The position numbers and the translations under genes are program-made. Positions 1 to 38,120 of a DNA stretch of 38,120 nucleotides are shown piece after piece. This DNA is from Candidatus Parcubacteria bacterium (GTDB lineage: Bacteria > Patescibacteriota > Minisyncoccia > Phycocordibacterales > UBA2100). The notes under the pieces were generated by a model. That model ran no database searches. It saw only the letters and a program-made list of their open reading frames with translations, and was not told the origin of the DNA. The stretch is from assembly GCA_003599175.1 (NCBI GenBank), contig QZIY01000027.1, positions 1 through 38,120 of the forward strand, given 5' to 3'. Numbering within the stretch: the first letter of the stretch is position 1; every line of letters begins with the position of its first letter.

Positions 1-99
1 CACGGGATACTTCGATGAACTCTGCCTTGCCGGGGACTGCCAGACTGCATTCCCTGGTTCATCAGGCGGCGAGGCGAACACCGCAAGCAACCTCGGGAC
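1..99. repeat. Terminal duplicate, left copy (assembly overlap)
   Basis: These 99 bases are identical to 38022-38120. The repeat lies inside the tail-fibre reading frame, and joining the two copies gives one continuous ORF of about 890 codons. This is what a circular contig cut at an arbitrary point looks like, with a k-mer-sized overlap, rather than a biological terminal repeat. Confidence 0.95.
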
Positions 100-2533
100 C
101 GGCCTCAATATCTTCGACTCTAAGAGCGGAGTGGATCTCCGGTTCAACACCATCGCCGCAGGCTCGAACGTCACCATCTCGACCAGCTCAGACGACAATA
201 CGCTTGTTATCGCTTCCACGGGCGGAGGTGGCACGTTCGCATGGACGCCAACGACCAACTACGGTGCGGCCGCTAACTCAACCTCAACCCCCATCTGGTT
301 CCAGTCGGGCCTTCAGGCTTCTTCAACCTCGCATCTAGCAAACGCCTCGACCTCCCAGTTCTCCGTCACCGGCACGGCAACGACTACCTTCGCTGGTCCT
401 ATCGAGATGACCGGCGGTACGGGCCACTTCACCACCCACGGCATACGCGCGGACGCTTCTGACGGCCTGCACATCCATGCGAATAACTGGACGGACATCG
501 CCAATCTTGGAGCGGGTAATACCGCCAATGTCACTTTCTATGGAGCCGTGAACATCGACGGGAATACGCGCCTTGCAACATCACTCAACGGATTGCTCAA
601 GGCTTCGTCGGGAACCGTATCGGCCGCAGTATCCGGTACAGATTATGAAGTTCCTGTCACCGCAGGAGACGGCCTGACCCGCACACTTAACGACTTCGAC
701 TGTGATACCGCGTCGGGTTCTGTTTTCGGTTGCCTCTCCTCGACTGACTGGACGACATTCAACAACAAGCTTTCCTCCTACGACGCATGGACGCACCCAG
801 CAGCCGGACAGTCTGCGACGACCTCCCTCGTGCTGCTTTATGGGAATGCATCGACAACCCAGCTCTCCGCCAACCGCGCGTACATCGGGCAAACGGCCAC
901 GACCTCCTTCGCAGCAGACGGCGACGTGACGATCGGTGACGACCTCTTCATTGGCGCGACCGACTTCATCGACTTCGGTTCAGGTGACATTACTCTCACC
1001 CACTCGTCAGAAAACCTCACCCTTTCCTCGGGAGACCGCTTCAATGCGACCTACGCCTCAACGACCGCATTCTCGTCATCCTACGCGTCTAGCACGCAAC
1101 TCGGTATTAACGGCGATACCTTCACCGACCTCACGGGCACGGGCCTTACGGTTAGCGGCGGTGCGCTACAAACCACACTCGGCACCAGTATCGGTACGGG
1201 CGAAATCGACCCCGGTACCCAGAACACCGTGCTCACTACTAACGGCTCTTTCTCAGTGGGCTGGACCAAGCTCGACCTAGCGACCCAGGTGACTGGTACG
1301 CTCCCCATCGCAAACGGCGGAACCGGCACAACCACCGCACCTATCGGCCAGCTCCTCTATGGGGGAGCGTCAGCATACCAGTCTGTCGCTACCACGTCAG
1401 TAGCCTGTTCAGGTTCCGTATCATGTACGACGTTCACGGCTATCGGAGCGTCACCCATTACCATCTCCGGTACGGGCGGCGGCGGGGATTCTGCCTTCAC
1501 GATCGGCTCGAACCTCATCTACAACTCGACGACAACCGACGCGGTCGGTATCGGAACCTCTTCTCCCTTCGCGAAGCTCTCGGTGCATGCAAACGCTACC
1601 GAGTCTAAGACGACCCTCTTCGCGGTCGCCTCGTCTACTGCCTCGGCAACCACGACCATCTTCTCAATCTCGAACACCGGCACCGCCACACTCACCGGCG
1701 GAAATGCGGACAGCGCCAGTATCTTCGGCCCGGACGACTCGAACGCCTGGATTACCGGCTACGATGCGACGGATAAGAGTTTCGCCATCGCTTCCTCGAC
1801 CGCGCTCGGGACAGTCAATGCGCTCACTATCGCCAAGAGCACGCTGAACGCGACCTTCGCCGCAGCCCTCACCATCGCAGGCCAACTCGCCGGGGTGTCG
1901 TCTATTGACGCAACTACTGAGAGCACCATCGAGGCGGCGATTGATGCCCTCGCAAACTTGACCACCATTACCATCGGCGGGGATACCATCACTGACTTTG
2001 TAGGTACGGGCCTCTCGCTTACCGGCTCGACACTGGGGGTGAACCTCGCCGCGAACTTTGCCTGGACAGGCGTGCATGACTTCGGGTCGGCGGTCATTGA
2101 GATCACCAACGCCGCCGCTCCTACTCTCGATGCCACGGGTGAGATAGCGTGGGACACCACGTCGGGTCAGTTGAAGATTTACGACGGTTCTGCGACCCGT
2201 GTCCTTTCAAACGGCTATCTTTACCCGGCCTTCACCTACGCGACCTCGACCGCCTGGACCGGCACTACCACTATTCCGCTCGGCCCGGCATTCGTTGGTG
2301 AGACGTGGAGCCAGGTCATGTGCTTCACCGACACCGGCACGGTGAACGTTTCATTTAACGACGGCACAAACCGCATGGACCTCTTGAACGCCTCGACGAC
2401 GGTGGGAACCTTCAACCTCACCACCAACAACACCTTCACGGCCGCGGAGAAGCGGTACGTGGACGTGGGAACCCCCGCCACAAGTCCCACAAAGGTTAGC
2501 TGCACGGTTCGTAAGGCACTCACCGCTGACTAG
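2..2533 (+). CDS. Tail fibre / receptor-binding protein, 3' part (starts at 37882 across the join)
   Basis: The open frame runs without a stop from base 2 to the TAG at 2531-2533. Joined to 37882-38021 it makes about 890 residues. It is rich in Thr, Ser, Ala and Gly and almost free of Lys clusters, as in beta-structured phage fibres. It contains the fibre motif GTLPIANGGTGTT (near 1297-1335) and the phrase GIGTSSPFAKLSV (near 1548-1590), which I associate with long secreted or fibre proteins of Parcubacteria. The C-terminal ~100 residues (ETWSQVMCFTDTGTVNVSF onward) look like a compact beta domain with two Cys. The next fibre gene starts 1 bp downstream. The role is probably adsorption; the receptor is unknown. 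The function comes from composition and context, not from a catalytic motif. Confidence 0.8.
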   Translation, partial: TGYFDELCLAGDCQTAFPGSSGGEANTASNLGTGLNIFDSKSGVDLRFNTIAAGSNVTISTSSDDNTLVIASTGGGGTFAWTPTTNYGAAANSTSTPIWFQSGLQASSTSHLANASTSQFSVTGTATTTFAGPIEMTGGTGHFTTHGIRADASDGLHIHANNWTDIANLGAGNTANVTFYGAVNIDGNTRLATSLNGLLKASSGTVSAAVSGTDYEVPVTAGDGLTRTLNDFDCDTASGSVFGCLSSTDWTTFNNKLSSYDAWTHPAAGQSATTSLVLLYGNASTTQLSANRAYIGQTATTSFAADGDVTIGDDLFIGATDFIDFGSGDITLTHSSENLTLSSGDRFNATYASTTAFSSSYASSTQLGINGDTFTDLTGTGLTVSGGALQTTLGTSIGTGEIDPGTQNTVLTTNGSFSVGWTKLDLATQVTGTLPIANGGTGTTTAPIGQLLYGGASAYQSVATTSVACSGSVSCTTFTAIGASPITISGTGGGGDSAFTIGSNLIYNSTTTDAVGIGTSSPFAKLSVHANATESKTTLFAVASSTASATTTIFSISNTGTATLTGGNADSASIFGPDDSNAWITGYDATDKSFAIASSTALGTVNALTIAKSTLNATFAAALTIAGQLAGVSSIDATTESTIEAAIDALANLTTITIGGDTITDFVGTGLSLTGSTLGVNLAANFAWTGVHDFGSAVIEITNAAAPTLDATGEIAWDTTSGQLKIYDGSATRVLSNGYLYPAFTYATSTAWTGTTTIPLGPAFVGETWSQVMCFTDTGTVNVSFNDGTNRMDLLNASTTVGTFNLTTNNTFTAAEKRYVDVGTPATSPTKVSCTVRKALTAD

Positions 2534-2534
2534 T

Positions 2535-3536
2535 ATGCGCATCTCCAAAGCAGTCGGGGTAGGGTCGGTACTCGCGCTCGCGACCTTCGCGCCGGTCGTG
2601 CCGCACGAGATGGAGCTGGCCTACTCCTACCAGCAGGCATACGAGGACCAGTTCATCACCTCGACCGGCACGCCCGGTTCGTACCTCGACCCGGTACGCA
2701 AGCCAGTACCCATCTTTGAGGATACGGACGGCAACGGCCTCATCTCCGTCTCCGTCTTCTACGACCGAGCCGGGAACGAGCTCTTCGTACAGATACCCGA
2801 CCGCCAGTACGCCGAGATGGGCCGGGAGCGGGGCCACGAGCGCAACCCGAAGCGCCACGAGTTCGAGTCGCTCCTGCAATCGCTGACCCCCGCGGCGGAG
2901 GCTGCGGTCGCCCTCGACAACACCGTGTCCGCGCAGAGCGTCGGGAAGGTCACGTCGCTCACGACCGCGATGACGGTAGCTGACAATACGCTCCTCATCA
3001 TCTCTTCGTTCAACAACGACACCCGCACCGGCATGACCGCGACCTACGACGGCGTGTCCATGACCAACGACGCTCAGTCTACCGGCGTCCTCCCGCAGTA
3101 CATCTTCTCCCTTTACGTCACGACCGGGAAGACGGCGAATATCGTCATCACCGTGAACGATGCAGCGACCGACGTGTGGGTGCGCGGCGCAAGCTGGACC
3201 GGCCTCGCCTCCCAGGCCGCCGAAGCATCTGCCAACACGACCGGCACCGGCACGAGCGCGACGAGCAACCTCACCACCACCTCTGACGACGCCCATGTGG
3301 TGGCCTCCCTCGTGAACGAGAACGGCAACGCCCAGAGTATGGGGACGAATACCCAGGACATCGTGGCGACCACCTACGTCGCCTACTCCCCGCTCGCCTC
3401 CGGCACGGCAGGCTCGAAAACGCTCACTGTGACGTGGACGGGCAGCTCGAACTGGTACTCGGCGGGGGCGGCGTATTCGCTCGCGCCTGCAAGTGCGGCC
3501 AGTAGTGTCGAGAGCGACCTAATCATCTTTGAATAA
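2535..3536 (+). CDS. Secreted/virion surface protein with adhesin-like beta domain
   Basis: This protein has 333 residues. ATG follows the fibre stop by 1 bp. Residues 1-20 (basic start, then VGVGSVLALATFAPVV) look like a signal sequence. Residues 45-110 are charged and include a DTDGNGLISVSV stretch. From about residue 130 there is a beta domain with DNTLLIISSFN, GASWTGL and a terminal GAAYSLAP strand. It resembles a widespread bacterial surface domain in which a short GxxWTG segment sits mid-domain. The protein encoded at 29520-30380 has the same overall pattern. The gene lies in an operon with fibres and is probably a tail appendage or adhesin. No enzyme motif is visible. Confidence 0.6.
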   Translation: MRISKAVGVGSVLALATFAPVVPHEMELAYSYQQAYEDQFITSTGTPGSYLDPVRKPVPIFEDTDGNGLISVSVFYDRAGNELFVQIPDRQYAEMGRERGHERNPKRHEFESLLQSLTPAAEAAVALDNTVSAQSVGKVTSLTTAMTVADNTLLIISSFNNDTRTGMTATYDGVSMTNDAQSTGVLPQYIFSLYVTTGKTANIVITVNDAATDVWVRGASWTGLASQAAEASANTTGTGTSATSNLTTTSDDAHVVASLVNENGNAQSMGTNTQDIVATTYVAYSPLASGTAGSKTLTVTWTGSSNWYSAGAAYSLAPASAASSVESDLIIFE

Positions 3537-3538
3537 CT

Positions 3539-4135
3539 ATGTGGCTCCTCAAGAACATCATCCTACTCAAGAACTGGCTTGCGTTCTATCGCGGCTCCCT
3601 GCACCTCGAACTCCGCAATGGCCTGGTCATCGACCTTCCCACCCGCGATGACATCTGCATCGTGCATGAGGTGATTGCCGACCGCACCTACGGCCGCTTC
3701 ATCGGGAACGAGCGCACGATACTCGACATCGGGGCGCATATCGGCACGTTCACCCTCCTCGCGCTCAAGGAGACGAACGCGCGTGTCATCTGCTACGAGC
3801 CGTCCTCCCGGAACTTCGCCTACCTCACGCGCAACATCGAGCAGAACGGCTTTGCGAACCGCGTGGAGCTACACCGACAGGCGGTCGCCAAGGAGCCGGG
3901 CATCGCTACCCTCCACCTCTCGGCTGAAGGGGATACGGGCCACAACTCCCTCACCGGCAACGGGTTCGTCGTCGGCGGGACGGAACAGGTGGAATGCGTC
4001 ACGCTCGATTCCATCACCACCACGAACCCCTGCGACCTCCTGAAAATCGACTGCGAGGATGCCGAGCCGGAGATCCTGAGTTCGAGCGACCTGTCCCGCG
4101 TCGGGCGCATCGTCGCTGAAGCACCGTACCTATGA
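3539..4135 (+). CDS. FkbM-type SAM-dependent methyltransferase (short)
   Basis: This protein has 198 residues. Residues 60-75 hold the SAM-binding loop ILDIGAHIGTFTLLAL. The acidic strand-2 motif VICYEPSSRNF follows, and near residue 165 the family signature CDLLKIDCEDAEPEIL. These match FkbM-family methyltransferases, which O-methylate sugars or small molecules. The protein ends at IVAEAPYL, soon after the signature, where the family usually continues for another 30-60 residues, so it is C-terminally short. It overlaps the next gene by ATGA (4132-4135). Its place among fibre genes suggests methylation of a surface glycan or of a glycan on the virion, perhaps with the glycosyltransferase at 21506. 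The substrate is inferred only. Confidence 0.85.
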   Translation: MWLLKNIILLKNWLAFYRGSLHLELRNGLVIDLPTRDDICIVHEVIADRTYGRFIGNERTILDIGAHIGTFTLLALKETNARVICYEPSSRNFAYLTRNIEQNGFANRVELHRQAVAKEPGIATLHLSAEGDTGHNSLTGNGFVVGGTEQVECVTLDSITTTNPCDLLKIDCEDAEPEILSSSDLSRVGRIVAEAPYL

Positions 4136-5124
4136 AGAAACTCCTCACCCTCTTCCTCGCCCTCGCGCTCCTCGCCCCGCACCCGGCGTACGCGCTCCTC
4201 TTGGATGACGTGGCGGGGGCGACCTTCGCCTTCTCCCTTTCCCGTTACCTCAAGACCGCCTTCGAGGGCAGTTCCGTTGTCCGGCTCCGCGAGAGCGCGA
4301 CTGCTGGCACGCAGGACTTCAAACTGAACGGTTCGAACGTGCTCGTGACGAACGACGTGAATGAGTACACCGTGACGCAGTGGCTCGCGCTCACGAGCGC
4401 GACCACCTCCTACGTCGTCTCGGTGTACGACCACACCGGCAACGGCAACACGTTCACCGCACCGGCTGGCATCAACGAGCCGGTCCTCACCGAAGGCACG
4501 TCCCTCAATAGTCTTGCGGCAATCGACTTTTCCGCCAGTTCAGAATACCGCCTCGAAGCGACAACCCTGGACATCGGTAGTGCCAATCCGATTGAGATAT
4601 TCGGCCTCACGAGGAGTGCCGGGTCGTTCTCTGCCACCGACCGCTACCTGTTCTCGAACGGAGCCGTCTCGCTCGCGGCTGCTGCGGTTGATTTGAACAA
4701 CTTCATCTGGCAGGCCGACCTCGGTGAAAACATCCTGAGTGCGAATGCACCTGTAGTTGATACGAACTACCAACTCTCATACCGCTACGACGGCACGAGC
4801 AACTTCATCATCAACGTCAACTGTACCGAGGAGGCGAACCAGGTGAACGCTGGCGGCCCTGCGGACTGGCGTACCGCAGGCACCGATGTCATCGGCAACT
4901 CTGCGTCGACGGCCGCGGACCGGCTCTGGGGCGGCCTTATCGCGGAACTGATTGTGTTCAAAACCGCCTACAGTGCAGGCGATGTGACCAATATTCAGAC
5001 CTCGATGGGTACGCAGGGAAACATCACCGGCTGCGCTGCCGCGCCCGCCGCAGACACCCCCTCGCTCCTCCGCATTAACGGCGGGACGTGGTGGACGCGA
5101 GGAGGGTCGTTAATCATTCGCTGA
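4132..5124 (+). CDS. LamG/concanavalin-like secreted tail protein
   Basis: This protein has 330 residues. It opens with a classic Sec signal peptide, MKKLLTLFLALALLAPHPAYA, with probable cleavage after AYA. The segment VVRLRESATAGTQDFKLNG plus YDHTGNGNTF (residues 48-115) resembles the arabinofuranosidase-B/LamG jelly-roll seen in many phage tail proteins. GGLIAELIVFKTAYSAGDV (about residues 262-282) is a typical last strand pair of LamG domains. A short C-terminal tail (GGTWWTRGGSLIIR) follows an Ala/Pro linker. It is probably a carbohydrate-binding appendage. ATG overlaps the methyltransferase stop. No catalytic residues can be assigned. Confidence 0.65.
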   Translation: MKKLLTLFLALALLAPHPAYALLLDDVAGATFAFSLSRYLKTAFEGSSVVRLRESATAGTQDFKLNGSNVLVTNDVNEYTVTQWLALTSATTSYVVSVYDHTGNGNTFTAPAGINEPVLTEGTSLNSLAAIDFSASSEYRLEATTLDIGSANPIEIFGLTRSAGSFSATDRYLFSNGAVSLAAAAVDLNNFIWQADLGENILSANAPVVDTNYQLSYRYDGTSNFIINVNCTEEANQVNAGGPADWRTAGTDVIGNSASTAADRLWGGLIAELIVFKTAYSAGDVTNIQTSMGTQGNITGCAAAPAADTPSLLRINGGTWWTRGGSLIIR

Positions 5125-5125
5125 T

Positions 5126-5989
5126 ATGAACTACGGACTCGATATAGAGAAAGAGCTTTCAGAACACACCGAGGAGGATTGGATATTCGGCTCCACTTCC
5201 CTTCCCTGTATCGCCCTGATCCCAGAAGGAAAACGAGAAAAGTATCTCCCTGACGGAGAAATCCAGCGCGGAAAAGAGGACTTCCAGGACTGTGCGACCC
5301 GAGGACCCATCAACAAGGTCGAGACAAAGTTCACTTACCTCTACCAGAACGGTCTCCTAAGACCAGAAAATGCCTCGTGGCTCGAAGAGAATGAATACGT
5401 GAAAGAGGACCGCGTGCTGTTCTCCGACCGCTTCATAGCAATACTCAGCGGGACTACTCCCAGAGGAAACTCGCTCAAGGCTCCCATCCACGCCATGCAC
5501 AAGTATGGGCTCATCCCGAAGTCCATGCTCCCTGCGGGGAACCTCACCTGGGGCGAGTACCACGATCCGCGCTCCATAACCCCCGAGATGGAGCGGCTTG
5601 GTAAGGAGTTTCTCAAGCGGTTCTCAATAAACTACGAACGAGTCTACTTTGACACGTTCGATGACCTGATCGAGCAGGACATGCTCGTTGTCGGTGGACA
5701 CGCCTGGCCCAAGCCCGTGAATGGCGTATACCCCAGGACCGAGCGGAACATCAACCATGCCTTCCTCTACTTCAGAGACCGGTACGACATATTCGACAAC
5801 TACATAGAGGGAGAGGGTGATTTCATCAAGCGACTCGCAAAAGACTATGCGCTGCTCGGTTACGGCTATCGTGTCTTCATAACCGAGGAGCCGGGACAGC
5901 AGCTGACTAACCTCATGGAGCGGGCTGTCACGCTCCTTATGGAGTGGCGCGATTTACTACTAAAGCAACTCGGTGGACTATGGAAGTAA
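5126..5989 (+). CDS. Papain-like cysteine-peptidase-fold protein
   Basis: This protein has 287 residues. A candidate catalytic Cys sits in FQDCATRGPINKVE (about residue 56) and a candidate His in NINHAFLYF (about residue 212). Asp/Asn follow in YDIFDNYIEG. The Cys-His-Asn order matches papain-like C1 peptidases found in phage structural regions. The segment GNSLKAPIHAMHKYGLIPKS is also typical of those phage proteins. The last 30 residues form an amphipathic helix (LMERAVTLLMEW). There is no signal peptide. It lies between fibre genes and the lysis genes, so it may be a virion protease, a fibre-processing enzyme or a structural use of the fold. Activity is not certain. Confidence 0.6.
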   Translation: MNYGLDIEKELSEHTEEDWIFGSTSLPCIALIPEGKREKYLPDGEIQRGKEDFQDCATRGPINKVETKFTYLYQNGLLRPENASWLEENEYVKEDRVLFSDRFIAILSGTTPRGNSLKAPIHAMHKYGLIPKSMLPAGNLTWGEYHDPRSITPEMERLGKEFLKRFSINYERVYFDTFDDLIEQDMLVVGGHAWPKPVNGVYPRTERNINHAFLYFRDRYDIFDNYIEGEGDFIKRLAKDYALLGYGYRVFITEEPGQQLTNLMERAVTLLMEWRDLLLKQLGGLWK

Positions 5990-6552
5990 TCTTTACGTGG
6001 GCGACCTTCTTGTTCCTTGCGCTTTTCGGTGGCCTGATGGCGTGGAAGCATCCCGAGGAAGAAGTCGTTGAGCCGATACTATTCATCCCCGAACCGCCTA
6101 AGCCAGTCGAAAAGACCCGTCGAGAGAAATTCTACGACTACGCCTACCAGTGTCTCGGACAGAAGAAAGGACTCGACCGCTCAATTCCCAAGGAGGTGAA
6201 CTGTGCTAATGCACTATCTCACGTACTTATCGGATTCGGGGTATCGGGACTTCCGATAAAAGGAATCGCCTCATCCGCAACACTTGATCGGTGGTTTGCA
6301 AAGAGTCCCGGGTTCGAGAAGGTGTCAGAACCCCAATTCGGGGACATCATCTCATCCCCCACCGGGTCAGGAAACGGGAAGATACGCGGCCACGTCGGAG
6401 TGGTTGGTAAGCATCAAATCATGTCTAACAACTCCCGTACCGGACTGTGGCAGAGTCACTGGACCCTGAAAGAGTGGATAGACTACTACCAGAAGTACGG
6501 CGGTCTCAAGACCAATTACTACCGTCTGCTATCCACAGCACAGGAGGGGTAA
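5980..6552 (+). CDS. Membrane-anchored NlpC/P60- or CHAP-like endolysin
   Basis: This protein has 190 residues from ATG at 5980, which overlaps the previous gene by 10 bp and is preceded by GGTGG. A GTG at 5944 is possible but less likely. Residues 3-22 form one hydrophobic segment with no obvious cleavage site, followed by a Pro/Glu linker, so it is likely a signal-anchor enzyme. The catalytic-like Cys is in VNCANALSHVL and the His in RGHVGVVGKH. FGDIISSP precedes the His as in CHAP and NlpC/P60 amidases. It probably cleaves peptidoglycan peptides. The next gene is holin-like, completing a lysis cassette. Confidence 0.7.
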   Translation: MEVIFTWATFLFLALFGGLMAWKHPEEEVVEPILFIPEPPKPVEKTRREKFYDYAYQCLGQKKGLDRSIPKEVNCANALSHVLIGFGVSGLPIKGIASSATLDRWFAKSPGFEKVSEPQFGDIISSPTGSGNGKIRGHVGVVGKHQIMSNNSRTGLWQSHWTLKEWIDYYQKYGGLKTNYYRLLSTAQEG

Positions 6553-6555
6553 AAC

Positions 6556-6825
6556 ATGGGAACCTCTCGGGGTATGAACCAAAAGAATCTCGGTGCGCTT
6601 TCCAGTTCCGTTAACCCTCAGGAGCTTTCGAGGACGATCGAGGGCGTTATGAAGGCGGTGGGAGGTGCGCTTGTCTTCTTCGGTGTCGCGTCGGTAACTG
6701 ACGTGAACACGCTTACAGGACAGATTAGCCAGCTCGTCACTCTCGGTTACGCATTCTTCGGCGTAGCGGAGGCGGCATTCGGCCTCATTCGAAAGATCAT
6801 CGTCGCCATCAACGAACGGGTATAA
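6556..6825 (+). CDS. Holin-like small membrane protein
   Basis: This protein has 89 residues. A strong Shine-Dalgarno (AGGAGGGG at about 6542-6549), rare in this genome, decides the ATG at 6556. Two hydrophobic segments are visible: AVGGALVFFGVASV (residues 33-46) and LVTLGYAFFGVAEAAFGLI (residues 59-77). They are separated by a short polar turn and followed by a basic C terminus. Size, topology and a place between two peptidoglycan-degrading enzymes fit a class II holin. It could instead be a membrane-anchored structural protein. Confidence 0.6.
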   Translation: MGTSRGMNQKNLGALSSSVNPQELSRTIEGVMKAVGGALVFFGVASVTDVNTLTGQISQLVTLGYAFFGVAEAAFGLIRKIIVAINERV

Positions 6826-6837
6826 CGGCTTATATTA

Positions 6838-6865
6838 CCGCTCGCTTTCATAGCGGCGTTTTTGC
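6838..6865 (+). terminator. Candidate intrinsic terminator after holin gene
   Basis: CCGCT and AGCGG form a 5-bp stem around a 9-base loop and are followed by CGTTTTTG. It sits 12 bp after the holin stop and overlaps the possible 5' end of the transglycosylase gene, so it could cut or tune expression of that gene. Confidence 0.4.
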
Positions 6866-7287
6866 CTGTTTCCGTTCAATCGCCGCCCATACTGGCAGTT
6901 TCTGGTGAACCACAGTTCACTGAAGCACCCACACATGCCCCTGTAAGCCCCAAAACTGGCCCAGGAGAGGATTTACTGGCGTCTGGGTACTTGGAGGCAC
7001 TAGCCAGGGATACTGCCCGTAGAAACGGCTTAAATGAGGAGCTTTTCATCAAGACCCTCGAATGCGAATCTGCTGGCTGGCAAAATATACAAAGTCAGAT
7101 ACCCGGAAACGGCCCTAACAATCGAGAGGATTCATGGGGTGTATCACAAATCCACCTCCCCTCACACCCGGAGATTACGAGAGAGCAAGCACTTGATCCT
7201 GAGTTTGCTATCGCGTGGATGGCGGAAGAATGGGTTAAAGGGAACGAATGGAAATGGACGTGCTATAGGAAAATGAACCCCGGCTAG
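6862..7287 (+). CDS. Lysozyme/transglycosylase-like lytic enzyme (start uncertain)
   Basis: The first standard start is TTG at 6862 (141 residues). The domain RNGLNEELFIKTLECESAGW carries the catalytic Glu in CES, as in lytic transglycosylases. It is followed by SWGVSQIHLPSHPEITREQALDP (given here as family-typical key residues: Gly-Val-Ser-Gln-Ile and the His-Pro-Glu turn) and a terminal FAIAWMAEEW helix. The open frame continues upstream to 6826 and there encodes LILPLAFIAAFLPVSV, a convincing signal-peptide core, so the real start may be a non-standard codon near 6832. The frame equals that of the holin gene, separated only by its TAA. The enzyme would attack glycan strands during lysis. 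Confidence 0.7.
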   Translation: MPVSVQSPPILAVSGEPQFTEAPTHAPVSPKTGPGEDLLASGYLEALARDTARRNGLNEELFIKTLECESAGWQNIQSQIPGNGPNNREDSWGVSQIHLPSHPEITREQALDPEFAIAWMAEEWVKGNEWKWTCYRKMNPG

Positions 7288-7296
7288 AAGTCGGGG
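7278..7296. terminator. Hairpin between convergent operons
   Basis: CCCCGGC and GTCGGGG pair over 7 bp (one G-U) around TAGAA. The loop contains the stop of the + transglycosylase. On the - strand the hairpin is followed by TTCATTTTCC, so it may terminate the early operon. The + side lacks a T-run. A second inverted repeat, TGCCT-AGAT-AGGCA, is at 7301-7314. Confidence 0.45.
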
Positions 7297-7361
7297 TAAG
7301 TGCCTAGATAGGCATACAGTGAGAACGCGAGGCAGAGGATCGGGACGACTAGCTTGACCAC
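7284..7361 (-). CDS. Possible 25-residue membrane microprotein
   Basis: A GTG-started frame of 25 codons lies at the very end of the early operon. It has one hydrophobic segment (VVPILCLAFSLYAYL). It overlaps the previous small ORF, and its TAG shares CTAG (7284-7287) with the stop of the converging + gene. It is too short to be sure it is expressed. Confidence 0.25.
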   Translation of the reverse strand: MVKLVVPILCLAFSLYAYLGTYPDF

Positions 7362-7450
7362 GGGTCGAGCCAGAAATCTTTGGTGAGATCCTTCCCCCAC
7401 ACGTACTTCCAGAGGAGGGCGAACACAAGCCCATAGAGGAGCATTCTCAT
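7349..7450 (-). CDS. Possible 33-residue membrane microprotein
   Basis: ATG at 7450 overlaps the upstream stop as ATGA, the coupling used throughout this operon. The product begins MRMLLYGLVFALLWKYVW, a single hydrophobic and aromatic segment, then a polar tail. No family is recognised. Tight coupling is the main support. Confidence 0.4.
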   Translation of the reverse strand: MRMLLYGLVFALLWKYVWGKDLTKDFWLDPWSS

Positions 7451-7638
7451 GTGCTGCCTCCTAGCTGGAGTTGCCCGGCGAACAAAGGGAGAATCACCTT
7501 TATCTGTGCCGAGCACACGGGACAGTCGTTTAAGATGACGGTCGTGACCATGACAGCCTCGCCGATCTCTTCGACATCTTCGTGTTTGGTGCGGAGCATG
7601 GGGCTACCGCACCGTGCGCATGAGGTCGATGACTTCAT
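7447..7638 (-). CDS. Small zinc-ribbon protein
   Basis: This protein has 63 residues with two Cys pairs, CARC (residues 7-10) and CPVC (residues 39-42), spaced as in a zinc ribbon. Its ATG overlaps the stop of the upstream zinc protein as ATGA. No family is recognised. Small zinc ribbons in phage early regions often bind nucleic acid or host transcription proteins, which is inference here. Confidence 0.7.
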   Translation of the reverse strand: MKSSTSCARCGSPMLRTKHEDVEEIGEAVMVTTVILNDCPVCSAQIKVILPLFAGQLQLGGST

Positions 7639-7817
7639 GGATCACCTGTGGGTCTGGGGAGTTGGAAAAGGTCGAGCTGGCCGCCGATGCCGAGTTCACG
7701 GCACTTCTCGACAGACTGGCGTTGGGCCTCGCGCTCACGACACGAACGGTCGCTGCACACGAAGTCTCCGTTGGTCGCGCAGCCGCAGAAGTTGCAGCGG
7801 AAGACAATAGCTTTCAT
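7635..7817 (-). CDS. Small Cys-rich zinc-finger protein
   Basis: This protein has 60 residues. The ATG at 7817 is set by a strong AGGAGG eight bases upstream, one of the few clear Shine-Dalgarno sites. CNFCGC (residues 8-13) and CSDRSC (residues 20-25) could bind one zinc. The C terminus is Gly/Pro-rich with QLDLFQL. The preceding exonuclease gene ends 26 bp upstream, and a candidate internal promoter lies at 7846-7882. The function is unknown. Confidence 0.7.
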   Translation of the reverse strand: MKAIVFRCNFCGCATNGDFVCSDRSCREREAQRQSVEKCRELGIGGQLDLFQLPRPTGDP

Positions 7818-7843
7818 TGAAGCCTCCTGTAGAACACCTGTCT

Positions 7844-8569
7844 TTATGCTAGAGACTTTATTTTCGTTTGGTGGGGGATAACTTTTTCCGTAGACCCGTA
7901 CTTGCTGATCCTGCACTCCCGACAGCGGTACTCTTGCCTGCGCGTCTTGCCGTTGGCCGAGTACACAAACCCACGCTTGTGGAATGAGGTCGAGCCGCAG
8001 ATACATCCATCACCGATGTTCGGATGGTTGATCATGTACGGTCGGAGCTTGAGATACACCTGCTCCAAGAGCACCACGTCCTGTTTGTTGTACGAGAGCA
8101 TCTTCTTCCAGGCTTTCTCATCCCCCGCAAGACATCCCTTCCATAGTGCCCAACCTCCTGTGTCCTCTTTCTGACCAAGACCGAGCATTTGTCCAAGATC
8201 GTTCAGTGAATTGCTTGGGAATCTAAAGTATTTCTTAGCCTCTAACTTAGTGTCTATGAACCGATAGTGTGAAGGTGGCTGTAGTCCTTCCTGTATGAAA
8301 AAGGCGTTCATGACCTTCACGTCGAAGGACTTGCCGTTGTGTGCGATCAAAATGTCAGCCTCGTCAGCCATATCCCACAACGCTTTCACTCGTTGTTTGT
8401 AGTTTAGTTCCGGCCCCACTATATGTACTTTCTTCTCGCCAAGTACCTTCCAGGCAAAGCATGCGAGTCTTGTGTGCTCGATTACTTCTAGCAGATTAGC
8501 TTCCCATTTTGGCCCCCATGTGTAGGCGACAATAGGGAGCGTTTCTAAATCGAATAGGATCGTTTTCAT
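7844..8569 (-). CDS. DnaQ-like 3'-5' exonuclease with C-terminal zinc ribbon
   Basis: This protein has 241 residues from the ATG at 8569, which overlaps the upstream stop. It has the RNase H-like exonuclease motifs: FDLETLP (Exo I, DxE) at residues 5-11, HNGKSFDVKV (Exo II) near residue 83, and YNKQDVVLLEQVY (Exo III, YxxxD) near residue 163. It resembles predicted 3'-5' exonucleases related to the proofreading domain of family B polymerases. Residues 193-230 add a zinc ribbon (CICG...CREC). No polymerase domain is attached, so it probably trims DNA ends or degrades host DNA during early replication. Confidence 0.85.
   Translation of the reverse strand: MKTILFDLETLPIVAYTWGPKWEANLLEVIEHTRLACFAWKVLGEKKVHIVGPELNYKQRVKALWDMADEADILIAHNGKSFDVKVMNAFFIQEGLQPPSHYRFIDTKLEAKKYFRFPSNSLNDLGQMLGLGQKEDTGGWALWKGCLAGDEKAWKKMLSYNKQDVVLLEQVYLKLRPYMINHPNIGDGCICGSTSFHKRGFVYSANGKTRRQEYRCRECRISKYGSTEKVIPHQTKIKSLA
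7846..7882 (-). promoter_or_regulatory. GTTATCCCC-class promoter candidate inside exonuclease 3' end
   Basis: GTTATCCCCC (7882-7873) is followed after 21 bases by TAGCAT (7851-7846), the same spacing as three other sites in this genome. The predicted start near 7839 gives a short leader containing AGGAGG before the ATG at 7817. Confidence 0.5.
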
Positions 8570-8844
8570 TCTTCTTCTATAAAGCCATTGTCCCAAAGTA
8601 CCTGTGTGAGCTGTTCCGAAATACTCTCCAGGAAGACGTGATCCAGCTGGGAGTTCATGACGTGCAGGATTTCATGTATGACCGTGCTGAGTGTCGTGGT
8701 GTCAGGAAGCCCGGTCTTTATGTGAATCTGGTGCCTTTCGTAGTTGGTCTGGCCCAGATCACCGTCATCGCTCCCCTCCCAATGCGGTGCGAATATCAGC
8801 TCGTACTCATGGGCTCCTATCTTCAACGTCTCGGGATAGGTCAT
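8566..8844 (-). CDS. Small HExxH zinc metallopeptidase-like protein
   Basis: This protein has 92 residues. STVIHEILHVMN (about residues 54-65) carries the zinc-binding HExxH helix, and a C-terminal helix contains ESISEQLTQVLWDNGF. Size and layout resemble compact phage proteins related to ImmA/SprT-like metallopeptidases. A second HEILH protein is encoded at 21127. The predicted promoter at 8851-8887 would start transcription on this ATG. It overlaps the exonuclease start by 4 bp. The substrate is unknown. Confidence 0.7.
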   Translation of the reverse strand: MTYPETLKIGAHEYELIFAPHWEGSDDGDLGQTNYERHQIHIKTGLPDTTTLSTVIHEILHVMNSQLDHVFLESISEQLTQVLWDNGFIEEE

Positions 8845-8850
8845 GGGTAT

Positions 8851-8887
8851 AGGCTAGCTTGCTTTCCTGCCCTTTTGTGGGGATAAC
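8851..8887 (-). promoter_or_regulatory. GTTATCCCC-class promoter, likely leaderless start
   Basis: GTTATCCCCA (8887-8878), 21 bases, then TAGCCT (8856-8851), then six bases to the ATG at 8844. There are exactly 33 bp between the 10-mer and ATG, as at 18241 and 37052. It lies in the 3' end of the upstream HNH gene. Confidence 0.6.
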
Positions 8888-9303
8888 AGATTTTCCAGTT
8901 CCACAGCCTTCTCCTCCCACTCCGCAAGGAATACCCTCGTTGCCTTGTGCGCCTTAGCCTCTCGTTCCCATGCCTGCACCTTCTCCCAGCGTTCTTCCCC
9001 GATCACGAGCCGGATGATGTGCCAGTACAGTGCCCCGTGCTGTTGCTTGAAGTAGAAATGATGCCGCTGACAGAGAAGTACGATATTATCCATGTCAGCA
9101 AAGCAAGCACTGTTCGCCCTCCCAACCAGGTGCTCTGCCTGGACCACGATCTGTCCATCCTTTCGGTATGGGCCGCATTCGAAGTATTTCTGGGGCAGAA
9201 GGTGCTCCTGTTGGCGCATGACGCACTCGCCGTCTCTCTTTATCGCGTTCAGGCGTAAGAGTTTCTGTATGCGCTCCTTCGCTTTTGTCTGAGCGGACTT
9301 CAT
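8854..9303 (-). CDS. HNH/NinG-like nuclease
   Basis: This protein has 149 residues. RDGECVMR begins a split Cys/His centre. VQAEHLVGR and NIVLLCQRHHFYFK supply the His-rich part typical of phage HNH/NinG-like proteins. A coiled helix forms the C terminus. ATG at 9303 overlaps the preceding gene by ATGA. NinG-type proteins act in recombination and may nick branched DNA, which would fit the RecB-like exonuclease and SSB-like genes upstream in this operon. The family assignment is from motif pattern, and activity is inferred. Confidence 0.65.
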   Translation of the reverse strand: MKSAQTKAKERIQKLLRLNAIKRDGECVMRQQEHLLPQKYFECGPYRKDGQIVVQAEHLVGRANSACFADMDNIVLLCQRHHFYFKQQHGALYWHIIRLVIGEERWEKVQAWEREAKAHKATRVFLAEWEEKAVELENLLSPQKGRKAS

Positions 9304-9629
9304 ACCGCCACCGGGATAGCAAGAACGGCCTTCTTCTTGGGCCGGAGCCGGTCTGCTTGTTTATATTCCGTGAGGAGCGGGTAGAACTGGCGTGGATTGG
9401 GGATCTCCCCCTCACCGTAGTAGGCCCTATAAAACACCTCCCACCGCTCCTGTGAACGAATCATCAGCCCGAACACCGTGCGTACTAAAACATCGCTCCA
9501 CCACCTGCATCGTTCTGAACACCACTTCCCGCCGTGATCCTCGCCGTAGTTAAACTCCATCCTGCACAGCTCGCAGATAGGAAACACCCGTCCCGCAACT
9601 AAGCACCGCCCACAGTCTGATTTATGCAC
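9300..9629 (-). CDS. Cys-rich zinc-binding protein
   Basis: This protein has 109 residues with a GTG start at 9629; the frame is closed by TGA just upstream. CGRC, CELC and WCSERC provide six Cys in the first 42 residues, enough for one or two zinc sites. The rest is aromatic and helical (WEVFYRAYYGEG). Its stop overlaps the HNH gene start. No family is recognised. Possible roles are nucleic-acid binding or cooperation with the HNH protein. Confidence 0.6.
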   Translation of the reverse strand: MHKSDCGRCLVAGRVFPICELCRMEFNYGEDHGGKWCSERCRWWSDVLVRTVFGLMIRSQERWEVFYRAYYGEGEIPNPRQFYPLLTEYKQADRLRPKKKAVLAIPVAV

Positions 9630-9704
9630 ATCTCAGGTGTCTATGGATAAGACCCCGAGCACCGTGTCTGAAGCCTACGTGAAATTCCTGAGAATACCTG
9701 TGGA

Positions 9705-10025
9705 TTACGTGTTCTTGAGTTCCTTCGTCAGCATGAAGTGCTGACTGGTGAGGACTTCCTGGATATGTTCGAGCCCTTTGATCGTGTTCTTCTTCCTGGT
9801 GAGGGTCTGTCCTTCCTCGGTAGCGTCCCACGCACGCTCACACTCGGCCTGGGACTTGTAGTTCTCTCGGTTAGCGGTCATCCAGACGGCTGCCTTGGCA
9901 GATAGATTCCCTACTTCCTCATAGAAGCGGTAGAGCCACACGGCACAGAAGTTTCGATACGAAGCGATCTCATCCCCTGAGAGACCTCCCTGCTCTACTC
10001 GATTAATGATCTGTTTGAACTCCAT
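9705..10025 (-). CDS. Early helical protein, unknown function
   Basis: This protein has 106 residues starting at ATG 10025, preceded by CATAGCTAT, nearly the same leader as the gene at 10290. It is predicted to be mostly helical (INRVEQGGLSGDEIASYRNF; KAAVWMTANRENYKSQ). No motif is recognised. It is followed by a 75-bp gap with no evident gene. Confidence 0.6.
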   Translation of the reverse strand: MEFKQIINRVEQGGLSGDEIASYRNFCAVWLYRFYEEVGNLSAKAAVWMTANRENYKSQAECERAWDATEEGQTLTRKKNTIKGLEHIQEVLTSQHFMLTKELKNT

Positions 10026-10029
10026 ATAG

Positions 10030-10290
10030 CTATGAGTTGTACAAGTACCCGGACTGTTCAAAGAACCACGCTTCCTGCATTCCTCGGCGGTTTGGGGAGG
10101 TAGCAGAAATCTGCACGTCCCTATGACCAGGCCGTGCAGGCTTCCGGCCCCCATCTTCGCTGATCCTCACGCTCGTACCCGATGGCAAGTACAGTTCATC
10201 GAGAACAGTGGCGTAAAGCCACCTCACGAACATGCGGGCATAGCCATCTTGTACCCGTATCCAGGGACTTTGCTTGAAAGGAAGTTTCAT
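10030..10290 (-). CDS. Early protein, unknown function
   Basis: This protein has 86 residues from ATG 10290, chosen because CTATAGCTAT directly precedes it, as in the next gene. An upstream ATG at 10323 would add 11 residues. The second half, GTSVRISEDGGRKPARPGHR, is basic and Gly/Pro-rich and may be an exposed loop. It ends FEQSGYLYNS. No family is recognised. Confidence 0.55.
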   Translation of the reverse strand: MKLPFKQSPWIRVQDGYARMFVRWLYATVLDELYLPSGTSVRISEDGGRKPARPGHRDVQISATSPNRRGMQEAWFFEQSGYLYNS

Positions 10291-10358
10291 ATAGCTATAG
10301 GTTAGGGGTGGGTTCTCTCTCATCCATATTCAAGTTAGTTAATTACCTTCTGTGGGTG

Positions 10359-10643
10359 CTATTTCTTTGGTACGAGCATCAACGTCGAGCGGTTCACCTT
10401 GAGAGGCAGCTTATTTTCCTCAAGGAGAGCTTCTATTGTTCGCGCCAAAAACATATCCGAGTGAGTAGACGGGTGGTGGTCAATAATTCTCTGTGATTGA
10501 CCCGTTCTAAGTACGGTTTCTATCAGAGCATAAGCAATGAGTGTGGAACGTCCGCTCGCTCTTTCACCCGTGTAGAGCCACTGCAACGCAGGCAAGTACT
10601 TCTTCTGTTCTTTGGTTAGAGTTAGTTTAATTTCTTTTCTCAT
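10359..10643 (-). CDS. Early protein, unknown function
   Basis: This protein has 94 residues, basic at the N terminus (MRKEIKLTLTKEQKKYL). A GERASGRST segment at about residue 26 faintly resembles a phosphate-binding loop but lacks the GK(S/T) Lys, so an ATPase call is not supported. Helices with FLARTIEALLEENKLP follow. The gene is preceded by a CCCCTAACCATCACCC junction element. Confidence 0.55.
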   Translation of the reverse strand: MRKEIKLTLTKEQKKYLPALQWLYTGERASGRSTLIAYALIETVLRTGQSQRIIDHHPSTHSDMFLARTIEALLEENKLPLKVNRSTLMLVPKK

Positions 10644-10658
10644 AGGACAGGGTGATGG

Positions 10659-10766
10659 TTAGGGGCCAACATAATCACAACCGTTGCAGTGGCGGCAGTA
10701 CATGATGTATGGGTATTCACTCCCGTACATTGAATGGAACCCAAGCCAGCAGAGTAGTTTCCTCAT
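10659..10766 (-). CDS. 35-residue CxxC microprotein
   Basis: The frame begins MRKLLCWLGFHSMYG and ends CRHCNGCDYVGP, the pattern of tiny zinc-binding phage proteins that open with an amphipathic KLLCWLG helix. It follows the previous stop by one base and is probably coupled to it. Confidence 0.5.
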   Translation of the reverse strand: MRKLLCWLGFHSMYGSEYPYIMYCRHCNGCDYVGP

Positions 10767-10767
10767 A

Positions 10768-10935
10768 TCATTTCTCTTTAGTACCCTCTTGGGTGTCCTT
10801 GATAAACACTTTCAAGGTGCGCCCGTCGTCCTGCACGTCCGTGACTACCTCAATATCATCCTCCCACGCGACGAACACCCGGCCGCCGCCGTATCGCTTC
10901 TCTTTCGTCCAGTCGATTACTTCGATGCGGTTCAT
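10768..10935 (-). CDS. Small early protein, unknown function
   Basis: This protein has 55 residues, a beta-rich sequence with MNRIEVIDWTKEKRYGGGRV and DDGRTLKVFIKDT. ATG overlaps the upstream stop as ATGA, which is the main evidence that it is translated. No family is recognised. Confidence 0.5.
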   Translation of the reverse strand: MNRIEVIDWTKEKRYGGGRVFVAWEDDIEVVTDVQDDGRTLKVFIKDTQEGTKEK

Positions 10936-11084
10936 ACGCTCTGGTCATTAGTGTGGTCGTTCTGGGAGAGGGAGCGGAGACGTTTCTCGGCCTTATACAT
11001 CTCCCGTAGCACAACCTCCTTCTCCCTCGGCCCGCTCCGTAGAAGAAGCTCGCGGACGGCTTGTAGTTTCTCGTTGTTAGTCAT
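10932..11084 (-). CDS. Small helical early protein
   Basis: This protein has 50 residues, charged and helical (LQAVRELLLRSGPREKEVVL). Its ATG lies inside the end of the previous gene (8-bp overlap) and its stop overlaps the next start. The function is unknown. Confidence 0.5.
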   Translation of the reverse strand: MTNNEKLQAVRELLLRSGPREKEVVLREMYKAEKRLRSLSQNDHTNDQSV

Positions 11085-11376
11085 GGTTGCGGAAGGTTTT
11101 GAAGGCATTGTCTACTTCCTCGTCACGCCGGAGATAGCCACCGTAGTATTTTTCTCGACCCATTTCTGCAACAAGCACGTCTGCATCTTCAGGAGTGATA
11201 CGTATGCGTACACTCTCCTCAACGGCAGAGACGACTTTTTCGATGAGGGTGTCGAGGAACTGCTGCACCTCGTGATACTGCGGCCCGGAAAGGTGCGTCG
11301 CCCAATCCGCAACTCGTGCCTCCTCCCGCGCATCCCGCTGCAACTGTTTTAGGTTCATAGTGTTCTTGTGTGGCAT
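11077..11376 (-). CDS. Early protein, unknown function
   Basis: This protein has 99 residues from ATG 11376; ATG 11358 (MNLKQLQRDAREEAR) is an equally good start. It is mostly helical, with a heptad-like EVQQFLDTLIEKVVSAVEE and a basic C terminus. No family is recognised. Confidence 0.55.
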   Translation of the reverse strand: MPHKNTMNLKQLQRDAREEARVADWATHLSGPQYHEVQQFLDTLIEKVVSAVEESVRIRITPEDADVLVAEMGREKYYGGYLRRDEEVDNAFKTFRNHD

Positions 11377-11388
11377 GGTGGTGTGGGT

Positions 11389-11565
11389 CTATTTGCACCT
11401 GATAATGCGGAAGCCGTCCGCAGCCTCGACGGTGCAGCGATTTCCGTCTACCGCCACATCCCCACTATCAAACACCGTGGCGGTGTATAGAGGCTCTCTC
11501 GTGTAGTACGCCAGTGCGATGAGGAACAGCACGATAACCAGCACAGCGACGAATGATTTCTCCAT
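11389..11565 (-). CDS. Small single-pass membrane protein
   Basis: This protein has 58 residues. Residues 5-20 (FVAVLVIVLFLIALAY) form a membrane segment, followed by a short polar domain with two Cys (NRCTVEAADGFRIIRC) that could form a disulfide outside the membrane. The gene is preceded by the junction element CTCTAACCACTATC. It might be an exclusion factor or envelope protein, but nothing confirms this. Confidence 0.5.
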   Translation of the reverse strand: MEKSFVAVLVIVLFLIALAYYTREPLYTATVFDSGDVAVDGNRCTVEAADGFRIIRCK

Positions 11566-11579
11566 ACGTCAGATAGTGG

Positions 11580-12158
11580 TTAGAGCTTTTCTGCCTCTGC
11601 CTTCAGCTCGTTCGCCTTGGCTATCAGTTCATCGGCTTTGGAAAGGAGTGCGGTCTTCTGCTCATTGTCCTCACCAAGTTCGATGTCTCCTTTGCCGATG
11701 AGGTAGTTTCCGTTCTCTATTTCAATCTCCTGCACATTCTCTCCTGACCATTTGATGCCGAAGAATAGACCTGCCTTGAGTTTTAATGTGCCGAAGACCC
11801 ACGCGTTGCCGAAGACCCACGCGTTGCCGAAGACCCGCGCGTTGCCGAAGACCCGCGCGTTGCCGAAGACACACGCGTCGCCGTAGACCTGCGCGTTGCC
11901 GAAGACCTGCGCGTCGCCGTAGACCTGCGCGTTGCCGGAGACCCGCGCGTCGCCGTAGACCCACGCGTTGCCGAAGACCCACGCGTTGCCGAAGACCCAC
12001 GCGTTGTCCTCTACCGACAAGTTCGCTTCTTCTTCGATGTACCCGCCCTTCTCACCCTTTCTCGCGTCACCGAAGTCTTTGAGTGCTTCCACTTGGAACA
12101 GTGGTTTGCCGAACGGAGATACCTTATCTGACTTGATGAGCTTGTATTTGGTATTCAT
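11580..12158 (-). CDS. Hexapeptide-repeat (left-handed beta-helix) protein
   Basis: This protein has 192 residues. Residues 51-122 hold twelve perfect-length hexapeptides of form (N/D)A(W/R/Q/C)V(F/Y/S)G, which predict a short left-handed beta-helix. The N terminus has KPLFQVEALKDFGD and GEKGGYIEEEANLS, as in phage repeat proteins of this sort. The C terminus is a Lys/Glu/Ala coiled coil (ADELIAKANELKAEAEKL) that could trimerise the helix. An early-operon position argues against a fibre role. The function is unknown; such proteins are common in phages without a known job. Confidence 0.75.
   Translation of the reverse strand: MNTKYKLIKSDKVSPFGKPLFQVEALKDFGDARKGEKGGYIEEEANLSVEDNAWVFGNAWVFGNAWVYGDARVSGNAQVYGDAQVFGNAQVYGDACVFGNARVFGNARVFGNAWVFGNAWVFGTLKLKAGLFFGIKWSGENVQEIEIENGNYLIGKGDIELGEDNEQKTALLSKADELIAKANELKAEAEKL
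11791..12006. repeat. Twelve tandem 18-bp repeats
   Basis: The unit CCGAAGACCCACGCGTTG and variants recur 12 times in exactly 216 bp and encode the hexapeptide array. Near-identical end copies and more diverged middle copies suggest recent expansion or contraction by slippage. Confidence 0.9.
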
Positions 12159-12206
12159 GTGATAGTGGTTAGAGGTGTTTATCTTTCGCAGATCTTCGTG
12201 GCTAAT

Positions 12207-12473
12207 TTAAGAAGATACTGGGGTGATTACTTCGTGTTTGACTTTTACACCTGGGAACTTTTCACAGCCTCCGGCAACCCAATCCATAAAATCCTCGTAT
12301 TTGCCGTCCGATACCCCATATTTTCTTTTTAGCTTACCTTCCAGGTAATCGTACCCAATCCATCCAAATCTCCCGGTTGGGATTTCAGAACGCTGGGGGT
12401 CTTTCCAATACGCTTCCTTACGCACAGCCTGGTCTTCCTTCCATTCATTCCAAAGTTTTATTTCTTTCTCCAT
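12207..12473 (-). CDS. Early protein, unknown function
   Basis: This protein has 88 residues. It is charged and aromatic (LWNEWKEDQAVRKEAYW; GRFGWIGYDYLEGKLKRKYG) with DFMDWVAGGCEKF near the end. It starts after a CCCCCTAAATCACCCC junction. No family is recognised. This section is richer in A+T than the virion genes. Confidence 0.55.
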   Translation of the reverse strand: MEKEIKLWNEWKEDQAVRKEAYWKDPQRSEIPTGRFGWIGYDYLEGKLKRKYGVSDGKYEDFMDWVAGGCEKFPGVKVKHEVITPVSS

Positions 12474-12497
12474 AGTAGTAGGGGTGATTTAGGGGGA

Positions 12498-12878
12498 TTA
12501 CTGGGAAATCAGGCCAAATGGCATTTCGTGAGCGAGCTGTTTCTTAAGGTGTTCGCGCAAGTTTCCTCGCTTGTAGTAGTTTTCTTCTTCTGGTACGGCT
12601 TCTACCACCTCATCGAGACTCCCCTTCTTAACGAGACTTGCTGACGCCTGACAATCCCATCCGGTGTAGTCACAGCCGCCTGAAATATATGCGTGTTCAC
12701 CGTCTTTCATAAGCACAATATAGTGCCAGTCTGCGCCGTCATTTTCTCCGTAGACGGCCGCAAGGACGTTATCAATATCGTTTTTGTCAACATTGGCCAG
12801 TAAACACATTTCCTTTAAGTCCCAGTCAATCTCACGTTTTTCTTCGGCATTCTGCTCTATAATTTCTTTGTTCGTCAT
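12498..12878 (-). CDS. Early protein, unknown function
   Basis: This protein has 126 residues from ATG 12878, preceded by TACTGTAT. An acidic helical N terminus (IIEQNAEEKREIDWDLKEM) is followed by DWHYIVLMKDGEHAYISGGCDYTGWDC, described here only by its key Trp, Gly-Gly-Cys and Trp-Asp-Cys positions. A Lys/Glu-rich helix ends the protein. It looks like a single small alpha/beta domain. The function is not recognised. Confidence 0.6.
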   Translation of the reverse strand: MTNKEIIEQNAEEKREIDWDLKEMCLLANVDKNDIDNVLAAVYGENDGADWHYIVLMKDGEHAYISGGCDYTGWDCQASASLVKKGSLDEVVEAVPEEENYYKRGNLREHLKKQLAHEMPFGLISQ

Positions 12879-12895
12879 ATACAGTAGGGGGATGA

Positions 12896-13048
12896 TTAGT
12901 GTAAGGAGAAAAGCATCATTGCCAGACCAAGAAGATACGTAACAGTTGCGGGAGTTGCAGGGTCGCTGAATTTCACACCTTTCGAGCCTATATATCCGAA
13001 TATTGCGAAGAAAAGTCCACTCACAAACAACCCAATTTGAATCTCCAT
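12896..13048 (-). CDS. 50-residue two-pass membrane protein
   Basis: The frame opens MEIQIGLFVSGLFFAIFGYI, has a polar turn (SKGVKFSDPATP) and a second segment (VTYLLGLAMMLFSL). Its size and topology resemble small phage membrane effectors or antiholins. It lies between two early genes without overlap. The function is unknown. Confidence 0.5.
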   Translation of the reverse strand: MEIQIGLFVSGLFFAIFGYIGSKGVKFSDPATPATVTYLLGLAMMLFSLH

Positions 13049-13062
13049 AAGTAAGAAGTTGA

Positions 13063-13359
13063 TTAAGAGTTCTCTTTAGAGAGGAGTTCAGCGATGATAG
13101 GTTTGCATTTCTTAACCTGCTCATCGAAGATTTTTGATAGGTCGTCGCTCGTAAATTCATCAACAATATCTCCGATAGGCGTATCTCTCGTTGCAGTATT
13201 TAAGCCGACAGCCATGAACGGTATGTGCGTCTTACGGCCATTTGGATGGGTGTAAATCATCTCAAAGGCGTTTCTCAAGAATCCCCAATCATCCCGATAC
13301 TGTCTGTACTCTAGTCGCCACTCACCCTGACTTACTGTTTTCGTTTTTTCTTGTCTCAT
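13063..13359 (-). CDS. Early protein, unknown function
   Basis: This protein has 98 residues. The first half looks like antiparallel strands (GEWRLEYRQYRDDWGFL; FEMIYTHPNGRKTHIPF), the second like helices with a Lys/Cys stretch. ATG overlaps the upstream stop by 4 bp. No family is recognised. Confidence 0.55.
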   Translation of the reverse strand: MRQEKTKTVSQGEWRLEYRQYRDDWGFLRNAFEMIYTHPNGRKTHIPFMAVGLNTATRDTPIGDIVDEFTSDDLSKIFDEQVKKCKPIIAELLSKENS

Positions 13360-13694
13360 ACAAGTAGTTCTTTAGAAGGGAGGGTTGGTGACTCTTTCCC
13401 GGCGATCTGCGCGGTCACGCGGTCTTTCGTTTCCCCGAGAAAGAGCTTGTGGTCTTTATCCGTGTCCCGAAGTTCCTCATAGTCCTCCCCGGTGAGCTGA
13501 TAGTCTCGGTGGAAACCTGCCGCACGCTGGAGGTCAGGAAGAATGGCCTGGATGTGGTTCCCCGAGACCGTTCCCTCTCTGAACACACCGACCTTCCCGG
13601 TAATCTGCGCCCGGATAGCTGTCGGCAGTTCGGTTTCATCAACAGAGATGAAGTCGTCTTTGCCATAGCCAATTTTCACGCGAAAATATTTCAT
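13356..13694 (-). CDS. Early protein next to replication initiator, unknown function
   Basis: This protein has 112 residues starting MKYFRVKIGYGKDDFISVDE. Its ATG overlaps the stop of the initiator gene, so it is probably co-translated with it. The N-terminal half appears beta-rich and contains AIRAQITGKVGVFREG, and the rest is charged helix. No known loader motif such as a Walker box is present. A role in replication is inferred only from coupling. Confidence 0.55.
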   Translation of the reverse strand: MKYFRVKIGYGKDDFISVDETELPTAIRAQITGKVGVFREGTVSGNHIQAILPDLQRAAGFHRDYQLTGEDYEELRDTDKDHKLFLGETKDRVTAQIAGKESPTLPSKELLV

Positions 13695-14488
13695 GCAAGT
13701 CCCTTACCGCTAGTAACTTCCCTCTGTTGTCTGTACCTGATCCACGCCGCCTCTAGCTTCGCCCACTTCTCTTTCAGGTCATTAGGAGAGTTAATCGAAG
13801 GGAAATAGGGCTGTCGGTTGGTCTGCGGGAGTAGCTTTACGACCGCCAGAACCTTCTCAAGTCCGTACTCGGCTATCAAAAACAGGCAGGCCGCGCGTTG
13901 TGTTTTATTGCCGTAGTACGTCTTGTTCTTCGGATCTACTTCCTCGAATGACTTAATGATCGAGCTGACGAGTTCGTGCTCCCCGCGCCCCGCGCTAGTT
14001 GTAGTGTCTTCTGTAGTGTCTTGTAGTGTCTTATTAGGTGGTTCACTTTTGGGACAGCTGGTCCCATTTTTGGGACTACGAGTCCCATATTTGGGACGAG
14101 ATTCGCCCTTCAGTCCCATTTTTGCGACAAGTTTCCCAAACTTCTTATGCGCCTTGATGACCGTGATGACGCTCCCGTGCGGAGCCTGTATAAGATTTAT
14201 GTAGCCTTGATCCTCTAGGTTCTTGAGCCACCTGAAATAGGTGCTGCGGCCCACCCCTAGTTCTTCCTTGACTTCCTCATACGTCACCGGCTTCCCCCCT
14301 AATACCTTTCCAAGCCCCTCCTCACTTATCGAGGTCATCTTGTCGATGAGCCACATATAGAGCCATACGGAAATCCCCATCCGCTCGATGTGCTTGGGAT
14401 CGAGCAAGTCGTTCTTGATGGTGATTCCGTATCCCTTCATAATGTGCAGTTGGCTTGACGGGCTTGTAACTACAGATTCACTACTCAC
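13691..14488 (-). CDS. Phage replication initiator (O/DnaD-like)
   Basis: This protein has 265 residues from GTG 14488 (directly after the upstream TGA); ATG 14440 is an alternative. Residues 20-115 form a winged helix: a helical MGISVWLYMWLIDKM, then VTYEEVKEELGVGRSTYFRWL as the HTH and a wing SVITVIKAHK. A Ser/Pro/Lys linker with 7-residue repeats (PKYGTRS, PKNGTSC, PKSEPPN) is encoded by the DNA iterons. The C-terminal helical domain ends NSPNDLKEKWAKLEAAWIRY, as in DnaD-like or loader-binding phage initiators. The family's job is origin binding and helicase recruitment. The origin is probably inside this gene, as in lambda O. Confidence 0.75.
   Translation of the reverse strand: MSSESVVTSPSSQLHIMKGYGITIKNDLLDPKHIERMGISVWLYMWLIDKMTSISEEGLGKVLGGKPVTYEEVKEELGVGRSTYFRWLKNLEDQGYINLIQAPHGSVITVIKAHKKFGKLVAKMGLKGESRPKYGTRSPKNGTSCPKSEPPNKTLQDTTEDTTTSAGRGEHELVSSIIKSFEEVDPKNKTYYGNKTQRAACLFLIAEYGLEKVLAVVKLLPQTNRQPYFPSINSPNDLKEKWAKLEAAWIRYRQQREVTSGKGLA
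14049..14118. repeat. 21-bp iterons, candidate replication origin
   Basis: TGGGAC occurs at 14050, 14071 and 14092, exactly 21 bp apart. GTCCCA occurs at 14061, 14082 and 14113. The first two pairs form inverted repeats TGGGAC-N5-GTCCCA separated by T-rich spacers (TTTT). Phased inverted iterons inside an initiator gene are the layout of lambda-type origins. Confidence 0.7.
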
Positions 14489-14752
14489 TCATAACGCTAG
14501 ATGATTGAGTCCCCATACCTTCACAGTCATGCCCGTTATAGGGTCTTTCACCTTTCCCATCTCGATAATCCCGTCTAAGTCGTTCCTTCTCGCACTTACT
14601 ACACTCGGAGCCTCCCACATCAACCTCCTGCACGCTTCTCTGTCACTCATCGGTCCCTGTTCGATGTACAGTCGAAGCAGGGACTGACACATAACCTCCC
14701 TCGTACTAGCGATGTCGTGGTATGCACGAATGCTGGTAGAGGTGGCGGTCAT
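14489..14752 (-). CDS. Small winged-helix DNA-binding protein
   Basis: This protein has 87 residues. VMCQSLLRLYIEQGPMSD leads into the HTH DREACRRLMWEAPSVVSARR (helix 3 with SARRNDL), followed by a wing IIEMGKVKDPITGMTVKVW. This compact fold is common in phages next to recombination or SSB genes. It starts 2 bp after the SSB-like gene and abuts the initiator. It is probably a regulator or replication accessory. The target is unknown. Confidence 0.65.
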   Translation of the reverse strand: MTATSTSIRAYHDIASTREVMCQSLLRLYIEQGPMSDREACRRLMWEAPSVVSARRNDLDGIIEMGKVKDPITGMTVKVWGLNHLAL

Positions 14753-14754
14753 GG

Positions 14755-15240
14755 CTAACTCATGGCTGCCGCTGCCGCTTCTTCGAGCGAAGCCGTCTCA
14801 GCATCTACTCCATCGAACGTAATATTCTCTGGGTTAAAGGTATCTTTCGGGTATTCGACCGACGTACCCTGGACTACCTTCTTCGCCGGCTCCATGATCC
14901 CCTTGTTCTCAAGGACAGTGCGGATGTGCGAGACGGCGAGTTCAAGTGCTGTGATCTGCATAACCACCTTCTCAGGAACCTTCTCCTCCCTCGGCGGGAG
15001 CTTGAACTTCTTCTGCTCCTTCCCGTTGTACTCCTCATCGTAGACCTCGACAGTCTGCGTCGTTCCTTCCCACTTATCCGGGCAGAACGGGAGGAACCCA
15101 TTGAGCCAGGTATTTCCGTACTCGTTAGTGAGGATTCCAACCCGCCATGACTGTTTGCCGAACTTCGAGAGAATCGGAGAGCCATCAGCCTTCTTATCGG
15201 TGTAATTGACCTTGGTGATCGTAAGTTTTTCTAGTGCCAT
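14755..15240 (-). CDS. Single-stranded DNA-binding-like protein
   Basis: This protein has 161 residues from ATG 15240. The N-terminal ~90 residues look like an OB fold (LTITKVNYTDKKADG; SWRVGILTNEYGNTWLNGFL). The tail is acidic and Ala-rich (FDGVDAETASLEEAAAAAMS), as in SSBs that recruit partners through an acidic end. It lies directly after the RecB-like exonuclease and before the DNA-binding and initiator genes, a usual recombination/replication arrangement. It could instead be a Gp2.5-like protein. The call rests on fold impression and context. Confidence 0.6.
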   Translation of the reverse strand: MALEKLTITKVNYTDKKADGSPILSKFGKQSWRVGILTNEYGNTWLNGFLPFCPDKWEGTTQTVEVYDEEYNGKEQKKFKLPPREEKVPEKVVMQITALELAVSHIRTVLENKGIMEPAKKVVQGTSVEYPKDTFNPENITFDGVDAETASLEEAAAAAMS

Positions 15241-15260
15241 ACAGTGTTCATTAATGCCTT

Positions 15261-16070
15261 TTACCGTCGTGCGGGACGTACATACGTTTGCTGTGCTCGA
15301 TATATCTCCAAGCACGCAAGGAACGCTTTCTTATCAGTCTCGTAATCGAATCGGTGCTGAACCTCGAACGAACCATCCTTCCCTAGTCGCACGATCGTCG
15401 CGCCGTCGTAGGGTTCATCACCCTCTGCTTCCGCAAGGAGACGGTACGCCGCAACCTGGAGCCAGTAGTCGATGCCGTAGATGCCGGAAGAGGTCTTGAA
15501 GTCGGCCATATACCTCCGGCCGTCCTTCCCGACGTAGGCGAAGTCCGCAGTCCCAGCGATAAAGAGTTCTGGGTTCGCCATGCGGCGTTCGGAGAAGAGG
15601 AAGTGGTCTACGTTCTTGACGGCCCAAGTGGTAAATGGCTTTATCGAACGAATGTCTGTTGGTGCATCGACGTAGAGTAAAAGTTCGTTTCTCTCTTGGG
15701 GCTGCCCACCCTGGTTCAGACACACATTGATGTACTCCTCCACCAGCGCATGAGCGTCTGTCCCATGCGCCCCAGCCTCTTCCTTCTTCTTGGTGTGGGC
15801 CTTCTGCGCTTCATCGAGTTCGGAAGGTGACACTAGGTAGTAGTCGCCGTCTCGGTCCGCGAACGTGTGGGCGATGTATTCGCAATTCGCCCGTATGTGC
15901 TCACAGACCATCCGCGCCGCCCACCCGATGAGTGCGGGCTTTGCGAGCACGTTCAGGATCGTCGTGATGCCGGTGTACTTCTTCTTCCCCTCAGGGTCGG
16001 CGAAGTAGTTGTGGTTCTTTTCGAAGTCCTCGGGGACGTACAGGTTGTCTTTGATTCGGATAAGGTTCAT
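15261..16070 (-). CDS. PD-(D/E)XK exonuclease, RecB/Cas4-like
   Basis: This protein has 269 residues. The nuclease core is at about residues 165-215: ELFIAGTADFAYV (motif II Asp), YMADFKTS (DxK, motif III) and YWLQVAAYR (QxxxY, the RecB-nuclease motif). Upstream, GITTILNVLAKPALIGWA and HGTDAHALVEEY are typical of phage Cas4/RecB-type exonucleases. There is no 4-Cys iron-sulfur cluster, so it is not a full Cas4. It probably resects DNA ends for recombination with the SSB-like protein 20 bp downstream. ATG overlaps the upstream gene. Confidence 0.85.
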   Translation of the reverse strand: MNLIRIKDNLYVPEDFEKNHNYFADPEGKKKYTGITTILNVLAKPALIGWAARMVCEHIRANCEYIAHTFADRDGDYYLVSPSELDEAQKAHTKKKEEAGAHGTDAHALVEEYINVCLNQGGQPQERNELLLYVDAPTDIRSIKPFTTWAVKNVDHFLFSERRMANPELFIAGTADFAYVGKDGRRYMADFKTSSGIYGIDYWLQVAAYRLLAEAEGDEPYDGATIVRLGKDGSFEVQHRFDYETDKKAFLACLEIYRAQQTYVRPARR

Positions 16071-16324
16071 AGGCCACAGAGTTCGCTAACCTGCTCTTCT
16101 GTCGCGCCCCTCACCTCCAGTCCATGCTCCTGAATGAGATTGCAGTAGTAGGCGTTATCTCGAATAACCTCTTGCTTTGCGACCGCGATATTCGGCTCAA
16201 CGAAGAAATGGAGAATGTTGCAGAGGATGAACAGGAGCATGAGAGCTACCATCCACCGCTCGAACTTCGTGAATCCCTTAGTGCGTCGGGCGAGATACCG
16301 TGCCTCTAGGTAGGTCTGGTTCAT
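16067..16324 (-). CDS. Single-pass membrane protein
   Basis: This protein has 85 residues. A basic cytoplasmic stretch (EARYLARRTKGFTKFERW) is followed by one membrane helix (MVALMLLFILCNILHFFV, residues 25-42) and an outer domain with two Cys. Both ends overlap neighbouring genes by 4 bp. Early expression of a membrane protein might serve exclusion or envelope remodelling, but this is inference. Confidence 0.6.
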   Translation of the reverse strand: MNQTYLEARYLARRTKGFTKFERWMVALMLLFILCNILHFFVEPNIAVAKQEVIRDNAYYCNLIQEHGLEVRGATEEQVSELCGL

Positions 16325-16515
16325 ACACCAAGTTTCTTGAGGTGCTCAATCCGTTCGAATACCGGAGTGTTGTCATCGGGTACTGGCACTATCCGCCGGC
16401 ATGACGTGCAACCACCCCAAATGAGAAGGTTGGTGAAGTGAGACTTACTGTGGCAACGGTCGTGTATCTCTACCTTCACGTTCCGCAGCGGATTGTCCTT
16501 AGGGTCGTATGCCAT
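16321..16515 (-). CDS. Small Cys/His-rich protein
   Basis: This protein has 64 residues from ATG 16515, which follows the previous TAG by one base. HDRCHSKSHF and WGGCTSCRRI give a possible Cys/His zinc site. The C terminus is a helix (VFERIEHLKKLGV). The function is unknown. Confidence 0.6.
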   Translation of the reverse strand: MAYDPKDNPLRNVKVEIHDRCHSKSHFTNLLIWGGCTSCRRIVPVPDDNTPVFERIEHLKKLGV

Positions 16516-16516
16516 A

Positions 16517-16705
16517 CTAGAAGACCTCGCGGGCCTCGTTATATGCGTCTCGATCCTCGTCTGCGTCCTGCCAGTCCCGGTATTCCGGACAGTCAAAGTC
16601 GTGGCGGGATACGCTCGTACACCCGTCCAGCTTTTCGCACTTCTCCCACTCGAACACTTCTCCGTGGAGGTCTTCGAGAGTGACTGCTTTGTTTGTATCT
16701 TCCAT
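16517..16705 (-). CDS. Small acidic protein, first gene of the long early operon
   Basis: This protein has 62 residues, very acidic (DCPEYRDWQDADEDRDAYNE), with two Cys. Highly acidic small early proteins can be DNA mimics or inhibitors of host nucleic-acid enzymes, which is only a possibility here. Its ATG follows a 550-bp non-coding structured region. A stem CATCCGT/ACGGATG (16728-16756) lies 23 bp upstream. Confidence 0.6.
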   Translation of the reverse strand: MEDTNKAVTLEDLHGEVFEWEKCEKLDGCTSVSRHDFDCPEYRDWQDADEDRDAYNEAREVF

Positions 16706-16727
16706 ACGTTTGTGTGTTCCGCGTATT

Positions 16728-17250
16728 CATCCGTCCCCTAGTAAGCGAACGGATGAGCACGAGGTACTAGGTGAGTAATGGAAGTCGTATTGAAAAAGAA
16801 GACAGTGCTTTGAGTGCTGGTGGGGATGGTGCAAGCTTTTTGTTTAGCTTTACCGCGGGTTACTTGCACACGCATACATCCCCCATCAACACTCAAGACA
16901 CACGCATTACTGCGTGCTCTAGAGAAGTACCGAATACAGACGGCAGGCTGGGCTAGCCGAAGGAGTAAGGAGCCTACGATCTCCAACCTAGGGCGGCGGC
17001 ACTACCATCTGTATTCGATACTCCTTTCCCGCCCCGAACCCCCAACCCATAGGGAGGAGGTACGCAAGATACAGTGGATACGGTGCACAGGGTTCCCGGC
17101 ACAGGCCGGGAGTTCGAGGCAGGAACGGTCGAAAACGATATAATGTGCGAAGTACCAGTATGTTTTACATCAGGGCCGAAGCCCCGTACTGGCACTACAC
17201 GTTCACGACCGGCTAGAGTGTCTTCCCTCTCAATGTCCGACTTCCTGATA
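16728..17250. ncRNA. Large structured non-coding RNA or leader (strand unresolved)
   Basis: No convincing gene occurs in 16706-17307. The stretch is packed with inverted repeats: CATCCGT/ACGGATG (16728-16756); a 17-bp imperfect arm pair at 16812-16828 and 16877-16894 enclosing GTGCAAG/CTTGCAC (16829-16835, 16863-16869); CACGCA-TTAC-TGCGTG (16901-16916); CGAATACAGA/TCTGTATTCG, 10 bp perfect (16931-16940, 17008-17017); CCCGGC-ACAG-GCCGGG (17095-17110); and CCAGTA/TACTGG (17155-17192) enclosing GGGC-CGAA-GCCC. A - strand promoter candidate at 17253-17282 would make it the long 5' leader of the early operon. A TATAAT on the + strand (17139-17144) is an alternative. Confidence 0.6.
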
Positions 17251-17252
17251 TA

Positions 17253-17282
17253 ACTATACACCCGTCTAGGGACAAAAAGCAA
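17253..17282 (-). promoter_or_regulatory. Candidate promoter for structured leader and early operon
   Basis: TTGCTT (17282-17277), an 18-base spacer, then TATAGT (17258-17253). The predicted start near 17246 lies about 540 bases before the first long-operon ATG at 16705. Confidence 0.45.
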
Positions 17283-17307
17283 GCGCAATGGGGTAGGTGG
17301 GGATAAC

Positions 17308-17472
17308 CTAATACTTCATCCACCGAAGCACGGATCGGCGATAGATTGGCCGTTCGGTCCCCTTCTGTAGCTGCTCAACAATCTGGGAAATGGACAGTCC
17401 CCTCCCCCGCAGCTCCTTGACCGCGAGAATCATCTTTACATCAGGCTTCCGGCCTCTTAGTTTCGTTTCCAT
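17308..17472 (-). CDS. 54-residue helix-turn-helix protein
   Basis: The frame reads METKLRGRKPDVKM, then VKELRGRGLSISQIVEQLQ, the first two helices of an HTH, and ends IYRRSVLRWMKY, the recognition-helix region. It resembles the C-terminal HTH of resolvases. ATG lies 16 bp inside the end of the upstream gene, so the two are coupled. It could be a repressor or activator of the nearby divergent promoters. There is no nuclease or dimer domain. Confidence 0.6.
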   Translation of the reverse strand: METKLRGRKPDVKMILAVKELRGRGLSISQIVEQLQKGTERPIYRRSVLRWMKY

Positions 17473-17867
17473 TTAGGTATAGCGGCAAGTCGCCACCTCG
17501 GTCGTTCTAAGACCATACGCTCGGCCTCGTGATACTGCAAGCTCTTCACCGCACTATGTGGTATACAATCGTACCCTGCCCCTGAAGCGAACGTGAGGAA
17601 CGACCTGAACGCCTTTTCAGCCTTCTTCTGGTAGAACTCTGACAGTTCGTGTCCTATGAAATAGGCGAGGTGATCTTCGGTTATTTCTTCAACGTCCCGG
17701 ATTTTGCAGGTCTTGGCGAAGCGTATGAGTAGCGAGCGGTACTGCCCGGCCTGGTACGGATGTATGCCAAACTTCCATTCAGCGTATTCGTCGATCAGCG
17801 CATAAATCTGGCCCGGCCCCGAAAAGATTTGGAGCATGGACTGATTATTAGTTGCAACATGTCTCAT
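17457..17867 (-). CDS. Orphan tyrosine-recombinase core-binding (SAM-like) domain
   Basis: This protein has 136 residues. IYALIDEYAEWKFGI, YRSLLIRFAKTC, ITEDHLAYFIGHEL and AFRSFLTFASGAGY match the four-helix N-terminal DNA-binding domain of tyrosine recombinases. No catalytic Arg-His-Arg-Tyr domain follows anywhere nearby. It is therefore probably a DNA-binding protein or a relic, not an integrase. RBS-like AAGAAAG precedes the ATG. It is the first gene after the - strand leader terminator, and two palindromes lie in its upstream region. Confidence 0.65.
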   Translation of the reverse strand: MRHVATNNQSMLQIFSGPGQIYALIDEYAEWKFGIHPYQAGQYRSLLIRFAKTCKIRDVEEITEDHLAYFIGHELSEFYQKKAEKAFRSFLTFASGAGYDCIPHSAVKSLQYHEAERMVLERPRWRLAAIPKWKRN

Positions 17868-17888
17868 GGTAATTCTTTCTTCACTAAA

Positions 17889-17928
17889 CCTTCATGAAGG
17901 GAGTGGATAGCAATGTTTCTTACAGAAA
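17889..17928. promoter_or_regulatory. Two palindromic operator candidates
   Basis: CCTTCATGAAGG (17889-17900) is a perfect 12-bp palindrome. TTTCT-TAC-AGAAA (17916-17928) is an inverted repeat. Both lie between the leader terminator and the ATG at 17867. Confidence 0.4.
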
Positions 17929-17941
17929 GCAAAGAGTGGGA

Positions 17942-17985
17942 AATAGAAAAGCCCCCGGAGGGCTTGGCGGCCACAACCGGGGGCT
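17942..17985 (-). terminator. Strong intrinsic terminator in - strand leader
   Basis: AGCCCCCGG (17950-17958) pairs with CCGGGGGCT (17977-17985) over 9 bp. Read on the - strand it is followed by TTTTCTATT. It stands before the first - strand gene. Confidence 0.8.
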
Positions 17986-18048
17986 AGATAAGTATCACAT
18001 GCCTCCCTATCCTCTCCCGCCAAGCATGGGGATTACTCCCGAGAGGAT
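17942..18048 (-). ncRNA. Predicted ~105-nt leader or small RNA
   Basis: Transcription from the promoter at 18055-18083 should begin near 18048. The RNA would open with an 8-bp hairpin ATCCTCTC/GAGAGGAT (18048-18041 with 18016-18009), pass a short linker and end in the intrinsic terminator. It encodes no obvious peptide. It may be a regulatory RNA, an attenuator, or an antiterminator like the HK022 put RNA. Confidence 0.55.
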
Positions 18049-18054
18049 GAATCG

Positions 18055-18083
18055 GTATTACCCCTCCCCTCCCCCGCTGTCAA
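18055..18083 (-). promoter_or_regulatory. Consensus-like promoter, leftward
   Basis: TTGACA (18083-18078), exactly 17 bp, then TAATAC (18060-18055). The -35 box is one half of the inverted repeat TGTCAA-CAC-TTGACA shared with the rightward promoter. Confidence 0.75.
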
Positions 18084-18086
18084 CAC

Positions 18087-18114
18087 TTGACAGGAAATTG
18101 CGTAGTATTACACT
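18087..18114 (+). promoter_or_regulatory. Consensus-like promoter, rightward
   Basis: TTGACA (18087-18092), 16 bp, then TACACT (18109-18114). The predicted start is near 18121. It is back to back with the leftward promoter. Confidence 0.75.
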
Positions 18115-18120
18115 GACACT

Positions 18121-18195
18121 AAGCCCGAAGGACGGATTTGAACATCGCGTCCCCGGCATAGCTAGCTACAAGCAGACGCCCCACGGGGCGTTTTT
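18121..18195 (+). ncRNA. Predicted ~75-nt leader or small RNA
   Basis: The predicted transcript carries a hairpin GGACG/CGTCC (18130-18134, 18148-18152), the self-complementary AGCTAGCT, and ends at the intrinsic terminator 18176-18195. It precedes the packaging operon and is the rightward counterpart of the - strand leader. Confidence 0.5.
18176..18195 (+). terminator. Intrinsic terminator in + leader
   Basis: ACGCCC-CACG-GGGCGT hairpin (18176-18191) followed by TTTTT. Textbook form; located 45 bp before the first + gene. Confidence 0.8.
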
Positions 18196-18197
18196 GC

Positions 18198-18234
18198 GTT
18201 ATCCCCACCAATTACGCCCATACTTCCCTACTCT
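18198..18234 (+). promoter_or_regulatory. GTTATCCCC-class promoter, likely leaderless start
   Basis: GTTATCCCCA (18198-18207), 21 bp, TACTCT (18229-18234), then 6 bp to ATG 18241. It begins directly after the leader terminator, so it can drive the operon independently. Confidence 0.65.
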
Positions 18235-18240
18235 TAGGGT

Positions 18241-18390
18241 ATGGCATCCGCAGAAAAAGCAAAGAAACCGCTCTACAAACAGCGCACGACTATCAAGGAA
18301 GGGTTGGCAGAACTCCGAAAGGCATTCAAGAAGGGGTTCAAGCCAATGAACGATAAGGGCATACACAAATCGCCCCGAAAAAAGAAGTAA
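18241..18390 (+). CDS. 49-residue basic protein
   Basis: The product is Lys-rich (MASAEKAKKPLYKQRTTIKE; HKSPRKKK at the end) with a central helix GLAELRKAFKKGF. It is the first gene of the packaging operon and is followed 2 bp later by the next start. No Shine-Dalgarno is visible, and the predicted +1 is the A of ATG. It may bind DNA or RNA. The function is unknown. Confidence 0.6.
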   Translation: MASAEKAKKPLYKQRTTIKEGLAELRKAFKKGFKPMNDKGIHKSPRKKK

Positions 18391-18392
18391 TT

Positions 18393-18695
18393 ATGACCGG
18401 GGTGGGATACTTTCAAACACTAGAAGACTTCTACGCACGAGGCATAGAACTCATGCGGAAGAAGAACGCCGACTATGCCGGTGTAACTGACCCGTTTAAG
18501 AACTTTAGAAACGCCCAGTTGATAGGACTCACGGTGGAGCAGGCTATTCTAGTCCGAATCCTCGATAAGCTCGCTCGCATAGGCAACCTTATAGACAAAG
18601 AGGCACAGGTAGCTGATGAATCCCTCGAAGATACACTCATGGACTGCGCTAATTACCTGAATATCCTAGCCGCTTACCGATCCTCTAACCACTAA
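18393..18695 (+). CDS. Nucleotide-modification-associated (DUF1599/Nmad1-like) protein
   Basis: This protein has 100 residues. KKNADYAGVTDPFKNFRNA, ILVRILDKLARIGNLI and ADESLEDTLMDCANYLNIL match a phage family that I know as the nucleotide-modification-associated domain 1 (DUF1599), related to MazG-like helical NTP hydrolases. The full family length is present. Family context suggests handling of modified or non-canonical nucleotides. No obvious base-modifying enzyme is seen elsewhere in this genome, so its role here is open. Confidence 0.75.
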   Translation: MTGVGYFQTLEDFYARGIELMRKKNADYAGVTDPFKNFRNAQLIGLTVEQAILVRILDKLARIGNLIDKEAQVADESLEDTLMDCANYLNILAAYRSSNH

Positions 18696-18772
18696 CAGAG
18701 CATATGAAAGACTATTCTGACCCCCTCATATAAGAAAGTAATCCACAGCCATTTACCCCTCCCCGGATAAAT

Positions 18773-18798
18773 AATCAATGTAAATCAATTTAATCAAT
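18773..18798. repeat. Three AATCAAT repeats upstream of terS
   Basis: AATCAAT occurs at 18773, 18783 and 18792, spaced 10 and 9 bp, the last overlapping the small-terminase ATG. It may be an operator or a packaging (pac/cos) recognition site. The surrounding 18696-18796 gap has no gene. Confidence 0.5.
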
Positions 18799-19054
18799 GG
18801 CTAGCAAAGGTGGAAAGAGGCCGGGAGCAGGACGACCGAAAGGAACGACTGAGATCCCCAAAATAAGGAACTACTTTACCGCAGAGGAGATGGAGGTGTT
18901 TGCCCGTGGCCTGATGGAGCGTGCAGAGACTAGCGACAAGATAGCTACCTGGCTCGCAGATCAGATATTCGGGAAGGCGCACCAGACGATAGACGCGAAT
19001 GTGGGAGGGACGCTGACGATTACGTTTGACCCTGCTTTTAAGAAAAATGATTGA
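18797..19054 (+). CDS. terS: Terminase small subunit
   Basis: This protein has 85 residues. The N terminus GKRPGAGRPKGTTEIP is the Gly/Arg/Pro stretch common in small terminases. WLADQIFGKAHQTIDANVGG then FDPAFKK is the typical end of this terminase family. It recognises packaging sites and feeds DNA to the large subunit. It is separated from terL by an inserted HNH gene whose ATG lies 8 bp before this stop. Repeats at the start codon may be its binding site. Confidence 0.75.
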   Translation: MASKGGKRPGAGRPKGTTEIPKIRNYFTAEEMEVFARGLMERAETSDKIATWLADQIFGKAHQTIDANVGGTLTITFDPAFKKND

Positions 19055-19583
19055 ACAATGGAAGGATGTAGTCGGCTATGAGGGCTTGTACCAAGTCAGT
19101 GATATTGGACGTGTCCGCGGGAAGAACTTAAGGAAGCTCCACCTATCCACTACTCGCTACCCTATTGTTGATCTGTACAAAGAGAACAAACGCACCACTA
19201 AGTTAGTTCATAGACTGGTGGCAGAGGCTTTTATCCCACTGGTTCCTGGCAAGAACAATGTGAACCATAAGGATGGCAGTAGAGACAATAATGCAGTCTC
19301 GAATCTTGAATGGTGTACTCAAAAGGAGAATATAAAGCACGCTTTCGATGTTCTTGGGTATAAAAACAATTTCCAAACGAATCACCCTAAGCCATCACTC
19401 GGCAAGTTTGGTTCTCTCCATCATGTGTCTAAGCCAATCCTTCAAATCCTCAACGGTGATGTTGTTAAGCGTTTTGAAAGTGGAATGGATGCAGTAAGAG
19501 AAGGCTTTAGAAGCTCACACATAACTGAGTGCTGTCAGGGTAAGCGCAAAACACATAGAGGTTATGGCTGGAGGTACGCCTAA
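19047..19583 (+). CDS. NUMOD4-HNH homing endonuclease (free-standing)
   Basis: This protein has 178 residues from ATG 19047. NUMOD4 is at residues 4-22 (WKDVVGYEGLYQVSDIGRVR). The HNH core is VHRLVAEAFIP, NVNHKDGSRDNNAVSNLEW and a final Cys-Thr-Gln-Lys-Glu-Asn segment. A NUMOD1-like C-terminal DNA-binding repeat follows (PILQILNGDVVKRFESGM; GYGWRY). The gene is AT-richer than both terminase genes and overlaps both (8 and 20 bp), the mark of an inserted mobile gene. HNH proteins next to terminase can also assist packaging, as in HK97. Both readings are open. Confidence 0.85.
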   Translation: MIEQWKDVVGYEGLYQVSDIGRVRGKNLRKLHLSTTRYPIVDLYKENKRTTKLVHRLVAEAFIPLVPGKNNVNHKDGSRDNNAVSNLEWCTQKENIKHAFDVLGYKNNFQTNHPKPSLGKFGSLHHVSKPILQILNGDVVKRFESGMDAVREGFRSSHITECCQGKRKTHRGYGWRYA

Positions 19584-20961
19584 ATTACATGAGAAGCAGA
19601 TAGACGTTGCCCAATCTAAGGCACGTTTTAAGGTCATCAGGGCGGGACGACGCAGTGGGAAGACGACGTTCGAGATAGAGAACATGCTATTTAAGGCAGT
19701 CTCTGGCAAGGGCAAGAGCATCTTCTACGTGGCCCCCACAATGAAGCAAGCCAGGAGTATCGTATGGGAATCGCTAAAGGCTAGGCTCGGAGGTATCGGC
19801 GATCTGAACGAAGCAAGGCTAGAAGCAAAAGTGCCCACTGATTCCGGTGAACAGTCACATATTCACGTCTTTGGTTTCGAGGCGCGAGAGAACTTTCGTG
19901 GTATGAAGGCTGACCACATCACTTTCGATGAAGTCGATACTTGCAAAGATTTCTTTATTGGCTGGCAAGAGATATTCCGCCCTGCTCTCATTGACACCGC
20001 AGGCACAGCAGACTTCATCGGAACCCCGAAGAAAGAAAACCCTAACCTACGCCGCCTTGAGAAGGAATCAGAGAATGACCTAGACTGGCAGTGTTTTCAG
20101 TTCAAGACCTCAGACAACCCGCACATTCCTGTCGAGGAGATCGAGAAAGCGAAGGCCGAGATGGACTCACAGACCTACAAGCAGGAGATTCTTGCTGAGT
20201 ACGTCGAGAACGCCGGAGCACTGTTCAAGTACACCGCGCTCATAGACACGTTCACCAACACCATCACCAAATCCCCTGAGAAGTATTTGGTGATTGATGT
20301 GGCTGATGATGGCTCGGACACCACCAAGTTCTCCTTCTGGCAGGGACTAGAGGAATACCGGCGCGAGACATTCTCCCGGATGAACACGGAGAGTATCGTC
20401 ATGCAAACCCGTGAGTACCAGCAGGAAGAGCGTATCCCTATGTCGCAAACGATTGTGGATGCTATCGGCGTGGGTGCTGGGGTAGCAAGCAACTCCTTAC
20501 TCGACGGGATCGTAGGCTTCAAGTCATCCTACGGCCCTATTCGTACGGACATCGACCCCGTGAGACTTCCGAACGTCCACTACCTGAAAGACGCTCCCCT
20601 CACCTCGGAGTACAAGAATATCCGTTCACAGTGCGTGTTCACCCTTGCTGACCATGTGAACAACCACAAGATAGCCTCCAAGTGTACCGGCAGGGATAAG
20701 GAGGTGATTATCGAGGAGCTAGCAACCTATCAAGATGCCTCACAGGGCGATGGTAAGCGCATGGCAACCCCCAAGGAGGATGTGAAGGAGCTTATCGGTC
20801 GCTCCCCCGATGACAGTGATACATGGATCATGCGTATGTACTTTGTTATCAGAGAAAAGATGCTCCCCCACCAGTCAGAGGACGCTGCGCGGTTGTCTCG
20901 TGAGATCGAGGAGCGATTCTCTATTAACCAGTCCCGGCAGAGTATGAATAGCACGCGCTAG
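19564..20961 (+). CDS. terL: Terminase large subunit
   Basis: This protein has 465 residues. Walker A is VIRAGRRSGKTT (about residues 25-36), and Walker B is HITFDEVD (about residues 119-126). The RNase H-like nuclease has a first Asp in YLVIDVADDGSDT (about residue 242), a second acidic site in TIVDAIGVGAG (about residue 299), and a later Asp near GRSPDDSDTWIM. Length is normal. It powers DNA packaging and cuts concatemers. ATG overlaps the HNH gene; an alternative ATG is not obvious. Confidence 0.95.
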   Translation: MAGGTPKLHEKQIDVAQSKARFKVIRAGRRSGKTTFEIENMLFKAVSGKGKSIFYVAPTMKQARSIVWESLKARLGGIGDLNEARLEAKVPTDSGEQSHIHVFGFEARENFRGMKADHITFDEVDTCKDFFIGWQEIFRPALIDTAGTADFIGTPKKENPNLRRLEKESENDLDWQCFQFKTSDNPHIPVEEIEKAKAEMDSQTYKQEILAEYVENAGALFKYTALIDTFTNTITKSPEKYLVIDVADDGSDTTKFSFWQGLEEYRRETFSRMNTESIVMQTREYQQEERIPMSQTIVDAIGVGAGVASNSLLDGIVGFKSSYGPIRTDIDPVRLPNVHYLKDAPLTSEYKNIRSQCVFTLADHVNNHKIASKCTGRDKEVIIEELATYQDASQGDGKRMATPKEDVKELIGRSPDDSDTWIMRMYFVIREKMLPHQSEDAARLSREIEERFSINQSRQSMNSTR

Positions 20962-20962
20962 C

Positions 20963-21130
20963 ATGAAACGCCCTAAACTCTTTATCATCCGCAAATACGT
21001 GTACGCACACTCCGTCACCGACGCGATACGGAGAGAGAAAACCTACCCCGTCGAGGACGTGTGGTGGGATGACATGGACAAGCCAAATCACCAAGAGTCA
21101 AAAGAGCTAGGTTTTAAGCCACGAAAATGA
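20963..21130 (+). CDS. Small protein after terminase, unknown function
   Basis: This protein has 55 residues (MKRPKLFIIRKYVYAHSVTD; VEDVWWDDMDKP). It starts 1 bp after the terL stop and overlaps the next gene by ATGA. No family is recognised. Confidence 0.6.
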   Translation: MKRPKLFIIRKYVYAHSVTDAIRREKTYPVEDVWWDDMDKPNHQESKELGFKPRK

Positions 21131-21513
21131 TGAAGAAGCGCAAGAAGCCATTTGTAGTGACCCACGGCTCCTATCCGTTCGACGTGATGGTATGTATCGG
21201 GACTACTCACGCCGAGGTCATAAAGGCTCTAAACAAAAAGATGGGCAGAAAAATGGACAAGGAGGAAGCTGACTACCTTGAATTGCACAGTATCGGACGC
21301 ACTGTGATGCTGGACGGCGGCCAAACTATTCTAATGGCCGAAGATTTGAAGAATAATCCCGACTTCCATGCAAACCTATCGCATGAAATTCTCCATGCCG
21401 TTTCCTTCCTATTCGATCGGGTTGGCCTCCCACACACCACACAGGGCGATGAGGCTTGGGCATACCAAGTGGGTCATCTAACCAGAGAGATATACAAACA
21501 CCTCTATGCCTGA
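21127..21513 (+). CDS. HExxH metallopeptidase-like protein
   Basis: This protein has 128 residues. ANLSHEILHAVSFLFDRVG (about residues 82-100) holds HExxH, and a downstream GDEAWAYQVGHLTREIY supplies a possible third ligand (Glu/His). It resembles small phage metalloprotease-fold proteins. It could process a virion protein or be structural. It lies between terminase and glycosyltransferase genes with overlaps on both sides. It is related in motif, not obviously in sequence, to the early HEILH protein at 8566. Confidence 0.65.
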   Translation: MMKKRKKPFVVTHGSYPFDVMVCIGTTHAEVIKALNKKMGRKMDKEEADYLELHSIGRTVMLDGGQTILMAEDLKNNPDFHANLSHEILHAVSFLFDRVGLPHTTQGDEAWAYQVGHLTREIYKHLYA

Positions 21514-22279
21514 CCTCTCCATCCTCATCCCCTCTCGCAACGAACCCTACTTGCAACAAACAGTAGACTCAATCTTCGAGAACTCGGAGGCTGATATTGA
21601 AGTGTTGGTGGGGTTGGACGGTGCTTCCTACGAGGAAACGGGTGCGTTCGCATTGAGAAACGAGTGTCGGGTGTTCGGTTCACCCGTCATCGGCCAGCGA
21701 GCCATGACTAACATGCTCGCCGAGGAAGCAAAAGGCGCATACCTTATGAAAGTGGATGCACATTGCTCATTTGGCCCCGGCTTCGACCGTATACTCCTCG
21801 AAACTATAGAGGACGATGTGATTCTCTCCCCGCTCATGTACCCACTCGATGTGCCGGGATGGACCATAAACCACCACAAGCCAATGTCTAACTTCGTGTT
21901 TGACGAGAACTTTGTGATGCAGTTCGCCCCGGAAAGAGAGGAAAAGACCCATGAGGTCATGTGCCTACAAGGTTCAGCCTTCATGCTCACCAAAGACCTC
22001 TACTTTGAACTCGGATTGGATGAAAAAGCATTCGGGTCATGGGGTTCCCAGGGTGTAGAGATAGGCTGCAAGGCATGGTTCAACGGCAAACGCTGTATGA
22101 CCACTAAAAAGACCTTCTACGGTCATCTATTCAGAACTACTGACGCTGACTTCCCCTACGATCGGGGAGAAAACCCAGGAAAACAGTCAAATGAGCTATG
22201 TAAACGCTTATTTGGCGAGCACCCTAAACTTGACTGGCTTAGAGAGAAGTTCTCCACACCACAAATGCCTGTAAGTTAG
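21506..22279 (+). CDS. GT-A family glycosyltransferase
   Basis: This protein has 257 residues. LSILIPSRNEPYLQQTVDSI opens a GT-A fold. IEVLVGLDGAS and MKVDAHCSFGPGF carry the metal-binding Asp (DxH, as in polypeptide GalNAc-transferase-like enzymes). GSWGSQGVEIGCKAWFNG holds the catalytic-base region, and a terminal His occurs in FYGHLFR. All core elements appear intact. It could glycosylate virion proteins, host surface glycans or DNA bases. With the FkbM-type enzyme at 3539 a glycan-decorating pair is possible. Expression with terminase and portal suggests a virion role. Confidence 0.85.
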   Translation: MPDLSILIPSRNEPYLQQTVDSIFENSEADIEVLVGLDGASYEETGAFALRNECRVFGSPVIGQRAMTNMLAEEAKGAYLMKVDAHCSFGPGFDRILLETIEDDVILSPLMYPLDVPGWTINHHKPMSNFVFDENFVMQFAPEREEKTHEVMCLQGSAFMLTKDLYFELGLDEKAFGSWGSQGVEIGCKAWFNGKRCMTTKKTFYGHLFRTTDADFPYDRGENPGKQSNELCKRLFGEHPKLDWLREKFSTPQMPVS

Positions 22280-22294
22280 TAGCCTATAGACACA

Positions 22295-22502
22295 AGCCGC
22301 TATGGTGTTGTGGCGGCTCGGAGAGCGGAGTCGAGGCTACTGCAAGCTCTCTTAAATTGGCAGAGTATGGAGCCGAAAGGCTGTGAAGTATATCTGACAC
22401 CTCGCAGTCCGGTTAGAAACCTCGGGCCTTCGGCTCCTACACCAACGAGAGGCCGGACTGAGAATGACATAAGCGCAACCCCTGACTCAACATCGGGGGT
22501 TG
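22295..22502 (+). ncRNA. Structured RNA with H-type pseudoknot candidate
   Basis: This 274-bp gap before the portal gene has no convincing ORF. Elements: AGCCGC/GCGGCT (22295-22318); GAGAGC/GCTCTC (22321-22326, 22346-22351); stem 1 GGAGCCGAA/TTCGGCTCC (22369-22377, 22429-22437); stem 2 CAGTCCGG/CCGGACTG (22405-22412, 22453-22460). The arms interleave (1-2-1'-2'), the order of an H-type pseudoknot. A hairpin CAACCCC/GGGGTTG (22476-22502) follows and may end the transcript. The + strand is assumed from flanking genes. Confidence 0.55.
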
Positions 22503-22506
22503 TTGC

Positions 22507-22544
22507 GTTATCCCCAACACAAGGTTGTATTTTGACGGCATTGT
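22507..22544 (+). promoter_or_regulatory. GTTATCCCC-class promoter before portal gene
   Basis: GTTATCCCCA (22507-22516), 22 bp, CATTGT (22539-22544). ATG 22554 is 9 bp further. TTGCGTTATCCCCA is shared with the site at 18194, also just after a hairpin. The -10 match is weaker than in the others. Confidence 0.5.
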
Positions 22545-22553
22545 GCTAGGTGA

Positions 22554-24368
22554 ATGGCTAGCATACACGAGATTGTCAGGACTGCGGAAGATAGCTATCT
22601 CCGTGGCACTACCAAGCTTGGCGAATACGTCGAGTGGGACATGCACGACACGATCGAGCGGGTAGACGCCTACCTGAACTCTCGCCATACCTCAGGCCCG
22701 ACTGATTCACTAGGGCGGGAGAAGCCTTTCTTCAACATCGTCACGGCCGCGACGAACATCTGGTATCGCGCTACCGACCTCGACCGCAAGGACATCCGCA
22801 TCCTCCCGAGCAAGTCAGATGAGACTGCGCTCGCATTCATGGCAACCGTCCTCCTCCACAAGTGGATGAAAGAGGCTCGGTTCGGGGTATTCCTCAACGA
22901 TTGGGGCCGCGCACTCGCCCGCTACGGTTCAGCAGTCTGCAAGTTCGTCGAGAAGGACGGGCAGCTCGTGCCTTCGGTCATCCCCTGGAACCGGCTCATT
23001 GTCGATCCGGTTGATTTTGACGGCCTCCCCCGGATTGAAAAGCTCTACCTCACACCGGCGCAGCTGAAGCAGAACAAGCTCTACGACCAGCAGATGGTTG
23101 ACGATTTGCTCTCTGCCAAGCAGTCACGAGAAACGCTTGATGGCGAGCAGAAGGACAACCTCTCCAATTTCATAGAACTCTACGAGGTACACGGCTACCT
23201 CCCGGCGAATCTTCTTGAGGACGAGCCTGACGAGGAGGACGACACCTACGTTCAGCAGATGCATGTCATCGCCTACGTCGCCACCGGCAAGGGCGAACAT
23301 GCCGATTTCACGCTCTACAAGGGCCGGGAGAAGAAAGACCCGTACATGATCACCCACCTCATCAAAGAGGACGGTCGCACGCTCTCCATCGGCGCAGTCG
23401 AGTACCTATTCGACGCTCAGTGGATGGTCAACCACTCGATGAAGAACATGAAGGACACGCTCGACCTGGCCTCAAAGCTCATCTTCCAGACGGCTGACCC
23501 ACGCTACCAGGGTAAGAACGTCCTCTCAGCCATCGAGACCGGAGACATTTTCGTATACGACGACAAGAAGGGACCACTCACCCGCATTGCAAACGATAAG
23601 CCCGACATTCAGGCGTTCCAGAACTTCGCTAAGGAGTGGCAGGCCATCGGGCAGGAGCTGACCGCGACCCCAGATTCGCTTCGCGGTGCGACTCCCCCAT
23701 CGGGTACGGCTCTCGGCACGGTGCAAATCGTCACGTCCCAGGGACTCTCGCTCTTCGAGATCATGACCGAGAACAAGGGACTGCATGTCGAGGACATGAT
23801 GCGCGAGTACATCCTTCCCTTCCTCAAGAAGCAGATGGACACGAAGGACGAGATTATGACAATCCTCGACGACGAGCAGATCACCGAAATCGACGCCATG
23901 TGGGTGCCGAAGGAGGCAATCAAGCGATACAACCAGCAGATCAAGGATGAGCTTTTGAAGGACGACCCCGACCTCGGTGTCCTCTCCCCCTACCAGGCAG
24001 ACATGTTTGAGGGAGAAGTGCGGAAAGACCTCGCGCCTCTCGGTAATAAGCGGTTCTTCAAGGTCTCCGACATCGAGGAGAAGTCATGGAAGGACGCACT
24101 CAAGGACTTCGAGATGACCATCTCGGTCGAGGTCACGAACGAGCAGTCTGAGAAGCAGGCGGTACTTACGACCCTCTCTGCTCTCCTCCAGACCATCGCT
24201 GGAAATCCGATGATTCTACAAGACCCGAACGCTAAGCTCCTCTTCAACAAGATTATCCAGGAGACCGGTGTCATCTCCCCACTTCAGCTCTCCGCAGCAT
24301 CCGCACAGCCAGCTCCTCAGGGCTCTCCTCCGGGTGGAACTGAGGCATTAGAAACGCTAACTACCTAA
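22554..24368 (+). CDS. Portal protein
   Basis: This protein has 604 residues. The N-terminal segment (FFNIVTAATNIWYRATDLDRKD) and the middle VKDGQLVPSVIPWNRLIVD-type strand, here FVEKDGQLVPSVIPWNRLI, follow the portal pattern. ATPDSLRGATPPSGTALG is the clip/stem region seen in podo- and siphophage portals, and a long helical C-terminal part follows. It forms the dodecameric DNA channel at one capsid vertex. The gene order terL-portal-scaffold-capsid supports this. The C terminus ends in a Gln/Pro/Gly-rich tail. Confidence 0.9.
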   Translation: MASIHEIVRTAEDSYLRGTTKLGEYVEWDMHDTIERVDAYLNSRHTSGPTDSLGREKPFFNIVTAATNIWYRATDLDRKDIRILPSKSDETALAFMATVLLHKWMKEARFGVFLNDWGRALARYGSAVCKFVEKDGQLVPSVIPWNRLIVDPVDFDGLPRIEKLYLTPAQLKQNKLYDQQMVDDLLSAKQSRETLDGEQKDNLSNFIELYEVHGYLPANLLEDEPDEEDDTYVQQMHVIAYVATGKGEHADFTLYKGREKKDPYMITHLIKEDGRTLSIGAVEYLFDAQWMVNHSMKNMKDTLDLASKLIFQTADPRYQGKNVLSAIETGDIFVYDDKKGPLTRIANDKPDIQAFQNFAKEWQAIGQELTATPDSLRGATPPSGTALGTVQIVTSQGLSLFEIMTENKGLHVEDMMREYILPFLKKQMDTKDEIMTILDDEQITEIDAMWVPKEAIKRYNQQIKDELLKDDPDLGVLSPYQADMFEGEVRKDLAPLGNKRFFKVSDIEEKSWKDALKDFEMTISVEVTNEQSEKQAVLTTLSALLQTIAGNPMILQDPNAKLLFNKIIQETGVISPLQLSAASAQPAPQGSPPGGTEALETLTT

Positions 24369-24370
24369 GC

Positions 24371-24742
24371 ATGGCAGAACGGGCAACGCTTAAGGACGTG
24401 CTCAACTACGAGCCGGACAAGTATCTTGCAGATGACGAGGTTGCACTGATCCAGAACGCGATCAAGTACAACCCGACGCTTCTCAAGGTACTCAGGAAGA
24501 TTCTCCTCCCGACGTACAAGGATATAGAACTCCCGAACGAGGAGCTTGAGTCGGACATCTTTAATCAGGGACGTGTATGGGCGCAGATCCCCGCAGAAGA
24601 AGCAAAGATTCTCGCCGTCGCACGACAGGACGCCATCGCATTCGTCATGAACGGCCTCGTGAAGCTCCGCGTTATCGCGGGACTTGAGGAGGAGTCAGAG
24701 GAATCGAAGGCCGAGCGTCGCAAGAAAGACTCAGCGAAGTAG
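24371..24742 (+). CDS. Head-region protein, unknown function
   Basis: This protein has 123 residues, wholly helical in appearance (LKDVLNYEPDKYLADDEVAL; LLKVLRKILLPTYKDIEL), with a Glu/Lys-rich C terminus. It starts 2 bp after the portal gene. It may be a portal-associated or head-assembly factor. No family is recognised. Confidence 0.6.
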   Translation: MAERATLKDVLNYEPDKYLADDEVALIQNAIKYNPTLLKVLRKILLPTYKDIELPNEELESDIFNQGRVWAQIPAEEAKILAVARQDAIAFVMNGLVKLRVIAGLEEESEESKAERRKKDSAK

Positions 24743-24743
24743 C

Positions 24744-24781
24744 GTTATCCCCACTTTTAATGGGGTTGACACGCATATAGT
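24744..24781 (+). promoter_or_regulatory. GTTATCCCC-class promoter before scaffold and capsid genes
   Basis: GTTATCCCCA (24744-24753), 22 bp, TATAGT (24776-24781). The predicted start near 24788 gives a ~23-base leader. CCCCA/TGGGG (24749-24765) can form a hairpin. TGGGGTTGACAC (24761) recurs as TGGGGTTAACAC at 25349. Confidence 0.55.
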
Positions 24782-24810
24782 GCATTTATCAGAGTTATCC
24801 ATCTCTCAAA

Positions 24811-25338
24811 ATGGACGAAAACAACCAGGACGGCTCGGAAGTCCTTGAAACAACCGAGGAAGTAGCAGAGGAGACTATTGAAACTCCTGAAGAGTCTGCG
24901 GAAGATCGCCTCACACGCATCGAAGCAGAGAAGGCTGAATTGGAGGCGAAGAACAAGCAATTGTACGAGCGCGCCAAGAAAGCTGAGGAAGCGAAGAAAG
25001 CTGAACCTTCCAACGAAACGAATCTCTCCCCCAAGGACTTCTTGGCACTTACTGAACATAAGGTGTCGTCCGAAGACTTCGACGAGGTTATCAGGGTCGC
25101 AAAGATTCTCGATAAGCCCGTCCATGAAGCACTCCGTGACGCAACGCTCAAGACGATCTTGGAGCAGAGGACCGAAGAGCGCCGTACCGCTTCAGCAACC
25201 AACACGCGCGGTTCGTCACGTGGAGCCGCTAAGGTTTCAGGAGACGACCTCCTGCGTCGGGCTGAGGCAACCGGCGAAGTCCCCGACTCTGATGAAGGGA
25301 TGAGGGCTCTCGCTCTGGCACGCGCTCAAGGCAAGTAG
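24811..25338 (+). CDS. Scaffolding protein
   Basis: This protein has 175 residues. A long acidic start (ETTEEVAEETIETPEESAED) is followed by a coiled coil (LTRIEAEKAELEAKNKQLYE) and a helical part with LSPKDFLALTEHKVSSEDFD. A basic, disordered stretch and a short terminal helix (DLLRRAEATGEVP) end the protein. Composition and the position directly before the capsid gene fit a scaffold. No protease motif is present. Confidence 0.8.
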   Translation: MDENNQDGSEVLETTEEVAEETIETPEESAEDRLTRIEAEKAELEAKNKQLYERAKKAEEAKKAEPSNETNLSPKDFLALTEHKVSSEDFDEVIRVAKILDKPVHEALRDATLKTILEQRTEERRTASATNTRGSSRGAAKVSGDDLLRRAEATGEVPDSDEGMRALALARAQGK

Positions 25339-25347
25339 ACACAACGG

Positions 25348-25371
25348 GTGGGGTTAACACTTTAGCCCCAC
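25348..25371 (+). promoter_or_regulatory. Hairpin 5 bp before capsid start
   Basis: GTGGGG (25348-25353) pairs with CCCCAC (25366-25371). The loop lacks a Shine-Dalgarno, so the stem may set start-codon access or mRNA ends for the capsid message. Confidence 0.4.
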
Positions 25372-25375
25372 ATTA

Positions 25376-26233
25376 ATGGCAAATACACTTTCCACGTACA
25401 CTCTACGTGACAAGTACCTCAAGGCATCTCTTGAGACCCAGCTTCGCAACAACTCCATCGCGGCAAACATCTTCCGCGTGGATATGTCGGAGCAGAAGCG
25501 CATTCAGAATCCGTACATCACCCAGCAGACCGCCGCTATCCAGGCAGTCGCTGGTACGTACTCGGTGTCGGCGATGACGACCACCGATGACACCCTTACC
25601 GTCTCGGAAGAGGTCGTCTTCGGTACGCACGTCTTCGACTTCGAGGAGCGCACGAGCCAGTTCAACCTTACTGCTGATTTCCTCGATGACCTCGCCTACT
25701 CGGTGATGGACAAGGCCCAGCAGTACGCGCTCAACAAGGTGCTCGATGACGCTACCTCGACCTACACCACCCCGGCAGGTGGCTTCACCACGGCAGCTAA
25801 CATCCCGGTGATCGTCTCGAACCTTCTCTCGAAGGTCGCAGGCTACGCACAGGGTACGCCGAACCGCCACTTCCTCGTTATCGAGAACACCGACGTCGTT
25901 GGTGTCGCACAGGCAGCGTTCAGCTCCGGCTACAACTACGCTGACCAGGCACTCAACAACGGCCCGCAGTACAAGTACGGCGGCGTGGACATCTTCGTTG
26001 TCCGCACCGGCACCTTCGTCACCGCGACCCTCGGTACGCTCTCGGCTACCAACTCGGGCCACCGCCTCTTCGGTGTCAAGGGCGTCGCTACCTACGCGAT
26101 GCCGCGCGGCATCCGCTACGAGGAGAAGGGCGTCTCGGGCAAGACCGGCAAGGAAGTCGTCGCATACGCAATCTGCGGTGCGAAGGCATGGACCCCGCGT
26201 GCTGCCCTGTTCGTGGACATCACGATCGCCTAA
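25376..26233 (+). CDS. Major capsid protein (HK97 fold)
   Basis: This protein has 285 residues. The N-terminal arm (TLRDKYLKASLETQLRNNSI) and the E-loop-like segment (YSVSAMTTTDDTLTVSEEVV) are visible. A spine-helix region follows (FNLTADFLDDLAYSVMDKAQ), then an A-domain with PNRHFLVIENTDVVGV and a terminal strand pair (VVAYAICGAKAWTPRAALF). The order scaffold-capsid and a length near 300 residues fit. Codons are strongly GC-biased, as expected for a highly expressed gene. No N-terminal delta domain is fused; the separate scaffold replaces it. Confidence 0.9.
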   Translation: MANTLSTYTLRDKYLKASLETQLRNNSIAANIFRVDMSEQKRIQNPYITQQTAAIQAVAGTYSVSAMTTTDDTLTVSEEVVFGTHVFDFEERTSQFNLTADFLDDLAYSVMDKAQQYALNKVLDDATSTYTTPAGGFTTAANIPVIVSNLLSKVAGYAQGTPNRHFLVIENTDVVGVAQAAFSSGYNYADQALNNGPQYKYGGVDIFVVRTGTFVTATLGTLSATNSGHRLFGVKGVATYAMPRGIRYEEKGVSGKTGKEVVAYAICGAKAWTPRAALFVDITIA

Positions 26234-26239
26234 CCATTA

Positions 26240-26297
26240 CCAGCTCGCTTTGCGGGCTGGATGGGAGAGGTGGATACCCACCCGTTGCGCCTCTCCC
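26240..26297 (+). terminator. Double hairpin after capsid gene
   Basis: CCAGCTCGC-TTT-GCGGGCTGG (26240-26260) is a 9-bp stem with one G-U. GGGAGAGG/CCTCTCCC (26263-26297) encloses GGTGG-ATAC-CCACC. No T-run follows, so these more likely stabilise or process the capsid mRNA than stop transcription. Confidence 0.5.
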
Positions 26298-26326
26298 GCC
26301 CAGCTCGTAAGGCTAACCAAACTTAC

Positions 26327-26545
26327 ATGGCAAAGAAAGAGAAAGACGTTGTCGAGGAGGCTCCGGTCGTCCTTGAAGCCCCTGATCTCCCGCTTGAAGA
26401 GGTGGATGTCGTGTCCGCTCCGGCTGGTGATCGTAAGGCTCGTTGGGAGAAGTTTCTCGCAGACGCTGAGAAGCAGAACCCGGTCAAGTTCGCAGTCAAG
26501 AAGGCTAACGGTGAGTTCGACGAGATCCCCGAATCCTTCCGTTAA
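26327..26545 (+). CDS. Small head-region protein
   Basis: This protein has 72 residues from ATG 26327. The middle is acidic and Pro-rich (EEAPVVLEAPDLPLEEVDVV). The C-terminal half, WEKFLADAEKQNP then KFAVKKANGEFDEIP, looks like a short helix plus hairpin. It may bind the capsid surface or connect head parts. No family is recognised. Confidence 0.55.
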   Translation: MAKKEKDVVEEAPVVLEAPDLPLEEVDVVSAPAGDRKARWEKFLADAEKQNPVKFAVKKANGEFDEIPESFR

Positions 26546-26567
26546 TTACCAGTTAGTCCTTTGCTAA

Positions 26568-27086
26568 ATGGACATCCTCAAAACCATCATCGTCGCAGGA
26601 GCAATCTCCCTCTCTGTCGCTATCGGATTCTCCGTGATCGACAAGGGTGAGGTCGTCGGTGCGCTCTCCAGCCCGAATGTCCCCTCGTACTTGAACGTAC
26701 AGGGCTACTTCGTTCAGGGCGGTGGCGTTTCGACCGTAACTCCGGTCACCTCGACCGTGACGCTCACGCACGCCCAGATGGTTGACGCGAACGTCATCAC
26801 GTTCACCGCGTCTTCCACTCAGGCTGCGCTCACCGCGACGCTCCCTGCATCGACCACGTTCCCGCTTCCCGTAGAAGCAGGCTCGTACCGTTCCTGGGTC
26901 ATTGAGAACCCGTTCACCGCCGCTGCAACCACCACCACGATTGCTGCTGGTACGGGTATCGACCTCCAGGTGCCGGACGGCCAGAACGTCGTCATCGGTA
27001 TCAACAACTACGCATTCCTGACCTGCTTACGCGAGGCAAGCACGGACATTGTGTGCCGGGTCGACGAGACCATCCCCGCAGATTAG
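26568..27086 (+). CDS. Capsid-region beta protein with N-terminal membrane segment
   Basis: This protein has 172 residues. Residues 6-23 (TIIVAGAISLSVAIGFSV) are hydrophobic without a clear cleavage box. The rest is a Thr/Ala/Val-rich beta domain (STVTLTHAQMVDANVITFTA; SWVIENPFTAAATTTTIAAG) with two late Cys. The position suggests a decoration or head protein, but a membrane or secretion signal is unusual for one. It forms a pair with the next gene, which has the same plan. Confidence 0.55.
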   Translation: MDILKTIIVAGAISLSVAIGFSVIDKGEVVGALSSPNVPSYLNVQGYFVQGGGVSTVTPVTSTVTLTHAQMVDANVITFTASSTQAALTATLPASTTFPLPVEAGSYRSWVIENPFTAAATTTTIAAGTGIDLQVPDGQNVVIGINNYAFLTCLREASTDIVCRVDETIPAD

Positions 27087-27099
27087 TTCCTTCCTAGCC

Positions 27100-27152
27100 T
27101 AATTGGCTGGGGCCAGACCGGGAATACTCGTGGTCTGACGAATAGCCAATTA
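27100..27152 (+). promoter_or_regulatory. Bipartite hairpin before secreted head-region gene
   Basis: TAATTGGCT/AGCCAATTA (27100-27108, 27144-27152) encloses CAGACC/GGTCTG (27114-27119, 27132-27137). It ends 4 bp before ATG 27157, leaving no Shine-Dalgarno. Its role may be message processing or translation control. Confidence 0.5.
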
Positions 27153-27156
27153 CCAC

Positions 27157-27603
27157 ATGAAGATACTTACCAATCACGTTCACCTCATCGTGCTTGCGGC
27201 CGTTATCGTCGCGCTCGGCGCATATTCCCTCTTCACGGCCCCGAAGGTCGTGGAAGGTTCGGTATATGACGCCACCGTTATCGGTGTCGCCACGAGTTCA
27301 GCTGCGGTGTCAGTCACCAGTTCGCAGACCATTCTTGCAACCACTACCAGCACCACCGGCACGAGCTACACCCGCGTGTACGCGACTGTCTGCAACCCCT
27401 CAACCACTGTCGTCTACCTGAACATGGACAACGGCAAGGTAGCGGCACTTGCGAATGGCGCGTTCACTGTCGCTATCGCTGCGGCATCCGGATACGACGC
27501 CTGCTTCGAGATCACCGACCGTAACCAGTACAGCGGCACTATCACCGCGTCGTCGACCAACCAGACGGCGGTAACGGTGTACGCCAAGCAGTACGTGCAG
27601 TAG
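27157..27603 (+). CDS. Capsid-region beta protein with signal/anchor sequence
   Basis: This protein has 148 residues. Residues 8-27 (VHLIVLAAVIVALGAYSLFT) form a signal or anchor. The mature part is beta-rich with TSSQTILATTTSTTGTSYTR and VCNPSTTVVYLNMDNGK, and two Cys (VCNPS, DACFE) could form a disulfide. Its architecture matches the protein encoded at 26568. Possible roles are decoration of the virion, or a secreted or membrane product made late. Confidence 0.55.
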   Translation: MKILTNHVHLIVLAAVIVALGAYSLFTAPKVVEGSVYDATVIGVATSSAAVSVTSSQTILATTTSTTGTSYTRVYATVCNPSTTVVYLNMDNGKVAALANGAFTVAIAAASGYDACFEITDRNQYSGTITASSTNQTAVTVYAKQYVQ

Positions 27604-27607
27604 CCCT

Positions 27608-27865
27608 ATGACGCCCGAGGACCGAGAAGCCATCGTCGCCGTCATCAAGGAAACGGTCAACGGGAAAATCGACCGCCTCAACGACAAGATGGATCGCCAC
27701 AACGAGATACACGAGCAGGACATGAAAGAGGTTCGCGCTCACATCGAGGAGACCAAGCCAATCATCGTTGCGTACCAGGGAGGAAGGGTTCTTGGTGAAC
27801 TCATCAAGTGGCTCGCGGGCGTCGGTGCAGCCGTATTACTCGTCTGGTCCTGGGTAGCCAAATAG
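27608..27865 (+). CDS. XhlA-like coiled-coil tail-anchored protein
   Basis: This protein has 85 residues. A coiled coil (IDRLNDKMDRHNEIHEQDMK) leads to a C-terminal membrane helix (LAGVGAAVLLVWSW). This plan is that of XhlA/haemolysin-like phage proteins that work with holins, and of some head-associated anchors. It lies far from the lysis cassette, so a second membrane role is possible. Confidence 0.6.
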   Translation: MTPEDREAIVAVIKETVNGKIDRLNDKMDRHNEIHEQDMKEVRAHIEETKPIIVAYQGGRVLGELIKWLAGVGAAVLLVWSWVAK

Positions 27866-27868
27866 CCT

Positions 27869-28609
27869 ATGTCTCTAGCATTCTCCGATACCAGCACCTA
27901 CAAGGGCATCATCCAGGAACTCGAACGGGAAATCGGGGAGGACTACGGATACATCTCGGGCAATCCAACCCGCCTCAAGGCCGCCACGGTATCGGTGAAC
28001 CAGGCGTACGACGACTACCTTCCACTGGCATTCCAGGGGTCAGGGACGTGGCAGTTCGACGACTCGAACCACACCGACTACCCCGAGGCACGGCATAACC
28101 TCGTATCAGGACGCAGGGACTATAAGTTCACCACCGACGAGAGCTCCAACCTCATCCTCGACATCCACAAGGTCATGGTTGCCGACTCCTCGGGGGTATT
28201 CCATGAGGCGAAGCCAGTAGACAAGCAGTCAGAAACCGACACCGATGGGCTGTGGGACGGCAGGGATACGGGGGGCTTCCCTATCAAGTACGACAAGACG
28301 GCCAACGCCATCTTCCTTGACCCGATTCCTAACTACAACTACACGGAGGGGCTGAAAATCTTTATCAACCGCGAGCCATCCTACTTCGTCTCTACTGACA
28401 CCTCGAAGAAGCCCGGCGTGCCAGGGCACCACCACCGCTGGTTCGTGATCCGTGCGGCTGAGGACTTTGCCCGGAGGAATAACCTCACCAACTACCCCGC
28501 GATCCGCGCGGAACGCCTGGCGATGGAGGCGTCAATCAAAGAATACTTCGGCTCCCGCAACCGGGACGAGCGGAAGCGATTAGAAGCAGCAAAACACTCA
28601 AACAAATAA
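27869..28609 (+). CDS. Head-tail adaptor (gp4-like)
   Basis: This protein has 246 residues. The start GIIQELEREIGEDYGYISG and SVNQAYDDYLPLAFQGSGTW, the middle RHNLVSGRRDYKFT and FPIKYDKTANAIFLDPIPNY, and a helical end with HHHRWFVIRAAEDFAR match adaptors that sit under the portal in short-tailed and some long-tailed phages. It would join portal and tail hub. The C terminus is Lys/Arg-rich. Confidence 0.7.
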   Translation: MSLAFSDTSTYKGIIQELEREIGEDYGYISGNPTRLKAATVSVNQAYDDYLPLAFQGSGTWQFDDSNHTDYPEARHNLVSGRRDYKFTTDESSNLILDIHKVMVADSSGVFHEAKPVDKQSETDTDGLWDGRDTGGFPIKYDKTANAIFLDPIPNYNYTEGLKIFINREPSYFVSTDTSKKPGVPGHHHRWFVIRAAEDFARRNNLTNYPAIRAERLAMEASIKEYFGSRNRDERKRLEAAKHSNK

Positions 28610-28610
28610 T

Positions 28611-29084
28611 ATGACTGATAAGAATGGAGTCGAAATCAGGGCCGGGCACCTCGTGAAGCGCGAGGGCCTGGTCCTGTACGCAGACGGACTGAAGCGCAAG
28701 GTTTCTAAGAAGACCTGGCTCGTCTCAAAGGTCGAGGACGGCAAGGTGTTCTACCAGGACGAGAACGGCAACGACACGCTCCTCCCATGCCCCAAGAACG
28801 AGGGAGCCTTCCTCATCGTAGGAGACGAGAGCGGCGTATTCCCCGAGCACCAGATTCAGACAGTGAATATAACCCTTGGCGGCGTGGGCCAGAAGTACCG
28901 CGTACACGGGGACGTACCCGAGAAGGATTGGAAGGACGGCGACATCGTACTCATCCACGGCACCGTGTCGAAGGACACCATCGACTCCGGGAAACTTGAA
29001 CTCGTGCCGGATTCGGTCGAACACAAGCACGTGCTCGTAGTGGTGGACGCTATCAGCCTTAATAACCGCGTACACAATGGCTAG
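28611..29084 (+). CDS. Neck/tail-region protein, unknown function
   Basis: This protein has 157 residues, beta-rich with charged loops: NGVEIRAGHLVKREGLVLYA at the N terminus (loosely YopX-like), then TVNITLGGVGQKYRVHGDVP and KHVLVVVDAI. It overlaps the next gene by 8 bp. It is likely structural. No family call is safe. Confidence 0.5.
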   Translation: MTDKNGVEIRAGHLVKREGLVLYADGLKRKVSKKTWLVSKVEDGKVFYQDENGNDTLLPCPKNEGAFLIVGDESGVFPEHQIQTVNITLGGVGQKYRVHGDVPEKDWKDGDIVLIHGTVSKDTIDSGKLELVPDSVEHKHVLVVVDAISLNNRVHNG

Positions 29085-29517
29085 CGCAGTATTCAACTCC
29101 TTCAAGGGCCGCATCCTGGGCGATAGCTCAATCGTCGGTACGGCTATCAACCTCGCCTCGGACACTATCAAGATGTCCCTGCACTCGTCCTCGTGGGTGC
29201 CGGACATCGACGCCGACGATCACTTCGACGACGTAGACAACGAGGTGTCTGCTTCTGGCACGTACTCGGCGGGTGGGGCCACCCTCACTGTCTCCTGCTC
29301 GACCGACGATACCGATGATGAGGGTGTGATGGACGCGACTGACGTGTCCTTCACCTCCGCAACAATCACCGCCCGCTACGCAATCATCTACAAGTCTACT
29401 GGTACGGCGTCTACCTCTCCCCTCGTGCTCTACATCGACTTCGGCAGCAATCAGACCTCGACCGCAGGAACCTTCACCGTCTCATTCGCAGCGGAGGGCA
29501 TTCTGAACCTCAACTAG
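29077..29517 (+). CDS. Conserved phage virion structural protein
   Basis: This protein has 146 residues. KGRILGDSSIVGTAINL, DTIKMSLHSSSWVPDIDADD, FDDVDNEVSASGTYSAGG and ITARYAIIYKSTGTAS belong to a small structural protein type seen in many phages next to neck genes. The order of strands suggests a jelly-roll decoration or tail-sleeve subunit. The exact role is not known to me. Confidence 0.7.
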   Translation: MASAVFNSFKGRILGDSSIVGTAINLASDTIKMSLHSSSWVPDIDADDHFDDVDNEVSASGTYSAGGATLTVSCSTDDTDDEGVMDATDVSFTSATITARYAIIYKSTGTASTSPLVLYIDFGSNQTSTAGTFTVSFAAEGILNLN

Positions 29518-29519
29518 CT

Positions 29520-30380
29520 ATGGCTACTGCGTTCGCATCCGCTACATCGGCCTCAAAGGAGCACAGCGGAGGCACCGATTCCATAACCATCAACATCCCG
29601 GCGAGCACCGCATCCGGTGACTTGCTCGTGGCAGTTGTAGGCATAAACGGTGCCGCGAACGAGATGACGGCAACTGGCTGGACTGCGCTTTTCACCACGA
29701 ATACTGGTACGAACGCGGGCATACGTTGCTTCTATCGGGTTGCTGACGGAACCGAAGGCGCATCAGTAGCCTTCTCTCAAGGTGCCGCTGCGGGTGCGGG
29801 TATGGCTGGATGGATTGCCAGGATCACCGGTGCATCATTCGCCGGAAGCGCAAACATTACGAGTACATCCGATTTCAACACGGTTGCGGCCACGAACCAC
29901 ACCTTTACGCCAGGCATAACGCCAGCAACCACAAACTCGGTGTATCTGATGGGTTCGTTTGCACGCGGTGACTGTACGCAGAGTACCTACGCAATCACCA
30001 ACAACAACCCCACCTGGACAGAGCGGGTTGACGAGCACACCGCAGCGTTCACAACCGATGTCGGTTTGTCTCTGGCTACTGCCACTCCGTCCGCTGCCTC
30101 CGGTTCAGGTGACTATTCGCTCGTCCTGTCAGCTTCACAGGAAGCGTGCGGTTTCCTTCTGAATGTGACCGAATCCGCAAGTGTCACCGTCTCCCCCTCG
30201 GTCGTCACCATGACCGGCAGCATCAACGCACCGACTGTCGCCGGAGGTGCAATCGTCTCTCCGGCTGTCATCGGGCTACAGGCCACCATCAACGCGCCGA
30301 CCGTCACTACCCCAGAGGCCGACTGGAAGAACCCGGATAAGACGAGCGATCTTGGCTGGGTTAACCCGAACAAAACATGA
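29520..30380 (+). CDS. Beta-domain surface/tail protein
   Basis: This protein has 286 residues. ASTASGDLLVAVVGINGAAN, TATGWTALF and AGWIARITGASF make the same adhesin-like pattern as the protein at 2535-3536, but here without a signal sequence. Two repeats (SPSVVTMTGSINAPTV and SPAVIGLQATINAPTV) follow near residues 220-260. It ends WKNPDKTSDLGWVNPNKT, where WxNPxKT is duplicated. It is probably exposed on the virion. Confidence 0.6.
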   Translation: MATAFASATSASKEHSGGTDSITINIPASTASGDLLVAVVGINGAANEMTATGWTALFTTNTGTNAGIRCFYRVADGTEGASVAFSQGAAAGAGMAGWIARITGASFAGSANITSTSDFNTVAATNHTFTPGITPATTNSVYLMGSFARGDCTQSTYAITNNNPTWTERVDEHTAAFTTDVGLSLATATPSAASGSGDYSLVLSASQEACGFLLNVTESASVTVSPSVVTMTGSINAPTVAGGAIVSPAVIGLQATINAPTVTTPEADWKNPDKTSDLGWVNPNKT

Positions 30381-30655
30381 CCGACGAGGAACGAATGATG
30401 CTACGAGAGTCCTACACCTTCATGAAATCCATGAAGGCTAACGCGACCATCCCCTTTGAAGTCCAGCAGGCCTTTAGGGAGCGGTTTGCCGACCTACTCG
30501 GGTTTTCGGTCAGTTCGACTGCGGCGAATACCCACGACCAGTCCGTGAACGAAGGCGGCGTTGGCACTTATTCGGTAATGGGCGACCCCGACCTGTTCAT
30601 CCGCGTGGTGTCTGCGTCCGGTGTGTCGTATGACATTCCCGCCTTCAACGTATGA
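30377..30655 (+). CDS. Small virion-region protein
   Basis: This protein has 92 residues. A helical first half (EERMMLRESYTFMKSMKANA) with a putative subunit helix QQAFRERFADLLGF is followed by a beta end (GDPDLFIRVVSASGVSYDIP). It overlaps both neighbours by 4 bp. The function is unknown. Confidence 0.55.
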   Translation: MTDEERMMLRESYTFMKSMKANATIPFEVQQAFRERFADLLGFSVSSTAANTHDQSVNEGGVGTYSVMGDPDLFIRVVSASGVSYDIPAFNV

Positions 30656-32700
30656 TCAAGATTTCTAAGTGGCTCCAACCGAATACCTCTGACAAGCTCG
30701 GCACGATCTGGGCTTCTAAGAACATCAGCCTCGACCAGCCGGGGTATATCAAGCTATCCCCTCGGTCAGTCAAGCTGGCAGACACATCCACTACCCGATT
30801 CGAGTTGCCGGTTGCGATTGGTAAGTACGGCCAGGGTGAGTTTCAAGTCGCAACCACGGAATCAAATTTCGTGCTGGACATCGACAACCAGTCGGGAACC
30901 ATCACGCTTACGGAGGATACGGGAACGGGCGATCCCGCCATGACCGTCGATTCGCACGGCAAGTTCTTCCAGGGACGGTGGTGGGTCACAACCGATACCG
31001 CCATACTCTCGAAAGCGGCAAACGGAACCGCATCGGCAACATGGGACACATCCTCGGGAGAAACCGGACTGACCAGCGGTGTACGTCACTATCTTGAAGT
31101 ATTCGCCTCTCGCGTATCTCTGTGTGTTTCCAATAAGAATGTCGTCAAGCAGTACACCGCCAGTACCGGAGATCTGACAAACACGACCAACCTGACGATT
31201 CCCTCCGATTTCGAGATTGTCGGACTAGCCTACAACTACGGCAAGATGGGCGTAATAACCCGTATTGCCTCTGGCGCAGCGGATGGCGTGTCAGAAGCCA
31301 AGTTCTTCTCGTGGGAGGGTTCAACTACCTCGGCTACTGGTTTCGGTGTCGGCTCTGACTCCTGCATCGCTGTCTGTCCGTACAAGTCCTCATTCCTCGT
31401 GCTGACCCGTGCTGGGCAGATTAAATACTTCAACGGAGGCGGGTTTGAAGATATTGCCTCGTTCCCATTCTACTTCGACGACAAGATATGGAGCCAGCCC
31501 GGAGACTTCGATAACTACGGGGACGTGATGATCCCGGATGGAGATACGGTCTACATCAACATGGGCCTCCTTATGAATGCGTTTGACCGCAAGGGCTACG
31601 AATCTGCCGTCAATATGCCGTCCGGGGTGTGGTGTCTCTCACCAGCCGAAAGCGGATTCAACCTCTACCATCGCTGGTCGCCATCCAACTCGCTCGTCGA
31701 GCGTTTTGTAGTCTCTAGCGCGAACGTGAACACTTCAACTGACATAATGACGGTTTCCTCGGGTACGGTCCCTGCAACAGGAAACGTTGCCCGTTACATC
31801 TATACGGACGGAAGCGAAATCGGCGGCATCAAGCGCAATAACGATTATTACATTATCAAGCACACCGCAACGACCTTCTCCCTGGCCGAAAGCAAGGAGG
31901 AGGCACTGTCAGGCGTGAAGATCGACCTTACTGGCACGGGCGGCACAAACAACCACTTCCACTTCTATACGCTTGAGGACTACGGGCAATCGCTGTTCGA
32001 GAAGTCAGGAGCAATGGAAATGTTTGGTGAGAACAACGGCTTCTACCGCGACCTCATTATGGGTTCGCAGAACTACTCCAATTCACTCACGGCCACCGAT
32101 ACGATGTGCATGACCGTACCCTTCCTTGAAAGTCGGGGTTGGATAATCACTCCCAAGATTTTCTCTAGTGCCGTGAAGGACAACTGGCGCAAAATCACCG
32201 TGTTCTTCCAGCCGCTTAAGTCTGGGGATTCGATTGTAGTGAAGGGGCGCAAGCAAAACCTCTCCGGCCTCCCTATCGCCTCCCCCAATATCGAGACAAG
32301 CGACTCAGCTACCTGGGTGTCTACAACCGAATTTAACACCGGCACTGACCTCTCAGAAGCAAAGACCCATCTCGACGCAGGAAAGGAGCTTGAAATCGAA
32401 TTCACCGCAGGGGCGGGTGCAGGACAGACCGCGAAGGTGCTCACCATTTCGGAGCCATCCAGCGGTACGACCGTCGTATCCGTATCTGAGGAGATTCTGG
32501 GCGTGGTCGCGGGCAGGAAGTCCCACTACATCATCGACCATTGGGAGACGCTAGGTACTGCCACGTCCCAAGACGAGGGATACAAGCAGTTCACCCTCGA
32601 AGGGTCGTCGAAGTTCGCACAGTACAAGATCGAGCTTCGCGGAGACGACGTGACGATTGAGGACATCGCACCAGACCCGATTACGAATAAACCAAACTAA
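30652..32700 (+). CDS. Large tail-hub/nozzle-like protein
   Basis: This protein has 682 residues. It is beta-rich throughout, with propeller-like motifs GKMGVITRIASG, SSFLVLTRAGQIKYFNGGGF, GDVMIPDGDTVYINMGL and GVWCLSPAESGFNLYH. Placement after the adaptor and before two ejection-type proteins fits the nozzle or gp10/tubular-B position of podophages. A charged C-terminal domain (QFTLEGSSKFAQYKIELRGD) resembles stacking strands. No tail-tube gene exists, which supports a short tail. It overlaps the upstream gene by 4 bp. Confidence 0.65.
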   Translation: MIKISKWLQPNTSDKLGTIWASKNISLDQPGYIKLSPRSVKLADTSTTRFELPVAIGKYGQGEFQVATTESNFVLDIDNQSGTITLTEDTGTGDPAMTVDSHGKFFQGRWWVTTDTAILSKAANGTASATWDTSSGETGLTSGVRHYLEVFASRVSLCVSNKNVVKQYTASTGDLTNTTNLTIPSDFEIVGLAYNYGKMGVITRIASGAADGVSEAKFFSWEGSTTSATGFGVGSDSCIAVCPYKSSFLVLTRAGQIKYFNGGGFEDIASFPFYFDDKIWSQPGDFDNYGDVMIPDGDTVYINMGLLMNAFDRKGYESAVNMPSGVWCLSPAESGFNLYHRWSPSNSLVERFVVSSANVNTSTDIMTVSSGTVPATGNVARYIYTDGSEIGGIKRNNDYYIIKHTATTFSLAESKEEALSGVKIDLTGTGGTNNHFHFYTLEDYGQSLFEKSGAMEMFGENNGFYRDLIMGSQNYSNSLTATDTMCMTVPFLESRGWIITPKIFSSAVKDNWRKITVFFQPLKSGDSIVVKGRKQNLSGLPIASPNIETSDSATWVSTTEFNTGTDLSEAKTHLDAGKELEIEFTAGAGAGQTAKVLTISEPSSGTTVVSVSEEILGVVAGRKSHYIIDHWETLGTATSQDEGYKQFTLEGSSKFAQYKIELRGDDVTIEDIAPDPITNKPN

Positions 32701-32701
32701 C

Positions 32702-34270
32702 ATGGCAGGAAAGGCAAAAACGAAACTGGTGAATGGTGTACGGACCGACATTGCGACGGGCCAACCGGCCACGCAGTCGACCGATACCCAGCAGAGGAAC
32801 CTCATGACTCTCAGCACCCTCCAGAGCAACCCGAAACCAGCGGTCATTCCTGCGCCACCGCCTGCTGTCGCGCAACCAGCACTACAGGGAGCAATTACTG
32901 CATCCCAGGATGCGTTCACCAGGAACCTTGAGCAGAGGAGACAGGAGGCAGAAACGGGCCGTACTGACTCGTTCCAGGCACTTCTTGACTCTCTCACAAA
33001 CTCTCCCGGCGTGACCCAGCTCACGGCACAGGAGTACGCTCGCAAAGGAGGTGTCGACGCCCTTGAGCCTCAGCTGTCACAGTTAAACGCCGACATCCTT
33101 GCGGAAGATGAGGGTCTCCGCATGTCCCTAAAAGAAATCGACAAGAACACCACCGGCCTAGAGACCTCGGCACTCGTTGCTGAAAAGAACCGCCTCAAGA
33201 CCGAATCCCTCGATCGTCAGGCAGCACTCGCGGTGAAGCAGTTCGCACTCCAGGGTCAGTACGATTCAGCACGAGCTATTGCCGACCGTGCCGTAGCCGC
33301 CAAGCTCGAAGCCCAGAAGCAGAAAAACGACCTTCTCACCCTTATCTACTCCGAAAACAAAGACCTCTTCACCACCGCCGAACAGCGCGAGTTCGAGTCG
33401 AAGCAGGCCGACCGAAATGCCGCGCTTCAGATGGAGCGGGATAAGGAGATGGCTAGATACAATCTCATACTTGAGAAGGAACTTGCGTCGTACAAGTCTG
33501 GCCTCGATGCTTCTGGTTTTGGGACGGCACCGGTACAGAGTTTTGAGGAGTTCCTTTCGGAACGTGAACAGCAGCTTGGTATGAATATTGACCCATCAAG
33601 CCCGAAGTACGCAGAACTCCAACAGGAGTACAACAGCACGGTTGCCAGCGGTGTCGGTGGGGGTCTCTACAATGAGTTTGACTATCGGACTGCAAATGCC
33701 GTGCTTAGCCTCACGAACAAATTCCAGGACGAGCAGGTTGTGAAGAGCTTCACAAACACTCAGCGGGCATTGAACATCATCAATTCGATTGATCCGAGCA
33801 CTCAGAATCCGGCAGACCACCAGACCGTGGTGTACTCATTCGCTCGCTCGCTCGATCCAGATTCGGTCGTCCGTGAAGGCGAATACGCAACCATTAAAAA
33901 GTACGCACAGAGTCTGACTGCAAAGTACGGTGCAGAGATCAGCAACGCAATCAATGGAACTGGCTTCCTCTCTCCGGGTGCGATTGCATCCATCAAGCAG
34001 ACGATGAATAGCAACTACCAGGCAAATCTTCCGCAGTACAACAACATCAAGAAACAGTACGAACGGAACGTGGATCAGGTTGCCGGTGTTCCGGGAACCG
34101 GTTCCCGCTATCTCATTAGTGCTGAAAGTGGTGTCCCGCCCGTGGACGAGGATGAACAGCTGTTCGATACCGTAATTACCGGTGCTCAACAACAGAAAAA
34201 TGGCTTCTTCAGTTTCCTTGCTGGAGCGCTTATTAGGCAGGTTCCTGGGGCAAGCCTCTTTAACCGATAG
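32702..34270 (+). CDS. Internal/ejection protein A
   Basis: This protein has 522 residues from ATG 32702. A Pro/Ala-rich arm is followed by long helices (ALAVKQFALQGQYDSARAIA; MERDKEMARYNLILEKELAS). The most telling part is ALNIINSIDPSTQNPADHQT then FARSLDPDSVVREGEYATIK, a domain I know from phage internal and injection proteins. The C terminus is hydrophobic (FFSFLAGALIRQVPGASLF). It is probably packaged and ejected to form a channel. No peptidoglycan-hydrolase motif is visible. Confidence 0.7.
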   Translation: MAGKAKTKLVNGVRTDIATGQPATQSTDTQQRNLMTLSTLQSNPKPAVIPAPPPAVAQPALQGAITASQDAFTRNLEQRRQEAETGRTDSFQALLDSLTNSPGVTQLTAQEYARKGGVDALEPQLSQLNADILAEDEGLRMSLKEIDKNTTGLETSALVAEKNRLKTESLDRQAALAVKQFALQGQYDSARAIADRAVAAKLEAQKQKNDLLTLIYSENKDLFTTAEQREFESKQADRNAALQMERDKEMARYNLILEKELASYKSGLDASGFGTAPVQSFEEFLSEREQQLGMNIDPSSPKYAELQQEYNSTVASGVGGGLYNEFDYRTANAVLSLTNKFQDEQVVKSFTNTQRALNIINSIDPSTQNPADHQTVVYSFARSLDPDSVVREGEYATIKKYAQSLTAKYGAEISNAINGTGFLSPGAIASIKQTMNSNYQANLPQYNNIKKQYERNVDQVAGVPGTGSRYLISAESGVPPVDEDEQLFDTVITGAQQQKNGFFSFLAGALIRQVPGASLFNR

Positions 34271-34272
34271 AT

Positions 34273-36015
34273 ATGGCTACTCTTACAAAACAGCAGGTCG
34301 ACGAGTTGAAGAAGCGCGGTCTAACTGACCAAAAGATCGCAGAGTTGGCGCAGAAGAAGGGATACAAGCTTCCCGGACCTGGTTTCTTCGAGGGGGTGTA
34401 CCAAACAGTCACGAAGCGTGGCGAAAACGTCATGCAAGACGCGGCGACTTCTGCTCGCAGGTTCCAGGATGCCGGGACCGGTGGCCTTGCCACATTCGTA
34501 GAAAAACCGGCGATTCTCGGCCAGGCAGTAGGGAACCTCGGGAAAGAAGTCACACTTGCAGCCGGTGATATTGGTTTTGAGGGGCTGAAAACAGTCGGTC
34601 GCGCAACAGGACTCGACGAACCTGTCTCTCAGGCTGTTCAGTCTGGCCTATCTACTGCCCTAAAAGACCCTGTAATCGCACGGGGAGTGAAGGTGGCAAC
34701 AGATTGGTACACGTCACTCGACCCAGATTCACAAACAGCCGTCGACCAGCTTTTTGCGGTTGCATCGCTTAGTGGTACGAACCGTGCGGCGACAGCGGTT
34801 ACTAAAACCGGCACGCGAGCTGGACAAGCGCTTAGAGATGTCGATGTTAACGTCCGAGTCGGTGGCGACGAGGCCGTGTCAAAGCTTCAGGAAGGATACA
34901 AGAAGGTATTTCAGACTACGAAACCACTTCGTGAGCGGTACGCATTCGCACTCGATAAGGGAACGGACCCGGCAAGGATTCTTGCGGAACGCAAGCTGAC
35001 TCCGACTGTTGAGAACGGCAAGGTGCGGACGAACGAGATTGTAGATACTCTTGAAGAGGAAGTCTTCGAGAAGAGCGCGACCTTGGACGAAGCGCTATCG
35101 TTGTATCCGAATACAATCGCACTTGAAGATGTGCGTTCCTCAGTGAAACGATCTATTGGTCAAGACCCAACGCTTCGACGCGAAGGCCGAGTGGCGGAAA
35201 TGCAGGAACAGGCTGACCGAATCCTTAATGCCTACGTCGCCCAGGAAGGCATCGACCGGTTCACGCTCTCAGATCTTCAGGAGTTTAAGAAAGGCCAATG
35301 GGAGCTTTCCAAGAGGTTCAAGGAAACGGACCTGGGCCGCGCAGATGCACACTACGAAGTTGGTTCTGCACTACGTAGAACAATCGAGCAGAACGCAGAG
35401 GACGTTGCAGTTAAGGGTCTTAACCGCGAACTTGGACAGCTACAGGACACTATTAAGATACTCGAACGCGCCGATGGCGTGGCTGTTAAGGGCGGCAGGC
35501 TTGGAACACGTGTCGGCCAGTTGCTCGGGAGTATCGCGGGAACCCAGACCAATCTCCCACTTATCGGCCCAATTCTTGGAGCACTCGGTGGCGGTTGGCT
35601 CGCGTCCCAACTTCAAAAGAACGCAGTCATTGGTCCCATCAACCGTGCCCTCCTCAAATACTCGGAAGTGAAGCCGGACGACAAGGTACTGAAAGAGACA
35701 AAAAAGTTTATTGAGGACGTAAGGGCTGGAAAGAAAACGCTCCCGAACGATGAAGTCCTGGAGTTCCTGGGGCAGATCTCGGTTGAGAATAAGGTTCCGC
35801 TATTGCCGCCTGCCATTGAAAGTCTCTATCGCTCCCAGATTGGAAGTGGGCCGACGATTAACTTGCCAGCACGTACCCAAACAACGCAAGATGCACTCGA
35901 TGTTGCGGCGACAGCTGGTGATCGTGCACGAAGAGAAGTAGACGCGGCACGGACGAACCCGCGACGACTCCTTAATCCATCTGGAGGCAATCCTATCCAA
36001 ATGCCAGGTCAGTAG
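34273..36015 (+). CDS. Internal/ejection protein B
   Basis: This protein has 580 residues. It starts with an EVE-like repeat (QQVDELKKRGLTDQKIAELA) and continues as amphipathic helices with Gly/Ala stretches. A hydrophobic Gly-rich segment (LPLIGPILGALGGGWLASQL, about residues 427-446) could insert into a membrane. A helical Lys/Glu tail (KETKKFIEDVRAGKKTLPND) and a disordered C terminus follow. It is paired with the previous gene and probably acts with it in DNA entry. No enzyme motif was found. Confidence 0.6.
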   Translation: MATLTKQQVDELKKRGLTDQKIAELAQKKGYKLPGPGFFEGVYQTVTKRGENVMQDAATSARRFQDAGTGGLATFVEKPAILGQAVGNLGKEVTLAAGDIGFEGLKTVGRATGLDEPVSQAVQSGLSTALKDPVIARGVKVATDWYTSLDPDSQTAVDQLFAVASLSGTNRAATAVTKTGTRAGQALRDVDVNVRVGGDEAVSKLQEGYKKVFQTTKPLRERYAFALDKGTDPARILAERKLTPTVENGKVRTNEIVDTLEEEVFEKSATLDEALSLYPNTIALEDVRSSVKRSIGQDPTLRREGRVAEMQEQADRILNAYVAQEGIDRFTLSDLQEFKKGQWELSKRFKETDLGRADAHYEVGSALRRTIEQNAEDVAVKGLNRELGQLQDTIKILERADGVAVKGGRLGTRVGQLLGSIAGTQTNLPLIGPILGALGGGWLASQLQKNAVIGPINRALLKYSEVKPDDKVLKETKKFIEDVRAGKKTLPNDEVLEFLGQISVENKVPLLPPAIESLYRSQIGSGPTINLPARTQTTQDALDVAATAGDRARREVDAARTNPRRLLNPSGGNPIQMPGQ

Positions 36016-36080
36016 AGGTCGAACTTCCGTGCGAGGAAATCTGCAACCACAAATCCTATCAGGATTTCCACCAGTATCAT
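36009..36080 (-). CDS. Possible 23-residue hydrophobic ORF
   Basis: The frame MILVEILIGFVVADFLARKF is short and overlaps the + gene end. AAATCCT-ATC-AGGATTT (36051-36067) forms a perfect hairpin inside it. Coding is doubtful. The 36016-36133 gap holds nothing else clear. Confidence 0.15.
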   Translation of the reverse strand: MILVEILIGFVVADFLARKFDLY

Positions 36081-36133
36081 TATTCGCACCCTACACCTCT
36101 CGGTACGGGGTGTCAAATAACTTCCCCACGGGT

Positions 36134-36241
36134 CTACCTCAAGCGTGCCTGAACGCTGTTAAGAGCGAGTGCAATATCCCGCAAACGGATATTCATTTGC
36201 TTCATCTCTAGAATCAATGCGTGTGCCTGTTCCTCAGTCAT
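36134..36241 (-). CDS. Possible 35-residue helical protein
   Basis: The ATG-started frame MTEEQAHALILEMKQMNIRL ends ALNSVQARLR, one amphipathic helix. It lies after the terminator of the secreted-protein gene, with no evident promoter of its own. It is kept because the helix pattern is regular. Confidence 0.35.
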   Translation of the reverse strand: MTEEQAHALILEMKQMNIRLRDIALALNSVQARLR

Positions 36242-36280
36242 ATCTCGTAGGATACTTATAATCCCGGCTAGTATACCACG

Positions 36281-36300
36281 AGAAAAGCCCCCGTGGGGGC
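36281..36300 (-). terminator. Intrinsic terminator of secreted-protein gene
   Basis: GCCCC-CGTG-GGGGC stem (36287-36300) is followed on the - strand by TTTTCT. A related hairpin CCTGC-CGTG-GCAGG is at 36310-36323. Confidence 0.75.
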
Positions 36301-36350
36301 CTCTCAGAACCTGCCGTGGCAGGAGTTGTAGTATAGCGTGGTTTATGCGA

Positions 36351-36968
36351 TTACCACTGTAGATACTCACCATCGTGGCCATCTACTATATCGAACGACT
36401 TTTCTACCCCGTTGATACTCCCCTTGATAGTCAGGTCGTCCGTAGTGCCAATGTTGTTGTAGTAATGATAGAGGCCACATGTCTTTAGACTATTCCATGC
36501 ATTTCCCCCACAGTTCGGGCCTTCGACATCCGAAGGAGTTAGCACTTCACCATTCCTCGCAACCGTAATTGTACCGTTTTCATCCTCCCACCAGTCGTGC
36601 AACTGGACTATAAATTGTCCGGCGTGATCTTCATCACTTTTCTCGCTAATGAAATTAGCGGTAAGTTTCTTGTTGACCCCAATTCCGTGTTTAGCTGCAT
36701 CTTCTTTCTTACCAGAAAGTGAAGGCCCATTATCTGTTCCGCCGCCCACCACGATCTCTTCTTCCTGCACAGATGTCTTTGTCTCGACAGCATCGAGACG
36801 TGCTTGTAGAGCTTCCACCTGCTGGATGAGAGATAGAAGTTTCTGCAACTCAGCTACCTGGGCAACGAGCGCGTCAATCTGTGCCTGTAGATCGACCGTT
36901 TGCGCCTTTGTTATAGACGGGAACGCGACGACCGCCAAAAGCATTAACCCCACCACGTACTTTTTCAT
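36351..36968 (-). CDS. Secreted coiled-coil protein (host-like moron)
   Basis: This protein has 205 residues. A signal peptide MKKYVVGLMLLAVVAFPSIT with cleavage near KAQ is followed by a coiled coil (QAQIDALVAQVAELQKLLSL), an acidic linker, and a beta domain with two Cys (GPNCGGNAWNSLKTC) and HDWWEDENGTITVARNG. The signal peptide plus QAQIDAL coil is a look I associate with Parcubacterial secreted proteins. It is transcribed alone, opposite to its neighbours, with its own promoter and terminator. It may change the host surface or block superinfection. Confidence 0.7.
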   Translation of the reverse strand: MKKYVVGLMLLAVVAFPSITKAQTVDLQAQIDALVAQVAELQKLLSLIQQVEALQARLDAVETKTSVQEEEIVVGGGTDNGPSLSGKKEDAAKHGIGVNKKLTANFISEKSDEDHAGQFIVQLHDWWEDENGTITVARNGEVLTPSDVEGPNCGGNAWNSLKTCGLYHYYNNIGTTDDLTIKGSINGVEKSFDIVDGHDGEYLQW

Positions 36969-36976
36969 ATGTAAAT

Positions 36977-37005
36977 AGCCTACTCCCCTCCTGTAGAGCT
37001 GTCAA
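36977..37005 (-). promoter_or_regulatory. Promoter of secreted-protein gene
   Basis: TTGACA (37005-37000), exactly 17 bp, TAGGCT (36982-36977), then 8 bases to ATG 36968, so the message is nearly leaderless. Confidence 0.75.
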
Positions 37006-37008
37006 TCC

Positions 37009-37045
37009 GTTATCCCCGACTATTTGTTGCAAAAATCCGTACCGT
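37009..37045 (+). promoter_or_regulatory. GTTATCCCC-class promoter, likely leaderless start
   Basis: GTTATCCCCG (37009-37018), 21 bp, TACCGT (37040-37045), 6 bp, ATG 37052. It is divergent from the secreted-gene promoter, with only 3 bp between the two upstream elements. Confidence 0.6.
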
Positions 37046-37051
37046 GTGGAT

Positions 37052-37882
37052 ATGGCCGACAACTTGGAACGGGTGAAAGAGGTGCTTGCGAGAGCAGCTA
37101 AGACCGTAGAGGAAGAAAAGAAGTTCGCTCGCTACGAAGATGTTGAGCGGTTTTTCACCGTACTCACGGACGTAGTTCGTGCGATCGAGCCGAAACTCGC
37201 TGACGAACTCTCCACGAAGCTCGAAAAAGCACTCAAAAACGAGTCTTCAGCCCTGTCGGGACGAGTATCAGACCTCCAAGGTGAAATCAGAGACGCCGAA
37301 AAGCGCATGAAGAAACTGCTGAGTGAGGCTCAGCATTCCACCGGCCGCGAGAGGGAGAAAATGGTCGAAAGACACCAGAAAGAGCTGAACAAGCTCGTCG
37401 AGGGCTTCGCCAAGACCTTGAAGAACATCCAAAAGGAAGCTGAGGAGTACGCGACCGTCGACGACGTCGTTGGGTTCGTCCAGCGGGCCATCGAGCAGAT
37501 TACCGGCGAGGACATTAGGGACCAGCTCGAATCTCTCAAGGGAGAGGAGCGGCTTGATAAGTCAGCCATCAAGGGTCTTGACGAGGAGTTGGCCGAGATC
37601 CGTAAGACCAAATCAGGTTCATCAGGACCGAGCGGGATCACCGGCAAGGATGTGATTCAGAAGTACGACCTTTCCCCGTATCTAGATGGTGTTACTAAGA
37701 CTTTCGCTATTCCAGGAAACTGGACGGTGCTCGACGTTTCGGGAACCTCATCCCCCTACCAGTTCCGTCGTCTTGTTGACTACACCTTTACCAACCAGGC
37801 AATCACCTTCACGGATCAGGTGGACGCTGCGGGAAGTCTCGCAGAAGGTCAGACCGTGGAAATCCTTTACGTCATCGGATAA
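37052..37882 (+). CDS. Fibre/appendage protein with coiled coil and terminal beta domain
   Basis: This protein has 276 residues from ATG 37052 (a GTG at 37046 would add two). Residues 1-195 are long charged helices (KLEKALKNESSALSGRVSDL; RHQKELNKLVEGFAKTLKN), probably a trimeric coiled coil. A Gly/Ser linker leads to a beta domain: YDLSPYLDGVTKTFAIPGN and YTFTNQAITFTDQVDAAGSL, ending VEILYVIG. This end domain is common on phage fibres and baseplate appendages. Its stop overlaps the next fibre start (TAATG). It may link the long fibre to the virion. Confidence 0.7.
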   Translation: MADNLERVKEVLARAAKTVEEEKKFARYEDVERFFTVLTDVVRAIEPKLADELSTKLEKALKNESSALSGRVSDLQGEIRDAEKRMKKLLSEAQHSTGREREKMVERHQKELNKLVEGFAKTLKNIQKEAEEYATVDDVVGFVQRAIEQITGEDIRDQLESLKGEERLDKSAIKGLDEELAEIRKTKSGSSGPSGITGKDVIQKYDLSPYLDGVTKTFAIPGNWTVLDVSGTSSPYQFRRLVDYTFTNQAITFTDQVDAAGSLAEGQTVEILYVIG

Positions 37883-38120
37883 TGAAGTACCTACTACTAG
37901 CCATTCTCATATTCGGTTTCGGAAGCGTTGCATTCGCAGCTCCCTATTTCAACTCGACTCGAACCATCATTCCCGAACAGGACAGCGCGTTCGACGTGGG
38001 AACCTCGTCAAAAGCATATCGCACGGGATACTTCGATGAACTCTGCCTTGCCGGGGACTGCCAGACTGCATTCCCTGGTTCATCAGGCGGCGAGGCGAAC
38101 ACCGCAAGCAACCTCGGGAC
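37882..38120 (+). CDS. Tail fibre / receptor-binding protein, 5' part (continues at base 2)
   Basis: ATG at 37882 overlaps the previous stop. The start MKYLLLAILIFGFGSVAFAA is a typical Sec signal peptide with an AFA cleavage box, then PYFNSTRTIIPEQDSAFDVG and a Cys pair (LCLAGDCQ). The frame runs off the window and continues exactly in frame at base 2. A cleavable signal on a main fibre is unusual for a lytic phage. Confidence 0.8.
   Translation, partial: MKYLLLAILIFGFGSVAFAAPYFNSTRTIIPEQDSAFDVGTSSKAYRTGYFDELCLAGDCQTAFPGSSGGEANTASNLG
38022..38120. repeat. Terminal duplicate, right copy
   Basis: Identical to bases 1-99. See the left copy. Removing one copy closes the genome. Confidence 0.95.

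Follow-up and report, generated by a model that had tools for sequence, protein, structure and literature searches.

What is the role of two back-to-back promoters whose predicted transcripts both run into a terminator before any gene is reached? This question is raised by positions 18055-18195 of the window, by which we mean the whole stretch of 38,120 nt that was analysed. Judged from sequence features, a self-terminating early RNA unit may here insulate a separately activated late promoter in the central control region of a Kaiserbacteria-associated phage, a proposal that we advance tentatively and with somewhat less than even confidence.

Phage genome, host and gene layout

The window corresponds to contig C6 in a MAG of 921 kb, and the same genome is found as IMG/VR contig IMGVR_UViG_3300007352_000011, with different rotation and orientation. 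A 99-bp repeat is present at both ends (1-99 and 38022-38120). Since the IMG/VR version crosses this junction without interruption, the phage genome is circular, with a size of about 38.0 kb. The uS3 protein of the MAG has its closest matches (<=82% identity) among records of Candidatus Kaiserbacteria and other Paceibacterota/Patescibacteria, and the GC contents of host and phage are similar (52% and ~54%, respectively). The putative host is thus this Kaiserbacteria-related MAG, an assignment which rests on binning, composition and gene starts poor in Shine-Dalgarno (SD) sites. The MAG uses intrinsic terminators and displays a leaderless signature: 83 of 613 genes carry TANNNT at -12, vs ~9 per position. 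Together with the scarcity of SD sites, this exact 12-nt spacing of TANNNT from the start suggests widespread leaderless starts in this Kaiserbacteria-like MAG.

Gene orientation in the genome diverges chiefly at the 18055-18195 region. Leftward genes, from 17867 down to ~7.8 kb, form the replication arm and encode an exonuclease, a DnaD-like loader and a DNA-polymerase-type exonuclease; the rightward packaging/structural arm starts at 18241 with DUF1599-like, TerS-like, HNH and TerL genes, followed by the structural genes. A preliminary description had placed control of both arms here, which is well supported by this layout and by the recurrence of the right-hand half in relatives. The first genes of the two arms are:

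17457..17867, minus strand: first left-arm gene, 136 aa, without confident family
18241..18390, plus strand: first right-arm gene, 49-aa lysine-rich protein, with the DUF1599-like, TerS-like, HNH and TerL genes downstream

In viral_contigs the 136-aa protein had no match other than the same phage, and it had none in the phages database. An integrase-like fold, suspected by eye, was rejected, as the structural model was poor (pLDDT 54) and had no structural matches.

Divergent promoters and inverted repeat

18087..18114, plus strand: rightward promoter TTGACA-16-TACACT (TTGACA 18087-18092, TACACT 18109-18114), predicted start ~18121
18055..18083, minus strand: leftward promoter-like site TTGACA-17-TAATAC (TTGACA 18083-18078, TAATAC 18060-18055), predicted start ~18048
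18078..18092, no strand: 15-bp inverted repeat TGTCAA-CAC-TTGACA containing both -35 hexamers

These elements are present exactly as first described, and the inverted repeat has a single exact copy in the window. TTGACA is found 10 times in the genome vs 16.7 expected, and two of them within 15 bp stand out because the hexamer is below expectation genome-wide. The repeat is a possible shared operator, where one protein could block both starts.

The two sites differ in predicted strength. This was judged with a -10 matrix for which 130 host genes carrying TANNNT at 11-13 nt upstream of their start served as training set, so that three letters are fixed by selection. On this matrix the rightward -10 ranks 15 of 17,380 sites; its -35 matches at 6/6 positions and it is the top site having a complete -35. 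The leftward -10 ranks 1503 of 17,380 and matches TATAAT at three of six positions, also with a 6/6 -35, and by these scores the leftward promoter is weak on paper. Within the divergent region, a generic consensus scan picked up no elements other than the right promoter and the left terminator. At the leftward position, relatives carry TTGACA-17-TAAAAT or TAAACT. The symmetric design proposed at first does not hold, with a strong right promoter, a weak left one and different leaders.

Terminators of both leaders

Terminators were scored on both strands of the whole window by a thermodynamic, d'Aubenton-Carafa-type d. Positive scores were obtained at three sites only, 17984-17951 (19.7), 36300-36287 on the minus strand (15.1) and 18177-18190 (15.1), with the next at -0.9. 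Two of the three belong to the leaders, each flanked by an outward-facing TTGACA promoter on one side and by the first gene of its arm (ATG 17867 on the left, ATG 18241 on the right) on the other, which bears out the claim that both leaders meet a terminator before any gene.

18176..18195, plus strand: right leader intrinsic terminator ACGCCC-CACG-GGGCGT-TTTT, d 15.1
17942..17985, minus strand: left leader intrinsic terminator, 9-bp stem AGCCCCCGG/CCGGGGGCT then TTTCTATTT, d 19.7, the best of the genome
18119..18161, plus strand: right leader hairpin, by folding

In the preliminary description the T-runs were one letter too long, one T being counted twice at each terminator (GGGCGT+TTTT on the right, GGGGGCT+TTTCTATTT on the left). 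By area alone, we roughly estimate ~5e-5 as the chance that two of three terminators fall within ~300 nt out of 76 kb of strand. This placement and the recurrence statistics given below argue against a very unlikely reading in which these promoters and terminators would be ordinary, leaky and without regulatory function; the weak left -10 lends it some support.

The third strong terminator (36300-36287) lies behind leftward gene 36351-36968, which has a TTGACA promoter-like site of its own at 37000-37005; 36287-37005 thus resembles a self-contained leftward cassette within the rightward arm.

Each leader had also been said to carry an upstream hairpin. On the right this agrees with the stability of the whole leader (z -2.64); on the left a hairpin does form at 18048-18009, while the leader as a whole is unremarkable (z -0.75). 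A tRNA/attP-like piece suspected in the right leader was rejected by ARAGORN. No sequence relative was found for the leaders of the window.

The back-to-back promoters, with a folded leader on either side, recall HK022, where putL and putR produce similar two-hairpin RNAs in both leaders that act in cis as protein-independent antiterminators. The leaders here are unlike those of HK022: comparison of the two detected neither similarity nor a direct repeat between them, each ends in its own terminator, and neither resembles put or matches any Rfam family. Besides, one further strong terminator in the genome leaves little to antiterminate. Put-like antitermination, as raised in the preliminary description, is therefore hardly credible.

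A box and a predicted leaderless promoter behind the right terminator

18198..18208, plus strand: GTTATCCCCAC box, immediately 3' of the right terminator, one of seven box copies
18229..18240, plus strand: TACTCT + 6 nt, -10 of the predicted leaderless promoter for gene 18241
7874-, 8879-, 17299-, 18198+, 22507+, 24744+ and 37009+ (position and strand): copies of the GTTATCCCC box

The 9-mer GTTATCCCC has seven exact copies in the phage vs 0.3 expected, and two elsewhere in the 921-kb MAG, one of which, on C18, is located in what we take to be sequence resembling antisense 23S rRNA. All seven phage copies are oriented with the transcription of their own arm and lie close upstream of a gene start. 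TANNNT follows at +23/24 in five of the seven (null ~0.0005). Of 60 phage genes, just three, including 18241, carry TANNNT at -12, and each of these is found 3' of a GTTATCCCC box. The box is thus a candidate phage promoter element. Because of the box-TANNNT-ATG arrangement at 18241, the right arm very likely possesses a start of its own that does not depend on the TTGACA promoter. The -10 of this box promoter is weak by the host matrix (2.7), which fits activation and equally fits no promoter. A phage activator would be expected to bind the box; none was identified in the analysis, which weighs against a separately activated late promoter.

Other readings of the box were considered. A DnaA-box reading was rejected, as TTATCCACA itself is absent from the window and DnaA boxes leave the orientation unexplained. 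Stoperators of mycobacteriophage L5 are likewise short asymmetric repeats near gene boundaries, oriented with transcription (PMC9283540), as are the GTTATCCCC boxes in seven of seven cases. The L5 sites, however, number more than 20 against seven here, and elongation is halted at them by a bound phage repressor; no repressor was identified for the GTTATCCCC boxes, which in addition stand at a fixed distance from a -10-like hexamer. This fixed distance appears to fit a promoter element better than a stoperator. On the other side of the divergent region, a strong leaderless promoter could not be detected ahead of the left gene, and GCTATCCAC, ~35 nt upstream of it, was discarded as a box variant since no -10 is present at the right distance.

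The promoter-leader-terminator unit in relatives

A TerL search retrieved 45 viral contigs including the phage itself, most of which lack the same early region; TerL alignment against genome_contigs gave no relative. In the pooled TerL relatives, SD sites precede 22 of 519 genes and TANNNT occurs at -12 34 times vs 12 per background position, an SD-poor pattern that matches the host.

L038, L043-L045 and L046 possess, upstream of TerS-TerL, a strong promoter, a leader of 60-85 nt and a terminator CCCCGAAAGGGG-TTTTT, with an extended -10 and leaderless start immediately 3' of the terminator. In L016 and L146/L147, promoter, leader and terminator also stand ahead of TerS, with unrelated leader sequences. 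A strong promoter 30-110 nt upstream of an intergenic terminator was found at eight of 30 non-redundant phage sites vs one of 77 in the host, a count that was made after the visual finding and takes in some of those loci, and in which part of the eight do not stand ahead of TerS. Control windows gave 0 (220-300 nt upstream), 1 (downstream) and 0 (other strand), with 2% for random windows. The rightward unit stands ahead of the packaging genes in relatives and therefore looks like a real early/late gene switch.

A different explanation is that the unit is a gene for a trans-acting small RNA, whose position before the packaging genes is incidental. A promoter and terminator without a gene would fit, and so would the leaders of L038, L045 and L046, which share a hairpin with an identical 8-nt loop AGTGGAGA and stems that have changed yet still pair. 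But this hairpin is known from three distinct sequences only and is absent from the minimum-energy fold of L046; when viral_contigs was searched for the AGTGGAGA leader pattern, just two further matches were obtained, both attributable to chance. The RNA of the window has no AGTGGAGA loop, and the fixed position before TerS argues for cis action. We consider a trans-acting small RNA quite improbable.

Late antitermination has to be weighed more seriously. In lambda, the strong constitutive promoter pR' heads the late operon and is followed by the terminator tR', which is passed with the help of the antiterminator Q, so that the operon is expressed by read-through alone. The tR' terminator is mentioned together with lambda pR' in PMC4604602. 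By analogy, the rightward promoter would drive the packaging operon here, and a phage protein would later permit passage of the terminator. The likeness is considerable, namely a strong host-type promoter (predicted) heading a late operon with packaging genes downstream, a short leader RNA, and an intrinsic terminator directly before the first late gene, all recurrent in relatives; Q-type antitermination likewise requires a terminated strong promoter. Unlike lambda, however, the phage has a leader of ~75 nt and a second predicted promoter 3' of the terminator; such a second promoter is also present in L038, L043-L045 and L046. Neither Q nor a Q-binding site was identified, and no Q- or N-like protein was found among the proteins searched, which comprise part of the ORFs; antiterminators of this kind diverge fast. 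Moreover, L040, whose TerL is 89% identical to that of L045, lacks leader and terminator and keeps the gene promoter. Because the right-arm gene has its own predicted box-type leaderless promoter after the terminator, and because L040 keeps that promoter alone, antitermination is less needed than the preliminary description supposed, and a lambda-type mechanism seems unlikely, while deserving more weight than the small RNA.

The left leader as a possible attenuator

18009..18048, minus strand: left leader hairpin 1, possible anti-antiterminator (growing-RNA folding, ~-16 kcal/mol)
18017..18025, minus strand: antiterminator arm A, GCTTGGCGG, perfect 9-bp complement of 17962-17970
17962..17970, minus strand: antiterminator arm A', CCGCCAAGC, within the terminator loop
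18007..18027, minus strand: tiny ORF MLGGRG overlapping arm A, speculative leader peptide

Folding of the growing RNA predicts an order of structures in which hairpin 1 gives way to the antiterminator once 17962 is made (mean A:A' pair probability 0.99 with the RNA end at 17962-17954), and this to the terminator at full length (0.89). Two 9-bp inverted repeats, as present here, occurred in 1.1% of shuffles. In this prediction from one sequence the left leader resembles a bistable attenuator, and attenuation, one of the mechanisms suggested at first, is plausible for this leader. Attenuators of trp-type amino-acid operons combine mutually exclusive antiterminator and terminator with a leader peptide bearing regulatory codons. 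The left leader is similar in its three mutually exclusive predicted hairpins and a tiny ORF over the switching segment, and differs in that MLGGRG has no run of regulatory codons.

The left leaders of L045, L038, L046, L040 and L142 form an imperfect hairpin of 75-84 nt closed by GGGU:ACCC or GGCU:AGCC, for which no good automatic consensus was obtained among the five. These hairpins are strong and lack a T-run, so conservation of the left terminator is unsupported. They begin right after the -10; an RNA started at the usual sigma70 position would lack the closing pairs.

Proposed order of events

Under the favored reading of an insulating early unit, host RNA polymerase would use the strong rightward promoter early in infection, and the RNA of ~75 nt would fold and stop at 18191-18195, which would keep the packaging/structural operon off at this stage. 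The operon would be read from the separate, phage-activated leaderless promoter (box 18198, TACTCT, ATG 18241), which the right terminator would insulate. The short rightward RNA may act by itself or provide a site for late read-through. Leftward, a weaker start followed by the predicted refolding of the leader between antiterminator and terminator may attenuate entry into the replication arm. The wider claim that, in phages of leaderless-translating Patescibacteria, a structured self-terminating RNA unit at the early/late divide regulates the packaging operon via polymerase/RNA contacts, alongside a class of box-activated leaderless promoters, is distinctly doubtful at present.

In a narrow literature search, we came across no account of how phages of Patescibacteria control transcription. 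A testable layout is offered by the window and the related phages, with terminated leaders behind host-type promoters and late genes on leaderless promoters beside a phage-specific box. If true, it would show how a phage can build an early/late switch where the host makes little use of Shine-Dalgarno sites.

Two other features were noticed in the genome. Gene 11580-12158, which matches the YdcK beta-solenoid family, contains seven copies of CGTTGCCGAAGAC at 11804-11996, spaced by multiples of 18 nt. An AT-rich intergenic stretch at 18739-18796, with TAATCCACA and repeated AATCAAT/TAAATCA, is a possible origin.
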